Source: a virus
IMG/VR virus record: IMGVR_UViG_3300025674_000021
Span: 37,707 to 101,706 of that record
DNA length: 64,000 nucleotides
Reading direction: 5' to 3' (one strand)
Position numbers and translations under genes: made by a program. The notes under the pieces were generated by a model. The model had not been told where the DNA came from, did no database searches, and worked only from the letters and a program-made list of their open reading frames with translations. Below, one piece after another: positions 1 to 64,000 of the stretch (position 1 is the first letter of the stretch; each line of letters opens with the position of its first letter).

Positions 1-471
1 AAACTTGCATACAACCCATCTAAATCTCAAAGAGATCAACTGTATACCAACAGAATTAACCCAGTAATCTTCTCACCAGGTTCTGGAATGATTCTATTCG
101 GTGACAGAACTGGAATGGCGAAGGCATCTGCGTTTGATCGCATCAATGTACGTCGTCTGTTTATCTACCTCGAAGAGGCAATTTCAAGAGCAGCAAAAGA
201 TTCTCTGTTTGAGTTCAATGACGAACTTACAAGAACAAACTTCGTAAATACCGTTGAACCTTTCCTTCGTGATGTTCAGGCGAAGAGAGGTATTCAAGAT
301 TATGTCGTCGTTTGCGACGAGACAAACAACACTGCAGCAATCATTGATAATAATGAGTTTGTTGCTGACATTTACATTAAACCAGCAAGGTCTATCAACT
401 TTATTGGTCTGAACTTCATCGCCACTAAGACCGGCGTTGATTTTGAAGAGATCATCGGTAACTTTAATTAA
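1..471 (+). CDS. 18: Tail sheath protein gp18, C-terminal part (5' end outside window)
   Basis: The frame is open from base 1, so the gene begins upstream of the window; about 156 residues are visible. Segments such as NRINPVIFSPGSGMILFGDR, RLFIYLEEAISRA and a C-terminal FVADIYIKPARSINFIGLNF are typical of the conserved C-terminal domain of contractile sheath proteins. The sheath surrounds the tail tube and contracts at infection. The tail tube gene follows after 14 bases, the T4 order 18-19-20. Identification rests on the conserved motifs and on gene order. Confidence 0.93.
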   Translation, partial: KLAYNPSKSQRDQLYTNRINPVIFSPGSGMILFGDRTGMAKASAFDRINVRRLFIYLEEAISRAAKDSLFEFNDELTRTNFVNTVEPFLRDVQAKRGIQDYVVVCDETNNTAAIIDNNEFVADIYIKPARSINFIGLNFIATKTGVDFEEIIGNFN

Positions 472-485
472 TAGGTTTAACAACA

Positions 486-1076
486 ATGGCAACTAGAAAT
501 CAATTTAATCCACCCCCACTGAGAAAAATTACGGACTTTAAGTCCAAGTTGACGGGTGGCGGTGCAAGATCAAACCTTTTTGAAGTTGTTCTTTCTTTCC
601 CAGGAATTGCTCCTGCTGACACCACAACTCTGGACAAAGCAAGATTTATGGTGAAGGGAGCAAACCTCCCTGCATCTAACATTGCTCCTCTGGATGTTCC
701 TTTTAGAGGAAGAACCCTAAAGGTTGCTGGAGATAGATCATTCGAAAGCTGGACTATTACCGTCATCAACGATACTGATTTTACAATCAGATCTGCATTC
801 GAAAACTGGATGAATGCTATCAACAGAGTATCAAATTCTACTGGTGCTACTGATCCAACAACTTATACAGCAGATGCTTTCGTCTATCAACTTGATCGTA
901 ACGGCGGAACACTGAGAGCATATCATTTCTATGATATCTTCCCATCATCTGTTGGTGCTATCGCACTTGATTCAGGTAACAGCAACATCCAAGAATTCCC
1001 AGTTGAGTTCCAAATCCTCTGGTGGGAAGCAATCGTTGGTAACGCTCCTGAAGCAGGCGGCGAAAATATCGACTAA
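486..1076 (+). CDS. 19: Tail tube protein gp19
   Basis: 196 residues, somewhat longer than T4 gp19 (163). It has the tail-tube pattern: a KGANLPAS segment, PFRGRTLKVAGDR, then WTITVINDTDF and a C-terminal FQILWWE. It forms the rigid inner tube through which DNA passes. It lies between the sheath gene and the portal gene as in T4, and is probably co-transcribed with gp18 (14-base gap). Confidence 0.92.
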   Translation: MATRNQFNPPPLRKITDFKSKLTGGGARSNLFEVVLSFPGIAPADTTTLDKARFMVKGANLPASNIAPLDVPFRGRTLKVAGDRSFESWTITVINDTDFTIRSAFENWMNAINRVSNSTGATDPTTYTADAFVYQLDRNGGTLRAYHFYDIFPSSVGAIALDSGNSNIQEFPVEFQILWWEAIVGNAPEAGGENID

Positions 1077-1079
1077 ATA
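1073..1079 (+). promoter_or_regulatory. Late promoter-like motif CTAAATA upstream of gp20
   Basis: CTAAATA overlaps the gp19 stop codon, 28 bases before the portal start. It matches the -10-only late motif of T4-like phages (TATAAATA in T4, CTAAATA/NATAAATA in cyanophages), read by the gp55 sigma factor encoded at 12304-12780. Confidence 0.5.
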
Positions 1080-1107
1080 GATAAGATAAGATAGTTTACT
1101 TTATAAA

Positions 1108-2766
1108 ATGGCGAAACTTTTTGGTTTTTCGATTGATGATGGTCAAAATAAGAAGAAGGACTCTATCGCTTCCCCCGTTCCTCAGTCAAATGAGGACGGG
1201 GTTGATCACTATGTACAGTCAGGATTTTACGGTCAATACGTAGATATTGAAGGTGTATATAGAACAGAGTTTGACCTCATCAAGAGATACAGAGAAATGG
1301 CTCTGCATCCAGAATGTGATAACGTCATCGAAAGCATTGTAAATGAAGCAATTGTAAGTGACCTATACGATTCGCCAGTTGAAATTGAATTATCCAATTT
1401 AAATGCTAGCGATAGATTAAAACAGATTATTAGAGAAGAGTTTAAGTCGATCAAAGAGATGCTCGACTTCGACAGGAAATCTCATGAAATTTTTAGGAAC
1501 TGGTATGTTGATGGTAGATTATTCTACTTTAAGGTAATTGACCAGAAAAATCCTGCTGCAGGTATTCAAGATATTAGATATATTGATCCACTGAAGATCA
1601 AACATATCAGACAAGAGAAGAAGAGAGACGCAAATCAACTTCAACCAAATTTTAAAAACACTGGCGAGTCATTCGACTTCCCAGAGATTGAAGAGTATTT
1701 CGTATATACTCAGGCATCTTCTCATCATAACAGTGCATATGGTGCTCAAAAGAAGACACTTAAAATTGCAAAAGATTCAATTGCATACTGCACCTCTGGT
1801 TTAGTAGATAGAAATAAAGGAACGATTCTTTCATATCTTCACAAAGCAATTAAGTCACTTAATCAACTTCGTATGATTGAGGACTCTTTGGTAATTTACA
1901 GATTATCAAGAGCACCAGAACGTAGAATCTTCTACATTGATGTCGGTAACTTACCTAAAGTAAAAGCAGAGCAATACCTCAAAGAGGTCATGTCTCGCTA
2001 TAGGAATAAACTTGTTTACGATGCTAACACTGGAGAAATCCGTGATGATCGTAAGTATATGAGTATGTTGGAAGATTTCTGGCTTCCTAGAAGGGAAGGT
2101 GGAAGAGGAACTGAGATTTCAACTCTACCTGGTGGAGGAAACCTTGGTGAACTTTCTGACGTTGAATATTTCCAAAAGAAACTATACAGATCTCTTGGAG
2201 TTCCAGAAACAAGAGTCGCTGGTGGTGGAGATGGATTTAACCTAGGAAGATCATCAGAAATTCTTCGTGATGAGTTGATGTTCTCTAAATTTGTTGGTCG
2301 TCTGAGAAAAAGATTTGGTAATCTTTTCAATGACCTACTCAAAACTCAATTAATCCTCAAGAATATTGTATCTCCTGAAGATTGGGAGGTTATGAGTGAT
2401 CATATTCAATATGACTTCTTGTATGATAATCACTTTGCAGAGTTGAAGGAAGCAGAACTATTAACAAATAGAATGACGCTTGCTACAACTATGGAACCAT
2501 ATATTGGAAAGTATTACTCTACAGAATATATCCGTAAGAAAGTTCTTAGACAAACTGATAGCGAAATCATTGACATTGATGCTCAGATTGAAGATGAAAT
2601 TGAAAAAGGAATTCTTCCTGATCCTAATGCTCCGGTAGATGAGAATGGAAATCCTTTACCAACTGACGGATCAGTACAAGTTGGACAGAACGGAGAAGTT
2701 CCTATGGAACCTGTTGCAGACGAAAAAACAGTCGAAATACCTGAACCAAAGGGCGGTAAAATATAA
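1108..2766 (+). CDS. 20: Portal vertex protein gp20
   Basis: 552 residues, close to the T4 portal (524). It forms the dodecameric ring at the unique head vertex through which DNA is packaged and to which the tail attaches. Recognisable parts are VYRTEFDLIKRYREMALHPE, the ADVES-like region CDNVIESIVNEAIV and the central SYLHKAIKSLNQLRMIEDSL helix. This gene is widely used as a cyanomyovirus marker. The last ~50 residues are acidic and proline-rich, probably a disordered tail. Confidence 0.96.
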   Translation: MAKLFGFSIDDGQNKKKDSIASPVPQSNEDGVDHYVQSGFYGQYVDIEGVYRTEFDLIKRYREMALHPECDNVIESIVNEAIVSDLYDSPVEIELSNLNASDRLKQIIREEFKSIKEMLDFDRKSHEIFRNWYVDGRLFYFKVIDQKNPAAGIQDIRYIDPLKIKHIRQEKKRDANQLQPNFKNTGESFDFPEIEEYFVYTQASSHHNSAYGAQKKTLKIAKDSIAYCTSGLVDRNKGTILSYLHKAIKSLNQLRMIEDSLVIYRLSRAPERRIFYIDVGNLPKVKAEQYLKEVMSRYRNKLVYDANTGEIRDDRKYMSMLEDFWLPRREGGRGTEISTLPGGGNLGELSDVEYFQKKLYRSLGVPETRVAGGGDGFNLGRSSEILRDELMFSKFVGRLRKRFGNLFNDLLKTQLILKNIVSPEDWEVMSDHIQYDFLYDNHFAELKEAELLTNRMTLATTMEPYIGKYYSTEYIRKKVLRQTDSEIIDIDAQIEDEIEKGILPDPNAPVDENGNPLPTDGSVQVGQNGEVPMEPVADEKTVEIPEPKGGKI

Positions 2767-2769
2767 ATA
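2762..2769 (+). promoter_or_regulatory. Late promoter motif TATAAATA upstream of the prohead core gene
   Basis: An exact TATAAATA overlaps the gp20 stop codon and lies 31 bases before the next start. It fits the T4 late consensus and precedes the prohead genes. Confidence 0.6.
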
Positions 2770-2800
2770 ACATTATATCAACATAATACCAATTTTTTTC

Positions 2801-2971
2801 ATGGAAGATATTATCGACTTGATTGCAACTGATGCTTCACCTTCTCAAGTTTCTGACAGTATTAAACAACAACTTTTTGCAAAATCTGTAGAAAGAATTA
2901 ATACAATGAGACCTGAAGTTGCTAGCAATATGTTTAGTGACGAAGATAGCGAAACAGGAACAGAAGAATGA
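2801..2971 (+). CDS. Small prohead core protein, gp67-like by position
   Basis: 56 residues starting MEDIIDLIATDASPSQVSD and ending in an acidic tail (DEDSETGTEE). In T4 the small prohead core genes 67 and 68 lie between 20 and 21. This ORF has the same location, small size and acidic end, so a core component processed by the gp21 protease is likely. No direct similarity to T4 gp67 is claimed. Its stop overlaps the next start (ATGA). Confidence 0.65.
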   Translation: MEDIIDLIATDASPSQVSDSIKQQLFAKSVERINTMRPEVASNMFSDEDSETGTEE

Positions 2972-3225
2972 TCGTAAAACCATTAACAGCTGCTGTTGAC
3001 GTTAGTACGGCTCCAAGTAATTTGGATTCGGCAAGTGTTATCTCTGTAGTTAATACAAGCAATGCTGCGGTATCTATTACTTTAGCAGGATCTGTATCAA
3101 TCCCATTTTGGATTGGTGCAGGGGAAAGAATTAGTATTGAGAAAGAATACGCAGCGACTGTTGTATGTGACCCAGCTCAATCTGCAGGAACTGTTTACGC
3201 AAATAAAGTAGCATACACAAATTAA
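2968..3225 (+). CDS. Hypothetical protein in the prohead cluster
   Basis: 85 residues, beginning MIVKPLTAAVDVSTAPSNLD. It is rich in V, S and T with alternating hydrophobic residues, suggesting a small beta-rich domain. It overlaps the preceding gene by four bases (ATGA) and is followed four bases later by the protease gene, so it is part of the head assembly operon. No family recognised; a small structural protein is the best guess. Confidence 0.6.
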   Translation: MIVKPLTAAVDVSTAPSNLDSASVISVVNTSNAAVSITLAGSVSIPFWIGAGERISIEKEYAATVVCDPAQSAGTVYANKVAYTN

Positions 3226-3229
3226 TCAA

Positions 3230-3880
3230 ATGAAACTCATAACAGAAGAAGTATCTAACGTAAAAATTATTACCGAAGGTAAAGGTAGCGGTAAAAAGAT
3301 GTACATTGAAGGTGTATTCCTTCAAGGCGACATCAAAAACCGTAACGGAAGAATGTATCCAATGGATACTCTTTCGAAAGAAGTAAATCGCTATTGCGAA
3401 ACTTTCGTTAATAAGGGTCGTGCTCTTGGTGAGTTGGGACATCCTGATGGACCAACTGTAAATCTTGACCGTGTGTCCCACAAGATTACTTCTTTGGTTA
3501 GAGAAGGTTCTAATTTTAAAGGTAAAGCACAACTTCTAAATACACCGATGGGCAAAATTGCTTCATCACTTATTGGTGAGGGAGTTATGCTTGGTGTTTC
3601 TTCCCGTGGTGTTGGTTCACTTAAGACCACTAGCGAAGGACACAAAATCGTTGGCGAAGATTTCATGCTAGCAACTGCTGCTGATATCGTTGCCGATCCT
3701 TCTGCACCTGATGCGTTTGTTCAGGGAATTATGGAAGGAAAGGAGTGGATTTGGGATGGAGGAATCCTTCGTGAACAACTCGCTGAGCGTACAGAAAGAA
3801 GAATTAATACTCTTGTTGCACAGAGAGCACTTGAAGAGCATAAGCTAAATCTATTCCAAGATTTCCTCTCAAATCTCTAA
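3230..3880 (+). CDS. 21: Prohead core protease gp21
   Basis: 216 residues (T4 gp21: 212). This serine protease matures the prohead by cutting scaffold and capsid proteins after (I/L)xE sites. Visible are DIKNRNGRMYPMDTL, LGELGHPDGP with a candidate catalytic His near residue 71, and LGVSSRGVGS with the nucleophilic Ser near residue 125, as in the herpesvirus-type assemblin fold. It sits between the small core genes and the scaffold gene gp22, the T4 order. Confidence 0.95.
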   Translation: MKLITEEVSNVKIITEGKGSGKKMYIEGVFLQGDIKNRNGRMYPMDTLSKEVNRYCETFVNKGRALGELGHPDGPTVNLDRVSHKITSLVREGSNFKGKAQLLNTPMGKIASSLIGEGVMLGVSSRGVGSLKTTSEGHKIVGEDFMLATAADIVADPSAPDAFVQGIMEGKEWIWDGGILREQLAERTERRINTLVAQRALEEHKLNLFQDFLSNL

Positions 3881-3882
3881 AT

Positions 3883-3890
3883 TATAAATA
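3883..3890 (+). promoter_or_regulatory. Late promoter motif TATAAATA upstream of gp22
   Basis: Exact TATAAATA immediately after the gp21 stop and 33 bases before the scaffold start. The most obvious role is separate late expression of the abundant scaffold and capsid proteins. Confidence 0.65.
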
Positions 3891-3923
3891 AATATAGATT
3901 ATACTTAAAAAAATCTAAAAACA

Positions 3924-5066
3924 ATGTCCGTTGGTAGCAATTTACAAGAAATGGAAAACGTAGTAACCAAAGGGGCAGCTGCTGCCGATCCAATGCCAAG
4001 TTCTGGTTCTAATGCATCTGGAGTCATGGCTCCTGGTCAAACCGGTAACTGGGAAGATCTCGGCGGTCCTACTCCTGAAAATTATCGTCCAGACGACGAG
4101 TCCGCAACACTTAAGACCCCAGGTTCAACATTGTCTCAAGTAAGAGACGTTGTTAATGCTAAGGCAAAACCTGCTGATCCTATGCCTAAGGGTATGAAGG
4201 AAGAGGAAGAGGTAGAAGGTGAAGTCGTGGCAGAAGAGGATGCAGTTAGTGAAGAAGAAACTACCACGGAAGTTGTAGCAGAAGAAGAAGAAGTCGAAAC
4301 TGAAACCGAAGAAGTAATTGAGTATGATGTCGAAGAAGACATCAATGCTCTGATTGCAGGCGAAGAACTCTCTGAGGAATTCGAAGAGAGAGCACGTACT
4401 ATCTTTGAAACTGCAATTAACGCTAAGGTTGCTGAGATCAAAGAAGAACTCGTAGCATCCTACGAAGCATCCCTCGTAGAGGAAGTTTCTTCAATTAAAA
4501 CCGAACTCACTGATCGTGTCGATGCATACCTTGAGTATGTTGCAGACGAGTGGATTTCTGAGAATTCAATCGCTGTAGAGCACGGTCTTAAGACCGAAAT
4601 GACTGAATCATTCCTCTCCGGAATGAAGTCACTTTTTGAAGAACATTATGTAACCGTTCCTGAAGATAAGTATGATGTAATCGAGAGTATGGTAGATAAA
4701 CTTGATGAAATGGAAGGAAAACTCAACGAGCAGATCGAACGTAATGTCGCTCTGAATCGTAGATTAGCAGAGTCAGTTGCTGATGTAATTTTTGCAGATG
4801 TCGCTGAGGGATTAGCAATTTCTCAGAAAGACAAACTCGCTTCTCTTGCTGAAAATGTTGAGTTTGATAGTGAAGAGAGCTATCGTGAGAAACTGGTAAC
4901 ACTGAGAGAATCATATTTCCCAGTTAATACCGGTGCTCAGAAAGAGGATTCTGAGAATCTGTCTGAAGAAGTAACTTTGACCGAAGAGACCGAAATGATC
5001 TCTGAGGGAGCAACAAACGCAATGGATGCTTATCTTCAGGTACTTCGCAGATCCGCGAACAAGTGA
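3924..5066 (+). CDS. 22: Prohead core scaffold protein gp22
   Basis: 380 residues, strongly acidic, with long Glu/Val runs around residues 90-150 and long predicted helices afterwards. This is the pattern of the T4 gp22 scaffold, which forms the prohead core and is later cut to peptides by gp21. Cleavage-type sites such as ISE and LTEE occur in the tail. It is longer than T4 gp22 (269), mostly in the acidic N-terminal extension. It lies between the protease and the major capsid gene. Confidence 0.9.
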   Translation: MSVGSNLQEMENVVTKGAAAADPMPSSGSNASGVMAPGQTGNWEDLGGPTPENYRPDDESATLKTPGSTLSQVRDVVNAKAKPADPMPKGMKEEEEVEGEVVAEEDAVSEEETTTEVVAEEEEVETETEEVIEYDVEEDINALIAGEELSEEFEERARTIFETAINAKVAEIKEELVASYEASLVEEVSSIKTELTDRVDAYLEYVADEWISENSIAVEHGLKTEMTESFLSGMKSLFEEHYVTVPEDKYDVIESMVDKLDEMEGKLNEQIERNVALNRRLAESVADVIFADVAEGLAISQKDKLASLAENVEFDSEESYREKLVTLRESYFPVNTGAQKEDSENLSEEVTLTEETEMISEGATNAMDAYLQVLRRSANK

Positions 5067-5120
5067 TTTTTAAATCATAAAGTCAAACTAACTTTTTTTA
5101 AACACTAGAGGTTAACTCAA

Positions 5121-6536
5121 ATGCAGATGTACAACACCGAATATCTGCAGGAGAAGTGGTCACCAATCCTCGATTACGAGGGTATGGATCCTATCAAAGA
5201 TTCACATCGTAGAGCGGTAACTGCTATCCTGCTGGAAAACCAAGAAAAAGAATTACGCGAGGAAAGAGCATTCCTTAGCGAGAATGGCCCAACCAACTCC
5301 GCAGGAACAGGCGGATTCTCTGGTTCAGGCGCAAACACAACAGGAACCCCTGTTGCAGGTTTCGATCCCGTACTGATCTCCCTGATCCGTCGTTCGATGC
5401 CTAACCTGGTCGCTTATGACCTCTGTGGCGTTCAGCCAATGAACGGTCCTACCGGACTGATCTTTGCAATGCGCTCCCGCTACAACAACCAGACCGGTGC
5501 AGAGACCTTCTACAACGAAGTCGATTCCGCATTCTCTGGTCAGGCAAAAGGACTCGCATACGAAGACGGCTTCACCGATGGTGCAGTTGGTCTGGGTACA
5601 ACCGCACAAGGCGGAAGCAACCCATCAATCCTTGATCCTTCTAACCAAGCAAATAACGCAGGTCCTGGTGCTAACCAGTACAACGCTGGCGGCGGCATGA
5701 CCACCGGCAAAGCAGAAGCACTCCGTGGCGACGACGCTGATGCTTTCAACGAGATGGCATTCTCGATTGAGAAACTGACCGCAACTGCTAAGTCAAGAGC
5801 ACTGAAAGCAGAATACTCCCTGGAACTGGCACAAGACCTCAGAGCAATCCACGGTCTGAATGCTGAAGCAGAACTCGCAAACATCCTCAGCACTGAGATT
5901 CTTGCTGAGATCAACCGCGAGATCATCCGTACCATCTACAAGGTCGCAGTTCCTGGCGCACAGGTCAACACCGCAACCCCTGGAACCTTCGACCTCGACG
6001 TTGACTCCAACGGCAGATGGTCTGTTGAGAAGTTCAAGGGTCTGATCTTCCAGATCGAAAGAGATGCTAACGCAATCGCGCAGCAAACTCGTAGAGGGAA
6101 GGGCAACATGATCCTCTGCTCCGCAGACGTTGCTTCCGCACTCACCATGGCAGGCGTTCTGGATTACACCCCTGCACTCAACGCTAACCTCCAGGTTGAC
6201 GACACCGGTAACACCTTCGCTGGTGTTCTGCAAGGTAAGTATCGTGTATACATCGATCCTTATTCTGCAAACGTTTCTGGTAACCAGTTCTATGTTGCTG
6301 GTTATAAGGGAACCAACCCTTATGACGCAGGTCTCTTCTACTGCCCATACGTTCCTCTCCAGATGGTTCGTGCAGTTGGCGAGAACACCTTCCAGCCTAA
6401 GATTGGCTTTAAGACCCGCTATGCGGTCGTCGCAAACCCATTCGCAAAAGGCGCTACCGAAGCATCTGCTCCAGACAACATCGCAACCAACTCCAACGTA
6501 TACTACAGAAGAGTCAAAGTCCAAAATCTTATGTGA
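5121..6536 (+). CDS. 23: Major capsid protein gp23
   Basis: 471 residues (T4 gp23: 521). It is the hexamer-forming shell protein of the HK97 fold. The N-terminal ~54 residues are a helical delta domain, ending in a likely gp21 cleavage site (FLSE followed by NGPT). Conserved blocks include VGVQPMNGPTGLIFAMRSRY-like sequence, the AMG/GEMAF-type region NEMAFSIEKL, and TRRGKGNMILCSADVASAL. The gene has an AGAGG ribosome site and is closed by a strong terminator. Its codons look richer in C-ending triplets than the neighbours, as expected of a very highly expressed protein. Confidence 0.97.
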   Translation: MQMYNTEYLQEKWSPILDYEGMDPIKDSHRRAVTAILLENQEKELREERAFLSENGPTNSAGTGGFSGSGANTTGTPVAGFDPVLISLIRRSMPNLVAYDLCGVQPMNGPTGLIFAMRSRYNNQTGAETFYNEVDSAFSGQAKGLAYEDGFTDGAVGLGTTAQGGSNPSILDPSNQANNAGPGANQYNAGGGMTTGKAEALRGDDADAFNEMAFSIEKLTATAKSRALKAEYSLELAQDLRAIHGLNAEAELANILSTEILAEINREIIRTIYKVAVPGAQVNTATPGTFDLDVDSNGRWSVEKFKGLIFQIERDANAIAQQTRRGKGNMILCSADVASALTMAGVLDYTPALNANLQVDDTGNTFAGVLQGKYRVYIDPYSANVSGNQFYVAGYKGTNPYDAGLFYCPYVPLQMVRAVGENTFQPKIGFKTRYAVVANPFAKGATEASAPDNIATNSNVYYRRVKVQNLM

Positions 6537-6557
6537 TCACAGTCACATATTTCTCAG

Positions 6558-6584
6558 AGGGATCCTTCGGGATCCCTTTTTTTG
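6558..6584 (+). terminator. Rho-independent terminator after gp23
   Basis: Stem AGGGATCC / GGATCCCT with a TTCG tetraloop, followed by a run of seven T. A late motif starts directly behind it. Confidence 0.9.
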
Positions 6585-6585
6585 T

Positions 6586-6596
6586 CTAAATAAATA
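6586..6596 (+). promoter_or_regulatory. Late promoter motif CTAAATAAATA after the gp23 terminator
   Basis: CTAAATA overlapping AAATAAATA, 11 bases before the next start codon and right after the T-run of the gp23 terminator. The short distance leaves a very short leader. Confidence 0.45.
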
Positions 6597-6607
6597 AGAA
6601 AGCTCCA

Positions 6608-6808
6608 ATGGAAGAAAATGATTGGTCGGTTGATTGGACATTAGATGTTCATAAAGTCAGAGCACTTTATGATGTCATACACTATACCTGGGAAAATTGG
6701 CCAGGATATCCAGCAAGACCAAAAGAAGAACAGGAGTTTTTAATATCGACCAAATCTGAACTTTTTGCAATGTTAATGGATTACACTTTCAAGACGAAAA
6801 ATCAATGA
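6608..6808 (+). CDS. Conserved-type hypothetical protein, 66 aa
   Basis: 66 residues, Trp-rich N-terminus (DWSVDWTLDVHKV), followed by YTWENWPGYPARP. No family is recognised. It directly follows the capsid gene's terminator and a late-type motif, and overlaps the next gene by four bases (ATGA). This suggests late expression and translational coupling. Confidence 0.6.
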   Translation: MEENDWSVDWTLDVHKVRALYDVIHYTWENWPGYPARPKEEQEFLISTKSELFAMLMDYTFKTKNQ

Positions 6809-7590
6809 GAACGTTTAAAGAATTTCAATATATTTGCGAAAGATCCCTTTCTAAGTGTGAAAAAGACAGAAAAGAAGGTATTACCAAAGGCATGAAGAAG
6901 AATGCTTCTGACTTTAAAGATCGTTATGGTGGCAATTGGAAAGGAGTTATGTACGCTACTGCCACCAAGATGGCAAAGAAATCTAAGTGTAAGAAGGATG
7001 TTAAAGAATTTTGGAATCCATTAGCAAAACCAAAAGCAAAACCTGCTGTAAAGAAAAAAAATTCTACTGTTTTAGCATATAAAAACTATAAACCAGGAGT
7101 TCTTAACAAAGATACTGGAAAATTTACTCAACGTGATCATACACCAGATGAAGCAAAGAGATATGGTTGGAAACCAGTAAAGACAAGTTCTTATGGTCCC
7201 AGAGATACTACATCTCAGGCATATAATACTGGAAAAGATAAAGTTCAAAGAACTGCAGATGGAACTCCATTTACAGGGTCTACAAGAGGTGTAGCAGTTC
7301 CATATAAGTATAAAAAGAATGAAGTTCCTAAAGGTGTTTGGGCAGGAACACCATCAAGGAAATTTGGATCTGATGTGACATTTACAAATAAACCACTTGG
7401 AAATGCTCCAGGAAAAACTAAAACTGTTACCACTAAAGTAAGAGATACTGGAAACTTTGGTGCTGCTGGTGAAGTTAATAAAAGTACTAGTTTTGATTTG
7501 ATGAGGCAAACAGCAAGAGATTTATCTGGTAATCAAAAACTCACACCAACACAATGGGGAAAAAGAACCGTTTACGTGAGGTCTAACTAA
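6805..7590 (+). CDS. Basic hypothetical virion-type protein
   Basis: 261 residues, Lys/Arg-rich throughout. The first seven residues, MRTFKEF, resemble the capsid-targeting N-terminus of T4 internal head proteins and recur in three other genes here. A Cys/Lys segment (SKCKKDVKEFW) follows an RYGGNWKGVMYATATKMAKK stretch, a sequence type seen in small marine T4-like phage proteins. The rest is low-complexity, probably disordered and DNA-binding by charge. Late context and one-base overlap with gp3 support a virion role; function otherwise unknown. Confidence 0.65.
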   Translation: MRTFKEFQYICERSLSKCEKDRKEGITKGMKKNASDFKDRYGGNWKGVMYATATKMAKKSKCKKDVKEFWNPLAKPKAKPAVKKKNSTVLAYKNYKPGVLNKDTGKFTQRDHTPDEAKRYGWKPVKTSSYGPRDTTSQAYNTGKDKVQRTADGTPFTGSTRGVAVPYKYKKNEVPKGVWAGTPSRKFGSDVTFTNKPLGNAPGKTKTVTTKVRDTGNFGAAGEVNKSTSFDLMRQTARDLSGNQKLTPTQWGKRTVYVRSN

Positions 7591-8120
7591 TGGCAAATTG
7601 CAACTTTCCGAATCAGATAGATAATAGAAATTTTCTTTCTCCGATTGGGTTTAAATTTTCTTTATCAAAAGAACCAACGGTAGCATTCTTTGCTAATGCT
7701 GCCCAGATTCCAAACCTGAATCTCAAGGTAGAGACACAATCGACATATTTAAAGAACATCCCTGTACCCGGAGATGTTATGGAGTTTGGTGACTTCACAT
7801 TGAAGTTCATTGTCGATGAAGACATGGAAAACTACATGGCAGTACATAACTGGTTATATGGTCTAGGTTTTCCAGAATCAACCAAGCAGTATAAAGATCT
7901 AATCACAGATAAAAATGGTGTAGAAGACATCAAATACGAAAGAAGTGATGGAACTCTGTTTATTCTGAATAGTAACTATCAGACCTCCGCAAAGGTTAGA
8001 TTCACAGATATGTTCCCTTATTCACTCTCTTCTCTAGAGTTTGATGCCACTAACTCAGATCTAACATACTTTACAGCAACAGTATCTTTCAAGTATACTA
8101 TATACGATATCGAAGTTTAA
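7590..8120 (+). CDS. 3: Tail completion protein gp3-like
   Basis: 176 residues, the same length as T4 gp3, which caps the head-proximal end of the tail tube and stabilises the sheath. The block FFANAAQIPNLNLKVETQS followed by IPVPGDVMEFGDFTLKF and NWLYGLGFPES is characteristic of the tail-tube fold, as expected since gp3 is related to gp19. Cyanomyoviruses keep gp3 between gp23 and uvsY, as here. A second gp19-like protein is the alternative. Confidence 0.75.
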   Translation: MANCNFPNQIDNRNFLSPIGFKFSLSKEPTVAFFANAAQIPNLNLKVETQSTYLKNIPVPGDVMEFGDFTLKFIVDEDMENYMAVHNWLYGLGFPESTKQYKDLITDKNGVEDIKYERSDGTLFILNSNYQTSAKVRFTDMFPYSLSSLEFDATNSDLTYFTATVSFKYTIYDIEV

Positions 8121-8123
8121 ATT

Positions 8124-8552
8124 ATGGACCTTGAAAAAATTCAATCTATGTGGGAAAGGGACTCTCAGATGGATCGGGATAACTTGCATGAAGAGTCATT
8201 GAGAATCCCTCAACTTCATTCAAAATATCATACTGTATACAATACGATTCAACTTCTCAAAGAAAATTCTAAAACAAAGTATAACAAGATTCGCCTAGAA
8301 CGCTATAACTACTACACAGGAAAGGCATCAGCAGAGGTCTACGCTGAAGAACCATTTCCGTATAAGATTCGTGAAAAGGACGCCATACAGAGGCATCTAG
8401 ACGCCGATGAGAGGTTGAATGAAGCAGAATTAAAGATTCGGTATTATGATGTTACTTTAAAGTACCTTGAAGACATTATTAAGTCAATTAATAATAGGAC
8501 TTATCAGATCAAAAACGCAATTGATTGGCATAATTTCCAGGCAGGTTTTTAA
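8124..8552 (+). CDS. uvsY: Recombination mediator UvsY
   Basis: 142 residues (T4 UvsY: 137). It loads UvsX recombinase on ssDNA covered by gp32. The N-terminal IQSMWERDSQMD and the following helical, highly charged body with KIRLERYNYYTGK are typical. It lies between gp3 and the genes leading to uvsW, the standard cyanomyovirus arrangement. Confidence 0.92.
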   Translation: MDLEKIQSMWERDSQMDRDNLHEESLRIPQLHSKYHTVYNTIQLLKENSKTKYNKIRLERYNYYTGKASAEVYAEEPFPYKIREKDAIQRHLDADERLNEAELKIRYYDVTLKYLEDIIKSINNRTYQIKNAIDWHNFQAGF

Positions 8553-8558
8553 TAAATA
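8551..8558 (+). promoter_or_regulatory. Late-type motif AATAAATA upstream of the duplicated protein
   Basis: AATAAATA overlaps the uvsY stop, 18 bases before the start of the next gene. It is a one-base variant of the T4 late consensus. Confidence 0.5.
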
Positions 8559-8576
8559 AAAATAAACCTTCTGACG

Positions 8577-10265
8577 ATGATTACTTTTCAGCAGTTTGAT
8601 GAAAATGCTAGGGCAGCGTTAAAACTGCTGAAAGCGACTAATAGAATTGTTGGTGGGAAAAATGTTGGTTCTTTGGGAAGAGCAAGATATAAAGCTTTAT
8701 CAGTAGGACCAAGCAGAAGTATAGTTGGATTAGATCGTCAAAGAAGAAATGCATCTGATGCAGCAGCATTTAGAAAAGCAAACTTCCCTAGAACTCAAAC
8801 TGGAGGTACTAGACAAAGATTTAATACGACAGGTGAAAAGAATAAGTTTAGTAGAACTGTGGCAACTTCATACCCGTCACAATCTTCATATGCAAAAGAT
8901 ATGGTTCCTGCAAAACAATTGGAAAGTGGTGGAAGAATTCGTTCAACATCTGAACGTTCTCAATATCTGAAAAGATTGAAAAGACAAATGGGTGGGACAA
9001 GAACACGAAGAGGAGTTCATGCTGTTGATGTTCTCCCAAGAGGGGATTTCATGAAAAATGATCCAAAACAATTAATTACTAGAGGAAAAGAATATCATAA
9101 AGCAGTATCAGATATACCAAATGAAGTTAAAGGGTTTGGAGCAAAACGAGGAGATAAGATTGTAGGAACCGCATCGGAAGTTATGCCCGGTTCAACAAAT
9201 ATAGAGAGGGGAAAACAAAATCGCAGATCATTATATCGAAGAGTTCTTGGTGCAACAAAACAAGACCCTATTACAAGAAAACAAGTTGCTACTATTAAAG
9301 ATGAGTTTGAACATCTTGATGAAAATGCAAGAGCAGCATTAAAACTACTGAAATCTGCTAATAAAATTATTGGTGGTAGAAAAGTAGGCATAGTGCAGAA
9401 AGCATTGAAATCAAATCGTGCCGTATTGTCTAGGGCAGAAAGAGGTCAGAAATTTTCGCAGTCAGCAGATAAGATTACTTCTGACACACGTTCAATGAAT
9501 ATCACAAGATCAGCATCAAGAAAAGCAGGATTTAGTGGTGGTGCAAATATAAACAGAAAAGATTTTAAAACTTCAACAAAAGAATATACAACATATCCAG
9601 AAAAAGGTGGTTTAGATTATCATCCTCGACATAATACACAGGTTGATACAAATATCAGCACCGTTCCATCGGGTAGAGTTGCGGCAATTTCTGCAAATAC
9701 TACAGCAAAAAGACCAGTTCCAAAATCTGTTGGGCGTGGAAGACGAGTACCAAGAACAGAAAAATTAGTAGGGAAATTAAAAGAATATCGTCGTAGAGTT
9801 AGGAGGACTGGAGGAAATGAGAGAAATCCAGTTCATAAGATAGATTTTATTCAAAGAAGTGATGCAGATATATGGAAGAATGATTTGGACAAATATGCGT
9901 TCAAACGTGCTAGAAATTTTAGAAGAGCACAAGAAAATTTACCAAAAGATTTAAAAGCAGCAGGAGCAAAACCAAAAGATATTGTTCAAGGAATTCCCTC
10001 TGTTATGATGAGAGGAGAAACATCAAAAGGTGTTGGAAAACGTGCAGAACTTTATAAAAATCGTTATGGTCATCGCGTAACTGATTTAGATCCTACAAGA
10101 AGGACAACTGGTGTGATTGGCAGTGCTGGAGGAGAACTTCCACCAGGAAAGAAAATGAGAGGTAGAAAACCGCAGAGAAGAAGAACAAGAACAGGTCCTA
10201 CAGATCGATCTTCTGCACAGGCAATGATGGATAGAACCCAGAGAAACATTTTATCAGATCGATAA
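8577..10265 (+). CDS. Basic protein built from two tandem copies of one domain
   Basis: 562 residues, very rich in Arg and Lys. It consists of two homologous halves. DENARAALKLLKATNRIVGG near residue 8 recurs as DENARAALKLLKSANKIIGG near residue 248. Each half ends in a matching segment (HAVDVLPRGDFMKND... and HKIDFIQRSDADIWKND..., then KGFGAKRGDKIVG and KAAGAKPKDIVQG). The N-terminus MITFQQF resembles capsid-targeting starts. A late-type motif precedes it. A DNA-associated internal virion protein is plausible; no known family recognised. Confidence 0.75.
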   Translation: MITFQQFDENARAALKLLKATNRIVGGKNVGSLGRARYKALSVGPSRSIVGLDRQRRNASDAAAFRKANFPRTQTGGTRQRFNTTGEKNKFSRTVATSYPSQSSYAKDMVPAKQLESGGRIRSTSERSQYLKRLKRQMGGTRTRRGVHAVDVLPRGDFMKNDPKQLITRGKEYHKAVSDIPNEVKGFGAKRGDKIVGTASEVMPGSTNIERGKQNRRSLYRRVLGATKQDPITRKQVATIKDEFEHLDENARAALKLLKSANKIIGGRKVGIVQKALKSNRAVLSRAERGQKFSQSADKITSDTRSMNITRSASRKAGFSGGANINRKDFKTSTKEYTTYPEKGGLDYHPRHNTQVDTNISTVPSGRVAAISANTTAKRPVPKSVGRGRRVPRTEKLVGKLKEYRRRVRRTGGNERNPVHKIDFIQRSDADIWKNDLDKYAFKRARNFRRAQENLPKDLKAAGAKPKDIVQGIPSVMMRGETSKGVGKRAELYKNRYGHRVTDLDPTRRTTGVIGSAGGELPPGKKMRGRKPQRRRTRTGPTDRSSAQAMMDRTQRNILSDR

Positions 10266-10268
10266 ATA
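10261..10268 (+). promoter_or_regulatory. Late-type motif GATAAATA upstream of uvsW
   Basis: GATAAATA overlaps the preceding stop codon, 23 bases before the uvsW start. In T4 uvsW is a late gene, which fits. Confidence 0.5.
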
Positions 10269-10291
10269 TCTGTAGGTGAATCTTATGATTT

Positions 10292-11755
10292 ATGTCGAAT
10301 TTGATTATTGGTAAGAAGAACGAGGTATATCTTCAAATCAAGGCGGAACCTCACGTATATTACGAACTGGCAGACCAGTTTACGTTTGATGTTCCAGGCG
10401 CAAAATTCATGCCCCAGTTTCGTAACAGGCACTGGGACGGAAAAATTCGTCTATTTAACACGCAGACAGGTGAGATCTATGTCGGTTTGTTAGATAAAAT
10501 TATTAGTTTTTGTGAGAATCATGAGTACAGTTATGAATTTGTAAATAATAAGTTTTATGGTACTCCTTTTGAAACAAATGATTATATTTCAATGGAAGGA
10601 GTCAAAGATTACATGACTTCTATCAGCAGGTATGCCCCTCGGGATTACCAGGTCGAGGGGGTATACGACGCCCTAAAGCATAATAGAAGGTTGCTGATAT
10701 CTCCAACTGCTTCTGGAAAGTCACTGATGATATATTCTGTTGTGAGATATTACGTTGAGAAGCAACAAAATATTCTGATAGTCGTTCCGACGACTTCCCT
10801 AGTAGAACAGATGTATAAAGATTTTGCAGACTATGGTTGGGATGTAGGTTCATTTTGCCACAAAATTTATGCGGGTAAAGAAAGGGAAACAAGTTCCCAA
10901 GTGATTATCACTACCTGGCAATCAATCTACAAACTCCCCCGAAAATATTTTTCTAGATTTAATGTTGTGATTGGGGATGAGGCGCACCAGTTTAAATCTA
11001 AATCATTAATATCTATAATGTCAAAACTTTCCGATGCAAAATACAGATTTGGTTTTACAGGGACTCTTGATGGAACTCAAACTCATAAATGGGTACTGGA
11101 GGGCTTATTTGGCCCCAGTTACAAAATCATTAGGACGAAAGAACTAATGGCAAAAGGGCATGTTGCTAAACTTGATATCAACGTGCTTCTATTGAAACAC
11201 CCTGCTCATAAGTTTGAAAACTTTGAGGAAGAGGTTCAGTATATCATAAATCATGATAAACGCAATAATCTCATCAAAGAGTTGACACTAACTCTAAAAG
11301 GAAACACTCTTGTTCTTTTTGCAAGAGTAGAAGGTCATGGTCAACCACTTTACGAATTAATAAATAGTAGTACCACTGAAGATCGTAATGTCTTTTTCAT
11401 TCACGGTGGTGTAGACACTGAAGATAGAGAGAAAGTTAGAGAGATTACAGAGAAAGAAGATAATGCAATCATTGTTGCATCTTATGGAACTTTCTCAACA
11501 GGAATTAATATTAAAAATCTCCACAATGTTATTTTTGCTTCTCCTTCCAAATCGAGAATACGTAATCTACAATCGATCGGTAGAGTACTCAGAAAAGGGA
11601 ATAATAAAACAAAAGCGACTTTGTATGACATTGCTGACGACATATCCTACAAATCCAGGAAGAACTATACACTTAATCACCTGATTGAAAGAATTAAAGT
11701 TTATAACGAAGAGAATTTTAATTACGACATTGTAAACATTCCATTAAAGAACTAG
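10292..11755 (+). CDS. uvsW: UvsW helicase (SF2)
   Basis: 487 residues (T4 UvsW: 503). It unwinds R-loops and branched DNA and switches replication from origin to recombination mode. Walker A SPTASGKS lies near residue 137, the DEAH box appears in VIGDEAHQFKSKS, motif III as FGFTGTL, and motif VI as QSIGRVLRKG. The N-terminal domain PQFRNRHWDGKIRLFN is the UvsW-specific DNA-binding module. A late-type motif just upstream agrees with its late expression in T4. Confidence 0.95.
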   Translation: MSNLIIGKKNEVYLQIKAEPHVYYELADQFTFDVPGAKFMPQFRNRHWDGKIRLFNTQTGEIYVGLLDKIISFCENHEYSYEFVNNKFYGTPFETNDYISMEGVKDYMTSISRYAPRDYQVEGVYDALKHNRRLLISPTASGKSLMIYSVVRYYVEKQQNILIVVPTTSLVEQMYKDFADYGWDVGSFCHKIYAGKERETSSQVIITTWQSIYKLPRKYFSRFNVVIGDEAHQFKSKSLISIMSKLSDAKYRFGFTGTLDGTQTHKWVLEGLFGPSYKIIRTKELMAKGHVAKLDINVLLLKHPAHKFENFEEEVQYIINHDKRNNLIKELTLTLKGNTLVLFARVEGHGQPLYELINSSTTEDRNVFFIHGGVDTEDREKVREITEKEDNAIIVASYGTFSTGINIKNLHNVIFASPSKSRIRNLQSIGRVLRKGNNKTKATLYDIADDISYKSRKNYTLNHLIERIKVYNEENFNYDIVNIPLKN

Positions 11756-11756
11756 T

Positions 11757-12191
11757 ATGGGCGAAGAATTCTACGCAGTTATAAAATTAGTTTCAGGAGA
11801 AGAAATCTTATCTCTGGTTATGGTTGATGACTCTGGTGATGAACCAATCATGGTATTGCAGAATCCAGTAGTCATGAAAACCTTCCATAACCATCAGGGA
11901 GTTCATATCAAAGTAAAACCCTGGATGGAAATGACGGAAGATGATTTCTACTTTATTACCTTAGATAAAATTATCACATGCACAGAAACCTCTAATGATA
12001 AACTTATCAATATATACAATCGTTTTCTTGAAGAGGATGATAATAGTGATATTGATGTCTACACTAAGTCAGGACAGGTAAAGCCTGATGAAAGAATGGG
12101 TTATATCTCTTCGGTAATGGAAGCAAGAAGGAAGTTAGAGAGTATCTATAGAGATCTTTCGGTAGAGGATAATAAAGATACTCAAAGCTAG
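11757..12191 (+). CDS. Small protein with an Sm-like N-terminal pattern
   Basis: 144 residues. The N-terminal half (FYAVIKLVSGEEILSLVM, NPVVMKTF, KPWMEM, ITLDKIITCTE, then LINIYNRF) shares spacing and key residues with the proteins at 30137 and 30444. The short-strand pattern and SGE turn resemble an Sm-like barrel. Start is one base after the uvsW stop. Role unknown; an RNA-binding or protein-adaptor role is possible. Confidence 0.6.
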   Translation: MGEEFYAVIKLVSGEEILSLVMVDDSGDEPIMVLQNPVVMKTFHNHQGVHIKVKPWMEMTEDDFYFITLDKIITCTETSNDKLINIYNRFLEEDDNSDIDVYTKSGQVKPDERMGYISSVMEARRKLESIYRDLSVEDNKDTQS

Positions 12192-12244
12192 CTAGATCTG
12201 TCTCTTCAACGTTAACAAACATATTCTACTGAGTTTCGGACACT

Positions 12245-12273
12245 TTGTCAAGCCCCCTAAAGTATGCTATAAT
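12245..12273 (+). promoter_or_regulatory. Sigma70-type promoter of gp55
   Basis: TTGTCA at 12245-12250, 17-base spacer, TATAAT at 12268-12273. The predicted start lies ~20 bases before the gp55 start codon. It lets the host RNA polymerase make the late sigma factor. Confidence 0.85.
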
Positions 12274-12303
12274 GAACATATACTACGCGGTTAAGTAAAT
12301 GTC

Positions 12304-12780
12304 ATGCCTAAGAAGAAGACAGAACACTATGTAAACAACAAAGAGTTGCTACAAGCACTGATTGTTTACAGAGAACAACTGGAAGAGTCCAAGAAGAATG
12401 GACTTCCGAAACCGCGAGTTACTAATTACCTTGGTGAGTGCTTCTTTAAGATCGCTACTCGCCTTTCATACAAACCAAACTTTGTCAATTATATGTTCCG
12501 AGAAGACATGATCTCGGATGGTATTGAGAACTGTGTTGAGTATATTCATAATTTTGATCCAGCAAAGTCATCCAATCCATTTGCATACTTCACTCAAATT
12601 ATTCATTACGCTTTTTTGAGACGTATTCAGAAAGAGAAGAAGCAGTTAGAGATCAAAGCAAAGATCATTGAACGAACAGGTTTCGATGAAGTTATGATGG
12701 TAGATGATAACTCGCTTTCAGGTCATACTTCAGAATACAATTCTATTAAAGATCAAATCCAGTACAGGAATAATCGATGA
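12304..12780 (+). CDS. 55: Late transcription sigma factor gp55
   Basis: 158 residues (T4 gp55: 185). It is the phage sigma subunit that directs polymerase to TATAAATA late promoters. The sigma region 2-like core is clear: SDGIENCVEYIHNFDPAKSS followed by NPFAYFTQIIHYAFLRRIQK. It has its own sigma70-like promoter and overlaps gp47 by four bases (ATGA). Its targets are the late motifs listed through this window. Confidence 0.95.
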   Translation: MPKKKTEHYVNNKELLQALIVYREQLEESKKNGLPKPRVTNYLGECFFKIATRLSYKPNFVNYMFREDMISDGIENCVEYIHNFDPAKSSNPFAYFTQIIHYAFLRRIQKEKKQLEIKAKIIERTGFDEVMMVDDNSLSGHTSEYNSIKDQIQYRNNR

Positions 12781-13811
12781 AGGTTGCTATCATTACGGAT
12801 ACTCATTATGGTGCTAAGAAAGGATCTAAATCTCTTCACGATTACTTTGAACTCTTCTACGAAAATGTTTTCTTTCCATCTCTAGAAGAGCATGGAGTAA
12901 AAACTGTCATTCATATGGGTGATGCGTTTGATTCAAGGAAGGGAATTGACTTTCAAAGCTTAGAATGGTCAAAGAGGGTTGTCTTTGATCCCCTAAGCAA
13001 GTATGATGTCCATATGGTTATTGGTAACCATGATATCTACTACAAAGATACAAACTCAATCAACTCACCAGAGTTGCTTCTGAAAACTTACGAAAATATT
13101 AAGACCTATAAAGATCCTACAGAAGTTAACATTGGTGGGTTAAATATTTTACTAATTCCGTGGATTAATTCTGAAAATGAAGAAGTTACTTTCAAACTGG
13201 TTAAAGAGACAACTTGCAAGGTCGCGATGGGGCACCTTGAGTTCAGAGGATTTAAAGTTAATCGACAAATCGTCATGGAAGCAGGTATTTCATGCGAATT
13301 ATTTGAGAACTTCAGTCATGTTTTCTCCGGTCATTACCACACTAGATCAAGCAACGGATTGATTCATTACTTGGGAAATCCCTACGAAATGTTCTGGTCT
13401 GATGTAGATGATCCTAGAGGTTTCCATATCTTTGATACTGAGACCTTAGAACTGACTACTATCAACAATCCATATAAACTCTTCTACAACATCTATTACG
13501 AAGATACTCCGCATCAGATGTTTGATGCTTCTAAGTATAAAAATAAGATCGTAAAAGTTATTGTAAGAAAAAAATCAAGTCCTAAGGAATTTGAAAAGTT
13601 TGTAGATAAGTTATCGACTGCAGGAGTTGAAGATTTAAAAGTCATTGAAAACTTCAGTGTAGTTGAAAAAGAAGATTTTGAAGTTGAAGAATCTGAGAAC
13701 ACAATGTCTATTTTGAATAGATACATTGATGACTCTGACTTTGAACTTGATAAAGGCATTATCAAATCAATCTTTCAAGATATCTACAAAAAAGCGTGCG
13801 AGGTAGAGTAG
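12777..13811 (+). CDS. 47: Recombination nuclease subunit gp47 (Mre11-like)
   Basis: 344 residues (T4: 339). It is a calcineurin-like phosphoesterase; with gp46 it resects DNA ends for recombination-dependent replication and host DNA breakdown. Metal-binding motifs are in order: DTHYG (residue 8), MGDAFDSRKG, IGNHDIYYK, MGHLEF and SGHYHTR. Only a one-codon-sized gap and one small gene separate it from gp46. Confidence 0.97.
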   Translation: MKVAIITDTHYGAKKGSKSLHDYFELFYENVFFPSLEEHGVKTVIHMGDAFDSRKGIDFQSLEWSKRVVFDPLSKYDVHMVIGNHDIYYKDTNSINSPELLLKTYENIKTYKDPTEVNIGGLNILLIPWINSENEEVTFKLVKETTCKVAMGHLEFRGFKVNRQIVMEAGISCELFENFSHVFSGHYHTRSSNGLIHYLGNPYEMFWSDVDDPRGFHIFDTETLELTTINNPYKLFYNIYYEDTPHQMFDASKYKNKIVKVIVRKKSSPKEFEKFVDKLSTAGVEDLKVIENFSVVEKEDFEVEESENTMSILNRYIDDSDFELDKGIIKSIFQDIYKKACEVE

Positions 13812-13812
13812 T

Positions 13813-14079
13813 ATGTTTCTTCTAACCGTCAAAGATAATAAAGATGACGGTGCATATGCCGTTCAAGATAGGTATGGTCATAAAGTTCTCTTCCTCTTTC
13901 AAGAGGAAGATGATGCTACAAGATACTCACTTATGCTTGAAGACGAAGAAGGAACCTATATGGATGTAGTTGAAGTTGACGATGATTTGGCGATAAAGAC
14001 GTGTAAACTGCACAACTATAAGTATGCAGTGATTACTTCTAATGATATTGTAATTCCTCCTAAAAATGATAAACTTTAA
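13813..14079 (+). CDS. DUF3110-like protein between gp47 and gp46
   Basis: 88 residues. The pattern FLFQEEDDATRYSLMLEDEE followed by a VEVDDD segment, a NYKYAVI strand and terminal VIPPKND matches the DUF3110 family of cyanobacteria and plants. Those proteins have an EDDA-R-LE core and end in a PP motif. Its function is unknown. It overlaps the gp46 start by 14 bases, so it belongs to the 47-46 operon. Probably acquired from a cyanobacterial host. Confidence 0.65.
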   Translation: MFLLTVKDNKDDGAYAVQDRYGHKVLFLFQEEDDATRYSLMLEDEEGTYMDVVEVDDDLAIKTCKLHNYKYAVITSNDIVIPPKNDKL

Positions 14080-15778
14080 GAAAATCCGTTATCGCAATTT
14101 CTTATCAACCGGAAATCAGTTTATTGAAATTAACTTCCAGCAAAATAGTACTAATCTGATTGTTGGAACTAATGGGTCTGGTAAGTCAACTATATTAGAT
14201 GCACTGACCTTTGTTCTGTTTAATAAACCATTCCGTAAGATCAACAAACCTCAACTTGTCAACAGTGTAAATGAGAAGGACTGTGTAGTTGAGATTGAAT
14301 TCGATGCAAACGGAAGACAATACTTAGTTCGCAGAGGTATCAAACCTAATGTGTTTGATATTGTCATGGATGGAAGCATCTTGCATAAAGAAGCAGATGA
14401 TAGATCTAATCAAAGAATTCTTGAACAAAATATTCTCAAGTTAAATTACAAATCATTTACGCAGATTGTAATCTTAGGTAGTAGTACGTTTGTTCCTTTC
14501 ATGCAACTTACTACTGCAAACAGACGTGAAGTTATTGAAGATCTTCTGGATATTAGAATATTTTCTTCTATGAGTTCTTTGATTAAGGAGAACCTTCGAT
14601 ACGAGAAAGATCAAATCAAATCTCTGGATCTTAAGAAGCAAACTCTGAAAGAAAAAGCAAAGATGCAGATCGAGTTCATTGAAGAACTTGAGAACCGTGG
14701 TAAGCAGCAGATAGAATCTAACAGTAAAAAAATTGATGATCTTGATGAGGAGATTGTTGTTGCAAACTTAGAGAATGAGAAGAAGCAAAAAGAGTTAGAA
14801 AGTAAAGTTAAAGAACAAGAAAAACTAACTGGGTTCTCTGATAAGTTAGTAAAACTTAACAATATGAAGGGAAAAATTTCTCAAAAAGTTTCAACGATTA
14901 CTGAAGAGTATAACTTCTTTAAGGAAAATACGGTTTGCCCTACCTGTACTCAGGATATTGAAGAATCATTTAGAGTAAATAGAATTAGTGATGCTCAAAA
15001 TAAGGCAAAAGAACTTAAAGATGGTTATGTTGAACTTGAGAAAACAATTAAGTCAGAACAAGAGAGAGAGCGTCAATTCAATGCCCTATCCAAGGAGATT
15101 ACTAAATTAACGCATGGCATTTCTCAAAACAATACTCGGATTCAGTCCAACAGACGCCAAGTCCGAGATCTGGAATCGGAAATTCAAACAATTACCGACA
15201 ACCTTGCAAACAGAAATACTGAACATGAGAAGTTAGAAGAGTTTAAGAAAAATCTCCAGCAGACAATTGAAGATCTCTCAGAAAGAAAACAAGAAGTCGT
15301 TTATTACGATTTTGCCTATTCCTTACTTAAGGACGATGGCGTAAAAACAAAAATCATCAAGAAATATCTCCCTCTGATTAATCAACAGGTTAATCGATAT
15401 CTACAAATGATGGAGTTCTTCATCAACTTTAAACTTGACGAAGAATTTAATGAGTCAATCGAATCTCCTATTCATGAATCATTTTCTTATAGTTCATTCA
15501 GTGAAGGTGAAAAAATGAGAATCGATTTATCTTTGCTCTTCACTTGGAGAGAAGTTGCGAAGGTAAAAAATTCTGTCAATACCAACCTGTTGATTATGGA
15601 TGAGGTGTTCGACTCTTCGCTTGATGGATTCGGTACAGAAGAGTTCCTTAAAATTATTAGATATATAATAAAGGATGCAAATATTTTTGTTATATCTCAC
15701 AAAGTGGGATTAGAGGAAAAATTTGAGTCCGTAATCAAATTCCAAAAACAAAAAGGATTTTCGCAGAAACTAAAATGA
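14066..15778 (+). CDS. 46: Recombination nuclease subunit gp46 (Rad50-like)
   Basis: 570 residues (T4: 560). It is an SMC-type ATPase partner of gp47. Walker A GTNGSGKST lies near residue 34. Long coiled coils flank a zinc hook CPTC near residue 290. The ABC signature is SFSEGEKMR and Walker B is LLIMDEVFD. The overlap with the preceding DUF3110-like gene suggests coupled translation. Confidence 0.97.
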   Translation: MINFKKIRYRNFLSTGNQFIEINFQQNSTNLIVGTNGSGKSTILDALTFVLFNKPFRKINKPQLVNSVNEKDCVVEIEFDANGRQYLVRRGIKPNVFDIVMDGSILHKEADDRSNQRILEQNILKLNYKSFTQIVILGSSTFVPFMQLTTANRREVIEDLLDIRIFSSMSSLIKENLRYEKDQIKSLDLKKQTLKEKAKMQIEFIEELENRGKQQIESNSKKIDDLDEEIVVANLENEKKQKELESKVKEQEKLTGFSDKLVKLNNMKGKISQKVSTITEEYNFFKENTVCPTCTQDIEESFRVNRISDAQNKAKELKDGYVELEKTIKSEQERERQFNALSKEITKLTHGISQNNTRIQSNRRQVRDLESEIQTITDNLANRNTEHEKLEEFKKNLQQTIEDLSERKQEVVYYDFAYSLLKDDGVKTKIIKKYLPLINQQVNRYLQMMEFFINFKLDEEFNESIESPIHESFSYSSFSEGEKMRIDLSLLFTWREVAKVKNSVNTNLLIMDEVFDSSLDGFGTEEFLKIIRYIIKDANIFVISHKVGLEEKFESVIKFQKQKGFSQKLK

Positions 15779-15909
15779 GCATGATTAAAATTTTCGGTCT
15801 CGCGGTAGTATTCGGACTACTAGGTGCGGGATTCCAGCATGGCAACATGCACCTTTACAATAGTATGGTTCCACATGTCCATGAGAATGGAGTGATTCAT
15901 TCTCACTGA
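15775..15909 (+). CDS. 44-residue membrane miniprotein with His-rich tail
   Basis: It starts in an ATGA overlap with the gp46 stop. One hydrophobic helix (IKIFGLAVVFGLLGAG) is followed by a tail with seven His (FQHGNMHLYN, VPHVHENGVIHSH). The composition is too ordered for a random ORF and the coupling to gp46 supports translation. The His cluster could bind metal. Function unknown. Confidence 0.6.
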   Translation: MSMIKIFGLAVVFGLLGAGFQHGNMHLYNSMVPHVHENGVIHSH

Positions 15910-15920
15910 TGGTTCTAGAT

Positions 15921-15947
15921 AACGCCCCAATAAGGAGCGTTTTTTTA
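15921..15947 (+). terminator. Terminator ending the gp47-gp46 operon
   Basis: AACGC/GCGTT stem, one C-A mismatch, then CC/GG and an AATAA loop, followed by six T. It runs straight into a late promoter motif. Confidence 0.75.
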
Positions 15948-15953
15948 TAAATA
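15946..15953 (+). promoter_or_regulatory. Late promoter motif TATAAATA
   Basis: Exact TATAAATA fused to the T-run of the previous terminator, 27 bases before the next start. Confidence 0.7.
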
Positions 15954-15980
15954 TTTGAAAATAGTGTTCAAATAAAACCA

Positions 15981-17753
15981 ATGTATAATAAGACCGAACG
16001 TGAGTTACTTGAGTTATACAAATCTGTTTACAACGAAGATACAGAGATAAAGGGTCTTCTGATTGAACTTTGTGAGAATTTTGAGTATGGTAATAGTTTA
16101 GAAGAGAGAGCAGAATTTGTTGGAGGTGTAATCAAAGATGAGTGCATCTTTGAATTCTTAGATCTGGTTTCAGATGTATTTGAGATTGAGATCAAAGAAA
16201 CCTTAACTGAAGGAATTGACCTGACAGAAAGAGCTGCATTAGTCAGAGGTCTTGTTAATGCACTTAGCAGAGGTGCTAGGAATAAAGCACTCAAGACAGC
16301 AGGAACTGCTGCAATGGGTAAGAGTGGTAACGTAATTAAAGGTGGTGCAGCATCTTCTAGCGTTAGAGCAGCAAGATCTGCAAGAGGTGCTACTACAGCA
16401 GCAACTAGAGCACCTGGTGGACCAGCAGCAGCGGCAAATGTTAAGAAAGCTGCTGATATTAGTGGAGCAACAAAACGACTTCCTGCTAAAGGTGGAAGTG
16501 GCGCAAATAGTGTTAATGCTATTGCTCAGCGTAATACTACAAAGACCAGGCAGGCAGTTAACCAAATGCAGACCTTCCTTGGTGGTCTTAAGAAGACCAT
16601 GAGGCAAAGTGCTGCTGCAGACAAGCTTGCTAAGGCAAAAGTAGGATCTACTGGTACTGGCGTTAAGGCAGCACTTCCTGGTGCAGCACCAAAAGCAGCA
16701 CTTCCTGGTGCAAAGGGAACTGTTACACCTTTGAAGACAACTGCACAAGTAGGTGGTCCTATTGGTCAAAGAACTATCAAGAAACCAGGTGCTGGACTTC
16801 CAAGACAGGCACCAAAACCTGAATGGGGCAAAGGTGGATCAGGTAATTCTGGAATTCCAAAACCACCAAGACAACCAGGTGGTGCAATGACTAAGAGACC
16901 ATCTAGCAGTATTGCAACTCCTGGTGTTCAGAAGGTCAAAGTCAAGGACATGGGTCCAACTGGAAGATCTGCTACTGACAAGGGAGGAAGAACTCTCAAA
17001 GGTGATGGTGTAATTGATGTAACTGCGAAGACAGTTTCTTCTAGAAAAACTACTGCACAACGTCTTAAGGATCTAGCAAGAGCTGTTAAAAATAATAAAG
17101 GTAAGGTTGCAGCTGGTGCTGCTATTGCTGGTGGAGCAGCACTTGGTTTAGCTACCGGAGATGGTAAGAAAACTGCTTCGGGAGATACCGCTCCTACTAC
17201 TCCATCTACAGCACCTGCATCTAAGGGTAAAACTGAAACTGGACTGGCGAATATTCCTCCTGCTGAGGGTCCAGTGAACAATCCAAATTATGGAAAACCT
17301 GGTTCCAAGGATAAGGCACCTGCACCTAAGGCACCTACTGGCGGAGGATCTAAAGCACCTACTGGCGGAGGATCTAAAGCACCTACTGGCGGAGGATCTA
17401 AAGCACCTACTGGCGGTGGTTCCAAGGCACCTGAAACCAAGAAGCCTGAATCTAAGGGAACTCCAAAGATGTCAAAAATGCAGCGGGATGCTGCAGAACT
17501 TCGTCAAATGAGAAAGAGATCTCAGGAGCGTATTATCGCTCAAGGTGGTACACCAGCAACTCCTCTTGTAAAAGATGATGTAGATGTATTTGAAATCATC
17601 AAGGGTTACCTGATCGATGAAGGTTATGCTGGTAGTGAAGAGGCAGCACTCATCATCATGACTAACATGAGTGGAGCATGGCAAGAGAAAATCATTGAGT
17701 CCTCCTGTGGAGGTGGTCACTCCAAGAAAAAGAAAAAGAAGAAGGGATATTGA
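15981..17753 (+). CDS. Large low-complexity virion-type protein with shared C-terminal motif (family A, copy 1)
   Basis: 590 residues. An acidic helical N-terminus (LLELYKSVYNEDTEIK) is followed by a long basic Ala/Gly/Pro-rich middle. A hydrophobic small-residue helix (GAAIAGGAALGLAT) lies near residue 380, then four octapeptide repeats. The C-terminal ~50 residues contain YLIDEGYAGSEEAALIIMTN, shared with the proteins at 48075 and 50095. It ends with a Lys-rich tail. Late promoter upstream. Probable structural or ejected head protein; no enzymatic motif seen. Confidence 0.8.
   Translation: MYNKTERELLELYKSVYNEDTEIKGLLIELCENFEYGNSLEERAEFVGGVIKDECIFEFLDLVSDVFEIEIKETLTEGIDLTERAALVRGLVNALSRGARNKALKTAGTAAMGKSGNVIKGGAASSSVRAARSARGATTAATRAPGGPAAAANVKKAADISGATKRLPAKGGSGANSVNAIAQRNTTKTRQAVNQMQTFLGGLKKTMRQSAAADKLAKAKVGSTGTGVKAALPGAAPKAALPGAKGTVTPLKTTAQVGGPIGQRTIKKPGAGLPRQAPKPEWGKGGSGNSGIPKPPRQPGGAMTKRPSSSIATPGVQKVKVKDMGPTGRSATDKGGRTLKGDGVIDVTAKTVSSRKTTAQRLKDLARAVKNNKGKVAAGAAIAGGAALGLATGDGKKTASGDTAPTTPSTAPASKGKTETGLANIPPAEGPVNNPNYGKPGSKDKAPAPKAPTGGGSKAPTGGGSKAPTGGGSKAPTGGGSKAPETKKPESKGTPKMSKMQRDAAELRQMRKRSQERIIAQGGTPATPLVKDDVDVFEIIKGYLIDEGYAGSEEAALIIMTNMSGAWQEKIIESSCGGGHSKKKKKKKGY
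17331..17426 (+). repeat. Four tandem 24-base repeats coding APTGGGSK
   Basis: Units begin GCACCTACTGGCGGAGGATC; three are identical and the fourth differs at a few bases. They code for a flexible Gly/Ser/Pro linker inside the family A protein. Such repeats can change in number by slippage. Confidence 0.95.
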
Positions 17754-17775
17754 TCCAGTTCTGAAACTGTCCACT

Positions 17776-17802
17776 AGCAGGTCTTAGGACCTGCTTTTTT
17801 TG
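17776..17802 (+). terminator. Terminator after family A copy 1
   Basis: AGCAGGTC / GACCTGCT stem with TTAG loop and seven T. The segment just upstream (AACTGTCCACT) is also found before the terminator at 50033, after the paralogous gene. Confidence 0.9.
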
Positions 17803-17833
17803 TATGATGACTACATCAAACAAGAGACCCACC

Positions 17834-19966
17834 ATGACCGTCAACCAAGAAATCAAGTCCGGACTCGCCAAACTGCTTGCGATGGAGAACATCGTGGTTG
17901 AGCACCGCAATGTCGAAACTGCGTCGTTCGATGTTCAGAACCGCATCTTAGTTCTTCCTATGTGGAAGTACGCATCTGAGGACGTGTATGACATGCTGGT
18001 TGGTCATGAAGTCGGTCATGCTCTGCACACTCCAGATCGGAACTGGATCGCTGAGCGTAAGATCCCTCCTCAGTTTGTGAACATTGTTGAAGATGTTCGG
18101 ATTGAGAAAAAGATCAAAGAGCGTTATGTAGGAATTGTTAAGAACTTTAATCGTGCATACAAAGAACTGCATGATCAGGACTTCTTCCAGATTAAGGATG
18201 ATGATCTTGACGATATGAATCTTGCCGACAGAGTAAATCTGCACTTCAAGATCGGTATGCACGAAACAATTTCTTTTTCTGAAGAAGAATTGAATGTTGT
18301 TAGAAGAATCGATTCCTGTAATAGTTTTGATGATGTTCTTGATGCTGCTGAAGAGCTCTACTTGTATTGCAAGCAGAAGATTCAGAATAATGATCAGGTC
18401 AATTCGAATCCTAATCAATCTTCTAATGAACCACCTGGTGCAGGTGACATGATGGAAGTTGAGAATCAAACTCAAGATTCTAAGGATGACGATTCTGAAG
18501 AAGGTAATGCAGATCAGAAAGATCTTAATCAACAACCTGATCCTTCTTCTCATGAATCAGACGAAGAATCTCAGCCAGATCAGGAACCAGAAGCAAAGAC
18601 AATGAATGCTTTTGAAGAGTCCATGGAACAGTTGGTGGACAAGATTGGTTCTGAGAACGTTTATCTTGAGTTTCCTGATATCAATGTTGATGATGTGATT
18701 ATTGATAATCAATTGATTCATGATAACTGTAAAGATATGTGGGAAGATATTGAGCACGAAGAACGTTGGTCTTCCCGATTCGAGCACATTGATAATGCAT
18801 ATCAAGAATTCAAGTCAAGTGCAAAGCGTGAAGTCAGTTACTTGATCAAAGAATTTGAATGCCGCAAATCTGCAGATGCTTATGCTCGCGCTAGCATTTC
18901 CCGCACAGGTGTTCTGGATTGCTCCAAACTTCATACTTACAAGTACAATGAAGACCTTTTTAAGAAAGTAACTACATTCTCTGATGGAAAGAATCATGGT
19001 CTTGTATTCGTTCTTGACTGGTCTGGTTCTATGGGAAGGGTTCTGCTTGATACAGTAAAGCAACTTTTCAACTTGATTTGGTTCTGTAAGAGAGAATCTA
19101 TTCCTTTTGAGGTTTATGCATTCACCTGCGAATTTCCTAAAGGAGATGAACTCTTTGATGAATATGGTTGTTCCTCAAAATCTTATGAAGAGCGTGGTGG
19201 TCTTATTGAGATTCCTCAGTGGTTCTCTCTGATGAACATCCTCACTCACACTGTGAACTCAAAGGTTCTTGATGATCAGATGAAAAACATCTGGAGGATT
19301 GCCTATAGTTTCTCTACCTGGTATGACATTCCTACTCCAGTTGGAATGTCATTGTCGGGAACTCCTTTGAATGAGACAATGATTTCTCTTGATAAGATCA
19401 TTCCTGCATTCAGAAAGCGGACAAAGGTTCAGAAAGTTCAATGTATTGTTCTTACTGACGGTGAAGCACAGTCACTTAAGTATCATGTAGATCTTTATGA
19501 CTACCGTACTCATAAGCGTTATCTGGGTCGTCGTGGAGTAAAGACCAACTGCATGATTCGTAATCGCAAGAACGGCAAAACTTATTCCCTCAATGTTGAT
19601 TGGAATGAGCAGGTTGATGTGTTCCTGAGGTATCTCCGCGACAATCATCCTGATGTCAACTTCATTGGATTCCGTCTTCTTGAATCACGCGATGCTGGTA
19701 ACTTCATTAGGAATTATTGTGGATACTATGGAGATCTTCATGATTCCACGATGTCATCCTGGAGGAAGAGTAAGTCCTTTACCATCACTACATCGGGGTA
19801 TCACAAATACTTTGGAATTTCTACCAGTGCAGTGTCTGATGATTCTAAGTTTACGGTTCCTGATGATGCGACAAAAGCACAAATTAAAACTGCTTTCATG
19901 AAAAATTTGGACAGTAAAAAGACAAACAAAAAGATTCTTCGTGAGTTTGTTGAGTTGATTGCATGA
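17834..19966 (+). CDS. cobT: CobT-like protein: HEXXH metallopeptidase-type motif plus VWA domain
   Basis: About 710 residues. Near residue 58 VGHEVGHALHTPD gives an HEXXH zinc site, with NIVEDVRIE as possible third ligand. A very acidic linker (residues ~200-260) is followed by a von Willebrand A domain with MIDAS motif DWSGSMG. Cyanophages carry a CobT-like gene next to cobS; a true role in cobalamin synthesis is unproven. The start at 17834 is preferred over 17804 because a TATGAT -10-like box overlaps 17803-17808; this is uncertain. Confidence 0.8.
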   Translation: MTVNQEIKSGLAKLLAMENIVVEHRNVETASFDVQNRILVLPMWKYASEDVYDMLVGHEVGHALHTPDRNWIAERKIPPQFVNIVEDVRIEKKIKERYVGIVKNFNRAYKELHDQDFFQIKDDDLDDMNLADRVNLHFKIGMHETISFSEEELNVVRRIDSCNSFDDVLDAAEELYLYCKQKIQNNDQVNSNPNQSSNEPPGAGDMMEVENQTQDSKDDDSEEGNADQKDLNQQPDPSSHESDEESQPDQEPEAKTMNAFEESMEQLVDKIGSENVYLEFPDINVDDVIIDNQLIHDNCKDMWEDIEHEERWSSRFEHIDNAYQEFKSSAKREVSYLIKEFECRKSADAYARASISRTGVLDCSKLHTYKYNEDLFKKVTTFSDGKNHGLVFVLDWSGSMGRVLLDTVKQLFNLIWFCKRESIPFEVYAFTCEFPKGDELFDEYGCSSKSYEERGGLIEIPQWFSLMNILTHTVNSKVLDDQMKNIWRIAYSFSTWYDIPTPVGMSLSGTPLNETMISLDKIIPAFRKRTKVQKVQCIVLTDGEAQSLKYHVDLYDYRTHKRYLGRRGVKTNCMIRNRKNGKTYSLNVDWNEQVDVFLRYLRDNHPDVNFIGFRLLESRDAGNFIRNYCGYYGDLHDSTMSSWRKSKSFTITTSGYHKYFGISTSAVSDDSKFTVPDDATKAQIKTAFMKNLDSKKTNKKILREFVELIA

Positions 19967-19972
19967 AGCACA

Positions 19973-19996
19973 GGGAGGTTTAGACCTCCCTTTTTT
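19973..19996 (+). terminator. Terminator after the CobT-like gene
   Basis: GGGAGGT / ACCTCCC stem with TTAG loop and six T; a late-type motif follows immediately. Confidence 0.9.
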
Positions 19997-20004
19997 AATA
20001 AATA
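19997..20004 (+). promoter_or_regulatory. Late-type motif AATAAATA
   Basis: AATAAATA directly after the terminator T-run and 23 bases before the start at 20028. It supports that start over an upstream in-frame ATG at 19959. Confidence 0.6.
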
Positions 20005-20027
20005 CTTTCAAAACGCAAAAAATTACG

Positions 20028-20264
20028 ATGAGCAGATTCGGAGATTTAGTAGCGGGAAAGAAGGAAGCACCCGCACCTGCACCCGCACCGGTTGCTGAAC
20101 CAGCACCAGAAACCGCCCCAGAGGCAGCAGAAGAAACAATTCCTGCAGTGATTGAGGAGATGCCTTCTCCAGAAGTTCCTGCCCCTTTAAACAATCCTGT
20201 CTTTGAGATTCCATCTGCTCCAGTTCCCCGATCGACTAGAAGAAGAAACCGTCTCCGCAAATGA
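20028..20264 (+). CDS. Small Pro/Ala/Glu-rich virion-type protein
   Basis: 78 residues from MSRFGDLVAGKKE, followed by an APAPAPVAEPAPE-type stretch and a basic end (RSTRRRNRLRK). The upstream in-frame ATG at 19959 lies before the terminator and late motif and is unlikely. The late signal suggests a minor structural protein. It sits between the cobT-like and cobS-like genes but is under different control. Confidence 0.6.
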   Translation: MSRFGDLVAGKKEAPAPAPAPVAEPAPETAPEAAEETIPAVIEEMPSPEVPAPLNNPVFEIPSAPVPRSTRRRNRLRK

Positions 20265-20287
20265 GACAGATTGAAAACTGGCACACG

Positions 20288-20321
20288 GGGGCATCGACAG
20301 ATGCCTCTTTTTTTGTATACT
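20288..20321 (+). promoter_or_regulatory. Composite terminator/promoter before cobS
   Basis: Hairpin GGCATC / GATGCC with GACA loop and seven T (terminator). The -35 box TCGACA at 20294-20299 covers the loop, followed by a 16-base spacer and TATACT at 20316-20321. CobS starts 25 bases further. Confidence 0.65.
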
Positions 20322-20346
20322 TGAATCAGTTCAAACCCAATCGATC

Positions 20347-21453
20347 ATGGCACTCTCTGCCGACAACATCATCGCCACCCTCAAGGACCTTTACGGTTCA
20401 AACGTCACCTCTGGTGACATCCGAGGGTTTTGTGCATCTCGCGATCTTAACTATCAGACCGTGACTAACAAGATTGCACACTGCAAAACTGGTCGTGGGC
20501 AGTGGAATCTTACCGTTCGGGAAAAAATTGAGCAAACCTATCAATCTTCTCCTGCGGTTATTCCCGCTCAGGAACAAAACCTTATCCCCGAAAAAGATGA
20601 TACCTTCGTCAAGTTTGGTAATTTTAGTGACGTTAAAAAAATTATTCAGTCCCATCTCTTCTATCCAATCTTCATTACAGGACTCTCTGGAAACGGCAAA
20701 ACGTTCTCGGTTGAGCAAGCGTGTGCTCAACTGGGTCGGGAGATGATCCGTGTCAATATCACTATTGAAACGGATGAGGATGACCTCATTGGTGGATTCC
20801 GTCTTGTTAACGGTGAGACCGTTTGGCACAATGGTCCGGTCATCGAAGCCCTGGAGCGCGGTGCGATTCTACTGCTTGACGAGATTGACCTGGCTTCCAA
20901 CAAAATTCTTTGCCTTCAATCAATCCTCGAAGGAAAGGGTGTCTTCCTGAAGAAGATCGGCAAGTTCATCAAACCTTCGTTTGGTTTCAACGTTGTTGCT
21001 ACTGCAAACACCAAGGGCAAAGGTTCTGATGACGGTCGTTTCATCGGCACCAACGTTCTCAACGAAGCATTCCTTGAGCGTTTCCCCGTGACTTTCGAGC
21101 AGGACTATCCTTCTGTTGCTATTGAGCAGCGTATCCTTGAAGGTATTTCTCTGGATCTGGGTGTAGAAGACCGTGACTTCTGCAAGCGTCTTTGTGATTG
21201 GGCAAACTTGTCCCGTATCGCATTCAAGAAGCAGACCCTTGATGAAGTCATCAGCACTCGTCGTCTTGTCCACATCATTCAGGCATACTCCATCTTTGGT
21301 AATAAAGAAAAAGCAATCCAGATGGGTGTGAATCGTTTTGATGACGAGACCAAAGCACAGTTCATCGATCTCTACGACAAACTTGATGCTAATTTCGACA
21401 TCAATGTTGCCCGTGGTGAAGAGACGGTCATTGACGAAAATGCCGTAGTTTGA
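20347..21453 (+). CDS. cobS: CobS-like AAA+ ATPase
   Basis: 368 residues. Walker A GLSGNGKTF lies near residue 113 and Walker B AILLLDEIDLAS near residue 175, followed by VVATANTKGKG (sensor) and ERFPVTFEQDY. This MoxR/CobS-type AAA+ ATPase is a core gene of cyanomyoviruses. Bacterial CobS partners CobT and CobN in cobalt chelation, but no CobN is here, so a chaperone-like action with the VWA protein upstream is equally possible. An own sigma70-type promoter is present. Confidence 0.92.
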   Translation: MALSADNIIATLKDLYGSNVTSGDIRGFCASRDLNYQTVTNKIAHCKTGRGQWNLTVREKIEQTYQSSPAVIPAQEQNLIPEKDDTFVKFGNFSDVKKIIQSHLFYPIFITGLSGNGKTFSVEQACAQLGREMIRVNITIETDEDDLIGGFRLVNGETVWHNGPVIEALERGAILLLDEIDLASNKILCLQSILEGKGVFLKKIGKFIKPSFGFNVVATANTKGKGSDDGRFIGTNVLNEAFLERFPVTFEQDYPSVAIEQRILEGISLDLGVEDRDFCKRLCDWANLSRIAFKKQTLDEVISTRRLVHIIQAYSIFGNKEKAIQMGVNRFDDETKAQFIDLYDKLDANFDINVARGEETVIDENAVV

Positions 21454-21482
21454 TAGAATGAGTTGTACCAATTTAAATTGTT

Positions 21483-21908
21483 ATGGATAACGATTTTCAA
21501 TTTTTGGACGGCAACGAATCACCCGATGTGATTCAATTTCCCAATCAATCTGAGAGTATTTTTGAAATGTACATGGGCGAAGGTACTGGTAACATTGACT
21601 TGATCACTGAATCCAAAGGTACTCCCTGGAAGTACAATGAAGAGGAAATTCTAAAAGAACTCCTTGAGTACATCCGGGGTACTTACAGTCAGCATTATTC
21701 TGCTGGCGATGATAAGATTCAAACTTTGGATCTTATCGAAGCTTGTGGTGACGGTGAAGCATTCTGTCGTAGTAACATCCTGAAGTACGCTTCTCGCTAT
21801 GATAAGAAAGGCACTGCCCGCCGCGATATTATGAAGATCTTGCACTATGCAGTTCTTCTTCTAAACTTTAATGATAAAAACGCCAAACGCGAAACCTATC
21901 CTCATTGA
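21483..21908 (+). CDS. DUF3310-like protein
   Basis: 141 residues. The C-terminal half (SQHYSAGDDKIQTLDLIEAC, then FCRSNILKYASRYDKKG and a DIMKILHYA helix) follows the DUF3310 pattern common in phages (Y-x-GG-E-ID-I, GNA-KYI-R, KA-YL). Its function is unknown. It lies just before the sliding clamp. Family assignment is by pattern only. Confidence 0.6.
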   Translation: MDNDFQFLDGNESPDVIQFPNQSESIFEMYMGEGTGNIDLITESKGTPWKYNEEEILKELLEYIRGTYSQHYSAGDDKIQTLDLIEACGDGEAFCRSNILKYASRYDKKGTARRDIMKILHYAVLLLNFNDKNAKRETYPH

Positions 21909-21930
21909 TATGAAATTGAAAGAACGCACA

Positions 21931-22584
21931 ATGAAACTGTCTGAAAAAACCCTCACCATCCTTAAAAATTTTGCAGGAATCAACAATTCGATTCTTGTGA
22001 AGGAGGGAAATCAACTCCGTACTATTTCTGTTGCAAGGAATATCCTTGCCGAAGCGGAGATCAGTGAAGAGTTTTCCCGTGAGTTCGCCATTTATGATCT
22101 GAATCAATTTCTGAATGGTCTGGGTCTTCACCAGGATCCAGACATTGATTTCAGTGATCCTTCTTATCTTATGATTCGTGAAGGTAGGCGTAGGGTAAAG
22201 TATTTTTATGCAGACCCTCAGGTCATCATGGCACCTCCTGATAAGAAACTGGAACTGCCTACTAAAGATGTCTGCTTCCAACTTCAGCAAGTGACTCTTG
22301 AGAAACTTCTGAAAGCAGCAGCAGTTTATCAACTTCCAGATCTCTCTGCTATTGGTGAGAACGGAGTTATCAAACTTGTCGTTCGCGATAAGAAGAATGA
22401 TACTTCGAATGAGTTTGGTGAGGTTGTTGGTGAAACCGATGATGAGTTCACTTATAACTTCAAAGTTGAGAACATCAAAATCATTCCTGGTTCTTATGAA
22501 GTTGTGATTTCATCTAAACTTCTTTCTGAGTTCAGTAACAGTCAGCACAACCTCAAGTATTTCATTGCTCTGGAACCGAACTGA
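21931..22584 (+). CDS. 45: Sliding clamp gp45
   Basis: 217 residues from MKLSEKTLTILKNFAGINNS, which aligns with the T4 start MKLSKDTTALLKNFATIN. That is why this ATG is chosen over in-frame ATGs at 21871 and 21910. The clamp tethers gp43 and activates late transcription through gp55. EFAIYDLNQFLNGL and the end KYFIALEPN (T4 NYVVALEAD) are diagnostic. Overlaps the nudix gene by one base. Confidence 0.93.
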   Translation: MKLSEKTLTILKNFAGINNSILVKEGNQLRTISVARNILAEAEISEEFSREFAIYDLNQFLNGLGLHQDPDIDFSDPSYLMIREGRRRVKYFYADPQVIMAPPDKKLELPTKDVCFQLQQVTLEKLLKAAAVYQLPDLSAIGENGVIKLVVRDKKNDTSNEFGEVVGETDDEFTYNFKVENIKIIPGSYEVVISSKLLSEFSNSQHNLKYFIALEPN

Positions 22585-23021
22585 TGACGTTCATACCAGA
22601 AGATGAGTACCAGAAGATTCTTAAGTCCATGCCCATCTTCTGCATGGATTTTTTGTTCCGCTGTAACGATGAATATCTCCTGATCAAAAGAACAGAACAA
22701 CCTCTAAAGGGTGTTTATTGGGTCATAGGGGGTAGGATGCAATTCCGTGAAACAATTAGAAATTTTGCTAGACGAGTTCAGATGAGGGAGATTGGTAGGT
22801 ATTATGCAGGATTCAAATTAATTGGATTCTCAAACTACTTTTTTCCTGAAGTTAAAGGTGCAAGAGCAACACATACTCCTACACTTCTATTGAGTGTTGA
22901 AGTTCCAGAAAAGTTTGTACCCAAAATAGATAGCACTCATTGTGACTATATGTGGTCGAAAGAACTTCCAAGAGAGCTTTTGAGGCAGACAAACTTTATT
23001 GATAATTATGGACCTCGTTAA
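22584..23021 (+). CDS. Nudix hydrolase of the GDP-mannose mannosyl hydrolase type
   Basis: 145 residues. The nudix-like box GGRMQFRETIRNFARRVQMR followed by EIG lacks the canonical REUXEE. It resembles the divergent box of GDP-mannose mannosyl hydrolase, GGRVQKDE...ERLTMAELG. LLIKRTEQPLKGVYWVIGG before it also fits. Substrate could be a nucleotide sugar. It overlaps the gp45 stop (TGATGA) and so lies inside the clamp operon, an unexpected place for sugar-nucleotide chemistry. Confidence 0.75.
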   Translation: MTFIPEDEYQKILKSMPIFCMDFLFRCNDEYLLIKRTEQPLKGVYWVIGGRMQFRETIRNFARRVQMREIGRYYAGFKLIGFSNYFFPEVKGARATHTPTLLLSVEVPEKFVPKIDSTHCDYMWSKELPRELLRQTNFIDNYGPR

Positions 23022-23024
23022 GCA

Positions 23025-23348
23025 ATGGAACCTGATCCCTATATTCAATTTTTGGAGAATTGGATACCAGGAATAGGTGAAGATACTAAACTTCACGATC
23101 AACTTCATATACATTTTGATCTTGGATTCAGTATCAATGATGAAGCTAAACTTCTTGGTTTTCAATTAGGACATCACCCTGCTGGAAATTTTTTCCATGT
23201 TGTGGTATTTTGTATAATGAGCATTACGATTTATCCAAAAGATTATCGTAATGGTTTGAAAGATCTGCAAGATTTTTATAAAGCATATTTGCTTGGAAAA
23301 TACTGGCAATCTGTATCCTATTGGTTTATTCCTAAAACAATATTATGA
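23025..23348 (+). CDS. Hypothetical protein between nudix gene and gp44
   Basis: 107 residues. Aromatic and His-rich (KLHDQLHIHFDLGF, QLGHHPAGNFFHVVVF). It overlaps gp44 by four bases (ATGA). A TATAAT box at 23213-23218 lies inside it and might support extra gp44 transcription, but no clear -35 is seen. Family not recognised. Confidence 0.55.
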   Translation: MEPDPYIQFLENWIPGIGEDTKLHDQLHIHFDLGFSINDEAKLLGFQLGHHPAGNFFHVVVFCIMSITIYPKDYRNGLKDLQDFYKAYLLGKYWQSVSYWFIPKTIL

Positions 23349-24286
23349 GTGATTTCATTTGGGTTGAGAAGTATCGTCCTAAGACGATTGAAGAATGTAT
23401 TCTCCCTGAAGCAACTAAAAAGACCTTTCAATCTTTCCTAGATAAAGGTGAGATCCCAAACATGCTACTGGCGGGACCTCCCGGAATCGGAAAAACTACA
23501 GTAGCAAAAGCACTGTGTAACGAATTGGGGGTAGATGTTTATGTCATCAACGGATCCGACGAAGGAAGATTCCTTGATACCGTCCGAAATAATGCGAAGA
23601 ACTTTGCTTCGACCGTCTCGCTTACTTCGGATGCTAAACACAAAGTCATCATCATTGATGAGGCAGATAACACATCCAACGATGTACAACTCCTCCTACG
23701 GGCGTTTATTGAGGAGTTTGCTGGAAACTGTAGATTCATCTTCACCTGCAACTATAAAAACAAAATCCTTGAACCACTGCACTCCAGAACCACAGTGGTT
23801 GAATTCGGAATCAAAGGAAAGGAGAGACAGGCAATTGCAGCAGAATTCTTCAAGCGACTCCAATACATCTTGGGTGTTGAGGGCGTACAATACGACTCCA
23901 AAGTACTTGTTGAACTCATCAACAAACACTTCCCGGACTGGAGACGGGTTCTCAATGAATGTCAAAGGTATTCGGTCAGTGGTAAAATCGATGCAGGCAT
24001 TCTTTCAACGTTCTCTGACGTAGCAGTAAATGATCTTATTAAAAACCTTAAGGAGAAAAACTTTCCTCAAGTACGTAAATGGGTCGTATCTAATTTGGAC
24101 AATGATATTACTGTACTTACTAGGCGTATTTACGATGCTTGTTATGTTTCCCTTGAAAACGCTAGCGTTCCTGCTGCTGTGCTTACTATTGCTAAGTATC
24201 AGTACCAATCTGCCTTCGTTGCTGATCAAGAAATAAATATGCTTGCATGTCTAACTGAACTCATGGTGGAGTGCAAGTTTAAATGA
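23345..24286 (+). CDS. 44: Clamp loader large subunit gp44
   Basis: 313 residues (T4: 319), AAA+ ATPase that with gp62 loads gp45. WVEKYRPKTIEECILPE is at the N-terminus, Walker A AGPPGIGKTT near residue 44, Walker B KVIIIDEADN, and an SRC-like LHSRTTVVEF. The end, MVECKFK, abuts an HNH gene by ATGA overlap. The HNH gene's own end repeats this sequence. Confidence 0.96.
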   Translation: MSDFIWVEKYRPKTIEECILPEATKKTFQSFLDKGEIPNMLLAGPPGIGKTTVAKALCNELGVDVYVINGSDEGRFLDTVRNNAKNFASTVSLTSDAKHKVIIIDEADNTSNDVQLLLRAFIEEFAGNCRFIFTCNYKNKILEPLHSRTTVVEFGIKGKERQAIAAEFFKRLQYILGVEGVQYDSKVLVELINKHFPDWRRVLNECQRYSVSGKIDAGILSTFSDVAVNDLIKNLKEKNFPQVRKWVVSNLDNDITVLTRRIYDACYVSLENASVPAAVLTIAKYQYQSAFVADQEINMLACLTELMVECKFK

Positions 24287-24645
24287 AAACTTGTTCAAAG
24301 TGTTTAGTTAATAAACCATTATCTGATTATCGTATTGAGTCTTCAAGAAATTGGAGAGTTCCAATTGAACAAAGACGAAAATATTATCGGGAAGAATGTA
24401 AAGAATGTGAAAAAAAACTTAGTAAACAACTAAGAGAGGCAAAAAAATTAGCAACTCCAAAACCAACAAAATGTGAGTGTTGTTCAAAAGAAACTGATGA
24501 ACTAGTTGTTGATCATGATCATCAAACGGGAAAATTTCGTGGATGGTTATGTAAAACTTGTAATATTGGAATAGGAAAACTTGGTGACAATCTTACTGGT
24601 GTAAAAAATGCTTACAATTATCTTATAGAGTGTGAATTCAAATGA
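24283..24645 (+). CDS. HNH endonuclease of the endonuclease VII fold, probably a mobile insertion
   Basis: 120 residues. Zinc cysteines CSKC and CKEC at the N-terminus, CECC in the middle, then the His-metal core VVDHDHQTGKFRGWLCKTC. The N of CNIGIGKLGDN is typical of the endonuclease VII (gp49)/HNH family. It is wedged between gp44 and a small membrane protein. Its last residues IECEFK and the ATGA overlap copy those of gp44 (VECKFK). This suggests an intergenic homing endonuclease that kept translational coupling. Confidence 0.85.
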   Translation: MKTCSKCLVNKPLSDYRIESSRNWRVPIEQRRKYYREECKECEKKLSKQLREAKKLATPKPTKCECCSKETDELVVDHDHQTGKFRGWLCKTCNIGIGKLGDNLTGVKNAYNYLIECEFK

Positions 24646-24842
24646 AAACAAAACTAAGAGTACAAGTTAAGTCCAGGTTCTATTACATCTTTTGGGGTGC
24701 TGCGACCATTGCAGTTGTCTTTGGTCAGTTGTATGTTGGTACAGGATATCGTCTTGTTCATGAAGACATGAGAGAACTACTTCAGAAAGTTGATGGAGTT
24801 CTTCTTCATAAACAAGAATCTCCGTACCGAGGTGTGCTTTGA
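24642..24842 (+). CDS. Small single-span membrane protein
   Basis: 66 residues. Basic N-terminus, one transmembrane helix (YYIFWGAATIAVVFGQLYVG), then a polar C-terminus. It starts in an ATGA overlap with the HNH gene and ends in TTTGA overlapping the next TTG start. Its original upstream neighbour was probably gp44. Confidence 0.6.
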   Translation: MKTKLRVQVKSRFYYIFWGAATIAVVFGQLYVGTGYRLVHEDMRELLQKVDGVLLHKQESPYRGVL

Positions 24843-25069
24843 GTTTACTTAAAATTGATTACAAATCTCTTGCTGAACCAAGAGTAAAAACTACTCCAGA
24901 AAATGTAGCAGAAGCAAATGAAGCATTGTTCAACTGCACAATGACTTTACCTGCTGCCGCAAAACATTGTGGAATGACCCATAAGGAAATGAAATTAACC
25001 TTCTGGGAATATTTGAAATATCATCCGATTACTTATCATGTTGAAACTGAAAAAAGTCCTGGAGATTGA
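24839..25069 (+). CDS. Hypothetical protein, TTG start
   Basis: 76 residues, beginning at a TTG that overlaps the preceding TGA. LPAAAKHCGMTHKEMKLTFW resembles a small helix-turn-helix, so DNA binding is conceivable. It overlaps the next gene by 32 bases. Confidence 0.5.
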   Translation: MSLLKIDYKSLAEPRVKTTPENVAEANEALFNCTMTLPAAAKHCGMTHKEMKLTFWEYLKYHPITYHVETEKSPGD

Positions 25070-25571
25070 TAATCTCTCTCGTCTATTTTCTACTTTGAAA
25101 ACTCCTAACGATCCTACAAGCTACTTTCGTCTAGGAGTTGCAATTGAAAAGTCCTTAGAATATTTCAGTAACGGACATCTGCAAAGAGTTAATCTTACTG
25201 GTAAAGATCTTCTAGGTTCTGATAAAAAATACTACGAATGTAAAAAAGTTACATTCAAGAATAAGGGTGGAATGTCTGTCAGAGATGTAATTGTCAAAAA
25301 TGGTAGAGGAAACTCAGATCAAGAATTTAAACCTGCTGACTACTACATTTTTGTCGAACCTCTAAAAAGAAAAGCATGTTGCGTCCCTGGCAAGATGCTC
25401 TACAATATTAGACAGACCAAGACAGATGTGAAAGCGCACTGCAACCCTGAAGCAAAACATTTTTTCATGTTTGAAAATGATCTTAAGGGCAAAGAACTTC
25501 CATTCAGTTATAGGGACTTCTTTGAAGAAGATGACAAGCATCTGTATGATTACATTAAAAGCTTCTCTTAA
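25038..25571 (+). CDS. Putative PD-(D/E)xK nuclease beside a Dam methylase
   Basis: 177 residues. FRLGVAIEKSLEYF followed by LTGKDLLGSDKKYYECKKVTF has the spacing of a PD-(D/E)xK core: Asp, nine residues, then Glu-x-Lys as YECKK. A later EFKPADYYIFVEPL could be the next strands. It lies two bases upstream of a DNA adenine methyltransferase, the usual arrangement of restriction-modification pairs. Function is inferred from motif and context only. Confidence 0.5.
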   Translation: MLKLKKVLEIDNLSRLFSTLKTPNDPTSYFRLGVAIEKSLEYFSNGHLQRVNLTGKDLLGSDKKYYECKKVTFKNKGGMSVRDVIVKNGRGNSDQEFKPADYYIFVEPLKRKACCVPGKMLYNIRQTKTDVKAHCNPEAKHFFMFENDLKGKELPFSYRDFFEEDDKHLYDYIKSFS

Positions 25572-25573
25572 TT

Positions 25574-26404
25574 ATGAAATCTTTGAAAACTCCTCTTCGT
25601 TATCCTGGCGGTAAGTCCCGCGCATGTACACGTATGGCACCATACTTTCCCGATCTTCGGGAGTATGATGAATTTCGTGAACCATTTCTTGGTGGTGGTA
25701 GTGTTGCTATCTACATGACTAAGAAGTATCCCCATCTTAAGATCTGGGTCAATGATCTTTATGAACCTCTTTATAACTTCTGGGTTCAACTTCGTGATCG
25801 TGGTGCAGACATGAAGTATAAACTCCAAGAACTTAAGTCAAGGTATCCAGATCAAGGATCTGCCAGAGGACTTTTCTTGGAGTCAAAGGACTATCTCAAT
25901 AAAGAAGATGGCGATCCTTTCTGGAAGGCAGTTAGTTTCTATGTTGTTAATAAGTGTAGTTTCTCTGGTCTGAGTGAAAGTTCTTCATTCTCAAAGCAGG
26001 CATCTGATAGTAATTTTTCGATGCGTGGTATTGAAAAACTCCCAGAGTATTCAATGATTATCAAAGATTGGCACATTACCAATGTTCATTACGATAATCT
26101 TCTTGATGAAAATTCTGAGCGTAGAGCATTCCTTTACTTAGATCCTCCATACGATATCAAAGATAATCTGTATGGGAAGAAAGGTAATATGCATAAAGGA
26201 TTTGATCACGATACTTTTGCATTGGATTGTGATGGATGCTCTTTGGATTCTATGATCAGTTACAACTCTGATCAATTGGTCAAAAATAGATTCACTCGAT
26301 GGAAAGCAGCAGAGTTTGATCTTACATACACCATGAGATCAGTTGGAGAATATATGCGTGATCAAAAAGAACGCAAGGAACTTGTTCTCATGAACTATGA
26401 CTAA
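25574..26404 (+). CDS. dam: DNA adenine methyltransferase (Dam/D12 class)
   Basis: 276 residues (T4 Dam: 259). PLRYPGGKSRA at the N-terminus, SAM-binding EPFLGGGSVAIYM near residue 37, the mid-protein VNKCSFSGLSESSSFS, and the catalytic DPPY in FLYLDPPYDI mark the alpha-class N6-adenine methylases. It may protect phage DNA from host enzymes or from the adjacent putative nuclease. Confidence 0.92.
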   Translation: MKSLKTPLRYPGGKSRACTRMAPYFPDLREYDEFREPFLGGGSVAIYMTKKYPHLKIWVNDLYEPLYNFWVQLRDRGADMKYKLQELKSRYPDQGSARGLFLESKDYLNKEDGDPFWKAVSFYVVNKCSFSGLSESSSFSKQASDSNFSMRGIEKLPEYSMIIKDWHITNVHYDNLLDENSERRAFLYLDPPYDIKDNLYGKKGNMHKGFDHDTFALDCDGCSLDSMISYNSDQLVKNRFTRWKAAEFDLTYTMRSVGEYMRDQKERKELVLMNYD

Positions 26405-26424
26405 GGAAAACAAGTTGTTTGACT

Positions 26425-26586
26425 ATGAGACGATTCTGGCGATTATGGTCTAAGGCACTTGGTCAGAAAGAAGGACGTACAGATAGAGAAGCAAATGCAG
26501 TTTCTCTAATACGAACATTCATGTTCCTTAGTTATTTTGTCACAAACTGTTTTATTATTTCTGGAGTGATTAGACATTGGAACTGA
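26425..26586 (+). CDS. Small membrane protein overlapping gp62 start
   Basis: 53 residues: MRRFWRLWSKALGQKEGRTD followed by a hydrophobic helix FMFLSYFVTNCFIISGVI. The Trp/Arg-rich N-terminus and single span form a pattern seen in small cyanomyovirus ORFs. It overlaps the TTG start of gp62 by 10 bases. Confidence 0.55.
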   Translation: MRRFWRLWSKALGQKEGRTDREANAVSLIRTFMFLSYFVTNCFIISGVIRHWN

Positions 26587-26957
26587 AAGATTGGTTGAAT
26601 TCTATTAATCAAACAAAGAAACATTTGATTGATGAAGACCCTTCTGTAGAGAAGGAATATCCTCCTTATATCATCAATAGATGTTTCTCTGGGCATATTG
26701 ATACGATCATGTATGCCAACGAAATAAATCAGTATCACTTTTTAGATAAAAAGTTGCAATATGATTTTCTTATAAATATTGTGAGGAAAAAGAAGAGATT
26801 TTCTCCCTGGATCCGACAAGATAAGATCAAAGATCTTGATTATGTCAAACGATACTATGGTTATAGTAATGAGAAGGCAAAACAAGCTTTGAAAATTCTT
26901 ACAGAAGAACAACTTAATTTTATTAAATCGAAATTTGATACTGGAGGAAGAAGATGA
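26577..26957 (+). CDS. 62: Clamp loader small subunit gp62
   Basis: 126 residues from a TTG start (MELKDWLNSINQTKKHLIDE). The block YPPYIINRCFSGHIDTIMYA, then FLDKKLQYDFLINIVRKKKR, is characteristic of cyanophage gp62, shorter than T4's 187. With gp44 it loads the gp45 clamp. It overlaps regA by four bases, the T4-like neighbour order. Confidence 0.9.
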   Translation: MELKDWLNSINQTKKHLIDEDPSVEKEYPPYIINRCFSGHIDTIMYANEINQYHFLDKKLQYDFLINIVRKKKRFSPWIRQDKIKDLDYVKRYYGYSNEKAKQALKILTEEQLNFIKSKFDTGGRR

Positions 26958-27403
26958 GTGTCGTTCAAGAACCAGAGGTTAAATGGTCCCCTGAACAGAT
27001 GGTAGAAGTGGTTCTAAATGAACCTGATGATTTTTTGAAAGTTCGTGAAACATTGACTCGTATTGGTGTTGCATCTAGGAAAGAAAAGAAAATCTATCAG
27101 TCCTGTCATATTTTGCATAAGCAGGGTAGATATTACTTAGTTCATTTTAAAGAACTGTTTGCGTTGGACGGAAAGTACGCAAACCTTACAGTTAATGACG
27201 TTCAACGTCGTAATCGTATTGCCCAATTACTTGCAGATTGGGGTCTTATTGGTATCGTCAATGTTGAGAAGATTGTCGATATTGCACCACTAAATCAAAT
27301 CAAAGTCCTGGCATACAAGGATAAGTCGGACTGGATTCTAGAAACCAAGTACAATATTGGTTCTAAGAAGAAGAAGGTAGAGACCGAAGAAACTGAAGCA
27401 TGA
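26954..27403 (+). CDS. regA: Translational repressor RegA
   Basis: 149 residues (T4: 122). It binds ribosome sites of early mRNAs. DDFLKVRETLTRIGVASRKE, YQSCHILHKQGRYYLVHFKE and LADWGLIGIV match T4 RegA closely. A ~20-residue N-terminal extension and Lys/Glu-rich tail are cyanophage additions. A terminator follows. Confidence 0.96.
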   Translation: MSVVQEPEVKWSPEQMVEVVLNEPDDFLKVRETLTRIGVASRKEKKIYQSCHILHKQGRYYLVHFKELFALDGKYANLTVNDVQRRNRIAQLLADWGLIGIVNVEKIVDIAPLNQIKVLAYKDKSDWILETKYNIGSKKKKVETEETEA

Positions 27404-27406
27404 GTT

Positions 27407-27443
27407 AAGAGGGGTTGCCGCTCCTCTTTTTTTGTGATAAAAT
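27407..27443 (+). promoter_or_regulatory. Composite terminator/promoter with -35 hexamer as hairpin loop
   Basis: Eight-pair stem 27407-27414 / 27421-27428 (one G-T pair) with a six-base loop TTGCCG, then seven T: a terminator for regA. The loop is also a -35 box: a 17-base spacer leads to TAAAAT at 27438-27443, and the next gene starts 20 bases later. Confidence 0.65.
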
Positions 27444-27463
27444 TGGATTGTTAGCATGATATC

Positions 27464-27928
27464 ATGGCACGCGATCTAACGAATATCCCACCAGGTCAGA
27501 CACGTTGCAGTGTTTGTGATGTGATGAAGGAGAACACTGAGTTCACGTTCTATAAGAATCGTCACACTGACAACGGTTATCGTTTGATGACCAACACAAA
27601 TTGTGTTTCTTGTCAAAAAGAAAAGAGTAAAGAAAGAAACGCAATTCGAAAAAAATTTAAAAATATTAAACCTCCCTTTTTCGGTGAGGTATGTGATTGC
27701 TGCAAAAAACCAGTGTATCGAAACTGGCAATTGGATCACTGCCATGAAACTGGAGAGTTTCGTGGATGGTTGTGTAAGCAGTGTAACACAGGTCTAGGTA
27801 ACCTTGGAGACAACCTAGAGTCCCTTACCCTTGCTGTAGAATACCTGGAGAGAGCTAAGAAGAATGAAAATCCCGGTCAACTCAATAATCTGTCAAGACA
27901 ACGTATCCTTCTTGAAAACGCTTCCTGA
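27464..27928 (+). CDS. Endonuclease VII-like (gp49-type) nuclease
   Basis: 154 residues, almost the T4 gp49 length (157). Zinc CSVC and CVSC pairs, then CDCC and the catalytic LDHCHETGEFRGWLCKQC with N of CNTGLGNLGDN. The core is very similar to the HNH protein at 24283. It could be the Holliday-junction resolvase or another homing-type HNH protein. Its last ~20 residues overlap the methyltransferase gene by 65 bases in another frame. Confidence 0.8.
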   Translation: MARDLTNIPPGQTRCSVCDVMKENTEFTFYKNRHTDNGYRLMTNTNCVSCQKEKSKERNAIRKKFKNIKPPFFGEVCDCCKKPVYRNWQLDHCHETGEFRGWLCKQCNTGLGNLGDNLESLTLAVEYLERAKKNENPGQLNNLSRQRILLENAS

Positions 27929-28706
27929 TGAATGCGTTGATATGGTGGTCACATCCCCTCCATACGACAATCTGAGGGACTACAACGGGTATGACCTGGA
28001 TCTCCATGGTCTTGGGGTAGAACTCCTCAGAGTCCTCAAAGACGGCGGTATATGCATCATGGTGATCCAGGATGCTACTAAGGATGGAGCGAAGACCCTA
28101 ACGTCTTTCAGGACTATCGTTGACTGGTGTGACAACATCGGATTCCGTCTCTTCGAATGCAACATCTACAACAGGCAAGGAACTGAAGGTGCCTGGTGGA
28201 AGAAGAGGTTTAGGGTTGATCATGAGTATATGCCAATCTTTATAAAAGGCAAAAGACCTCAATACTTTGATAAAGAGAACATAAAGATTCCTTCCAAACA
28301 TGCTAATAAAGTAATGACTGGTGCAAACATCAGAACAAAAAATGGAAGAACTGGTTCTAGAAAAGTAAAGATTAATCCTACCAAATGTCCTGGAACTGTT
28401 ATGACATTTGGAAATACTTGTGGTGGTGAAAGTAAATTAAAAAGTCAACACCCTGCAGTATTCCCAAATATGCTTGCATATGACATGATTGAATGCTTTT
28501 GTCCTCCTGAAGGTCTTGTGCTTGATCCTTTTAATGGAAGTGGGACAACTACTCTTGCAGCAAAATCTCTAGGTAGAAATTACATTGGCATTGATGTCTC
28601 TGAGGACTATAATAAGATTGCGATTCAAAGATTAGAGGTTGAAACTATCTACCGTAAAGTTCCTGTAGTGGAATCCGAATATGATATTTTTAACATCGGA
28701 ACCTAA
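27864..28706 (+). CDS. DNA methyltransferase (TSPPY type, beta class)
   Basis: 280 residues. NSIICQDNVSFLKTLPDECV leads to the catalytic VVTSPPYDNLRDY near residue 30. The SAM-binding motif DPFNGSGTTTLAAKSLG is at the C-terminus, the beta-group order. TSPPY is common in N4-cytosine methylases but also occurs in N6-adenine ones. The N-terminal segment is needed, so the 65-base overlap with the upstream nuclease gene appears real. Confidence 0.88.
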   Translation: MKIPVNSIICQDNVSFLKTLPDECVDMVVTSPPYDNLRDYNGYDLDLHGLGVELLRVLKDGGICIMVIQDATKDGAKTLTSFRTIVDWCDNIGFRLFECNIYNRQGTEGAWWKKRFRVDHEYMPIFIKGKRPQYFDKENIKIPSKHANKVMTGANIRTKNGRTGSRKVKINPTKCPGTVMTFGNTCGGESKLKSQHPAVFPNMLAYDMIECFCPPEGLVLDPFNGSGTTTLAAKSLGRNYIGIDVSEDYNKIAIQRLEVETIYRKVPVVESEYDIFNIGT

Positions 28707-28709
28707 ATA
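28703..28709 (+). promoter_or_regulatory. Late-like motif CTAAATA upstream of hsp20
   Basis: CTAAATA overlaps the methyltransferase stop; the hsp20 start is 57 bases further, longer than for other late motifs here, so this is weak. An AAAGGAG ribosome site lies just before hsp20. Confidence 0.3.
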
Positions 28710-28766
28710 AATGTGGTTGCCTTCGGGGACCATACAATCAAAACTCGCTTTTAAAGGAGAATCACA

Positions 28767-29201
28767 ATGCCTGATATCATGAAGTATAACGCAGCCAACA
28801 TTAATCAACTGTTGGAGCGTATTCATAAGAATAGTATTGGAATGGAAGATTACTTTGATAGGATCTTTGCTCTACATGAGACCAGTTCAAACTATCCACC
28901 ATACAATCTGATTGCAGTAGATCATGTCACATCTCAACTGGAGATCGCACTAGCAGGATTTAAAACAAAAGAAGTAAATGTCTACACACAAGATGGTAAA
29001 CTCTTTATCGAAGGTCAGAAAGAAGATAAGGAGGAAAAAATCGACTACATGTTCAAGGGTTTGGCTCAACGGAGTTTTACACGTTCCTGGACACTTAGCG
29101 AAGACACGGAAGTTGGATCAGTTTTATTTGAAAATGGGCTTCTGACGATTACGTTAAAGAAAATTGTCCCAGAAGCACATAAGAGAAAAGATTATCTTTG
29201 A
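28767..29201 (+). CDS. hsp20: Small heat shock protein Hsp20
   Basis: 144 residues. Alpha-crystallin domain: YPPYNLIAVDHVTSQLEIAL, then GFKTKEVNVYTQDGKLFIEG and RSFTRSWTLSEDTEV, ending with the ENGLLTITL strand. It is an ATP-independent holdase found in almost all cyanomyoviruses, possibly protecting proteins during infection or assembly. Strong AAAGGAG ribosome site. Confidence 0.95.
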   Translation: MPDIMKYNAANINQLLERIHKNSIGMEDYFDRIFALHETSSNYPPYNLIAVDHVTSQLEIALAGFKTKEVNVYTQDGKLFIEGQKEDKEEKIDYMFKGLAQRSFTRSWTLSEDTEVGSVLFENGLLTITLKKIVPEAHKRKDYL

Positions 29202-29204
29202 TCT

Positions 29205-29804
29205 ATGAAAAACCTTTCAGATTATGTAAAAGTTTACGATAATGTGCTTCCAAAAAGCATGTGTGAATACATCATTCGAAGATTTGAATTGAGTGATAAG
29301 AAAGAAGAAGGGATTCCTGGAACTCCAGATGGACCTGTAGATAATGGTTGGAAGAAAGATATGGAAATTGCCATATCATCTCAACCAGAATTTAGAGAAA
29401 TTGATAACTTAATATATGAAAAACTTTCTCCATATTGTGATAGATATATTTCAGAAATGAATAGTATGTTCTGTGAAGAACCAATGCTTGGGGGAACGTA
29501 TTCAGATACTGGTTATTTGATTAAAAGATATGACGTTAATGATGGATGGTTTCACTGGCATCATGATAGTTGTGTAGAAGATTATGGACGTTCATATCGA
29601 TTTGCTGGAATCATCTTTTACTTGAATGATGTATATGAGGGTGGTAAAACTGAGTTTTCTTTTGGCACTACTATTGCTCCAGTAACTGGACGACTTGCTA
29701 TATTTCCAGCATCTTGGCAGTTTATGCATAGAGGAGCAGTTCCTTTAAGCAATGTGAAATATATAATCACAAGTTTTTTGCATATGCCTAGTGCTAGTTA
29801 TTAA
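29205..29804 (+). CDS. 2OG-Fe(II) oxygenase, prolyl 4-hydroxylase type
   Basis: 199 residues. Iron ligands HxD in FHWHHDSC near residue 120, and distal His in WQFMHRGA; FYLNDVYEGGKTEF and GRLAIFPASW are typical of the P4Hc fold. These enzymes hydroxylate proteins or small molecules using 2-oxoglutarate and O2. It follows hsp20 by three bases and is the first of three such genes within 6.6 kb. Substrate unknown. Confidence 0.9.
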   Translation: MKNLSDYVKVYDNVLPKSMCEYIIRRFELSDKKEEGIPGTPDGPVDNGWKKDMEIAISSQPEFREIDNLIYEKLSPYCDRYISEMNSMFCEEPMLGGTYSDTGYLIKRYDVNDGWFHWHHDSCVEDYGRSYRFAGIIFYLNDVYEGGKTEFSFGTTIAPVTGRLAIFPASWQFMHRGAVPLSNVKYIITSFLHMPSASY

Positions 29805-29847
29805 ATGAAAACATTATATTCAGATCCTAACTGATTTTCGCTATGGT

Positions 29848-29882
29848 TGATACAGAAGTGTATCATAGTGATACAGTATAAT
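29848..29882 (+). promoter_or_regulatory. TGATAC repeats and TATAAT: possible operator/promoter
   Basis: Inverted repeat TGATAC-N6-GTATCA (29848-29865) and a further direct TGATAC 21 bases from the first (29869-29874), running into TATAAT at 29877-29882. No good -35 box is visible, as expected of an activator-dependent or operator-controlled promoter. An AGGAGG ribosome site and a small ORF follow. Confidence 0.5.
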
Positions 29883-29915
29883 ATAGATAGTTATGTACAA
29901 TTAGGAGGACGACTC

Positions 29916-30039
29916 ATGAACTTAACAGCCGCCACTCTTTTTATTGGGACTACAATGACTCTTTTTAGTAGTTGGACCCTTGGCAGCATACTACCCTAAT
30001 GGTCCACCCAAAGCAGAAATCTTTTTAACAACTCCATAA
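29916..30039 (+). pseudogene. Tiny membrane protein ORF with apparent one-base frameshift
   Basis: AGGAGG lies 7 bases before ATG. Zero-frame product is 27 residues (MNLTAATLFIGTTMTLFSSW..., stop at 29999). If one T of the T5 run near 29962-29966 is removed, the frame continues as LVVGPLAAYYPNGPPKAEIF and stops at 30039, giving ~40 residues with a fuller helix and a proline-rich tail. The options are a frameshift mutation, a read error or a programmed shift. The rest of the 330-base interval holds only the regulatory elements annotated beside it. Confidence 0.5.
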
Positions 30040-30062
30040 ATAAAACTGAATATCGTCGTCGC

Positions 30063-30115
30063 TGAGGGGCAACTGGCAAAATCCAGTTGACGCCCCTCAT
30101 TTTTCTTGGTATAAT
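30063..30115 (+). promoter_or_regulatory. Composite terminator/promoter before the pre-polymerase genes
   Basis: Long hairpin TGAGGGGC-AACTGG / CCAGTT-(GAC)-GCCCCTCA followed by T-rich sequence (terminator). Its 3' arm holds TTGACG at 30087-30092; a 17-base spacer leads to TATAAT at 30110-30115, a near-consensus sigma70 promoter. The next gene starts 22 bases on. Confidence 0.8.
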
Positions 30116-30136
30116 TTTGAGAGGCACTGAGGCACC

Positions 30137-30478
30137 ATGGCAATTAAAATACTGTTGCTCAAGTCAGGAGAGAACCTGATCGCAGATGTTAAAGATAGAT
30201 TGGTCGATGGGCAGTTTCGCGCATATCGATTAAAAGATCCCCGTATCATTATTGAAACTGATTCGGAAGTAGAGTTTTTAACTGAAGAACCGGAAGAGCA
30301 AACAGAGAAGTCAACTATTGATATCTCTCTTACTCCTTGGTGTTTGCTCAGTGATGATCAAGAGATAGATATAAATCCAGATTGGGTTGTTTACATGGCG
30401 AATCCAATTTCTGATATTCTAGACCTATACGTTAATCCACAAAATGAAAGAGATCAAGTGCATTTTACTGGGAGTTGA
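30137..30478 (+). CDS. Sm-like small protein
   Basis: 113 residues. KILLLKSGENLIADVKDRLV, KDPRIII, LTPWCLL, PDWVVYMANPISDILDLY. Shares the pattern (L-SGE-LI-V, P--I, PW, IV, L--Y) with the genes at 11757 and 30444. It is the first gene behind a strong sigma70-type promoter, in the operon leading into gp43. Function unknown. Confidence 0.65.
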   Translation: MAIKILLLKSGENLIADVKDRLVDGQFRAYRLKDPRIIIETDSEVEFLTEEPEEQTEKSTIDISLTPWCLLSDDQEIDINPDWVVYMANPISDILDLYVNPQNERDQVHFTGS

Positions 30479-30698
30479 TACAGTCCTCGTAACCGAAGTT
30501 GAAGCGATTGAACCTGATAACCCAGGAGAACCTGAGTGTGAACTCACCAAACCCTATGAGATTGATGAGGAGGGTGAACTCACTCCATGGCCAAGAGGTT
30601 CTGAAGGAAATGTTATGAGAGTTCACTCTTACAACATTTTGACTATGGTAGATGCAAAGGCAGACATTGTTGCCAAGTACAAAGAGCTTACATCCTGA
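30444..30698 (+). CDS. Sm-like small protein, second copy before gp43
   Basis: 84 residues. IKCILLGVDTVLVTEVEAIE, TKPYEID, ELTPWPRG, SYNILTMVDAKADIVAKYKE. A divergent relative of the preceding gene, overlapping it by 35 bases and overlapping gp43 by one base, so probably translated in a coupled manner. Tandem placement suggests gene duplication or a heteromer. Confidence 0.6.
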   Translation: MKEIKCILLGVDTVLVTEVEAIEPDNPGEPECELTKPYEIDEEGELTPWPRGSEGNVMRVHSYNILTMVDAKADIVAKYKELTS

Positions 30699-31984
30699 TG
30701 CGATTTTACACAAACGTTCAAATGGTCGGGGATCACTTCTTGGTCCGTGGTTATGAAAATGGAAAGCATTTCATGACTCGGGAGAAGTTTTACCCAACTC
30801 TCTTCGTGCCTTCTAAAAAGAAGACAAAATATAAAACATTAGAAGGTGATCACGTTGAAGCAGTTCAACCAGGAACAGTTCGTGACTGTAGGGAGTTCAT
30901 AAAAAAGTACGAGGGTGTGCAGAACTTTAAGATCTATGGTAACACCCAGTACATCTATCAGTACATTTCTGAGATGTACCCTGAAGAAATCATCAAGTTT
31001 GATACTAGTAGAATCAAAATTACTACTATTGATATTGAGGTTGCATCTGAGAATGGATTCCCAGATGTAGAATCTGCTGCAGAAGAAGTTCTTTTGATTA
31101 CAATTCAAGATTACACGAATAAGCAGATTCGTACATGGGGTCAAGGACCTTTTAAGAATACTCAGGAGAATGTAATTTATACTGAGTGTGATTCTGAGTT
31201 TGATCTTCTCACTAAATTTATCAACTGGTGGATGATGGAAGAAAATATCCCTGAGGTTGTTACAGGATGGAACAACGAATTGTACGATATGCCGTATCTG
31301 GTTCGTCGTATGGATCGAGTTCTTGGAGAAAAACTTATGAAAAGAATTTCTCCTTGGGGTCTTGTGACTGAGAGAGAAGTTTTTATCTCTGGTCGTAAGA
31401 ATATTGCATATGATATCGGTGGTATTACTCAACTTGACTATCTAAATCTCTACAAGAAATTTACATACAAGGCACAAGAATCCTATCGTCTGGATTACAT
31501 TGCTAGCGTAGAACTTGGACAGAAGAAACTTGATCACTCTGAGTTTGATACTTTCAAGGACTTCTATACAAATGGATGGCAGAAGTTTGTAGAATACAAC
31601 ATCATTGACGTGGAACTTGTTGACCGTTTGGAAGACAAGATGAAACTAATTGACCTTGCAATCACTCTTGCATATGACGCGAAGGCAAACTATGCCGATG
31701 TATCATCTCAGGTTAGGATGTGGGATACAATCATATATAACTATTTGAAGAAACAAAACATTGTTATTCCTCCGAAAGAAAAGTCGGAAAAAGACAAAAA
31801 GTATGAAGGTGCATACGTTAAGGAACCTACCCCAGGATCTTATGATTGGGTTGTAAGTTTTGACCTCAACTCTCTGTATCCACACATCATCATGCAGTAT
31901 GCAATCAGTCCAGAAACTCTAGTGGACATGAATAATTTAAATGCCAGAATTATGGAGTTAGAAGATGCTCTCCAAACCTATTAA
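30698..31984 (+). CDS. 43A: DNA polymerase gp43, N-terminal fragment (exonuclease and start of palm)
   Basis: 428 residues. Exo I TTIDIEVASE with D112/E114, the same positions as T4 gp43; Exo II GWNNELYDMPYL; Exo III YNIIDVELVD; palm motif A VVSFDLNSLYPHII with D389. The frame stops 18 residues after SPETLVD, before palm motif B. The remainder of the polymerase lies at 32543-33895 beyond an oxygenase gene. The fragment ends overlapping that gene by 20 bases. No decay is visible, so a functional split polymerase is likely. Confidence 0.92.
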   Translation: MRFYTNVQMVGDHFLVRGYENGKHFMTREKFYPTLFVPSKKKTKYKTLEGDHVEAVQPGTVRDCREFIKKYEGVQNFKIYGNTQYIYQYISEMYPEEIIKFDTSRIKITTIDIEVASENGFPDVESAAEEVLLITIQDYTNKQIRTWGQGPFKNTQENVIYTECDSEFDLLTKFINWWMMEENIPEVVTGWNNELYDMPYLVRRMDRVLGEKLMKRISPWGLVTEREVFISGRKNIAYDIGGITQLDYLNLYKKFTYKAQESYRLDYIASVELGQKKLDHSEFDTFKDFYTNGWQKFVEYNIIDVELVDRLEDKMKLIDLAITLAYDAKANYADVSSQVRMWDTIIYNYLKKQNIVIPPKEKSEKDKKYEGAYVKEPTPGSYDWVVSFDLNSLYPHIIMQYAISPETLVDMNNLNARIMELEDALQTY

Positions 31985-32540
31985 AATTAAAAATGTAGTA
32001 CCACAACATCTCTTTGATTCTCTTCAAGATGAATTTGATCATAGTGGATGGTCTCTGGGAAATAAATCGTATAATCAAAAATGGCAAAGAGATGGTTTTA
32101 CCCTGGCAGATTTGCCAGCAAATAGACCTATAATATTTAATATCGCTAGTTACATTAAATTAAAGATTCAAAGATACATAAAGCATGATTTGGCATTTAT
32201 TAGAGCTCATGTGAATGGGTATGTCTATGGTCAAACTGGAGGTTTTCACCAAGATTTTGTTGAGCATAGAACTTATACTTTTATAATGTTTACTCATGAA
32301 AACTGGAACATGCAGTGGGGAGGAGAGTTTGTATGCTATGATGAATCTGCACAGGATTACAAGTTCTTCCCAGCATTGCCTAATACAGGAGTTCTGATAC
32401 CTTCTGATTGGGATCATTACGGAGCTGCTCCAAATGAATATGCTAATTGTATGAGATCAACCATTGGATTCAGTTTTTGTGACCCAAGTATAAAAGAGTA
32501 CATGTCTGAAGTGTGTGCTCAAGTAAAATACTTCACCTGA
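31965..32540 (+). CDS. 2OG-Fe(II) oxygenase located between the two halves of gp43
   Basis: 191 residues, intact. HxD ligands in GGFHQDFVEHRTY, distal His in SDWDHYGAAP and the 2OG-binding Arg in MRSTIGFSF. WGGEFVCYD is the usual small loop. It is of a different subfamily from the oxygenases at 29205 and 35198. It overlaps the end of the polymerase N-fragment by 20 bases and ends two bases before the C-fragment start. Thus all three are probably translated from one mRNA. Confidence 0.9.
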   Translation: MLSKPIKIKNVVPQHLFDSLQDEFDHSGWSLGNKSYNQKWQRDGFTLADLPANRPIIFNIASYIKLKIQRYIKHDLAFIRAHVNGYVYGQTGGFHQDFVEHRTYTFIMFTHENWNMQWGGEFVCYDESAQDYKFFPALPNTGVLIPSDWDHYGAAPNEYANCMRSTIGFSFCDPSIKEYMSEVCAQVKYFT

Positions 32541-32542
32541 TT

Positions 32543-33895
32543 ATGTGGAAAGACGTTAAAAAAATGTCCAACGAAGAAATTCAATCTGAGTTGGAAAACC
32601 TAAAAAAAGTCAGGGAAATTTCTGCAAATGTCAATGTAGAAAAAATTCTTAATGAGGACATAGATCTTAGTCCTTTGAAAGAAGTCAATCTAACTATTGC
32701 TGCAAACGGAGCACTGTATCACAGGGTCCAGGGGTTTCTTCCACAGATTATGGAGAACCTATACGATGAACGAAAGGCATACAAGAAGAAAATGCTTGCC
32801 GCCGAAAGTCAGTATGAAAAGACGCCCACAAAGAAATTAGAGAAGGATATTTCTAAGTTCAATAACATTCAGATGGCACGAAAGATTCAATTGAACTCTG
32901 CTTATGGTGCTATCGGAAATCAGTATTTTAGGTACTTTAAGTTAGCAAACGCTGAAGCAATCACCCTTTCTGGGCAAGTTGCTGCTCAGTGGATTGAAAA
33001 TAGGATGAACAAGTACCTAAATAAACTGCTAGACACAGGAGATGCAGATTATGTCATTGCATCTGACACCGATTCAATCTATATTAATCTTGGACCTCTT
33101 GTTGATAAACTTTTTGGTCCTAAAAATGGTGACACGGCAAAAGTTGTTAATGTACTGGACAAAATCTGTGCGGAGCAGCTGGAACCGTTCATTGATAAGA
33201 ACTACCAGAGGTTGGCGGAGTATGTATCGGCGCATAAGCAGAAAATGCAAATGAAGCGAGAGTGTATCGCTGAACGTGGAATTTGGACTGCTAAGAAAAG
33301 ATACATTCTGAGTGTCTGGAATAGTGAAGGTGTTAGTTATCTGGAAAGTGGATATAAGTTGAAGATCAAAGGCATTGAGGCAATCAAATCTTCAACTCCT
33401 GCTCCGTGTAGAAAAATGCTTAAAGATTCCTTTCACATTTTGCTGAAGGGGACTGAAAGTGATGCGATTGAATTTATTGAGAAGTGCAGATCTGAATTCA
33501 AACAATTGAGTCCAGAAGAAGTTGCCTTCCCAAGATCAGTTTCTGATGTTAGAAAATATTACTCTTCGTCAGATATCTACACTAAAGGAACCCCCATTCA
33601 TGTGAGGGGAGCACTACTGTTTAATCACTATATCAAAGAGAATAAACTGGATAGAAAGTATTCTCTGATTCAGAATGGAGAGAAGATCAAGTATGTGTAC
33701 CTCAAAAAACCGAATATCATCAGGGAGAACGTGTTCTCCTTCATTCAGGATTTTCCTAGAGAATTGGGTCTTGACAAGTACGTTGACTATGACCTACAAT
33801 TTGAAAAGAGCTTTCTTGAACCTCTTAAGACCATCCTGAACTGTATTGGATGGTCACACGAAAAAACTGCTAACCTCGATTCATTTTTTACCTAA
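32543..33895 (+). CDS. 43B: DNA polymerase gp43, C-terminal fragment (fingers, palm motifs B/C, thumb)
   Basis: 450 residues from ATG 32543, two bases after the oxygenase stop. After a new-looking helical start (MSNEEIQSELENLKK) come the gp43 segments AANGALYHRVQGFLPQIMEN, motif B MARKIQLNSAYGAIGNQYF, motif C VIASDTDSIYIN, KKRYILSVWN and the thumb. The far C-terminus SFFT resembles the clamp-binding tail. Together with the N-fragment the length is 878, versus 898 in T4. All catalytic residues are retained across the two pieces. Confidence 0.93.
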   Translation: MWKDVKKMSNEEIQSELENLKKVREISANVNVEKILNEDIDLSPLKEVNLTIAANGALYHRVQGFLPQIMENLYDERKAYKKKMLAAESQYEKTPTKKLEKDISKFNNIQMARKIQLNSAYGAIGNQYFRYFKLANAEAITLSGQVAAQWIENRMNKYLNKLLDTGDADYVIASDTDSIYINLGPLVDKLFGPKNGDTAKVVNVLDKICAEQLEPFIDKNYQRLAEYVSAHKQKMQMKRECIAERGIWTAKKRYILSVWNSEGVSYLESGYKLKIKGIEAIKSSTPAPCRKMLKDSFHILLKGTESDAIEFIEKCRSEFKQLSPEEVAFPRSVSDVRKYYSSSDIYTKGTPIHVRGALLFNHYIKENKLDRKYSLIQNGEKIKYVYLKKPNIIRENVFSFIQDFPRELGLDKYVDYDLQFEKSFLEPLKTILNCIGWSHEKTANLDSFFT

Positions 33896-34066
33896 ATGGA
33901 ACTTCCTATCAACGACAAAGAACTTACCACAATTATTAGTGCATTGCGCCTTGGGGGAGATGCCGCTCTTTATCAAAAAATGAAATTGGTGCAGGAAATT
34001 AGAGATCAGAATCCCAATGGACCATACAAGAAAATTCTAAGGGAGAAGTATGGCATGGTCGCCTAA
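33896..34066 (+). CDS. Small hypothetical protein after gp43
   Basis: 56 residues (MELPINDKELTTIISALRLG...), helical and charged. Starts one base after the gp43 stop and overlaps the following small gene by 17 bases. Found in a tight replication operon; family not recognised. Confidence 0.6.
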   Translation: MELPINDKELTTIISALRLGGDAALYQKMKLVQEIRDQNPNGPYKKILREKYGMVA

Positions 34067-34217
34067 AATCGGTTATTGGACTCCTAATGATTTGTCAGAT
34101 AGTGAGTTACAATATTTGATGGATATATTGGAAAAGAATGATGAAGAATCAAAACTTTACAGTAAGTTTTGGTGTTGGAAAATGAACTACAGGAACAAAG
34201 ATCATGGACTTTCTTAA
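34050..34217 (+). CDS. Small Trp-rich protein overlapping uvsX
   Basis: 55 residues (MAWSPKIGYWTPNDLSDSEL...). It overlaps uvsX by 14 bases. Compact, acidic middle, Trp/Cys-containing end (FWCWKMNYRNK). Unknown function. Confidence 0.55.
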   Translation: MAWSPKIGYWTPNDLSDSELQYLMDILEKNDEESKLYSKFWCWKMNYRNKDHGLS

Positions 34218-35211
34218 AGACATTGTAAAAGAAATTGGTGGTGAGTATACACAACTAGCAGCGGATATCGATGAGCAAGAAGAATTTGTTGATACCGGTT
34301 CGTACATTTTTAACGGACTCGTTTCAGGTAGTATATTTGGTGGCGTATCTAGGAATAAGATTACTGCCATTGCTGGGGAGTCTTCTACTGGAAAAACTTT
34401 TTTCGCGCTTGCAGTTGTCAAGAACTTCTTGGATACCAATCCTGATGGTTACTGCATATATTTTGACACTGAAGCCGCTGTTAACAAATCTCTTCTTACA
34501 GATAGGGGTGTTGACCTAAATAGGACTATAGTAGTTAATGTCGTAACTGTAGAGGAGTTTCGTACTAAGGCACTTAAGGCGGTAGATATCTATCTGAAGA
34601 AATCTGAAGAAGAGCGCAAACCTTGTATGTTTGTGCTAGATTCTTTGGGTATGCTTTCCACTAATAAGGAGATTGAAGATGCTCTGAACGATAAGCAAGT
34701 TCGGGACATGACTAAATCACAACTTATTAAAGGAGCATTCAGGATGTTGACCCTCAAACTGGGTCAAGCAGATATCCCTATGATCGTTACAAACCATACT
34801 TATGATGTCATTGGTGCTTACGTTCCAATGAAAAAAATGGGTGGTGGTAGCGGACTTGAGTATGCCTCCAGTACAATTATTCATCTCTCCAAGAAAAAGG
34901 AGAAAGATGGAACTGAAATCGTTGGTAACATTATTAAGGCAAAAACTGCTAAGTCACGCCTTAGTAAGGAGAACAAAGAAGTTGAGATTCGCCTTTATTA
35001 CGATGAGCGCGGTCTTGATAGGTATTATGGTCTTCTTGAGTTGGGAGAAACCGGTGGACTCTGGAAGAATGTCGCCGGACGTTATGAAATATCTGGTAAG
35101 AAGATCTATGCAAAACAGATTCTAAAAGAACCTGAGGTATATTTCACTGAAGATATCATGAACAAGTTAGATGAAATTGCCAAAGAAACATTTAGTTATG
35201 GACACTCTTAA
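34204..35211 (+). CDS. uvsX: UvsX recombinase (RecA-like)
   Basis: 335 residues (T4: 391, so shorter). It catalyses strand exchange with UvsY and gp32. Walker A GESSTGKTFF lies near residue 60, Walker B CMFVLDSLGMLS, then VTNHTYDVIGAYVP. It sits directly after gp43 and before gp41, the cyanophage replication order. Confidence 0.96.
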   Translation: MDFLKDIVKEIGGEYTQLAADIDEQEEFVDTGSYIFNGLVSGSIFGGVSRNKITAIAGESSTGKTFFALAVVKNFLDTNPDGYCIYFDTEAAVNKSLLTDRGVDLNRTIVVNVVTVEEFRTKALKAVDIYLKKSEEERKPCMFVLDSLGMLSTNKEIEDALNDKQVRDMTKSQLIKGAFRMLTLKLGQADIPMIVTNHTYDVIGAYVPMKKMGGGSGLEYASSTIIHLSKKKEKDGTEIVGNIIKAKTAKSRLSKENKEVEIRLYYDERGLDRYYGLLELGETGGLWKNVAGRYEISGKKIYAKQILKEPEVYFTEDIMNKLDEIAKETFSYGHS

Positions 35212-35755
35212 TGATTTTATCAGGGTGCATGAAAATGCATTAGATTCTGATACATGTGATTTTTTGGTTCGGTTATTTATCCAAAAGAAAAGCAAAACAG
35301 AAAGAGTTGAGTGTGATGGTAAACCTAACTTCACTCAAATGAATCTCACCCAGAACAGAGATATGTCACCTCAGATTAATGAGGTGCATACTAATTTGAT
35401 TAGGGATGTATTCAAGTATCGTGACGAGTATTATCATTATACGTACAAAGAAATCTTTCCAGAGCAACATGCCTTTGAACAGTTTAGAATCAAAGGATAT
35501 GAACCTGGAGGTGTAGATAGATTCGATGCTCATGTAGATGTAAAGGATTATGAGTCATCACGTAGATTTCTTGCGTTCATGTGGTACTTGAATGATGTTG
35601 AATCTGGTGGCAGAACAATTTTCAATGATATGGAGATCACACCAAAGAAGGGATCTCTGCTAGTATTTCCTCCTCTTTGGATGTTTCCTCATATAGGTGA
35701 GCCACCAAAAAGTAACCCGAAATATGTTCTCACTACGTACTTACACTATCAATGA
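35198..35755 (+). CDS. 2OG-Fe(II) oxygenase, prolyl hydroxylase type
   Basis: 185 residues from MDTLNDFIRVHENALDSDTC; the ATG at 35198 matches the start of similar phage proteins better than the in-frame ATG at 35171 inside uvsX. HxD in FDAHVDVKDY, distal His in MFPHIGEPP, and K/R-type cosubstrate region KYVLTTYLHY. WYLNDVESGGRTIF is typical. Third oxygenase gene in this region; substrate unknown. Overlaps gp41 by four bases. Confidence 0.88.
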   Translation: MDTLNDFIRVHENALDSDTCDFLVRLFIQKKSKTERVECDGKPNFTQMNLTQNRDMSPQINEVHTNLIRDVFKYRDEYYHYTYKEIFPEQHAFEQFRIKGYEPGGVDRFDAHVDVKDYESSRRFLAFMWYLNDVESGGRTIFNDMEITPKKGSLLVFPPLWMFPHIGEPPKSNPKYVLTTYLHYQ

Positions 35756-37131
35756 TGGAAAAGATTGAACTGACTATTCTTCGTAACCTTATCTTTGATG
35801 AGGAGTTTTCGAGGAAAGTCATTCCCTTTATTAATGAAGATTACTTTGAGATTCGATCTGAGAGGGTTATCTTTGAGGAGATCACCAAGTTTATTGTAAA
35901 GTATGGATCATCTGTCACTACAGAATCTCTCATGATTGAGGTTGATTCTCGTAGCGACATCAATGATTCTGAAGTTAATGAAATTCGTGGACTGATTAAT
36001 AATTTTGAGCAAACTCCAGTAGATTCTCAATGGTTGCTTGATACTACTGAGAAGTGGTGTCGTGATCGTGCAATTTATCTTGCACTGATGGAATCTATTC
36101 AGATCGCTGATGGGCAAGATGATAAGAAAGGTCGGGATGCCATTCCTAATATTCTTTCGAATGCTCTAGCAGTATCTTTCGATAATAATATTGGTCATGA
36201 TTATCTTGCTGACTATGAGGAACGATTTGAGTTCTATCATAGAAGGCAGGAGAAGATTAGATTTGATATCGATTACTTTAATAAGATTACTAAAGGTGGT
36301 CTTCCTCGTAAGACATTGAATGTGGCACTTGCTGGAACTGGTGTTGGTAAGTCATTGTTCATGTGTCACATGGCATCTGCTTCTTTGCTTCAGAACTTGA
36401 ATGTTCTCTATATCACTATGGAGATGTCTGAAGAAAAGATTGCAGAACGTATTGATGCCAACCTTCTAGATGTTCCTATTCAAGACATTACAGAACTTCC
36501 AAAGTCAACATTTGAAAATAAAATCTCTACGCTTGAGAAGAAAACGAGAGGTACTCTTATAATTAAAGAGTATCCTACTGCAAGCGCACACAGTGGACAC
36601 TTTAAGGCACTTCTTAATGAACTTGCACTTAAGAAGTCATTTAGACCTGATATTATTTTCATTGATTACCTTAATATATGCGCTTCCTCCCGCTATAAGT
36701 CAGGCGTTTCTGTCAATTCATATAGCTATATCAAGGCAATTGCAGAAGAGCTTAGAGGACTGGCTGTTGAAGCAAACGTCCCTATCGTTTCTGCCACGCA
36801 GACCACTCGTTCTGGTTATAGTAGCTCTGACGTTGACATTACTGACACTAGCGAATCCTTTGGTCTCCCTGCTACTGCTGATCTTATGTTTGCCCTTATT
36901 TCTACAGATGAGCTTGAAAACATGGGACAGATTATGGTGAAGCAATTAAAGAATCGATACAACGATCCGACTATGAACAAGAGGTTCGTTGTTGGTATTG
37001 ATCGCGCCAAGATGCGACTTTATGATTGTGAGCAATCTGCACAAGAAGACATCATTGACAATGGGCAAGATGAACAGTATAATAACGAAGAAGCAAAAGC
37101 AAAAAAATCATTTGAGGGATTTAAATTCTAA
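35752..37131 (+). CDS. 41: Replicative helicase gp41 (DnaB-like)
   Basis: 459 residues (T4: 475). The hexameric 5'-3' helicase works with primase gp61. Walker A LAGTGVGKSLF lies near residue 200, the EMSEEKIAERI segment follows, Walker B is DIIFIDYLNIC, and SATQTTRSGY is the DnaB motif 3-4 region. The last base overlaps the mazG-like start (TAATG). Confidence 0.96.
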   Translation: MMEKIELTILRNLIFDEEFSRKVIPFINEDYFEIRSERVIFEEITKFIVKYGSSVTTESLMIEVDSRSDINDSEVNEIRGLINNFEQTPVDSQWLLDTTEKWCRDRAIYLALMESIQIADGQDDKKGRDAIPNILSNALAVSFDNNIGHDYLADYEERFEFYHRRQEKIRFDIDYFNKITKGGLPRKTLNVALAGTGVGKSLFMCHMASASLLQNLNVLYITMEMSEEKIAERIDANLLDVPIQDITELPKSTFENKISTLEKKTRGTLIIKEYPTASAHSGHFKALLNELALKKSFRPDIIFIDYLNICASSRYKSGVSVNSYSYIKAIAEELRGLAVEANVPIVSATQTTRSGYSSSDVDITDTSESFGLPATADLMFALISTDELENMGQIMVKQLKNRYNDPTMNKRFVVGIDRAKMRLYDCEQSAQEDIIDNGQDEQYNNEEAKAKKSFEGFKF

Positions 37132-37538
37132 TGGGTAACGTTGACACTAAAAAGTACGTGGAGTTTGTCGATGCCGTCACGTCAAATGAAAGTAAAAACT
37201 ATTACGATTTCGCACAAAGGATTGCGATCCTCCAAGATCAAGGTTTTCCTACCGAGCGTCTTCTTACTGCATCTGTAGGAATGTCTGCAGAAGCAGGTGA
37301 GTTTACTGAGATTATCAAAAAGATTATTTTTCAAGGCAAGCCTGTCAATGAAGAAAACCTGTTCCACCTGAAGCGTGAACTGGGTGACATCATGTGGTAT
37401 GTTGCTCAAGCATGTATTGGTCTTGATATTTCTCTTGATGAAATTTTGGAAATGAATGTTGAAAAACTAGTTGCACGTTATCCTGGTGGCAATTTTGATG
37501 TCCACTATTCCGAGAACCGTAAGGAGGGAGACCTTTGA
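37131..37538 (+). CDS. mazG: MazG-like NTP pyrophosphohydrolase
   Basis: 135 residues. Motif ExxE...ExxD: SAEAGEFTEIIKK and KRELGDIMWYVAQ. MazG-type enzymes hydrolyse (d)NTPs; phage MazG has been linked to alarmone control and to dNTP supply. Common cyanophage metabolic gene, here coupled to gp41 by a one-base overlap. A strong AAGGAGGGAG ribosome site for the next gene lies in its end. Confidence 0.9.
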   Translation: MGNVDTKKYVEFVDAVTSNESKNYYDFAQRIAILQDQGFPTERLLTASVGMSAEAGEFTEIIKKIIFQGKPVNEENLFHLKRELGDIMWYVAQACIGLDISLDEILEMNVEKLVARYPGGNFDVHYSENRKEGDL

Positions 37539-37705
37539 TTAATATTCAATTAGAATTACGTCAAGCAGCGGCAGTGCGTGATGCATTGTACCGCTCCACT
37601 GCTCAAGATAGTTACGAGTTCCCTTCTCAGAGAACTATTGAGATTAGAGAAGCAATTGTTATCCTAGACAAACAGATTGAGGAATCTATCAATGAAGGAT
37701 CGTGA
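37535..37705 (+). CDS. Small hypothetical protein, TTG start
   Basis: 56 residues from TTG, eight bases after an AAGGAGGG ribosome site that decides this start. Helical: INIQLELRQAAAVRDALYRS and IREAIVILDKQIEES. Overlaps the mazG stop by four bases and the next gene by 14. Confidence 0.65.
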   Translation: MINIQLELRQAAAVRDALYRSTAQDSYEFPSQRTIEIREAIVILDKQIEESINEGS

Positions 37706-38009
37706 AATTACAGTCGAAGATTATGAGAAGTATGGTAGTCAGTTCTTTGACAAATACTTCTATGTTGCAAAACAACTAGGTGAAGGAGCAAAGGCAGAAG
37801 ACATCCTAAAAATCATGGAGTCCCTTGGTGGGGTCGTCATGAAAAAACGAATGGAAGAAGAAGGTAAGATTGGTCCTTTTGGTTTCATCCGTGATCAAAT
37901 TGAAGTTAATGCAGACGGAGCACAAGTTATAGGAAATGCATTACAAGTCCCTCCAGGAACTGTTGCAATGCAAGATGAAAACGGTAAGTGGGCTGCTTAT
38001 GAACTCTAA
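37692..38009 (+). CDS. Hypothetical protein, 105 aa
   Basis: Starts MKDREITVEDYEKYGSQFFD. The ATG at 37692 is preferred over an in-frame TTG at 37677. Contains a helix pair (GEGAKAEDILKIMESLGGVV) and GPFGFIRDQ. No known family. It ends the replication-side operon before the tRNA-Leu. Confidence 0.55.
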   Translation: MKDREITVEDYEKYGSQFFDKYFYVAKQLGEGAKAEDILKIMESLGGVVMKKRMEEEGKIGPFGFIRDQIEVNADGAQVIGNALQVPPGTVAMQDENGKWAAYEL

Positions 38010-38012
38010 ATA
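38006..38012 (+). promoter_or_regulatory. Late-like motif CTAAATA
   Basis: CTAAATA overlaps the stop of the previous gene, 19 bases before the next start; a standard spacing for late motifs here. Confidence 0.4.
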
Positions 38013-38031
38013 TTAAAATAACTTCAAGAAT

Positions 38032-38271
38032 ATGATCGAAACAAGTCATCCCGAAATTGCAGAAATCGATTGGATCGATGATGCATTCTACATGGAACAA
38101 ACAAAATTTCTTTGGAAGAGTGTTCTAAAAAACGGAAAAGATTTTTTGTTTGGGATGAATAGAGAAGATGTACTTCAGATAACAAGATGGCATCTAAAAT
38201 GTGAGCAAGAAGGCACACTTCATCTCTATACTAGAGTTGTAGGTAATGCCGTTGTTGACGGAAAACTCTGA
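38032..38271 (+). CDS. Hypothetical protein, 79 aa
   Basis: MIETSHPEIAEIDWIDDAFY..., mixed alpha/beta look, no recognised domain. Possible late gene (motif at 38006). It is followed by a small GGGG/CCCC hairpin just before the tRNA-Leu, which may aid processing. Confidence 0.55.
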   Translation: MIETSHPEIAEIDWIDDAFYMEQTKFLWKSVLKNGKDFLFGMNREDVLQITRWHLKCEQEGTLHLYTRVVGNAVVDGKL

Positions 38272-38286
38272 GGGGTTTTCCCCTTT

Positions 38287-38369
38287 GCCCAGTTGGCGGA
38301 ATTGGTAGACGCGACAGGTTTAGGTCCTGTTATCCATGTGATGTGTAGGTTCGAGTCCTATACTGGGTA
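38287..38369 (+). tRNA. tRNA-Leu (UAG anticodon)
   Basis: 83 bases, class II with a long variable arm. Acceptor GCCCAGT/ACTGGGT, D arm with GGTAGAC, anticodon stem ACAGG/CCTGT with loop TTTAGGT (anticodon TAG), T arm TAGGTTCGAGTCCTA. CCA is not encoded. Tucked between a small gene and a late promoter. Confidence 0.95.
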
Positions 38370-38373
38370 TTAT

Positions 38374-38381
38374 TATAAATA
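38374..38381 (+). promoter_or_regulatory. Late promoter motif TATAAATA
   Basis: Exact TATAAATA, four bases after the tRNA-Leu and 44 bases before the nucleotidyltransferase-containing gene. Confidence 0.6.
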
Positions 38382-38425
38382 TTAGAATAAAGGTTACTGG
38401 TAAATTGTAATACCATATTTTAGGC

Positions 38426-39664
38426 ATGAGATCATTTCTAGAGTTCGTATCAGAAGCAACTTCTGCTTCAGTTCAAGCAAAGCGTCTTGCACTGAAAGGA
38501 GATGGTCATGGTTCATATTACAATAGAGCTACTGGTGAGTTTGAAGCAAAAACTGAGAATGGAGAACTTAAGTTCTATAATAAGAGACAAGTTCGTGGAA
38601 AAGATCCAGCACAAACAGAGTTTGAAAAGAGAATTCCTTTAGGTTCATATCAGAGAGAAGAGGCAGAAGTTCCTCAAGAAATGCCACAAGAGGAACCAAT
38701 GTCTATGGCACCTCCAGTTCCTAAGAAGAAAGGAACTCTGAATATTGTATTTGGAAGATTCAACCCTCCAACCGCAGGACACCTCTTAGCAATGGATGTT
38801 GCTGCTTCTGCAATGATGGAAGATCCAACATCAGAATACACAATTGTTCCTTCTAGACAGCAGGATAAGAATAAAAATCCTCTTGATCCTGATACAAAGA
38901 TTCACTTTATGAGGAGGATGTTTCCTCAGCATAGTGAGAGAATTGTAAATGATAATAATTTAGAAACTATTTTTGATGTACTCAAAAGAGCACACAATGA
39001 TGGTTACAGCAGTGTAAGAATTATTTCAGGATCTAACAGAGTTAACGAGTTTGAAAAACTTGCTAATAATTACAATGGACAACTCTATGAGTTTGAAGCT
39101 ATAGAAGTTGTTCCTTCTGGAGAGATTGATCCAGATGGTAAGGGTATGGAATCTATCTCTGCATCAAGATTACGACTCGCAGCAGCAGAAGGAGATTTCC
39201 TTACATTCAGAGAAGGTCTTGGACCTGGTATCAAAAAGAGAGATGTTATCGATCTCTTCTATGCAACCCGTATGGGAATGGGTGTTGAGGAGATGGAAGA
39301 AGAATATAATACCTGGGAGATTGCTCCTAAGTTTGATCAGAAAACCTTAAGAGAAAACTATATTAGTAAAAAGATATTTAAGGTAGGTGACTTAGTAGAA
39401 AACTTGAATACAGGACTGAGTGGTAAGATCATTCGTAGAGGAACTAACTACTTGATTTGTGTTACAGAAGACGACATTATGTTCAAATCTTGGATTAGAG
39501 ATGTTCAAGAATCATATACTGAAAAGCATAATGATTCATTGACCAGAGAACCTGGCAAACCAAATACACTGGTTGGAACTTCTGGATACCTTAAGTATGC
39601 AATGAAAATGTCCCCTGGATGCTTAGTGGACAAAAAAATACTAAATAACAGTAGGAAAAAGTAA
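38426..39664 (+). CDS. Virion-type protein containing a nucleotidyltransferase (cytidylyl/NMN-adenylyl-like) domain
   Basis: 412 residues. N-terminus MRSFLEFVSEATSA resembles the T4 capsid-targeting start (MKTYQEFIAE followed by A) with a possible gp21 cut after VSE. A polar linker follows, then the nucleotidyltransferase motif VFGRFNPPTAGHLLAMD near residue 108, and later ISASRLRLAA, the equivalent of the ISSTxxR signature. The C-terminal part (KVGDLVENLNTGLSGKIIRR) looks like a separate small beta domain. Late promoter upstream. An enzyme carried in the head and injected is a plausible reading. Confidence 0.8.
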   Translation: MRSFLEFVSEATSASVQAKRLALKGDGHGSYYNRATGEFEAKTENGELKFYNKRQVRGKDPAQTEFEKRIPLGSYQREEAEVPQEMPQEEPMSMAPPVPKKKGTLNIVFGRFNPPTAGHLLAMDVAASAMMEDPTSEYTIVPSRQQDKNKNPLDPDTKIHFMRRMFPQHSERIVNDNNLETIFDVLKRAHNDGYSSVRIISGSNRVNEFEKLANNYNGQLYEFEAIEVVPSGEIDPDGKGMESISASRLRLAAAEGDFLTFREGLGPGIKKRDVIDLFYATRMGMGVEEMEEEYNTWEIAPKFDQKTLRENYISKKIFKVGDLVENLNTGLSGKIIRRGTNYLICVTEDDIMFKSWIRDVQESYTEKHNDSLTREPGKPNTLVGTSGYLKYAMKMSPGCLVDKKILNNSRKK

Positions 39665-39680
39665 ATTTTAATTTGTACTC

Positions 39681-40808
39681 ATGAAAAAGCATATTGCTGA
39701 GGATCTTCCTGCAAGAAAGCATCCACAAGCTGCTATGTCTGCAGGTTCGGGAAATAGAGAAGGTGATAAGGGTCCTAATGACTCTATGGGAAATGAGCAG
39801 AAGAAAATTTCCCAGGCAGTTTATGATATTAGATATCGTGCAAGAAGAGAAGACATTCCTCTTCGCCAAGCATATAGCGAGTATATCGGCAATAGTGGCA
39901 TGAGTGAAATGGCGAAGAAAGTCGTCAGAGAAAAGTTATTTGGTAAAGAAGGTGGTGGTGAAAGTGCAGCACCTACTGAGAAGAAAGAAGATTATAATAT
40001 TACAGATACTGCAACCAGTGCAGTTGCGTCTGCAATGTATAAGGTATTCGTAGAAGGAACCAAGGATGATATCCTGGATGAGGCATACCTTGAAGAGTTG
40101 AAGAGCAAAGCAGCAATGAAAACTGCCGAGAAGGCAAAGTATAAGGTAGAAGTTCACGACAAGAGAACTGATAAGAGATATCACAGATATGCAGATCGTG
40201 AGAAGATTGCTCAGTTGAGAGCAAAAGGTCTGGGTGTTGAGATGACCGAGTATGGAACTCCATACGAAGGTGAGAGAGAAAAGGGTGAGCAAACTGCTGC
40301 TGCCCTTAGCAAAGGTAAGGCAAACGGCAAGAGAGATAACAATTTTGCCAATAATGCACCTCCTTATGACAAGGCAACCAAGGCAGATAGAATTGCTGGT
40401 GCTAAGGGAAAGGATCAGATGGGCGGTAAGAATGTCAAAGAGTCATTATCCGTAACCAGCAGAGAACCTAACTCCAATAAGCTTGATGTTATGAAGGGTG
40501 TTAACAATATTAAGATAAATCCTGAGATTGAAATGCCTAACAAGCATAATAGAAGATTGATGTCTAACTCTCACCAAGTTGAAGGGGAAGTCATCATTGA
40601 GAATTCTTATGACAAGTTCCTTATGAAAGTAAAGGGACCTAAGGTAACTACCGAAAAAGCATGTGGTAAATGTGGTAAAACTCCATGCTGCTGTGAAGGT
40701 AAATCGGAAGATATGCGTGATAGATATGCAAAAAGAGAAGTAATGAAGAACAAGATTCGTTCTATGGGAATTAAGAATCCTATCATTATGTCAACTGAAG
40801 AGGGTTGA
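39681..40808 (+). CDS. Charged virion-type protein with C-terminal Cys cluster
   Basis: 375 residues, Lys/Glu-rich, mostly helical or disordered. Near residue 330 ACGKCGKTPCCCEGK forms a possible zinc or metal knuckle. An internal ENSYDKFLMKVKGP segment precedes it. It begins 16 bases after the nucleotidyltransferase gene, so shares its late promoter. Structural role suspected; no known family. Confidence 0.65.
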   Translation: MKKHIAEDLPARKHPQAAMSAGSGNREGDKGPNDSMGNEQKKISQAVYDIRYRARREDIPLRQAYSEYIGNSGMSEMAKKVVREKLFGKEGGGESAAPTEKKEDYNITDTATSAVASAMYKVFVEGTKDDILDEAYLEELKSKAAMKTAEKAKYKVEVHDKRTDKRYHRYADREKIAQLRAKGLGVEMTEYGTPYEGEREKGEQTAAALSKGKANGKRDNNFANNAPPYDKATKADRIAGAKGKDQMGGKNVKESLSVTSREPNSNKLDVMKGVNNIKINPEIEMPNKHNRRLMSNSHQVEGEVIIENSYDKFLMKVKGPKVTTEKACGKCGKTPCCCEGKSEDMRDRYAKREVMKNKIRSMGIKNPIIMSTEEG

Positions 40809-40842
40809 TTACTATATACATTAGTCCTCTATTCGTAAGATC

Positions 40843-41040
40843 ATGTTAGCATCATGGTTACTCCCAATCGCACAAAAGATTATTGTTGATGCGGTTGCCA
40901 AAATTCCTGATAATGAAGAACTGGGTGAGAAGCTAATCGAAATCTGTATTGTTATTCTTGAAAAAGCAGTTAGATTGACCAAAACAGATATGGACGACAG
41001 GCTTCTTTCTAAAGTAAAAGAAGCAGTGGTAGCACGCTGA
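40843..41040 (+). CDS. Hypothetical protein, 65 aa
   Basis: MLASWLLPIAQKIIVDAVAK, then acidic and basic helices ending VKEAVVAR. Amphipathic N-terminal helix; not clearly membrane-spanning. A strong terminator follows directly. Confidence 0.5.
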   Translation: MLASWLLPIAQKIIVDAVAKIPDNEELGEKLIEICIVILEKAVRLTKTDMDDRLLSKVKEAVVAR

Positions 41041-41042
41041 TC

Positions 41043-41070
41043 AAAAGGGTACGTTAAAGTGCCCTTTTTT
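41043..41070 (+). terminator. Terminator fused to late promoter
   Basis: AAAAGGGTAC / GTGCCCTTTT stem (one T-G pair), GTTAAA loop, T-run, then TATAAATA starts at the next base. Confidence 0.85.
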
Positions 41071-41078
41071 TATAAATA
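41071..41078 (+). promoter_or_regulatory. Late promoter motif TATAAATA
   Basis: Exact match immediately after a terminator T-run, 31 bases before the start at 41110. Confidence 0.7.
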
Positions 41079-41109
41079 TCAATATAAAGAAATTATAGGG
41101 AAAGGTAAA

Positions 41110-41631
41110 ATGTCTCTTTGGGGCACAGCAGATGCTGTTAGTTTAACTGGTTCGGGTACTGTAACCGTAGATCTTTCCGGTAAAACCGTTACCGGTAATG
41201 GTGCTACGTTCACTAACGTTGCTGAAGGCGATGTCATCTCTATCGGTGTTGGTAACACTTATGGTGAGGCAGTAGTTGCAGGAGTCACTTCCGAAACATT
41301 ACTCACAATCAAATCAACAGATCATCTTCTCGATTCTGTGGATGGAGTTGCTGGTCTTGCATATGCAGTATCACAGAAACCTTCATACACTCTTCATGAT
41401 ACCCATTATGGATCTGATCGTATCTTCGGTGTAGACAACACTGAGGTAACCGTTGCTAGAACTACTAAGTACGATGTAGCACACGGTGGTTGGGTTGGAA
41501 TCACAACCTACAACGATGGTGAAGGTAATCTAAGAGTTAAGACAGAAGTTCTGGTTGCAATGGGCAAAGATGCCGATGGCAACGGTGGTATCGATGGTGA
41601 TGCTGAGAATACTGTATTCCCTAATACCTGA
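41110..41631 (+). CDS. Virion structural-type protein
   Basis: 173 residues from MSLWGTADAVSLTGSGTVTV. The start at 41110 is preceded by AGGGAAAGG and the late motif at 41071; the in-frame ATG at 41059 lies inside the terminator and is rejected. Beta-rich, with repeated VTV-type strands and a HDTHYGSDRIFGVD segment. MSLWG-starting proteins of this type are frequent in marine T4-like phages. Likely minor structural; exact location unknown. Confidence 0.7.
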   Translation: MSLWGTADAVSLTGSGTVTVDLSGKTVTGNGATFTNVAEGDVISIGVGNTYGEAVVAGVTSETLLTIKSTDHLLDSVDGVAGLAYAVSQKPSYTLHDTHYGSDRIFGVDNTEVTVARTTKYDVAHGGWVGITTYNDGEGNLRVKTEVLVAMGKDADGNGGIDGDAENTVFPNT

Positions 41632-41637
41632 TAAATA
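41630..41637 (+). promoter_or_regulatory. Late-type motif GATAAATA
   Basis: Overlaps the stop codon of the preceding gene, 20 bases before the next start. Confidence 0.5.
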
Positions 41638-41657
41638 ACCAAAGTGATTCGTGAGAT

Positions 41658-42029
41658 ATGAGATTTGATGAGTTGAATGAAGATAATTACTTATTATTTG
41701 CAATAAAGTTTTATGATAATCCTCAGGCAGTGACCAGAGAGGATTTTGAATCTGACTTGAAAAGGATAAGGTATATTAAAAGGTTACTTAGGAAGTACAT
41801 TAATACTGGTGAGTTGAAGATTCATCTAATCCTGAATCATCTTACTATATTGTTTAATGTATTTGACGATGCTGCAGTTCCTCTATTGTTTTATAACTTA
41901 GATAAGGAACTTTGGCCATCAATTAAAAGTTTTCTGTTGTTTTTAAATAGGTTCCCAGAGTACCCAAAAACACAGATGCATGAAGTTGATGAAGACAAGA
42001 ACTGTTTAATCCAACTAAGCGAAATCTGA
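41658..42029 (+). CDS. Conserved-type phage protein, 123 aa
   Basis: MRFDELNEDNYLLFAIKFYD..., followed by helical IRYIKRLLRKYINTGELKIH and LLFYNLDKELWPSIKSFLLF. This sequence type is common in T4-like phages of marine cyanobacteria; function unknown to me. A late-type motif precedes it; it overlaps the next gene by one base. Confidence 0.7.
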   Translation: MRFDELNEDNYLLFAIKFYDNPQAVTREDFESDLKRIRYIKRLLRKYINTGELKIHLILNHLTILFNVFDDAAVPLLFYNLDKELWPSIKSFLLFLNRFPEYPKTQMHEVDEDKNCLIQLSEI

Positions 42030-42235
42030 TGGACAGAGTAGATAAATTAATTGATGCCGTCAGACAGATTAGGGAAGAAGCAGCGGCAATGGGAGCAGCA
42101 CCTACAAATAGTGCTAGTACTGCCGGTTTGGGGTATAATCCTGAAACAGAGGGTCCTCCGATAAGAAAGAAAAAGAAATATATTTACGGCGGCAAAAATT
42201 CTAGAAAATGGTGGTTACAGTTTCTAAGAAGGTAA
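42029..42235 (+). CDS. Small hypothetical protein with basic tail
   Basis: 68 residues: acidic helix at the N-terminus, Gly/Ser middle (TAGLGYNPETEGPPI) and a basic aromatic end (KKKKYIYGGKNSRKWW). Adjacent genes abut on both sides. Unknown. Confidence 0.55.
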   Translation: MDRVDKLIDAVRQIREEAAAMGAAPTNSASTAGLGYNPETEGPPIRKKKKYIYGGKNSRKWWLQFLRR

Positions 42236-42631
42236 ATGTTCAATCCTAAAGTTGCAGTATTAGAATCAAAACTCGACATCTATGAAGAATTGTCGAGGGA
42301 GATGCTTGCAAAATTAGAATCTGCTGTTGATAAGATAACTGAAGGTAATAATAAAATTGCAATGGTTCTAACAAAGCATGAAAGTAGGTTAGATGAATCT
42401 GACCGTGCTGATCAGGCAATATTAGAACTTGTGAAGAGAGTAGAAACTAACTTACAAGAATTAGAAAAGAAGGTAGAAGATAATCAAAAAATGCTGTGGG
42501 GAGTCACTTGGACAGCAGCAGCACTAATCGGTATTCTTCAGATTCTACCAATATTAGGACTTCAGTTGACCCCAGCACCCGCGAATGCTATGATGGAACC
42601 AGTAGCTTCCGCCGTGGATGGATCTCGTTGA
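42236..42631 (+). CDS. Coiled-coil protein with C-terminal transmembrane helix
   Basis: 131 residues. Residues ~5-85 are heptad-like (VAVLESKLDIYEELSREMLA and onwards); one helix (WGVTWTAAALIGILQILPIL) spans the membrane; a short Pro/Ala tail follows. The architecture resembles a tethered coiled coil as in spanin-like or membrane-anchored phage proteins. It overlaps the primase start by 14 bases. Confidence 0.6.
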   Translation: MFNPKVAVLESKLDIYEELSREMLAKLESAVDKITEGNNKIAMVLTKHESRLDESDRADQAILELVKRVETNLQELEKKVEDNQKMLWGVTWTAAALIGILQILPILGLQLTPAPANAMMEPVASAVDGSR

Positions 42632-43589
42632 TTCTAAGTTTGTAAGTTTAGTATCCTCTTCGCTACTTAAGTTCAAGCAGGTCAAACCAGACCTGTTTAA
42701 TTTTAGGTGCCCTATTTGCGGCGACTCTAAGAAGAACAAGAATAAGGCAAGGGCATACTTTTATGCCATGAAGAATAATACTAATTTCAAGTGCCACAAC
42801 TGTGGTGCTAGTATGTCGCTGAATAATTTTCTAAAAAAGATTAATCCAGTTCTCCATAAACAATATACCATGGAGAAGTTTAAGGAAGGGCACACTGGTA
42901 GAGGGTTCGTTGTAGGAGAACCCGTATTCACTTTTAAGAAACCGGTATTTAAAAAGAAGTTTGATTTGCCTACAGCATCTTCAAATGATTTTGCTTCAGA
43001 ATATTTGAGACGAAGACAAATTGATCCGGATAAATTTTATTATGCTGACAAATTTAAAGAGTGGACAAATACTCAAAAACAAACATTTGAATCCACATAT
43101 AGGGATGAACCGCGTATTATTATACCAATGTACGATGCGGATAAGAATTTGATTGGATTTCAGGGCAGAGCGTTAGGTTCTTCTAACGCTAAATATATCA
43201 CCGTTATGCTTGATGATGATGCGCCAAAAGTTTACGGAATGGACAAAGTTGATTTTTCGGAATCCATTTACGTTGTTGAAGGACCCTTCGATTCCACGTT
43301 CGTCCAAAATTCTATTGCTATGTGTGGGTCCGACGTTGATCTTGGGACGCTTGGCAGGGGCAATTATATTTACGTTTATGATAACGAACCTCGCAATAGA
43401 GAAATCGTCAACAGAATCAAAGGTGCAATCGATAGAGGTGACACCGTAGTCATTTGGCCAACCAACGTCGATCAGAAAGACATCAACGACATGGTTCTTG
43501 CTGGACATGACGTTAAGACCATGCTAAAATTAAATACCTTCTCCGGTCTGGAAGCAAAAGTTAAGTTCAACAATTGGAAAAAAATATGA
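42618..43589 (+). CDS. 61: DNA primase gp61
   Basis: 323 residues (T4: 342). N-terminal zinc ribbon CPICGDSKKNKNK...CHNCG at residues ~33-65, then the TOPRIM-like domain with IYVVEGPFDSTFV and YVYDNEPRN. It makes primers for the lagging strand with gp41. Overlaps nrdA by four bases (ATGA). Confidence 0.95.
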   Translation: MDLVDSKFVSLVSSSLLKFKQVKPDLFNFRCPICGDSKKNKNKARAYFYAMKNNTNFKCHNCGASMSLNNFLKKINPVLHKQYTMEKFKEGHTGRGFVVGEPVFTFKKPVFKKKFDLPTASSNDFASEYLRRRQIDPDKFYYADKFKEWTNTQKQTFESTYRDEPRIIIPMYDADKNLIGFQGRALGSSNAKYITVMLDDDAPKVYGMDKVDFSESIYVVEGPFDSTFVQNSIAMCGSDVDLGTLGRGNYIYVYDNEPRNREIVNRIKGAIDRGDTVVIWPTNVDQKDINDMVLAGHDVKTMLKLNTFSGLEAKVKFNNWKKI

Positions 43590-45892
43590 GCAACGGGATC
43601 AAAGTAATTAAGAGAAACGAATCCACTGAGAAACTGGATCTTAATAAACTCCATGTAATGGTAGAACATGCTTGTAAAGATCTTGCAGGAGTTTCGGCAT
43701 CTCAAGTGGAGATGAAATCTGGGATTCAGTTTTATGATGGAATCACTACGTCAGAAATTCAAGAAATTCTGATTCGTTCTGCATCAGACCTTATCGATCT
43801 GGATCATCCCAACTACCAGTTCGTAGCAGCACGTCTGCTGCTGTTTGCGCTGCGTAAGCAACTCTTCGGTAGGATGCATGAGTTCCCGACTCTCAGAGAG
43901 CACGTAGGGCGTGCTGTAGAGCGTGGAGTATATGATCCTGTAATCCTGGACCTGTATACCGATGAAGAGTTCACGAAACTGGAAGGGTTCCTTGATCATG
44001 GTCGTGACTATTTGTTTACATATGCCGGGTTGCGTCAAGTTGTAGATAAATATCTTGTACAGGATAGAAGTTCTGGTGAACTGTACGAAACTCCTCAGTT
44101 TATGTACTTGCTGATTTCAGCAACTATCTTCTCAAAGTATCCTAAAGAGACACGGTTAGATTATGTCAAACGATACTACGACGCAATCAGCAAGCACAAA
44201 ATCAACATTCCCACACCTATCATGGCGGGAGTGCGAACTCCACTTCGACAATATGCTAGCTGTGTTCTTGTTGATGTTGATGACACCCTCGATTCTATCT
44301 TTAGCTCTGATATGGCTATTGGCAGATACGTTGCACAAAGGGCGGGCATCGGTATCAACGCAGGTCGCATCAGGGGCATCAACAGTAAGATCCGAGGCGG
44401 AGAAGTTCAGCATACAGGCGTTATCCCTTTCCTCAAAAAGTTTGAAGCAACTGTCAGATGCTGCACTCAGAATGGCATCCGAGGTGGATCAGCGACTGTC
44501 CACTTCCCAATCTGGCACCAAGAAATCCAAGACATCCTGGTCCTGAAGAATAACAAAGGAACAGAAGATAATCGTGTCAGAAAACTGGACTACTCAATCC
44601 AAATCAGCAAACTGTTCTACGAACGATTCATCACGAACGGACACATCACACTGTTCTCGCCTCACGATGTTCCAGGTTTGTATGATGCTTTTGGTACTCC
44701 TGGATTTGATGATCTATACAGAGCTTACGAGGGTGACCCAGATGTGCCTCAAAAGGCAATTCCTGCCCAGGAGCTTCTTCTGGATCTTCTGAAGGAACGT
44801 GCAGAAACTGGTCGTTTGTACATCATGAACATCGACCACTGCAACTCTCACTCATCCTTTACTGATAAAGTTGAAATGAGTAACCTCTGTCAAGAGATTA
44901 CTCTACCTACAAAACCACTACAACATATTGATGATGAGCAGGGGGAGATTGCGCTTTGCATTCTTAGTGCTATTAATATTGGCAAGACCAGAGATAAGGA
45001 AGATCTGCAAGATCTTTGCGACCTTGCTGTTCGTGGTCTTGATGAACTTATTGATTTCCAAGAATATCCCGTCAGAGCAGCAGAAATTGCAACAAGAGCA
45101 CGCAGGTCACTTGGAATCGGTTACATTGGACTTGCCCATTACCTAGCAAAGAATGGAGTCAAGTATGATAGTGAAGGTGCTGTACGTTTGGTCCATGACC
45201 TAACAGAAGCGTTCCAATATTATTTAATTAAAGCAACTGTAAATCTTGCTAAAGAGAAGGGTGCTTGTGAGTATAGCAGCCGAACAAAATACGGCAGTGG
45301 AATTCTTCCAATCGATACATACAAGAAGGACGTAGACGAAATTATCCCTAATGAGCTTCACTATGATTGGGAGGGTCTTAGAGCAGAAGTTCTCGAACAT
45401 GGAGTCCGGAACAGCACGTTGTCCGCACAAATGCCTTCAGAGAGCAGTTCCGTTGTGTCAAATGCCACAAACGGAATTGAGCCACCTAGAGGACACTTGT
45501 CCGTTAAGAAGTCCAAGAAAGGACCTCTTAAGCAGATTGTTCCGCAGTATACTACCCTGAAGAACAATTACACATTGCTTTGGGATATGACTTCTAACAG
45601 AGGTTATATCAACATTGTTTCTGTTATGCAGAAATTCTTTGATCAGGCAATTTCAGGTAACTGGAATTACAACCCTGAACATTATCCAAACAATGAAGTG
45701 CCTACGTCTGTGATGGCACAAGATCTTCTAACTACATACAAGTATGGTTGGAAGACCTCTTATTATCAGAACACTTACGACAACAAAAACGACGAAGTTG
45801 AGGACTCTGCAGATAAAGATGCTGCAGAAGCACTCATGGATCAACTATTAGAACTTTCAGAGGAGGAAGATTGTGAGTCTTGTAAGATTTAA
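43586..45892 (+). CDS. nrdA: Ribonucleotide reductase alpha subunit NrdA
   Basis: 768 residues from MSNGIKVIKRN (ATG overlapping the primase TGA; an in-frame ATG at 43574 is less likely). It is the class Ia large subunit converting NDP to dNDP. Motifs: ATP-cone-like N-terminus, ASCVLVDVDDTLDSI, RGGSATVHFPIWH, the active-site NLCQEITLP region, and MPSESSSVVSNATNGIEPPR. The C-terminal Cys pair CESC is the redox shuttle. Confidence 0.96.
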   Translation: MSNGIKVIKRNESTEKLDLNKLHVMVEHACKDLAGVSASQVEMKSGIQFYDGITTSEIQEILIRSASDLIDLDHPNYQFVAARLLLFALRKQLFGRMHEFPTLREHVGRAVERGVYDPVILDLYTDEEFTKLEGFLDHGRDYLFTYAGLRQVVDKYLVQDRSSGELYETPQFMYLLISATIFSKYPKETRLDYVKRYYDAISKHKINIPTPIMAGVRTPLRQYASCVLVDVDDTLDSIFSSDMAIGRYVAQRAGIGINAGRIRGINSKIRGGEVQHTGVIPFLKKFEATVRCCTQNGIRGGSATVHFPIWHQEIQDILVLKNNKGTEDNRVRKLDYSIQISKLFYERFITNGHITLFSPHDVPGLYDAFGTPGFDDLYRAYEGDPDVPQKAIPAQELLLDLLKERAETGRLYIMNIDHCNSHSSFTDKVEMSNLCQEITLPTKPLQHIDDEQGEIALCILSAINIGKTRDKEDLQDLCDLAVRGLDELIDFQEYPVRAAEIATRARRSLGIGYIGLAHYLAKNGVKYDSEGAVRLVHDLTEAFQYYLIKATVNLAKEKGACEYSSRTKYGSGILPIDTYKKDVDEIIPNELHYDWEGLRAEVLEHGVRNSTLSAQMPSESSSVVSNATNGIEPPRGHLSVKKSKKGPLKQIVPQYTTLKNNYTLLWDMTSNRGYINIVSVMQKFFDQAISGNWNYNPEHYPNNEVPTSVMAQDLLTTYKYGWKTSYYQNTYDNKNDEVEDSADKDAAEALMDQLLELSEEEDCESCKI

Positions 45893-47057
45893 AACTAACA
45901 ACGACGATCGCCGTTCAGTCACTGAGATGACTGTTTTCAATTCAGAGGAGGTAGACACTAAAAAACAACCAATGTTCTTTGGCAAACCTCTTGGAATTCA
46001 AAGATATGATTCTTACAAGTATCCAATTTTTGATAAACTAACATCACAGCAACTAGGTTATTTTTGGAGACCTGAAGAGGTCTCCCTCCAGAAAGATCGT
46101 GCCGACTATCAGACGTTACGCCCAGAGCAAAAACACATTTTTACCAGCAATCTTAAATACCAGATCATGCTGGATTCTGTACAAGGGCGCGGTCCTGGGA
46201 TGGCTTTTATCCCTTACTGTTCATTACCTGAATTAGAGGCGTGTATGGAGGTCTGGGGGTTCATGGAAATGATCCACAGTCGTTCTTATACACATATTAT
46301 CAAGAATGTGTACGCAGACCCTTCGGATGTGTTTGATCACATCCTCAATGATGATCGCATCGTTGAACGTGCTATGAGCGTCACAGAAGCATACAATGAC
46401 TTCATTAATGCTGCCCATCAGTATGATAACTCAAATGATTGGAAACACGCATTAGAAGGAATATCCTATGCACAGGACTCAAGATATGAACTTAAGCGCA
46501 AACTATTCAGAGCAGTTGCAAACGTTAATATTCTTGAAGGTATTCGCTTTTACGTATCATTCGCTTGCAGTTTTGCATTTGGCGAACTCAAACTTATGGA
46601 AGGAAGTGCAAAGATCATCTCCTTAATTGCAAGAGACGAGAATCAGCATCTTGCTATCACTCAGAATATTATGAAGAAATGGAGAGAGGGTGATGATCCA
46701 GAGATGCAAAAGATCTTCAAAGAAGAAGAGCAATGGTTGATTAGCACATTTGAAAACTGTGTTAATCAAGAAAAACTTTGGGCAGAATATCTGTTCAAAG
46801 ATGGATCTATGATTGGTTTAAATGATAAACTGCTTCAGCAGTATGTAGAATGGATTGCCAATCGTAGGATGAAGGCAATCGGACTTAAACAAATCTATGA
46901 CATTCCTGCAAAGAACAATCCACTCCCTTGGACAGAGCATTGGATCTCTTCTAAAGGTCTTCAAGTGGCACCCCAAGAAACAGAAGTCGAATCCTACATC
47001 GTTGGAGGAATCAAACAAGACGTTACCGAAGATACTTTTGCAGGGTTCTCCCTGTAA
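45873..47057 (+). CDS. nrdB: Ribonucleotide reductase beta subunit NrdB
   Basis: 394 residues from GTG, six bases after AGGAGG; an alternative ATG at 45927 (MTVFNSEEVD) gives a length nearer other phage NrdB. The small subunit holds the di-iron/tyrosyl radical: ELEACMEVWGFMEMIHSRSY, then ARDENQHLAIT supply the ligands. It overlaps the nrdA end by 20 bases. It ends FAGFSL, the peptide that binds NrdA. Confidence 0.94.
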   Translation: MSLVRFKTNNDDRRSVTEMTVFNSEEVDTKKQPMFFGKPLGIQRYDSYKYPIFDKLTSQQLGYFWRPEEVSLQKDRADYQTLRPEQKHIFTSNLKYQIMLDSVQGRGPGMAFIPYCSLPELEACMEVWGFMEMIHSRSYTHIIKNVYADPSDVFDHILNDDRIVERAMSVTEAYNDFINAAHQYDNSNDWKHALEGISYAQDSRYELKRKLFRAVANVNILEGIRFYVSFACSFAFGELKLMEGSAKIISLIARDENQHLAITQNIMKKWREGDDPEMQKIFKEEEQWLISTFENCVNQEKLWAEYLFKDGSMIGLNDKLLQQYVEWIANRRMKAIGLKQIYDIPAKNNPLPWTEHWISSKGLQVAPQETEVESYIVGGIKQDVTEDTFAGFSL

Positions 47058-47187
47058 AAGAAATTGTAAATGTAACTGTTTAAAAACTGAAGATGTTTTA
47101 GAATCCTACCGAGAGGCAGCACTATCAGATGCCTACATGTTCGGTGACTATGATGGATACGAAGCATATAAGCAAGAGGGTCAATGA
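47038..47187 (+). CDS. Cys-rich miniprotein after nrdB, TTG start
   Basis: 49 residues, overlapping the nrdB end by 20 bases. N-terminal Cys cluster GSPCKRNCKCNCLKTEDV, then an acidic Tyr-rich half (FGDYDGYEAYKQEG). Cyanophages often place a glutaredoxin behind nrdB; this is not a glutaredoxin, but a redox or metal-binding partner is imaginable. No ATG is available upstream, so a TTG start is inferred. Confidence 0.5.
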   Translation: MQGSPCKRNCKCNCLKTEDVLESYREAALSDAYMFGDYDGYEAYKQEGQ

Positions 47188-47199
47188 CCCTCTTTTTTT
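47174..47199 (+). terminator. Terminator fused to late promoter
   Basis: AAGAGGGTC / GACCCTCTT stem with AAT loop and T-run, followed by TATAAATA. The stem overlaps the end of the Cys-rich ORF. Confidence 0.9.
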
Positions 47200-47207
47200 T
47201 ATAAATA
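47200..47207 (+). promoter_or_regulatory. Late promoter motif TATAAATA
   Basis: Exact match at the end of the terminator T-run; next start 21 bases on. Confidence 0.7.
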
Positions 47208-47228
47208 CTTGAAAAAGTAATTGTAGAA

Positions 47229-48032
47229 ATGAAGACGTATAAGCAGTTTATATTCGATTCTTATGATGCTCTGAAAGATCTTGAGAATCTTCAAGAGGTA
47301 GTTCCTCTATTGATTCCTGCTGCCATTGGTGCTGCTAAATTAGGTGGCGCAGCACTTACTGCATATTCTGCTTATAGTGCAGCAAAGAATTTAAAGAAAG
47401 GGAAGTATGGTGATGCTGCATTGGATGCGCTGGGCGTTATTCCTGGTGGAGGTTTAGCATTTAAGGGAGCAAGAGCACTTGGTGCAGGTAAAAATCTTGC
47501 AAGAGGTGCTTCTGCAGCAACCAGTGTTGCAAGATGGTCTTCGCCTGCAAGAAATAGACCTATTGAAAAGGGTGCCGAAATGGCAATGAATGCAGTGCTT
47601 GGAACTGGTGCTACACAGGCAAAGAATTCATCTACACCCACTAATTCTAATACTTCTGCTACACCCGCTAATTCTAATACTTCTGCTGCCAATTCTAATA
47701 CTTCTGCTGCCAATTCTAATACTTCTCAATCAAATCAATCAACTGAAAAGAAAAAAGAATTTGATCCCAAAAAATTACCTGGTGCTGGACTTGCAATCAG
47801 AACTGATTTAAGTTCTCCTACCATGATAACTAAATCTCAAGCAGAAGCAGAGCAAGGTATTGAAAACGATAAACCTGCATCTACGAATGTAGATACTTCT
47901 GCTACACAAGCAGATGCACAGGCAAAAGAAAGACAAAAAGCAGAAGCGAAAAAGAAAGCAGAACAAGCATTGAAGAAAAAGAATCAAGAACTCAATGATA
48001 AATTGAGACCTGACTTCGCTATGGCAGGTTAA
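47229..48032 (+). CDS. Virion-type protein with capsid-targeting-like N-terminus and membrane-active helix
   Basis: 267 residues. It starts MKTYKQFIFDSYDAL, close to T4 internal protein starts (MKTYQEFI). An Ala/Gly hydrophobic stretch (VPLLIPAAIGAAKLGGAALT) could insert in membranes. A Ser/Asn/Thr repeat linker and a Lys-rich coiled coil at the C-terminus follow. An internal head protein injected with DNA is a reasonable guess; no known enzyme motif. Confidence 0.7.
   Translation: MKTYKQFIFDSYDALKDLENLQEVVPLLIPAAIGAAKLGGAALTAYSAYSAAKNLKKGKYGDAALDALGVIPGGGLAFKGARALGAGKNLARGASAATSVARWSSPARNRPIEKGAEMAMNAVLGTGATQAKNSSTPTNSNTSATPANSNTSAANSNTSAANSNTSQSNQSTEKKKEFDPKKLPGAGLAIRTDLSSPTMITKSQAEAEQGIENDKPASTNVDTSATQADAQAKERQKAEAKKKAEQALKKKNQELNDKLRPDFAMAG
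47643..47726 (+). repeat. Tandem repeats coding NSNTSA
   Basis: Four units starting AATTCTAATACTTCT, spaced 27, 21 and 21 bases, inside the gene at 47229. They code for a flexible polar linker. Confidence 0.9.
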
Positions 48033-48035
48033 TTT

Positions 48036-48043
48036 TATAAATA
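48036..48043 (+). promoter_or_regulatory. Late promoter motif TATAAATA
   Basis: Exact match shortly after the preceding stop; next start 31 bases on. Confidence 0.65.
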
Positions 48044-48074
48044 AAAATATCAAGAAATTATAACAATAAAACCC

Positions 48075-50009
48075 ATGGGACGCCTTACTGGATCTGACGC
48101 TAAAAAACTGTATGAACTTTATGATTCAATCTATGAGAAGAAAAAAGATTGCGTCGATAAAGATAAGAAAGGAATGCACAACTGTGCTAAGAAGGTCTGC
48201 CATGAAGAGTATGGTGAAGGAGAAACCATCTTCAGTCAGCACGCTGCACCTGATGAGAATGGATTCGTATCTCACTACAACGTCCAGTTCGAGCACGGCA
48301 TTGTAGAGAATGTATCCGTAGAGGATCTGGAAGTCCTTACCATGGTTGAGCACTCAGAGCACGTAGAGCACGACGGAGAAGTCGTTGCTGAAGATGCTGA
48401 AGAAGTTGAAGAGGGTGCTGCAAATATTCTTAGAGCAGGTCTGGCTGCTGGCACAGCACTTGCTGGTGGTGTGCTTGCTAAAAAAGCATCTGACGTTGCT
48501 GGAAAAATTAAAGAGAAGCAGCAGAAAAAATCTGATATGATCAAGAAAACTCTTGGTAACTCTCACGAACTTGAGGGAGAGAATCTCCAAGAATATGATG
48601 TGCAAGGTGCAGTAAAGGGAGCACTTGATAAGGGTGCTAAGTTTATGAAAACAAATCCTGTCGGCAAGGCAGTTGGTGCTGTTCTAAAACCTGTAGGAAA
48701 GGGAGCAGGAACTGTCACTAAGGCACAGCAAGATGCAAAGATCAAGATGAATAATAAAGAAGAAATGACTAGAATTACTGGTTTTGATGTCGCTAATTTA
48801 ATGGAAGCTTATTCCGCAGTTTATGCTCCTCAAGAACTTACTGAAGAGCAGGTGTGGGAAGAAGTTGAAGTTTGGGTAAATTCACTTATCGAAGAAGGTT
48901 ATGACCTCAGTGAGTATACTTGGGAAGATATGTATGAAGCATACATTGAGGAACAGGGAGGAAGACTGCCTGGGCCAGCAAGAAGAGCGGCTCAACAAGC
49001 AGCAAGAGAAGCACAAAACGTCAAAAGAGCACAAGCACCAACTCTTCCTACCAAACCTACTAGAGGTGGTTCTTTTAGATACCAACCAGTTGCAGCAGAC
49101 AAGGGTAGAGGAGGAGATGCTGCATATAGAGCAGGTGGTGGAGATGCAGCAGCAAAAAGTGGTCTAACCAGACAACAGATTCAGCAAAAGGGAATGACAG
49201 CAACGAGAGCAGCATCAGTAACTTCAACTGGAGTTTCTGGACTTTCTGCTGCTGATCGAGCTGCATATTCTGCTGGTGGTGGAAATGCCAAGGCCATGCA
49301 AGGAATGGGACAGAGTACCGCTCAAGTGATCGCACAAGGTAAAGCAAATCTTGCTAGAATGGATCAGGGCAAACCAGCACCTGCTGGAGCAAGACCAACT
49401 TCTGGTCCATCATCAACTAATCCAAAATCTGGATTATCTGCATTTCCTGCCGCTAGACCTGCTGCTGCTGCTGCTCCTGCCGCTAGACCTGCTACTCCTG
49501 CTGCTACTCCTGCTGCCGCTAGACCTGCTTCCACAACTTCCACACCAACGCCTCAAAAAAACTTTAACCCTTTGATGCAAAAAACTTTTGGTTATCAAAC
49601 TGGACAACAACCAACTAAACCAAGTGGTCCAAAAGAACCAAATGTAACTGTAATGAAAAGTGGAAGACTTGCAACGGCACTTTCTGGACCCATGAAAAGG
49701 GTTAAAGAAGAATATGATGATTATGATGTTGTATTATATCATTTACTTGATGAAGGTTATGCTGAGACCGAAGAAGCAGCACTTGCAATCATGGCAAACA
49801 TGACCGAAGAGTGGAGAAATGAGATTGTTGAGCAATCTTCTACTCGATCCATGGCACATCAAGTTACTGATGCTCTCCCTTGGAACCGTAATACGAAGTA
49901 CACCACCCAAGGCAAACTCCGTAAACCTGGCGAAAATGTTCATGGTCAACAAACTGGTAGAAAACCTGCACCGACAAGTTCCATGACTTCTGACGGTAAA
50001 CCTAGGTAG
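48075..50009 (+). CDS. Large low-complexity virion-type protein with shared C-terminal motif (family A, copy 2)
   Basis: 644 residues. The N-terminal motif GRLTGSDAKKLYELYDSIYE recurs internally near residue 232 as TRITGFDVANLMEAYSAVYA. In between are a Cys-containing segment, an acidic stretch and a small-residue helix (GLAAGTALAGGVLA). A long basic Ala/Pro/Gly region follows. The C-terminal YHLLDEGYAETEEAALAIMA motif is shared with genes at 15981 and 50095. Late promoter upstream; its terminator matches that of copy 1. Structural or ejected protein suspected. Confidence 0.8.
   Translation: MGRLTGSDAKKLYELYDSIYEKKKDCVDKDKKGMHNCAKKVCHEEYGEGETIFSQHAAPDENGFVSHYNVQFEHGIVENVSVEDLEVLTMVEHSEHVEHDGEVVAEDAEEVEEGAANILRAGLAAGTALAGGVLAKKASDVAGKIKEKQQKKSDMIKKTLGNSHELEGENLQEYDVQGAVKGALDKGAKFMKTNPVGKAVGAVLKPVGKGAGTVTKAQQDAKIKMNNKEEMTRITGFDVANLMEAYSAVYAPQELTEEQVWEEVEVWVNSLIEEGYDLSEYTWEDMYEAYIEEQGGRLPGPARRAAQQAAREAQNVKRAQAPTLPTKPTRGGSFRYQPVAADKGRGGDAAYRAGGGDAAAKSGLTRQQIQQKGMTATRAASVTSTGVSGLSAADRAAYSAGGGNAKAMQGMGQSTAQVIAQGKANLARMDQGKPAPAGARPTSGPSSTNPKSGLSAFPAARPAAAAAPAARPATPAATPAAARPASTTSTPTPQKNFNPLMQKTFGYQTGQQPTKPSGPKEPNVTVMKSGRLATALSGPMKRVKEEYDDYDVVLYHLLDEGYAETEEAALAIMANMTEEWRNEIVEQSSTRSMAHQVTDALPWNRNTKYTTQGKLRKPGENVHGQQTGRKPAPTSSMTSDGKPR
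49446..49530 (+). repeat. Imperfect repeats coding PAARPA
   Basis: CCTGCCGCTAGACCTGCT recurs at 49446, 49476 and about 49513, separated by GCT/CCT triplets. It codes for an Ala/Pro linker in family A copy 2 and is prone to slippage. Confidence 0.85.
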
Positions 50010-50032
50010 TCCACTTTTCAAACTGTCCACTG

Positions 50033-50057
50033 GGAGGTCTTCGGACCTCCTTTTTTT
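50033..50057 (+). terminator. Terminator after family A copy 2
   Basis: GGAGGTC / GACCTCC stem, TTCG loop, seven T. Preceded by AAACTGTCCACT, as at the 17776 terminator. Confidence 0.9.
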
Positions 50058-50063
50058 ATGGAA

Positions 50064-50071
50064 TATAAATA
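50064..50071 (+). promoter_or_regulatory. Late promoter motif TATAAATA
   Basis: Exact match 23 bases before the next start and just after a terminator. Confidence 0.7.
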
Positions 50072-50094
50072 TTTGATATGTTAGAAGTATAAAA

Positions 50095-51327
50095 ATGTCG
50101 TACCTTAGTTTTGATGAGATTTCTGATAGATATAATCAACTAGCACAAGTAGATCTTACAGAAGAAGATCTTGCTATTGCTGAAGGAATTTATTTAAATA
50201 TTGTCAACACTCTGGTAGAAAAGAGTCATACTGCTACCGGTATTCTTAAATTTCTTGAAACTCAAGTTAATGATGAAAATATTCTTGAGTTTTTTACTGA
50301 AGAACCTATTGAAATTTCAGAAGAGTGGGGAGATAACTTAGCAAAATGGGAAAAAGATCTTCTCTTGTTTAATGTTGAGGGACATAAACTTGAATTAATG
50401 GAGAGTGCTCTTAAAGGAATTGCAAAAACTTTACTTAGGTCACTTAAGAGAAGTCCTCTATCAAGTGCTAAGAGAGTAAGGGCAGCGCATAGATCTAGAA
50501 GATTGGGTAAACCACAACCAATGGGAAAGGCATCTTCTGATGCAGCACTTTCGGGTGGAAAAACTGGTGCTTATAGAAGTACTGGTTCTGGAACTAAAAC
50601 ATCTATCAAAAGCACTGCTGACGATAAAGGTGTACCAACTACAGGAACTGCATTGAAACAAACTCCTGGAGCAGCAGCGGCGTCACAGAATAGATCACAA
50701 AGAGCAGATTACAGAGTCAAGAAGAAAGCAGATCAGGCAAGAGTTGCAGCAGATAAAGCAGCAGGTAAGGATCCTTTCAGAATTAAAAAGAGAGATGTTG
50801 CAGCAGTTGGAGCAGGTGTAGCACTTGCTGCTGCTGGTGCTAATTCCCTTAAAAATAAAGGAAGTTCTTCAAGCACAACTCCATCCCCATCCCCATCCCC
50901 ATCTTCTAAAGAACCACCTAAACCTACTGCTCCTAAGGGTCCTAGTCAGGAAGATATTGAGAAGGAAAAGAGAGATGAAAGATTCAAAAAAGTACGTGCG
51001 TACTGTTATCAGAATCCTAGAAAATGTAGATCCATGGCTGACGGGGATTATGATAAAGAATCTATGAGAAAAGAACTGAACTTTGATAAACCTAAAAAAT
51101 CCACCACCAAAGAGTGGATGGAAAACTATCCAGAACTCGCTCAAACCATTAACGAACAAAAAGAGGTAACCGAAATGAACAATCAAACTCATGACGCTTA
51201 TGATATTATCTTAGATTACTTACTTGAGAATGGTCATGCAGAGACCATGGACGAAGCAAATTATGTAATGCTCGAAATGGATGAAGAACATCTTCAAAAG
51301 ATTGTTCAACTTTCATCAGAGTCCTGA
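50095..51327 (+). CDS. Low-complexity virion-type protein with shared C-terminal motif (family A, copy 3)
   Basis: 410 residues. Acidic helical N-terminus (SFDEISDRYNQLAQVDLTEE), basic middle, small-residue helix (AVGAGVALAAAGANSL) near residue 240, a PSPSPS linker. The C-terminal DYLLENGHAETMDEANYVML motif is homologous to copies 1 and 2. Late promoter upstream. Probably the same class of head or ejection protein. Confidence 0.78.
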   Translation: MSYLSFDEISDRYNQLAQVDLTEEDLAIAEGIYLNIVNTLVEKSHTATGILKFLETQVNDENILEFFTEEPIEISEEWGDNLAKWEKDLLLFNVEGHKLELMESALKGIAKTLLRSLKRSPLSSAKRVRAAHRSRRLGKPQPMGKASSDAALSGGKTGAYRSTGSGTKTSIKSTADDKGVPTTGTALKQTPGAAAASQNRSQRADYRVKKKADQARVAADKAAGKDPFRIKKRDVAAVGAGVALAAAGANSLKNKGSSSSTTPSPSPSPSSKEPPKPTAPKGPSQEDIEKEKRDERFKKVRAYCYQNPRKCRSMADGDYDKESMRKELNFDKPKKSTTKEWMENYPELAQTINEQKEVTEMNNQTHDAYDIILDYLLENGHAETMDEANYVMLEMDEEHLQKIVQLSSES

Positions 51328-51353
51328 ATATAGCACAACTAACAATTAATTAC

Positions 51354-51390
51354 AAGGGGTCTTGACAGACCTCTTTTTTTTCTCTAGAAT
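51354..51390 (+). promoter_or_regulatory. Composite terminator/promoter with perfect -35 hexamer as hairpin loop
   Basis: Eight-pair stem 51354-51361 / 51368-51375 with loop TTGACA, then a T-run. The loop is a perfect sigma70 -35 box; after a 17-base spacer TAGAAT follows at 51385-51390. The architecture is the same as at 27407. The next gene starts at 51427. Confidence 0.8.
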
Positions 51391-51426
51391 AGGTTTGTTC
51401 CAGTTAAAGACAAGATATAGCTAGCT

Positions 51427-51609
51427 ATGACACAGGAATGGAAGGAAGAGTTTATTGATATAAAAGGTAAACTACTAACAAAAGAACAAGTAAAGTTATT
51501 AGAGAAAGGACCACATAACCTTTCTAGTAGTTGGATGCTTGCTGCTATGTATCATGAATGGAAAAGAATTAAAGGTATAAAAGAAAATAAGAAGAATAAG
51601 AATAAATAA
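51427..51609 (+). CDS. Small charged hypothetical protein
   Basis: 60 residues, acidic first half and Lys/Asn-rich end (KRIKGIKENKKNKNK). First gene behind the sigma70-type promoter, so probably early or middle. Function unknown. Confidence 0.55.
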   Translation: MTQEWKEEFIDIKGKLLTKEQVKLLEKGPHNLSSSWMLAAMYHEWKRIKGIKENKKNKNK

Positions 51610-51631
51610 GATTTAGTTATACTGAATCTAA

Positions 51632-52087
51632 ATGAGTTATGAAAATCCTTGGATGTACATGGAACGAGTGTTTGATAGCTCTCATGTTGGGGATAACTTT
51701 GGTTTTGTTTATAAAATTACCAATCTCCTCAACGGTAGATCATACATTGGAAGAAAGTATTTTTGGTCGTTCCGAACTCCTCCAGGAAAGAAACGCAAGG
51801 TCAAGCAGGAGAGTGATTGGAAGCGGTATTACGGATCATGTCCAGAACTGAAAGAAGATATTAAAGAATCGGGAAACAAGACATTTTTTAAAAGAGAGAT
51901 ATTAAGCCTACATACTACAAAGGGATTCTGTAATTATGAGGAGACGAGGCAGTTGTTCTTAAACAATGTCTTATCTGAGTCACTTGACAGCGGCATCCCT
52001 GCATACTATAATTCAAACATTCTAGGGCGCTACATGCGTAAGGACTATGAGAAAGGACCTGATGGAGACGCTTCAACTAACACATGA
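51632..52087 (+). CDS. GIY-YIG nuclease
   Basis: 151 residues. The GIY-YIG core appears as GFVYKITNLLNGRSYIGRKY near residues 24-43, followed by Arg/Lys and a KRYYGSCPELKEDIKESG helix, and catalytic-type Glu in NYEETRQLF. Similar T4-type proteins have a WMY-type N-terminus, as here. It may be a freestanding homing or host-DNA nuclease. Overlaps the next gene by 41 bases. Confidence 0.85.
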   Translation: MSYENPWMYMERVFDSSHVGDNFGFVYKITNLLNGRSYIGRKYFWSFRTPPGKKRKVKQESDWKRYYGSCPELKEDIKESGNKTFFKREILSLHTTKGFCNYEETRQLFLNNVLSESLDSGIPAYYNSNILGRYMRKDYEKGPDGDASTNT

Positions 52088-52253
52088 ATGGGCAGTTGAT
52101 CGACTACATCGCCTTTGTGAGTATGATCTTGATAAAGATCTGGTAGAATCCCTAGAAGATGCCTATTCTATCAAGTGCGAATTTGCTGAATGGCTTGATC
52201 CAGATGCTGGAGAGTGTGAAATCTATTCTTTACCGCAGTTCACTGATGATTAA
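52047..52253 (+). CDS. Small acidic hypothetical protein
   Basis: 68 residues, helical (HEWAVDRLHRLCEYDLDKDL) with an acidic end. Overlaps both neighbours; an alternative start is the ATG at 52062. Function unknown. Confidence 0.5.
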   Translation: MRKDLMETLQLTHEWAVDRLHRLCEYDLDKDLVESLEDAYSIKCEFAEWLDPDAGECEIYSLPQFTDD

Positions 52254-52839
52254 AACTCTGATGATGGTTCCTCTGTTGATCTCGATTCCGGGATCAACAT
52301 TTTTTGGAACTTACAATAAAATGGAATCAATAATGGAATCAATAGAAGTTCCCATTCCAGTGATAGAGTTCAAGGAACCTACATGGAAACTTCCTGACGG
52401 AACTTTTGCAGAACAGTATGTCCTTGAACAACTACAAGAAAAAACAAAGATTACTGATCGTAATGCTTTGGCAACGATTCTGGGAAACATTAAGTCAGAA
52501 TCTAACTTCCATGCCAATATTTGTGAGGGAGGTGCTAGAATTCCTTACGATAGTTGCCATAGCGGTGGTTACGGACTTATTCAGTGGACCTCTGAGGGTC
52601 GTTATATGGGGTTAGGAAAGTTTGCCTCTAAATATGGTTGCGACCCGTCAACGCTCCAGTGTCAAACACGGTACATGATTAATGAGAACATCTTTCAAAA
52701 TGTATTGAAAGAGTTTGAAGGTAGTGGGAGAACTGTTTCTCAGTATATGGTTCCAGCTTATTATTGGTTAGGTTGGGGAATCAAGGGATACAGAGAACAG
52801 TATGCATATGAATACGTTAAAAAATTGGTACTATCATGA
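52246..52839 (+). CDS. Phage tail lysozyme-type endolysin with N-terminal signal-like helix
   Basis: 197 residues from ATG 52246, which overlaps the previous stop. The hydrophobic start (IKTLMMVPLLISIPGSTFFG) resembles a signal or signal-anchor. The catalytic domain shows NALATILGNIKSESNF (Glu candidate), SGGYGLIQWTSEGR and later YYWLGWGIKGY. This is the lysozyme-like fold of phage tail lysozymes that cleaves peptidoglycan. Followed by an HEXXH protein, it forms a likely lysis or wall-degradation group. Confidence 0.82.
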   Translation: MIKTLMMVPLLISIPGSTFFGTYNKMESIMESIEVPIPVIEFKEPTWKLPDGTFAEQYVLEQLQEKTKITDRNALATILGNIKSESNFHANICEGGARIPYDSCHSGGYGLIQWTSEGRYMGLGKFASKYGCDPSTLQCQTRYMINENIFQNVLKEFEGSGRTVSQYMVPAYYWLGWGIKGYREQYAYEYVKKLVLS

Positions 52840-53525
52840 ACTTGTACATTAAATCATTCCTTCTCGGATTCTTTAGTTGGGCAATCGTTTCTTCGGTAAT
52901 GGAAGCGAAGTCAGATCAAGGTAAGATAACCAAAGGTTATTTTACTATGGACGCCATGGGTTGCATGTTACTTAGAGAGTGTACCGATGGAGTCGATAAA
53001 GTCGAAAGTATCGCAACTATTGCTGATGAGTATCCCGATAGTGATTATACTTACGTTGCTGACGAGTTCAACACAATGCTTGTTGCTCTTGAGCAAGTCG
53101 GAGTTGGGGTGTTTATAGCGGATGCCAAATACTTTCCCGTTGGACACAGAGGTGTTTACCACACTGTTTCTAATAACTTCTTCCTTAGTCGCACTCATAT
53201 GGGTAAGCCACATGTACTCATGAGTGTTATGCGTCACGAAGGATGGCACGCTGCACAAGATTGTATGGCAGGAACTATCGATAATAGTTTGATTGCTATC
53301 ATCAAACCTGAAGATGAAGTTCCTATCATTTGGCGTGTAATGGCAGAAAGAACTTATGATAAAGCATCAGTTCCTTGGGAAGCAGAAGCAACCTGGGCAG
53401 GAAAAACTGAAGGAATGACTATGAAAGCACTTCAGGCATGTGCTGCCGGAGAGATGTGGAAAGTGTATAAACCGACACCATTAACGGAGAAATATCTAAA
53501 AGAAGAAGGTTTTATGCCTAAATAG
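52836..53525 (+). CDS. Exported putative metallopeptidase (HEGWH)
   Basis: 229 residues. N-terminal hydrophobic segment (SFLLGFFSWAIVSSVMEAKS) suggests export. VMRHEGWHAAQDCMAG near residue 138 is an HEXXH zinc motif, with WEAEATWAG as possible third ligand. It overlaps the lysozyme-like gene by four bases. A periplasmic protease or cell-wall peptidase aiding lysis is plausible; the family is not recognised. Confidence 0.65.
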   Translation: MNLYIKSFLLGFFSWAIVSSVMEAKSDQGKITKGYFTMDAMGCMLLRECTDGVDKVESIATIADEYPDSDYTYVADEFNTMLVALEQVGVGVFIADAKYFPVGHRGVYHTVSNNFFLSRTHMGKPHVLMSVMRHEGWHAAQDCMAGTIDNSLIAIIKPEDEVPIIWRVMAERTYDKASVPWEAEATWAGKTEGMTMKALQACAAGEMWKVYKPTPLTEKYLKEEGFMPK

Positions 53526-53633
53526 ATAATATCCGATTTAATTTCGGTCGCCAGCCAAGAAAAATTCTGTGATCATCATTACAAATTGACCTCTTTGCAA
53601 AAAGATTTTTCGTTGGATACTTAAACAAATCGT

Positions 53634-53840
53634 ATGTCACCTTTAACTAGAGATGTTCTCGTCAAGAGCATCGTTTCCTTTGAAATGGCTAATGCTCAAG
53701 TTGATTATGAAAAAATTGATTATTCAAAATACTTGAAGAGCACTTACCATAAATGGGAGCATGAATCAAGTGTAACCCTCTGTCAGAAATACAATCAAAT
53801 ACACTCAACAGCAATAGATGTTGACTGTTTGAATCCATAA
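53634..53840 (+). CDS. Hypothetical protein, 68 aa
   Basis: MSPLTRDVLVKSIVSFEMAN followed by a Tyr/Lys-rich segment. A CTAAATA motif at 53518-53524 is 110 bases upstream; nothing else clear lies in the gap. Unknown function. Confidence 0.5.
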   Translation: MSPLTRDVLVKSIVSFEMANAQVDYEKIDYSKYLKSTYHKWEHESSVTLCQKYNQIHSTAIDVDCLNP

Positions 53841-53843
53841 ATA
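53836..53843 (+). promoter_or_regulatory. Late-type motif CATAAATA
   Basis: Overlaps the preceding stop codon, 21 bases before the next start. Confidence 0.5.
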
Positions 53844-53864
53844 CTTCTGCCTTACTCCCTACAA

Positions 53865-54197
53865 ATGCCTGATACAAAACCAGCATCTGTAGAAGAAAAG
53901 CATGATGACCATGACGATGGTCCTGATCGGAGTGAAATCCTTGGTAATCTAGTGAAAGTTGCAGTTTTAATATGGTCTGCTTCTCTTCTAACTTTTAGTT
54001 ACGTTCGTTTACCTAATGGGCAAAAAATCTTGGATTTCGATCCAACTTTTATAGCCTCTGTGTTTTCTGGATCTTTAGCTGCATTCGGACTTTCTCCTGC
54101 TAAGTCAGGTGCAAATGGTAATGGTAATGGTAAAAAAGCTCTCCTAGCAAAGAGAGACGAACAACCACCAGTAGTATCTGCAGTCGAACCAAAGTAA
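53865..54197 (+). CDS. Two-helix membrane protein, holin-like candidate
   Basis: 110 residues. A charged N-terminus (HDDHDDGPDRSE) precedes two hydrophobic helices (LVKVAVLIWSASLLTFSYV and FIASVFSGSLAAFGLSP) and a Gly/Asn, Lys-containing tail. Size, topology and late motif suit a holin beside the lysozyme-like gene, but no family match is claimed. Confidence 0.5.
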   Translation: MPDTKPASVEEKHDDHDDGPDRSEILGNLVKVAVLIWSASLLTFSYVRLPNGQKILDFDPTFIASVFSGSLAAFGLSPAKSGANGNGNGKKALLAKRDEQPPVVSAVEPK

Positions 54198-54210
54198 TAG
54201 GTAAAGACCC

Positions 54211-54813
54211 ATGAGATTCGTAAAGAAAAATCTGGAAGAAGTAGATCATGTAGTAGATACAAAACCGAATAAGTCACCTTTTAAGTGGGCGCTACTGACA
54301 GTGGGAACACTGTTCGGTGTCGCTCACATTGGTGTTTTAGGGCACCTGATGGATCGGACACAACTCCCTAAAATAGATTTACCTTTGAATGACTACAGTT
54401 CTTATGTCATTCGTGCAGGAAAAGAAGGATATACAATAGAATATAAAGCAAATGACCCTAAGGTCATGAGACACAGTAGAGAGATTAGAAAGAAGAATGG
54501 ATTCTTTGGTGCCGGTGGAGAATCACAGATAGACACTTACGAAGAGTACACCATGGACGGGGGAAGACATCTCCAGGGTGGTGACGTGGGAAAGTTAAGT
54601 GCAGACCAATTAGAGTGCATCAAGGCGGCAGGTGGCGGAGAGTCATCAGGAAAGATGGTCGGTGCTAGTGTTGGTGCTGGTTTAGGTGGTGTAGTTGCCA
54701 ATATTCCATATGTCGGATGGGTATTGTCTGGTTGGTTGATGATGCTTGGACAAGATAAGGGTGGAGAAGTTGGTGCAGAACTTGCGACTGCAATGATTGC
54801 TGAGTGTGAATAG
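54211..54813 (+). CDS. Membrane protein with glycine-zipper C-terminus
   Basis: 200 residues. One N-terminal helix (WALLTVGTLFGVAHIGVLGH), a soluble middle, and a C-terminal Gly-zipper (VGASVGAGLGGVVANIPYVG) that could form an oligomeric membrane channel. Late context continued from 53836. Unknown function; a lysis-linked or envelope role is possible. Confidence 0.6.
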   Translation: MRFVKKNLEEVDHVVDTKPNKSPFKWALLTVGTLFGVAHIGVLGHLMDRTQLPKIDLPLNDYSSYVIRAGKEGYTIEYKANDPKVMRHSREIRKKNGFFGAGGESQIDTYEEYTMDGGRHLQGGDVGKLSADQLECIKAAGGGESSGKMVGASVGAGLGGVVANIPYVGWVLSGWLMMLGQDKGGEVGAELATAMIAECE

Positions 54814-54860
54814 GGATAGCAACCCCTTAAAAAGTTCTGTTTAACCTAACGGAGAAACAG

Positions 54861-55040
54861 ATGGCAAACTCACCAACCGATAAGAGTGAAGGATTTATTA
54901 AATCTGGAATGACTTTAATCACTCAAGTATCTTCTGATAAATACTTAAAAAAACATTCTGAGTCAGTTCAGGAACCTCATCCCGAATCTGTACATTATGA
55001 TCATGAGGAGAGTATCGATAATGGCATGGGTCAAGGTTAA
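54861..55040 (+). CDS. Small hypothetical protein, 59 aa
   Basis: MANSPTDKSEGFIKSGMTLI..., with His/Glu-rich C-terminus (EPHPESVHYDHEESID). ACGGAGAA ribosome site 8 bases upstream. The gap 55041-55115 before ptoX contains only weak promoter-like sequences. Confidence 0.55.
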   Translation: MANSPTDKSEGFIKSGMTLITQVSSDKYLKKHSESVQEPHPESVHYDHEESIDNGMGQG

Positions 55041-55115
55041 TATTAGTAATTCAAGACAATTGTTTGTAACACTATAAGAACTGTAACTACATAATACAGA
55101 TGATCTATTTAAAAA

Positions 55116-55709
55116 GTGAAACGATTAAATACTTTTCTTTTAGAGATCACTATTACAATCATTGACTACCTTTACAGGGGTAGATTTTTTCAAAGATTCT
55201 GGGTGCTTGAGGAGATTGCTCGGGCACCCTATTTTGCGTTTTTAAGTGTGCTTCATTTACGTGAGTCCTTAGGATTGCGCGGACAATGGCACATTTACTT
55301 GATGAAGGAACACTTCGAACAGAGCGTAAATGAAACAGAGCATTTGGAATATATGGAAAGTAGGGGTGGTAATCGTTATTGGATTGATCGCTTTGTCGCC
55401 AGACACCTTGTACTTGTCTACTATTGGATCAACGTGGTTTATTATTGGTTGGCTCCTCGCGCTGCATACCATTTGTCATATGAAATAGAAATGCACGCTG
55501 CCGAGACATATGCCCATTATCTTCAATATGAAGATTGGAATGATAAAGACATTTGGCGTATAATGAATGATGAGATTCAGCATTTTCAAGAACTTGCTGA
55601 AGCGATGAGGATCTTAGATCCCGATCATTTGACTGTAAGAGAAAAAGATCGTAAACCATTTCCACCAGACATCAGCGATTTGGTGGGAGTTGAGGAGGTT
55701 AAATCATGA
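55116..55709 (+). CDS. ptoX: Plastoquinol terminal oxidase (alternative oxidase family)
   Basis: 197 residues. Di-iron ligand motifs of AOX/PTOX: LEEIARAPYF, NETEHLEYM, EIEMHAAETYAHY and DEIQHFQELAE. The enzyme oxidises plastoquinol with O2 in thylakoid membranes, relieving electron pressure while photosystems keep running. It is a known cyanophage metabolic gene. Hydrophobic stretches (LVLVYYWINVVYYWL) fit a monotopic membrane protein. It is followed by several tiny membrane proteins. Confidence 0.95.
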   Translation: MKRLNTFLLEITITIIDYLYRGRFFQRFWVLEEIARAPYFAFLSVLHLRESLGLRGQWHIYLMKEHFEQSVNETEHLEYMESRGGNRYWIDRFVARHLVLVYYWINVVYYWLAPRAAYHLSYEIEMHAAETYAHYLQYEDWNDKDIWRIMNDEIQHFQELAEAMRILDPDHLTVREKDRKPFPPDISDLVGVEEVKS

Positions 55710-55798
55710 TTTTGTTTCCGTTTGCTGTTGCAATGTTGCTTGTTTTTGGTATGGAACTAACATGGCCAGTAAGGTATAGAGGTAAAGGATTCAAATGA
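55706..55798 (+). CDS. 30-residue membrane miniprotein
   Basis: ATG overlaps the ptoX TGA and follows GAGGAGG. One helix (ILFPFAVAMLLVFGMELTW) and a basic tail (RYRGKGFK). It overlaps the next gene by four bases. The strong ribosome site and coupling support translation. Confidence 0.6.
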   Translation: MILFPFAVAMLLVFGMELTWPVRYRGKGFK

Positions 55799-55983
55799 CC
55801 AATCCCGTATCAAAAGAAGAAGTGGAGGTAATGATTGCAGATGCAATACGTCGTCACAATCGCAATGCTTCGATTATTAGTATGTGTGTTGGTTGGGTTG
55901 TTCTTGCACTTTTTGCTGAGGGTCTGCTTCGACTTATTGGAGTGATACCACCGATATTCCCATGGTTGAATATCACATTATAG
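55795..55983 (+). CDS. Small membrane protein, 62 aa
   Basis: Acidic then basic N-terminus (SKEEVEVMIADAIRRHNRNA) and one or two helices (IISMCVGWVVLALFAEGLLR). In the ptoX operon; function unknown. Confidence 0.6.
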   Translation: MTNPVSKEEVEVMIADAIRRHNRNASIISMCVGWVVLALFAEGLLRLIGVIPPIFPWLNITL

Positions 55984-56162
55984 AGTGGGTCGGAGTAATA
56001 ACCCTATTTCTTTTTGGTATAACTATGTTGTGTCAAGGACACTTCATATACCATCAAAAGCACGGTTATTCTAGGAAGGATCATGAGTCCCAAGAAAGAA
56101 GAGATGAAGTCCGACGACAAGTCGAAGAAATCATCAGAAGAAAGGATAAAAGAGATCAGTAG
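55962..56162 (+). CDS. Small membrane protein, 66 aa
   Basis: One helix (WVGVITLFLFGITMLCQGHF) followed by a highly charged helix (ERRDEVRRQVEEIIRRKDKR). It overlaps both neighbours in different frames. Unknown. Confidence 0.6.
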   Translation: MVEYHIIEWVGVITLFLFGITMLCQGHFIYHQKHGYSRKDHESQERRDEVRRQVEEIIRRKDKRDQ

Positions 56163-56346
56163 GATGATTCATCCACACGATGATGAACCAAATCCTACTG
56201 CACACATGGGGAACTATAATTTTCCTCAGATGCTCTTTGCTTTCTGTATAGGATTTTGTACTATGTTTGTCTTGTTTGTAGACGAACTAAATGATTTTAA
56301 GGGATGTCCACTCCCAGAGTATTTTCGAAAAGAGGTTAAAGGATGA
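56083..56346 (+). CDS. Small membrane protein before gnd
   Basis: 87 residues: charged N-terminal half (SPKKEEMKSDDKSKKSSEER) and one helix (MLFAFCIGFCTMFVLFV). It overlaps gnd by four bases and the preceding gene by 80. Unknown. Confidence 0.55.
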   Translation: MSPKKEEMKSDDKSKKSSEERIKEISRMIHPHDDEPNPTAHMGNYNFPQMLFAFCIGFCTMFVLFVDELNDFKGCPLPEYFRKEVKG

Positions 56347-57362
56347 AAGTAGGAATGATTGGTCTTGGGCGAATGGGAGAGGGTATGTCCCGTCGTCTTA
56401 TTGCAGCAGGACATGAAGTACATGGATTTAGAAACAATGTTAAAAAAGCTGAAGCACAATATGAAGAGGGTTATATCAGTGGATATACCACTTCTATTCA
56501 AAGCCTTGTTCAAGTAGTCAGTGGTAAAGGTCCTGGCGTTTATATGATGGTTGTTCCAGCAGAAACCGTAGAGGATACACTCAATGAGCTACTACAATTT
56601 TGTATGGAAGGCGATATTATTATTGATCATGGCAATTCCAATTTTAAGGACTCTAGACGGAGGGCAGAAAGGTTGTCTAAGATGGGCATCCAATATATTG
56701 ACTGCGGCACTAGTGGTGGTGTTTACGGTCTGGAGCGTGGATATTGTCTTATGGTTGGTGGTGCAGATACTGCAGTATCCGTCTGCAATCCAATCTTTGA
56801 CGCACTCGCACCAGGCATCAGTGGAGCTCCAAGGACCGATGACGGAACTTGGGAGACACCTGCTGAGCGTGGTTGGTTGAGGTGTGGTGGACCTGGTGCA
56901 GGTCATTTCGTGAAAATGGTTCACAACGGAGTCGAATATGGCATCATGCAAGCATACGCCGAAGGATTTAATATCCTGCATGAAGCTAATGCTGGGTCAG
57001 CTTACATTAAAGAGGGTGACGCTGAAGTCGCTCCAATGGATTGTCCAGCAGATTATTGCTATGATATTGATGTTGCTGAAGTGGCTGAGTTATGGCGTCG
57101 TGGTAGCGTGGTTGGTTCTTGGTTACTCGATCTTACCGCTATTGTATTACGCCGCGATAGAGAGCTTAGCAAGTTCGATGGAGGAGTATCAGACAGTGGT
57201 GAAGGTCGTTGGACTGTTCACAGTGCTGTGGATCTCGGTGTTCCAGCCCCTGTTATTACTACTGCTCTCTTCTCAAGATTTGAGTCCAGACGACTGGGAA
57301 GATTTGCAAACAAAGTCCTGAATGGTATGAGAGCAATGTTTGGAGGTCACGATGTTCGGTGA
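56343..57362 (+). CDS. gnd: 6-phosphogluconate dehydrogenase
   Basis: 339 residues. NADP-binding MKVGMIGLGRMGEGMSRRLI at the N-terminus, catalytic DCGTSGGVYGLERG, PGAGHFVKMVHNGVEYGIMQ with the key Lys/His-Asn. The short (~330) form of the enzyme. It makes NADPH and ribulose-5-phosphate. With zwf next to it, it drives the oxidative pentose phosphate route that supplies dNTP synthesis during infection. Confidence 0.95.
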   Translation: MKVGMIGLGRMGEGMSRRLIAAGHEVHGFRNNVKKAEAQYEEGYISGYTTSIQSLVQVVSGKGPGVYMMVVPAETVEDTLNELLQFCMEGDIIIDHGNSNFKDSRRRAERLSKMGIQYIDCGTSGGVYGLERGYCLMVGGADTAVSVCNPIFDALAPGISGAPRTDDGTWETPAERGWLRCGGPGAGHFVKMVHNGVEYGIMQAYAEGFNILHEANAGSAYIKEGDAEVAPMDCPADYCYDIDVAEVAELWRRGSVVGSWLLDLTAIVLRRDRELSKFDGGVSDSGEGRWTVHSAVDLGVPAPVITTALFSRFESRRLGRFANKVLNGMRAMFGGHDVR

Positions 57363-57480
57363 ATTTCTCAAATGGATTGCAATACCGTTTGTACTATCCA
57401 CGATATATTTCGGGGTACGAAAAGGTGAAAATGACTACTACGACTCGGACGACTATGATGGCAACGGAACAGCACATTGA
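57352..57480 (+). CDS. 42-residue membrane protein overlapping gnd end and zwf start
   Basis: MFGEFLKWIAIPFVLSTIYF gives one helix, then an Asp/Tyr-rich tail (NDYYDSDDYDGNGTAH). It overlaps the gnd stop by 11 bases and runs 50 bases into zwf in another frame. The signal-like composition suggests it is real, though only one frame here need be used. Confidence 0.45.
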   Translation: MFGEFLKWIAIPFVLSTIYFGVRKGENDYYDSDDYDGNGTAH

Positions 57481-58816
57481 AGATAAAGTAGATACTAGTG
57501 GCATTGTTATATTTGGTGCCACTGGTGATCTCTGTAAGAAAAAATTAATTCCTGCACTGTATCAGTTGTGGAAAAAAGATCTTCTTCCAAATAATTTTTT
57601 AATTACAGGTTGTGCTAGACGAGCACCAACCGCTACACAATGGAAAGAATCTCTTGGAGAATATCCAGAAGAGTTTTTACGTCAGTTAGATTACATCTCT
57701 GCAGATCTCGACAATGTTGAATCTCTACGTCACCTTCCTGATTATCTTCACGATAACACTTACTTCTTATCTGTTCCTCCAGAGAGGTATGCTAACGCGA
57801 TTAGCAATCTTAAAGAGGCAGGTAAACTTGATGACCCCGACCATTCCCGCGTGGTTATCGAGAAACCCTTTGGCTACGATTATAAATCTGCTGATCGTCT
57901 ATCAGCTGTGGTTGCTAGACATCTACGCGAGAAACAAGTATATCGCATTGACCATTATCTTGGCAAAGATACTGTTAATAATATACTTGCTACTCGGTTT
58001 AGTAATATTATTCTTGAACCACTTTGGAATCGTAACTATGTAGAAGAGATTCAGATCTTTGCTTCTGAAACTATTGGGTGTGAAGGACGTGCTCAATACT
58101 ATGAGACTGCAGGTGCAGTTCGTGACATGCTTCAGAATCACATCCTTCAGGTTCTTTCTTTGATTGCTATGGAAGCTCCTTGCAAAATGGATGCTAAGGA
58201 GGTTCGTCGTGAGAAAACAAAAGTTCTTGCTGCTACTCGTTTAGGGGAGGATATGATCCTTGGACAATACGAAAAATACCGCGATGAAGAGGGCGTTGAT
58301 CCTAACAGTCGCACTCCTACCTTCGTTGCTGGTACTCTATATGTCGATAACTGGCGTTGGCAGGATGTTCCTTTTCGCATTCTAACCGGTAAACAAATGC
58401 CATTTGGATGTGTTGAGGTAGTAATCAAACTCAAATCACCACCAATTAAATTGTATGAGGGTAAAGTTAATGATCGTATCGTTATGCGTCTACAACCTAA
58501 TCCTCATTTGGATATTAGTATGGGCATTAAATCTCCTGGACTTGAAGATAATGTTGAGGTAGCAACATTAACTCATGCATATCCACAAGATAGAGCAATT
58601 GATGGATATGAAAAACTCTTGTACGATGCTATTAGTGGAGATCAATCACATTTTGTTCACGTCGATGAGGTAATGGAATCTTGGAGGATCGTCGATGACC
58701 TTCTTTGTACTGGTGATTCTTGTCCAATTCGTACTGTCCCTTATATCTACTTGCCGGGTACGTGGGGACCGGTTCACAAAATAGATCGTATCACTAAATG
58801 GGACTACCCATGTTAA
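57431..58816 (+). CDS. zwf: Glucose-6-phosphate dehydrogenase
   Basis: 461 residues from ATG 57431 (an ATG at 57458 is also possible; the upstream extension to 57359 is unlikely). NADP motif IVIFGATGDLCKKKLIPAL, catalytic RIDHYLGKDTVNNILATRF, EKPFGYD. The first enzyme of the oxidative pentose phosphate pathway, adjacent to gnd. A common metabolic pair in Synechococcus myoviruses. Confidence 0.96.
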   Translation: MTTTTRTTMMATEQHIEDKVDTSGIVIFGATGDLCKKKLIPALYQLWKKDLLPNNFLITGCARRAPTATQWKESLGEYPEEFLRQLDYISADLDNVESLRHLPDYLHDNTYFLSVPPERYANAISNLKEAGKLDDPDHSRVVIEKPFGYDYKSADRLSAVVARHLREKQVYRIDHYLGKDTVNNILATRFSNIILEPLWNRNYVEEIQIFASETIGCEGRAQYYETAGAVRDMLQNHILQVLSLIAMEAPCKMDAKEVRREKTKVLAATRLGEDMILGQYEKYRDEEGVDPNSRTPTFVAGTLYVDNWRWQDVPFRILTGKQMPFGCVEVVIKLKSPPIKLYEGKVNDRIVMRLQPNPHLDISMGIKSPGLEDNVEVATLTHAYPQDRAIDGYEKLLYDAISGDQSHFVHVDEVMESWRIVDDLLCTGDSCPIRTVPYIYLPGTWGPVHKIDRITKWDYPC

Positions 58817-58828
58817 AGAATTCTATTT

Positions 58829-58835
58829 CTAAATA
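58829..58835 (+). promoter_or_regulatory. Late-like motif CTAAATA after zwf
   Basis: CTAAATA 17 bases before the next start. Single element without other support; could be chance in AT-rich DNA. Confidence 0.3.
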
Positions 58836-58852
58836 GAGAAAGAATTGCTGAT

Positions 58853-59077
58853 ATGGAAGTGAACTTAGTTCTAAAACCATTGAGTGATACTAATGATCCA
58901 ACCTGGAGCATTATTATTAGTTTAGTGATCCTTTTATTGGGTGTTGGGTATATTGTTTACATGATACTTAACATTGCATATAAGGAGATGGATGAAAATG
59001 TCCAAGAGATTGAAATCCAAAAAGAAGGGCAAACAGTCGAAGCAATTCAGCGGGAATGCGATTGCAAAGAGAGCTAA
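58853..59077 (+). CDS. Small membrane protein, 74 aa
   Basis: Helix SIIISLVILLLGVGYIVYMI and an acidic C-terminus ending CDCKES. Function unknown; it overlaps a nested basic ORF (58998-59096). Confidence 0.6.
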   Translation: MEVNLVLKPLSDTNDPTWSIIISLVILLLGVGYIVYMILNIAYKEMDENVQEIEIQKEGQTVEAIQRECDCKES

Positions 59078-59096
59078 AAACGGGGGTAAGAAGTGA
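58998..59096 (+). CDS. 32-residue Lys-rich ORF overlapping the preceding gene
   Basis: MSKRLKSKKKGKQSKQFSGN and AIAKRAKNGGKK. The ATG follows GGAGATGGATGAAA and the stop overlaps the nuclease start (TGATG). Most of it is out of frame with the 58853 gene. The composition resembles tiny basic phage peptides. Confidence 0.4.
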   Translation: MSKRLKSKKKGKQSKQFSGNAIAKRAKNGGKK

Positions 59097-59557
59097 TGGC
59101 AGCAATGACTCCACCTAGCAGAAAGTCCTGTTACAATTTTAGAGTAGTGGAGGTAAATCGTGTCCTTGATGGAGATACGCTGGATGTCACTATAGACTTG
59201 GGATTTGATCTTTATAAGAAAGAGAGAGTTAGAATTGCAGGAGTAGATACTCCTGAGAAGAGAACAAGAGACCTAGATGAAAAAGCACTAGGTATTGACG
59301 CCACCAACTGGATGAAGGAAAAACTAGAGGGTGCTATTCATGGAGACGACGATCTCATCATTAGAACTGAACTGGTTGGTGGTATGGGTAAGTACGGTCG
59401 CCTTCTTGGTTGGTTATATATTGGAGATGCAGAAGTATCATTGAACGAACAAATGATTACCGAAGGTTATGCTTTCCCTTATGATGGGGGCACAAAGGTT
59501 AAGGATTTTGAGCAGTTAAGAGAAATTCGTAGAGCACATGGAACTTTAGTGGAATAA
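59096..59557 (+). CDS. Thermonuclease-like protein (SNase family)
   Basis: 153 residues. VNRVLDGDTLDVTIDLGFDL, RVRIAGVDTPEKRT and GKYGRLLGWLYIG are the staphylococcal nuclease core with Asp/Arg/Glu active-site residues. LNEQMITEGYAFPY ends the fold. No clear signal peptide. Probably a Ca-dependent nuclease helping DNA recycling. Confidence 0.9.
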   Translation: MAAMTPPSRKSCYNFRVVEVNRVLDGDTLDVTIDLGFDLYKKERVRIAGVDTPEKRTRDLDEKALGIDATNWMKEKLEGAIHGDDDLIIRTELVGGMGKYGRLLGWLYIGDAEVSLNEQMITEGYAFPYDGGTKVKDFEQLREIRRAHGTLVE

Positions 59558-59597
59558 TTTGTCCACATATATAAGTTATGAGTTTAATTTAATAACC

Positions 59598-59921
59598 ATG
59601 AAAGTTTTATTTGCTCTTTTTGCCTCACTATTTTTGGCACTTCCTGCATGGGCTGTTGACGTTCAAATGGGTTACGATGGCAATCTTGCATTTGAACCTA
59701 GCGAAGTCACTATTTCTGCTGGGGAGTCAGTTCATTTTATTAATAATATGCTTCCTCCTCATAATGTCGTTGTAGAAGACCATCCAGAACTCTCTCATGA
59801 AGAACTTGCCATGATGCCTGGTGAAGATTTTGAAGTTGCTTTCCCTGAGGCAGGTGATTATACATACTGGTGTGCTCCTCACAAGGGTGCAGGTATGATT
59901 GGTACAGTACACGTACAGTAA
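59598..59921 (+). CDS. petE: Plastocyanin with signal peptide
   Basis: 107 residues. Signal peptide MKVLFALFASLFLALPAWA; the start at 59598 gives it directly (an in-frame ATG lies at 59559). Copper ligands: His in MLPPHNVVVED, then Cys-His-Met in YWCAPHKGAGM. It carries electrons from cytochrome b6f to photosystem I or oxidase in the thylakoid lumen. Known cyanophage gene, often with ptoX. Confidence 0.95.
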   Translation: MKVLFALFASLFLALPAWAVDVQMGYDGNLAFEPSEVTISAGESVHFINNMLPPHNVVVEDHPELSHEELAMMPGEDFEVAFPEAGDYTYWCAPHKGAGMIGTVHVQ

Positions 59922-60187
59922 TGAATTCTAGAGAATCAGATTACATTAATACTGGACAGGTTATACAACAACCGCACTGTAATGGATATGTTAGAATGGG
60001 TCCTATTGAAGGATGTTTAGGTGATTTTAGTACGTTACATTTAATTTTAATTTTAGGAACTTCTGGATTAATAATTGCTATTTGGAAGTCCCCATCTATT
60101 ATTAAAGAAATGAAATGGTATAAGTTTAGACAGAAATATTATGATTTTTGTTCTGTAATGGAAAAGAAATTTTATAGGAAAAAGTAA
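59921..60187 (+). CDS. Membrane protein, 88 aa
   Basis: Starts at an ATG overlapping the petE TAA by one base. A helix (LHLILILGTSGLIIAIW) is followed by a basic Tyr/Lys-rich C-terminus (KWYKFRQKYYDF). Unknown. Confidence 0.6.
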   Translation: MNSRESDYINTGQVIQQPHCNGYVRMGPIEGCLGDFSTLHLILILGTSGLIIAIWKSPSIIKEMKWYKFRQKYYDFCSVMEKKFYRKK

Positions 60188-60456
60188 TGCAAAAACTAAT
60201 TAACGTTATTGCACTGCTATCAGGACTGACTTCACTGGCAGTCCTTGGTGGTGGTTATTATCTTTATGCTAATAAAGATGCAATGATTGAAGATATTCGT
60301 AAGCAAGCAACTGAGCAAGTCACTAAAGCAATGACTGAAGCTCTTCCTGGAATCATTGATTCTTTGATGCCAGAAATCCCTGAAGTACCTACTGCTACAG
60401 GTGGAGTTGTTAGGGAATCAACACCTAAAGTTACTGGTGGAGTAGTTCCTTTCTGA
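60187..60456 (+). CDS. Membrane-anchored small protein, 89 aa
   Basis: N-terminal helix (LINVIALLSGLTSLAVLGGG), amphipathic helix, and a Pro/Thr/Gly-rich tail with VTGGVVPF end. One-base overlap with the preceding gene. Unknown. Confidence 0.6.
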   Translation: MQKLINVIALLSGLTSLAVLGGGYYLYANKDAMIEDIRKQATEQVTKAMTEALPGIIDSLMPEIPEVPTATGGVVRESTPKVTGGVVPF

Positions 60457-60470
60457 GAATTTGATTAGAG

Positions 60471-60629
60471 ATGTTAAATAAAAAAAATGCTTTTAGAGTT
60501 ATGTTTACTGCAAGAAAAGTAAAACGAGTAAATCAATACAAATCAGGAGGAAGGGATGCTGCAGATACCTTCTTCCTTTATGTTGCTTTTCATTCTGCTT
60601 GGAACGCTATCGTTAAATTTTTTGATTGA
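60471..60629 (+). CDS. Small basic hypothetical protein
   Basis: 52 residues, basic first half (MFTARKVKRVNQYKSGGRD) and an aromatic hydrophobic end. The stop overlaps the next start (TGATG). An ATG at 60501 after TTAGAG is an alternative. Confidence 0.5.
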   Translation: MLNKKNAFRVMFTARKVKRVNQYKSGGRDAADTFFLYVAFHSAWNAIVKFFD

Positions 60630-61435
60630 TGGAAATTGGACATATTAAAGTTGATAAAATTAATATCGACAATATAGGAGTTAGTAATATAAATCCTGTA
60701 GTAAATGTCCCAAGTACATTGGCATTACCAAAAGCACCGCCAGTAACATTATACATTGGCATTCCTATTGTAGATATGCCTGGATGTGTGGAGGCACACC
60801 AGACCAATAATCCAAAAAATAATATAATTAAACAAGATGATGAAAGTGGTACTATAGTTTTATGTGATGGACATCTTCCATCCTTTAATCCTATTAACTA
60901 CAATTCAAATGATTTGCCACCTCCACAAATTAAAAGTGTTCCTCCTGTAAAACCTAAAGCACCAGAAGTTCCTAAAGTACCAGATACTTCTGAGGCAGTT
61001 AAAAATATACCCAAACCACAAATACAGTGTCCTACTGAAGATCAAAGGCAGAATGAACCTGTAGGATTTATATTTGATTTTGGTAGACAGAAAGTAATTG
61101 GATATCAACTCCAAGGTAATGAATGTGTCAGATTGACTGAAGGAGTTGCTATACCTGAACAAGTTATCAATGCTTTGCCAGCAACAGGACAAGTAGTAAC
61201 TACTGCTACTATTGCTGTTGTTGCAACTACATCTGCTCTGGTAGCAAAACCTTTGGTGGATCTTTTACTTAAGGTAATTAGACCGCTCACAAAAAAAATC
61301 GTAAAAAAAATTGCCTCTGTTAGAGGCAAGGTAATTATAATGTCTGTAGAAGAAAGACGAATAAAACAAAGAGAACGTAATCATGCTATCTATGCTCTAC
61401 GTCAGACATTCAAGGTTGGGAAGAAGAAGAAATAG
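60629..61435 (+). CDS. Pro-rich membrane protein, hypothetical
   Basis: 268 residues from MEIGHIKVDKINIDNIGVSN. Asn/Ile-rich N-terminus, Pro/Lys/Val linker, a helix (ATIAVVATTSALVAKPLVDL) near residue 195 and a very basic C-terminus. Its base use is strikingly AT-rich. Its 3' end overlaps the convergent minus-strand gene by 26 bases. A virion or envelope-associated protein is possible. Confidence 0.6.
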   Translation: MEIGHIKVDKINIDNIGVSNINPVVNVPSTLALPKAPPVTLYIGIPIVDMPGCVEAHQTNNPKNNIIKQDDESGTIVLCDGHLPSFNPINYNSNDLPPPQIKSVPPVKPKAPEVPKVPDTSEAVKNIPKPQIQCPTEDQRQNEPVGFIFDFGRQKVIGYQLQGNECVRLTEGVAIPEQVINALPATGQVVTTATIAVVATTSALVAKPLVDLLLKVIRPLTKKIVKKIASVRGKVIIMSVEERRIKQRERNHAIYALRQTFKVGKKKK

Positions 61436-62267
61436 GACCACCTAAATCTTGAGCATTGGTTGATGTTGGACCTGGAATATAATGCCTATGCTCTTTAATG
61501 TGAGTTACATTTTGAACAACCACGTCTGCACACGTTCTATAATAAGGACTCTTGGGATGAAAAGATATTCCCTCCTTTATTAATTGTCCGCAATTTTTTA
61601 ATCTAGCTAGTTCAAAATCTAATCTTTTATTGGCAATTAATTGTTGTTGTAATTGAATTTGTGTTGCTGCTGCCTCTTTACATTGCTGCTGTAGTTTTGG
61701 ATCTAATGGTCTAGACCAAGTGGCAGAAAATCCTATACTTAAATTGTAGTTATCTTTTTGTCCTGTTCTTACAGGAACAGTGTAGAGAACAGAACCAGGA
61801 TTGTCAGGTGCTCCATCCTCATCCATGTCCCTCATGTCATAGACAGGATCATAGTAGTAATCTTCATAGGGTCTGGTAGCAGAAGCACTACCAGTTACAT
61901 AAGGTGTGATGTTTAGAGTGGGTCCTTGGCACTGTATACCATTGCCGTATGTATTAGTGATGTAAGGTCCTTGGAGGACTTGGATTGCTTGGTTCGTGAC
62001 TGAGCCAGAGGAATTAGCAACAGGAGCAGCAGTAGCACTAACACCCCCGACTTCAGCGAGTGCTTGAGTTGGGAATAACGATCCAAGAAGAAGTGCTCCT
62101 ATTACTGACTGAAAATTGAGGTTGTATCTGTGATGCTTGTGACTTCTGTTGTTCTTTGAATTATTGTTTGATTGCTTAAACCAGGACCCGAATAGGTTTC
62201 TGTGAACTGAAACGCTCCTCCTGGTGTCGTCTGTGTAAAGTTTGGTCTGCTGTTGATTCCTGTCCAT
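61410..62267 (-). CDS. Exported hypothetical protein; true start unresolved
   Basis: Up to 285 residues. The clear part begins at about 62113 with a signal-like IGALLLGSLFPTQALA followed by mature EVGGVSATAAPVAN, LQGPYITNTYGNGIQCQGPT and a C-terminal Cys/His-rich part. This sequence type occurs in cyanophages. No ATG, GTG or TTG lies just upstream of the signal; the first ATG (62267) would force a 166-base out-of-frame overlap with the next gene. A rare start, frameshift or the long start are all possible. Confidence 0.65.
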   Translation of the reverse strand: MDRNQQQTKLYTDDTRRSVSVHRNLFGSWFKQSNNNSKNNRSHKHHRYNLNFQSVIGALLLGSLFPTQALAEVGGVSATAAPVANSSGSVTNQAIQVLQGPYITNTYGNGIQCQGPTLNITPYVTGSASATRPYEDYYYDPVYDMRDMDEDGAPDNPGSVLYTVPVRTGQKDNYNLSIGFSATWSRPLDPKLQQQCKEAAATQIQLQQQLIANKRLDFELARLKNCGQLIKEGISFHPKSPYYRTCADVVVQNVTHIKEHRHYIPGPTSTNAQDLGGPISSSSQP

Positions 62268-62518
62268 GATGATGTCACGCCGTCTATAGTTACAGTATTA
62301 GCACCTGTGCCTGGTTGCAGTGAACCTGATGCTGTAATTCCACTCCCTGTTACTGAATACTGATATCCAGTGTTATAGTCCATTGAATTAATGGTCTCTG
62401 TAATTTTTTGTATGGTCTCTGTGTGGCTTGTCATCGACCCCTGTGTGAAGTTAGGGACCACTGGGACCGCCATAGCAGGAGACCCCAGTAGTAATGCCAC
62501 GAAAAATAATCTCTTCAT
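62102..62518 (-). CDS. Exported Ser/Thr-rich protein
   Basis: 138 residues with signal peptide MKRLFFVALLLGSPAMA. The mature part is polar and Thr/Ser/Gly-rich (SHTETIQKITETINSMDYNT, VTGSGITASGSLQPG), suggesting a beta-structured surface or envelope protein. In the minus-strand trio; unknown function. Confidence 0.7.
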   Translation of the reverse strand: MKRLFFVALLLGSPAMAVPVVPNFTQGSMTSHTETIQKITETINSMDYNTGYQYSVTGSGITASGSLQPGTGANTVTIDGVTSSWTGINSRPNFTQTTPGGAFQFTETYSGPGLSNQTIIQRTTEVTSITDTTSIFSQ

Positions 62519-62530
62519 GGTTATATAGTA

Positions 62531-62983
62531 TTAGTCGATAACGGTGATCTCAGAAACGAATTGTCCTGTTGCAGATGTACCAGCTCCACCTGCTGTTAGT
62601 GACATAGCATGTGAACTATCAATAGTACCTGCTAGTGAACCAGCAGATCCAGCGGTGTAAGAAGTAATGTTTGAGAAGTTTGGTGTATCTCCTGTAGTTA
62701 CTGCTGCTGTTGGGATAGCATCTTTTACAGTCATCGACTCACTAAATGACCAATTCTCTCCTGCTGTGTGAACATCATATGTTCCAGCAGTTCCGAGGGT
62801 GCCCATGGTGGTAACACTAATGTTAGAACCAGAAGCAGAATAGCTATCGCCAATTCTAACAGCAGTAGAACGAGCAGCGTCAACAGTTAGTTGAACACTA
62901 GAAGCATGTTTAGTAACAATTCCGCCAGCGTTAGCAGCAGCAGCGGTCATCAATACCATACTGAAAGCGATTAGTGATTTCAT
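62531..62983 (-). CDS. Exported Ser/Thr/Gly-rich protein
   Basis: 150 residues with signal peptide MKSLIAFSMVLMTAAAANAG. Polar mature sequence with SASGSNISVTTMG and ending GQFVSEITVID. First gene of the minus-strand trio, 28 bases after a CTAAATA late-type motif on that strand. Similar in style to the 62102 gene. Function unknown. Confidence 0.7.
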   Translation of the reverse strand: MKSLIAFSMVLMTAAAANAGGIVTKHASSVQLTVDAARSTAVRIGDSYSASGSNISVTTMGTLGTAGTYDVHTAGENWSFSESMTVKDAIPTAAVTTGDTPNFSNITSYTAGSAGSLAGTIDSSHAMSLTAGGAGTSATGQFVSEITVID

Positions 62984-63011
62984 TTAAGGTGTCAATGTTC
63001 GTGTATGCTTG

Positions 63012-63018
63012 TATTTAG
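63012..63018 (-). promoter_or_regulatory. Late-type motif CTAAATA on the minus strand
   Basis: CTAAATA read on the minus strand (TATTTAG on +), 28 bases upstream of the 62983 start. It suggests that the exported trio is expressed late. Confidence 0.5.
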
Positions 63019-63066
63019 AAAAAAAAGCATTGGAAATATGTGTTAAAATGTGTATAAGCGGACTTA

Positions 63067-63074
63067 TATAAATA
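63067..63074 (+). promoter_or_regulatory. Late promoter motif TATAAATA
   Basis: Exact match, 34 bases before the next + strand start; it diverges from the minus-strand late motif. Confidence 0.6.
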
Positions 63075-63108
63075 AATCCGAATTGCATTTACGTTACAAT
63101 TTTCTATC

Positions 63109-63357
63109 ATGAACGAACAACAATTTCATCTGACGAATCTGCTAAAGCAAAGAGATTCCATTGGTAAAGAAATTAATGATTTGCAGGAAGGAATCACAAA
63201 GAGAAGAGAAGTATTTTTTAAAGTTCAAGGTGCTATCGATTACTTGACTCAGATTGGAGTCACCGTACCTGAAGAGACCGAGACCACAGAAGCAGCAGCA
63301 CCAGAAGCAGCAGCAGAAGAAACCGCACCAGCAGAAGAAGCAGCAGTCGCAGGTTGA
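63109..63357 (+). CDS. Small coiled-coil protein with Ala/Glu tail
   Basis: 82 residues. The N-terminal part (QFHLTNLLKQRDSIGKEIND, then FKVQGAIDYLTQIGV) is coiled-coil; the end is Glu/Ala/Pro repeats. The pattern is known from cyanomyovirus small proteins. The TGA stop is inside the TTGACA box of the tRNA promoter. Late motif upstream suggests a virion link. Confidence 0.65.
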   Translation: MNEQQFHLTNLLKQRDSIGKEINDLQEGITKRREVFFKVQGAIDYLTQIGVTVPEETETTEAAAPEAAAEETAPAEEAAVAG

Positions 63358-63382
63358 CAGACCAGCACTGAGACGTTATAAT
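63354..63382 (+). promoter_or_regulatory. Perfect consensus sigma70 promoter for the tRNA cluster
   Basis: TTGACA, 17-base spacer, TATAAT: a full consensus match, overlapping the preceding stop codon. It would start transcription near 63389, ahead of five tRNA genes. Confidence 0.95.
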
Positions 63383-63393
63383 AAAAAGGTCAG

Positions 63394-63495
63394 GGAGGCA
63401 AAACAGTAAGAGGGATCGACAAACAGATCTCCGCCTCCTTTGACTGCGGTGGTCCCCTTAGATGGGTTCAGGACTAGCGGCGACAGGAACCCATC
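63394..63495 (+). ncRNA. Possible structured leader of the tRNA transcript
   Basis: Two inverted repeats: GGAGGC (63394-63399) with GCCTCC (63433-63438), with inner GGGATC/GATCTC pairing, and GATGGGTTC (63461-63469) with GAACCCATC (63487-63495). They occupy the ~110-base space between promoter and first tRNA. Could be a processing element or small RNA; unproven. Confidence 0.4.
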
Positions 63496-63500
63496 GCCAT

Positions 63501-63574
63501 GTCTCAGTAGCTCAGTGGAACAGAGCAACCGCCTTCTAAGCGGTCGGTCGTTGGTTCGAATCCAACCTGAGACG
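63501..63574 (+). tRNA. tRNA-Arg (UCU anticodon)
   Basis: 74 bases. Acceptor GTCTCAG/CTGAGAC, anticodon stem ACCGC/GCGGT with loop CTTCTAA (TCT), T arm TTGGTTCGAATCCAA. CCA not encoded. First tRNA of the cluster. Confidence 0.95.
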
Positions 63575-63577
63575 CCA

Positions 63578-63650
63578 GGGGAATTAGCTCAGCCGGTAGA
63601 GCACCTGCTTTGCAAGCAGGCTGTCAGCGGTTCGAGTCCGCTATTCTCCA
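63578..63650 (+). tRNA. tRNA-Ala (UGC anticodon)
   Basis: 73 bases. Acceptor GGGGAAT/ATTCTCC (one G-T), anticodon stem CCTGC/GCAGG with loop TTTGCAA (TGC), T arm GCGGTTCGAGTCCGC. Confidence 0.95.
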
Positions 63651-63653
63651 CTC

Positions 63654-63727
63654 GCTACTTTAGCTCAGCTGGATAGAGTATCTGACTTCTAATCAGTTTG
63701 TCGGGGGTTCGAGTCCCTCCTTGCCTG
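63654..63727 (+). tRNA. Chimeric tRNA-Arg-like gene (UCU anticodon), acceptor unpaired; possible pseudogene
   Basis: 74 bases with intact D arm, anticodon stem TCTGA/TCAGT with loop CTTCTAA (TCT) and T arm GGGGGTTCGAGTCCCTC. The acceptor strands GCTACTT and CTTGCCT do not pair. Its first 25 bases differ from the tRNA-Thr gene at 63887 by a single base, so it looks like a recombinant of two tRNA genes. Confidence 0.7.
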
Positions 63728-63811
63728 TTGGAGTTTATCTCCATATATAAAAGTGATAGAGGGTAAGTCCCTGTTATATCCTTATGAGGTATATCACACT
63801 TACTCCATCAT
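63728..63811 (+). other. Inter-tRNA spacer with inverted repeats
   Basis: 84 bases with GGAG-TTTAT-CTCC and a GTGATA/TATCAC pair. No gene seen. It could be a tRNA remnant or processing signal; evidence is weak. Confidence 0.3.
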
Positions 63812-63883
63812 TCCCCTGTGGCGCAGCGGTAGCGCGAGAAACTGTTAATTTCCAGGTCACAAGTTCGAATCTTGTCGGGGGAG
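63812..63883 (+). tRNA. tRNA-Asn (GUU anticodon)
   Basis: 72 bases. Acceptor TCCCCTG/CGGGGGA, anticodon loop CTGTTAA (GTT), T arm ACAAGTTCGAATCTTGT. Confidence 0.93.
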
Positions 63884-63886
63884 TCT

Positions 63887-63960
63887 GCCACTTTAGCTCA
63901 GCTGGATAGAGCAGGTAATTTGTAATTATCAGGTCACCCGTTCAAGTCGGGTAAGTGGCT
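63887..63960 (+). tRNA. tRNA-Thr (UGU anticodon)
   Basis: 74 bases. Acceptor GCCACTT/AAGTGGC, anticodon stem GGTAA/TTATC with loop TTTGTAA (TGT), T arm ACCCGTTCAAGTCGGGT. Its 5' third is nearly identical to that of the chimeric gene at 63654. Confidence 0.95.
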
Positions 63961-63988
63961 TGACAAGGTTACGATCTTGTCTTATACT
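63960..63988 (+). promoter_or_regulatory. Sigma70-type promoter at window end
   Basis: TTGACA, 17-base spacer, TATACT at 63983-63988. The -35 overlaps the last tRNA-Thr base and the 5' arm of a GACAAG/CTTGTC hairpin, again mixing hairpin and promoter. The gene it serves lies outside the window. Confidence 0.75.
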
Positions 63989-64000
63989 TCCTTTGTCCGT

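Follow-up and report, generated by a model that had tools for sequence, protein, structure and literature searches.

The gene for the T4-type DNA polymerase gp43 of a marine cyanophage-like virus is split into two reading frames, and a complete gene for a 2OG-Fe(II) oxygenase is located between them. The window analyzed here is a stretch of 64,000 nt within the 101.7-kb record of this virus. Comparison with related viruses indicates that the break probably represents a homing-endonuclease site of gp43, at which an oxygenase gene related to those of tail-fiber regions took the place of the endonuclease gene.

A two-piece polymerase and the gene between its halves

The relevant features of the window are listed below; L numbers designate the other viral sequences compared.

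30698..31984, + strand: 43A, the N-terminal gp43 fragment of 428 aa with exonuclease domain and palm motif A (translation, Pfam, comparison with S-SKS1)
31862..31891, + strand: palm motif A, DLNSLYPHII, 43A residues 389-398 (translation; alignment to D411 of RB69 gp43 via L026)
31928..31984, + strand: 43A tail, MNNLNARIMELEDALQTY plus stop, first half of a native long loop (comparison of tails); QTY and the stop overlap the oxygenase codons K-P-I-K
31954..31957, + strand: GGAG, likely ribosome-binding site of the oxygenase gene, 7 nt before its ATG and within the 43A frame (judged from the sequence)
31965..32540, + strand: 2OG-Fe(II) oxygenase of 191 aa, HxD...H and R intact (Pfam PF13640, phrog_274, alignment, model, Foldseek)
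31986..32537, + strand: segment missing from L010, L009, L244, and L246 (collinear comparison); of the oxygenase frame, some 21 nt at the beginning and the TGA persist
32543..33895, + strand: 43B, the C-terminal gp43 fragment of 450 aa from ATG 32543 (Pfam; MWKD start kept in about 60 junctions)
32543..32632, + strand: N-terminal extension of 43B, MWKDVKKMSNEEIQSELENLKKVREISANV, start peptide of the split forms, followed by the latter half of the native long loop
32882..32908, + strand: motif B, KIQLNSAYG, 43B residues 114-122 (translation, alignment)
33065..33082, + strand: motif C, DTDSIY (SDTDS), 43B residues 175-180 (translation, alignment)

The oxygenase gene overlaps 43A by 20 bases and is separated from 43B by a gap of 2 bases, in agreement with a preliminary description of this DNA, which had noticed a split gp43 around an intact 191-aa oxygenase gene. 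The polymerase had also been described as restarting at an ATG of its own. A new ATG is indeed present, but the most likely start, judging from the sequence, is MWKDVKKM at ATG 32543, i.e., seven codons upstream of MSNEE, because MWKD is common to about 60 related junctions; this set was retrieved by a pattern for that start, and other starts would escape it. GTG 32513 and ATG 32564 are possible alternatives.

Pfam matches above cut-off (PF03104 and PF00136) place the exonuclease and PolB domains in 43A and PolB in 43B. Alignment to four unsplit gp43 proteins and, via L026, also to RB69 gp43 revealed the exonuclease and polymerase domains and the motifs A, B, and C of a T4-type family B polymerase, divided over two chains. 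The closest isolates are S-SKS1 and S-SRM01, whose unbroken gp43 proteins are 84 and 83% identical to 43A; for S-SKS1, the 84% refers to residues 1-408. Homology to both proteins extends up to ..SPET and returns at about residue 30 of 43B, i.e., little polymerase sequence has been lost, and the break corresponds to about residue 430 of RB69, between motif A (D411) and the fingers, when mapped through the unsplit polymerase of L026. The earlier statement that all catalytic residues survive was borne out for the polymerase as well as for the oxygenase (H95-x-D97, H151, and R164). Since motif A resides in 43A and motifs B and C reside in 43B, neither fragment can polymerize alone; the previously postulated need for reassembly follows from the location of motif A on one chain and of motif C on the other. 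The two proteins would join noncovalently, with active-site aspartates contributed by both chains, and by analogy with the split gp43 of Aeromonas phages we infer that they form an active polymerase.

The split gene occupies the usual cyanophage gp43 setting, with Hsp20 upstream and uvsX and gp41 downstream. An intact second gp43 elsewhere in the genome had been named as an observation that would refute the proposal. The 101.7-kb record yielded neither a second PolB polymerase nor a second exonuclease domain; it is probably incomplete, so that a further copy outside it is conceivable. The dN/dS ratios between the window and L010 are 0.043 for 43A and 0.066 for 43B, and both halves are therefore under strong purifying selection. 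Values of about 0.08 to 0.10, based on small numbers, were obtained from the same comparison for the short 43A tail and the 43B start extension.

The same break in other viral contigs

Contigs were retrieved by a search with both fragments and a DNA pattern for the 43B start, resulting in 90 split loci that represent 63 distinct junctions, one of them at a different site, and hence about 62 at the break of the window. A full-length gene for a 188-aa HNH endonuclease (PF01844; P0004) is present in about 40 of the 62 and a gene for a 175-aa GIY-YIG-like endonuclease (phrog_314 homing endonuclease; P0005) in about 10; six junctions contain endonuclease remnants only, four lack a recognizable gene, and two, i.e., the window and L200, harbor the oxygenase gene, all of these being counts and not prevalences, with a retrieval biased toward the MWKD-type split. 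Between the halves, a free-standing endonuclease gene is present in about 50 related junctions and absent from the window itself. Excluded from the counts were L092 and L141, whose break is located at another site in the fingers region. L121 looks like a deletion or frameshift. The HNH and GIY-YIG-like endonucleases have similar helix-turn-helix segments (43 to 54% identity over 40 to 55 residues), which are located at one end of the former and at the other end of the latter. Neither the split start nor a close match to these endonuclease genes was detected among the isolates of a phage collection with 50,697 records, so that the palm-loop split appears so far to be confined to uncultured viruses.

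The preliminary description had correctly recognized a non-nuclease enzyme gene at the split, namely, that of a 2OG-Fe(II) oxygenase (PF13640/phrog_274), and the search that it had proposed for the same constellation in other phages was successful for L200, a separate contig with an oxygenase 53% identical to that of the window and with polymerase halves that are 76% and 69% identical. The idea that the oxygenase itself caused the split, or that this split has an origin unlike that of homing-endonuclease splits, was not supported in view of the same break in viruses with HNH genes, GIY-YIG-like genes, remnants, or almost nothing at this position.

The ending of 43A, including its stop, is diagnostic of the downstream gene, i.e., RIAELEKML plus stop before HNH genes, ELESML plus stop before GIY-YIG-like genes, and ELEDAL with two or three additional residues before the oxygenase, and all three types of gene border on the polymerase behind an identical ..ELE. 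In all split forms used, 43B begins with MWKD, a start that is absent from the inspected unsplit loops. In the oxygenase forms, the stop of 43A lies within the Ile-Lys codons of an N-terminal PIxI motif, which belongs to the oxygenase because nearly all relatives have it, even those far from gp43.

The unsplit polymerases of L026 (ELNSRIAELESSGENDDELKSLKKVKEL) and S-CAM7 (DDLNIMIHNAQNDPSYDQEKLEAMLQVRQLS) carry a long loop at the position of the break, and most other inspected unsplit polymerases have a short loop of 26 to 28 residues. The 43A tail is similar to the first half of the long loop and the beginning of 43B to the second, which identifies the two as one native element cut in two. A duplicated pair of docking helices, as suggested earlier for MNNLNARIMELEDAL and SELENLKKVREI, is not in accordance with their alignment to the first and second halves of the unsplit-polymerase loop, respectively. 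The two could still pair, albeit as pieces of a single old element. The predicted structure of the unsplit L026 polymerase (pLDDT 48) was too poor to place the loop.

Phylogenetic analyses revealed a scattered distribution of the split allele. The split or unsplit state has to change 16 times on the tree of the N half and 13 times on that of the C half, and a single clade of all split forms was rejected for both (p-AU 4.5e-7 and 6e-4, respectively). A comparison of the unsplit S-SKS1 gene with the HNH-split L094 and L257, conducted in 90-nt steps along gp43, showed mostly 80 to 100% identity and a single dip to 42 to 64% over about 180 nt at the insert. The sharp boundary of this cassette is what homing with co-conversion would produce, and the split allele at this insertion site, which the window shares with endonuclease-bearing relatives, seems to have spread horizontally in this way. 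Ordinary recombination could be responsible for part of the scatter. In both trees, L026 and the HNH-split L222 are sisters that are placed amid other split forms; the unsplit polymerase of L026 may therefore represent a re-fused gene.

Provenance of the oxygenase gene

The assignment of the protein to the 2OG-Fe(II) oxygenases is based on its predicted double-stranded beta-helix fold, the HxD...H motif, and the 2OG-binding arginine. The match to PF13640 is barely above the threshold (29.6 bits; cut-off 27), and H95, D97, H151, and R164 are invariant in an alignment of 18 relatives. A structure model of fair quality (pLDDT 76, pTM 0.80) retrieved 2OG oxygenases as the best Foldseek matches (SptF, PHD2, and P4H; TM about 0.6), which identifies the fold and not the substrate. 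FlmC oxygenases match only weakly, far under the cut-off of that model, and close relatives in cellular genomes were not confirmed among 84,980 species. The nearest relatives outside gp43 adjoin genes for Collar-domain tail-fiber proteins and other 2OG oxygenases (PF13759). The in-gap oxygenases of the window and L200 form one clade (support 100/98), and the other relatives are located elsewhere. We tentatively regard the oxygenase as a cargo that might act on virion or surface structures, and thus elsewhere than at the polymerase.

The four contigs nearest to the window document the split without this cargo. L010, L009, L244, and L246 match the window collinearly (about 82 to 93% DNA identity over most of the length) and lack two oxygenase genes, namely, the one within gp43 and, where covered by the contig, another one at 29205-29804. 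They retain the oxygenase-type tail DALQSY plus stop and a TGATT before the 43B start, suggesting that the oxygenase gene was probably lost by an internal deletion while the split was kept; the retained stretch is short, and this step is therefore probable, not certain. A grouping of the polymerases of the window, L246, and L200 was rejected for the N half (p-AU 0.0008) and not for the C half (p-AU 0.31). A single loading of the oxygenase gene into the cassette followed by cassette transfer fits these results, and two loadings of close relatives are possible. The site also houses other genes, e.g., a 151-aa Dam methylase gene after the HNH gene in L230, L222, L211, and L195 (PF05869; E 2.8e-30 for the L230 copy) and a small Cys-rich, zinc-ribbon-like frame after the HNH gene in L186, L168, L192, and L245, and thus collects genes.

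The proposed course of events would begin at an insertion site for homing endonucleases in the palm loop of gp43 just past motif A, where a free-standing HNH or GIY-YIG-like gene would insert and convert gp43 into two cistrons. The split allele would then spread among phages by double-strand-break repair with co-conversion of the adjoining polymerase sequence over about 200 bases. The lineage of the window would have lost the endonuclease, and the oxygenase gene would have come to lie in the same place, with its first codons supplying the stop of 43A and with 43B being translated from its own ATG just past the oxygenase stop. Cleavage and homing by the endonucleases, and their precedence over the oxygenase, are what we infer from the series of junctions. 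An intermediate with both an endonuclease and an oxygenase gene was not seen among the junctions, so that replacement, as opposed to insertion into an already emptied split, is presumed. It is possible, though somewhat short of probable, that the site functions more generally as a cargo-loading homing locus: the split would acquire non-nuclease genes (the oxygenase alone; the Dam methylase or the Cys-rich protein beside HNH), the cargo allele would move between lineages with the cassette and would be immune because the endonuclease target is destroyed, and the two-chain polymerase would become permanent.

An entry of the oxygenase gene itself into an intact gp43, which would have split the polymerase independently of the endonucleases, appears rather unlikely. 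It would agree with the lack of a visible endonuclease remnant in the window, L010, and L200 and with the lack of an HNH match in the 101.7-kb record. However, oxygenase and endonuclease forms are broken at the same position and have both the long loop and the MWKD start in common, and the L200 polymerase groups with that of the HNH-split L180 in both trees.

Position and translational overlap might also suggest a functional partnership, in which the oxygenase acts on 43A or 43B, by binding or hydroxylation, or on the DNA at the fork, by modifying it, and DNA-modifying 2OG enzymes do exist. This possibility is nevertheless highly improbable, considering that relatives of the oxygenase in other phages reside in tail-fiber regions away from gp43, that the split polymerase is still under selection in the four contigs without the gene, and that the endonuclease forms manage without it. 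Likewise highly improbable is a joining of the halves by a split intein or a spliced intron. Such arrangements are known around endonuclease genes, i.e., as fractured genes and as introns in phage genes, but only about 18 to 30 residues are added per half, they align with the native loop, and in every split form compared 43A ends at a stop and 43B has a start. A split intein was rejected on the basis of these tails and the lack of a Pfam intein match in either half of gp43, and a group I or II intron was rejected on the basis of the separate stop and start and the lack of an Rfam match at E values up to 1 over positions 30500-34300.

The split arrangement is very unlikely to reflect chance or an assembly error, judged from the compared contigs, and it is not an artifact of a single assembly because the separate contig L200 contains a diverged oxygenase at the same place. 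A chimeric assembly, or a decaying copy in a genome whose real gp43 lies elsewhere, is scarcely credible for an arrangement that, albeit found in an incomplete metagenomic contig, recurs in L200 and, without the oxygenase, in four contigs, with low dN/dS values and no second PolB in the record.

Comparison with known split genes

Split gp43 genes and splits generated by homing are known; what is new is the location of the break in the palm loop, the wide mobility of this site, and a non-nuclease cargo that is alone in it. The viruses compared here provide natural two-piece T4-type polymerases whose break lies in the palm and separates the two catalytic aspartates. They also form a natural series of states of a single site in an essential enzyme, ranging from unsplit, endonuclease-split, and endonuclease-decayed genes to genes with the cargo in place, with the cargo lost, and, in L026, possibly re-fused. 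With this series, it can be tested how two-subunit enzymes come to persist in the wake of selfish endonucleases and whether accessory genes enter marine phage genomes at homing sites. In the literature searched, neither this break site of gp43, an oxygenase at the break, nor a split gp43 in cyanophages was reported.

A T4-type gp43 in two cistrons has likewise been described for the Aeromonas phages 44RR and 25 (43A/43B, seg43). In phage 25, the two cistrons are separated by a gene for a GIY-YIG-class endonuclease, and the split halves from an Aeromonas phage are reported to copurify with polymerase activity (review PMC2988022). In contrast to the palm-loop break of the window, that of 44RR follows MMLAA in the fingers region, farther downstream, with a 43A of 498 aa, and no metabolic or modification enzyme comparable to the oxygenase of the window has been described between the halves of 44RR and 25. 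The gp43 of the ACG-2014f Synechococcus phages (GenBank KJ019091 and others) is annotated as two polymerase genes of 491 and 389 aa, a split that went unremarked; the break is in the fingers region and contains two inserted open reading frames of 52 and 71 aa without a Pfam match.

In the mobE-split nrdA of Aeh1 and the mobA-split gene 60 of T4, other essential genes are split by a free-standing homing endonuclease, which, unlike in the window, is still present, and the fragments form an active enzyme (PMC2988022). The window also differs from fractured genes with split inteins in that it has no intein, and no peptide ligation is expected. Dassa et al. in 2009 reportedly found such essential phage genes, split around a free-standing endonuclease and equipped with split inteins, in marine metagenomes. 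The oxygenase of the window belongs to a family (phrog_274) of cyanophage 2OG-Fe(II) oxygenases, enzymes that were reported in 14 of 16 cyanophage genomes (PMC3037559), and only in the window and L200 is it located inside gp43.

Genes at the gp43 break site

In viral contigs related to the window, the site of its gp43 break carries endonucleases of two types, and in several of them a further gene lies next to the HNH gene:

L011:4433-4996, HNH endonuclease, at the same gp43 site as the GIY-YIG-like gene of L182
L182:2180-2704, GIY-YIG-like endonuclease
L230:10390-10845, Dam-type DNA adenine methylase gene, preceded by the HNH endonuclease gene and followed by 43B
L168:4883-5083, small frame of about 55-66 aa, Cys-rich and zinc-ribbon-like, downstream of the HNH gene and ahead of 43B

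The methylase gene is likewise placed in L222, L211, and L195, at the same gp43 site, and the zinc-ribbon-like frame in L186, L192, and L245. The endonucleases of L011 and L182 have in common a similar helix-turn-helix segment, located at opposite protein ends, as though the two nuclease types had exchanged a DNA-binding module. In some HNH copies or remnants (L094:2654-3214 and L103:6286-6435), EVDHIIP is replaced by EVYHIIP, i.e., the Asp preceding the first HNH His is altered, and these are possibly inactive.

Oxygenase genes flanking the split region

On either side of the split-gp43 region lies another 2OG-Fe(II) oxygenase gene:

window 29205-29804
window 35171-35755

The collinear contigs L010 and L246 show a clean gap of gene size in place of the gene at 29205. 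The phrog_274 label, "DNA endonuclease V," seems to be a mis-annotation, since the members matched in this analysis resemble 2OG-Fe(II) oxygenases.

Unsplit and differently split polymerases

Two loci represent other gp43 architectures:

L026:3741-6323, unsplit, long-loop gp43
L324 (KJ019091.1, 118400-122500), split gp43 of ACG-2014f Synechococcus phages, fingers-region break, 491 + 389 aa

The L026 polymerase is placed among split forms on the trees of both gp43 halves and may be a once-split polymerase that has fused again. In the ACG-2014f phages, the halves are separated by a pair of short ORFs (52 and 71 aa), and the viral contigs L092 and L141 have overlapping frames at a break related to that of ACG-2014f.
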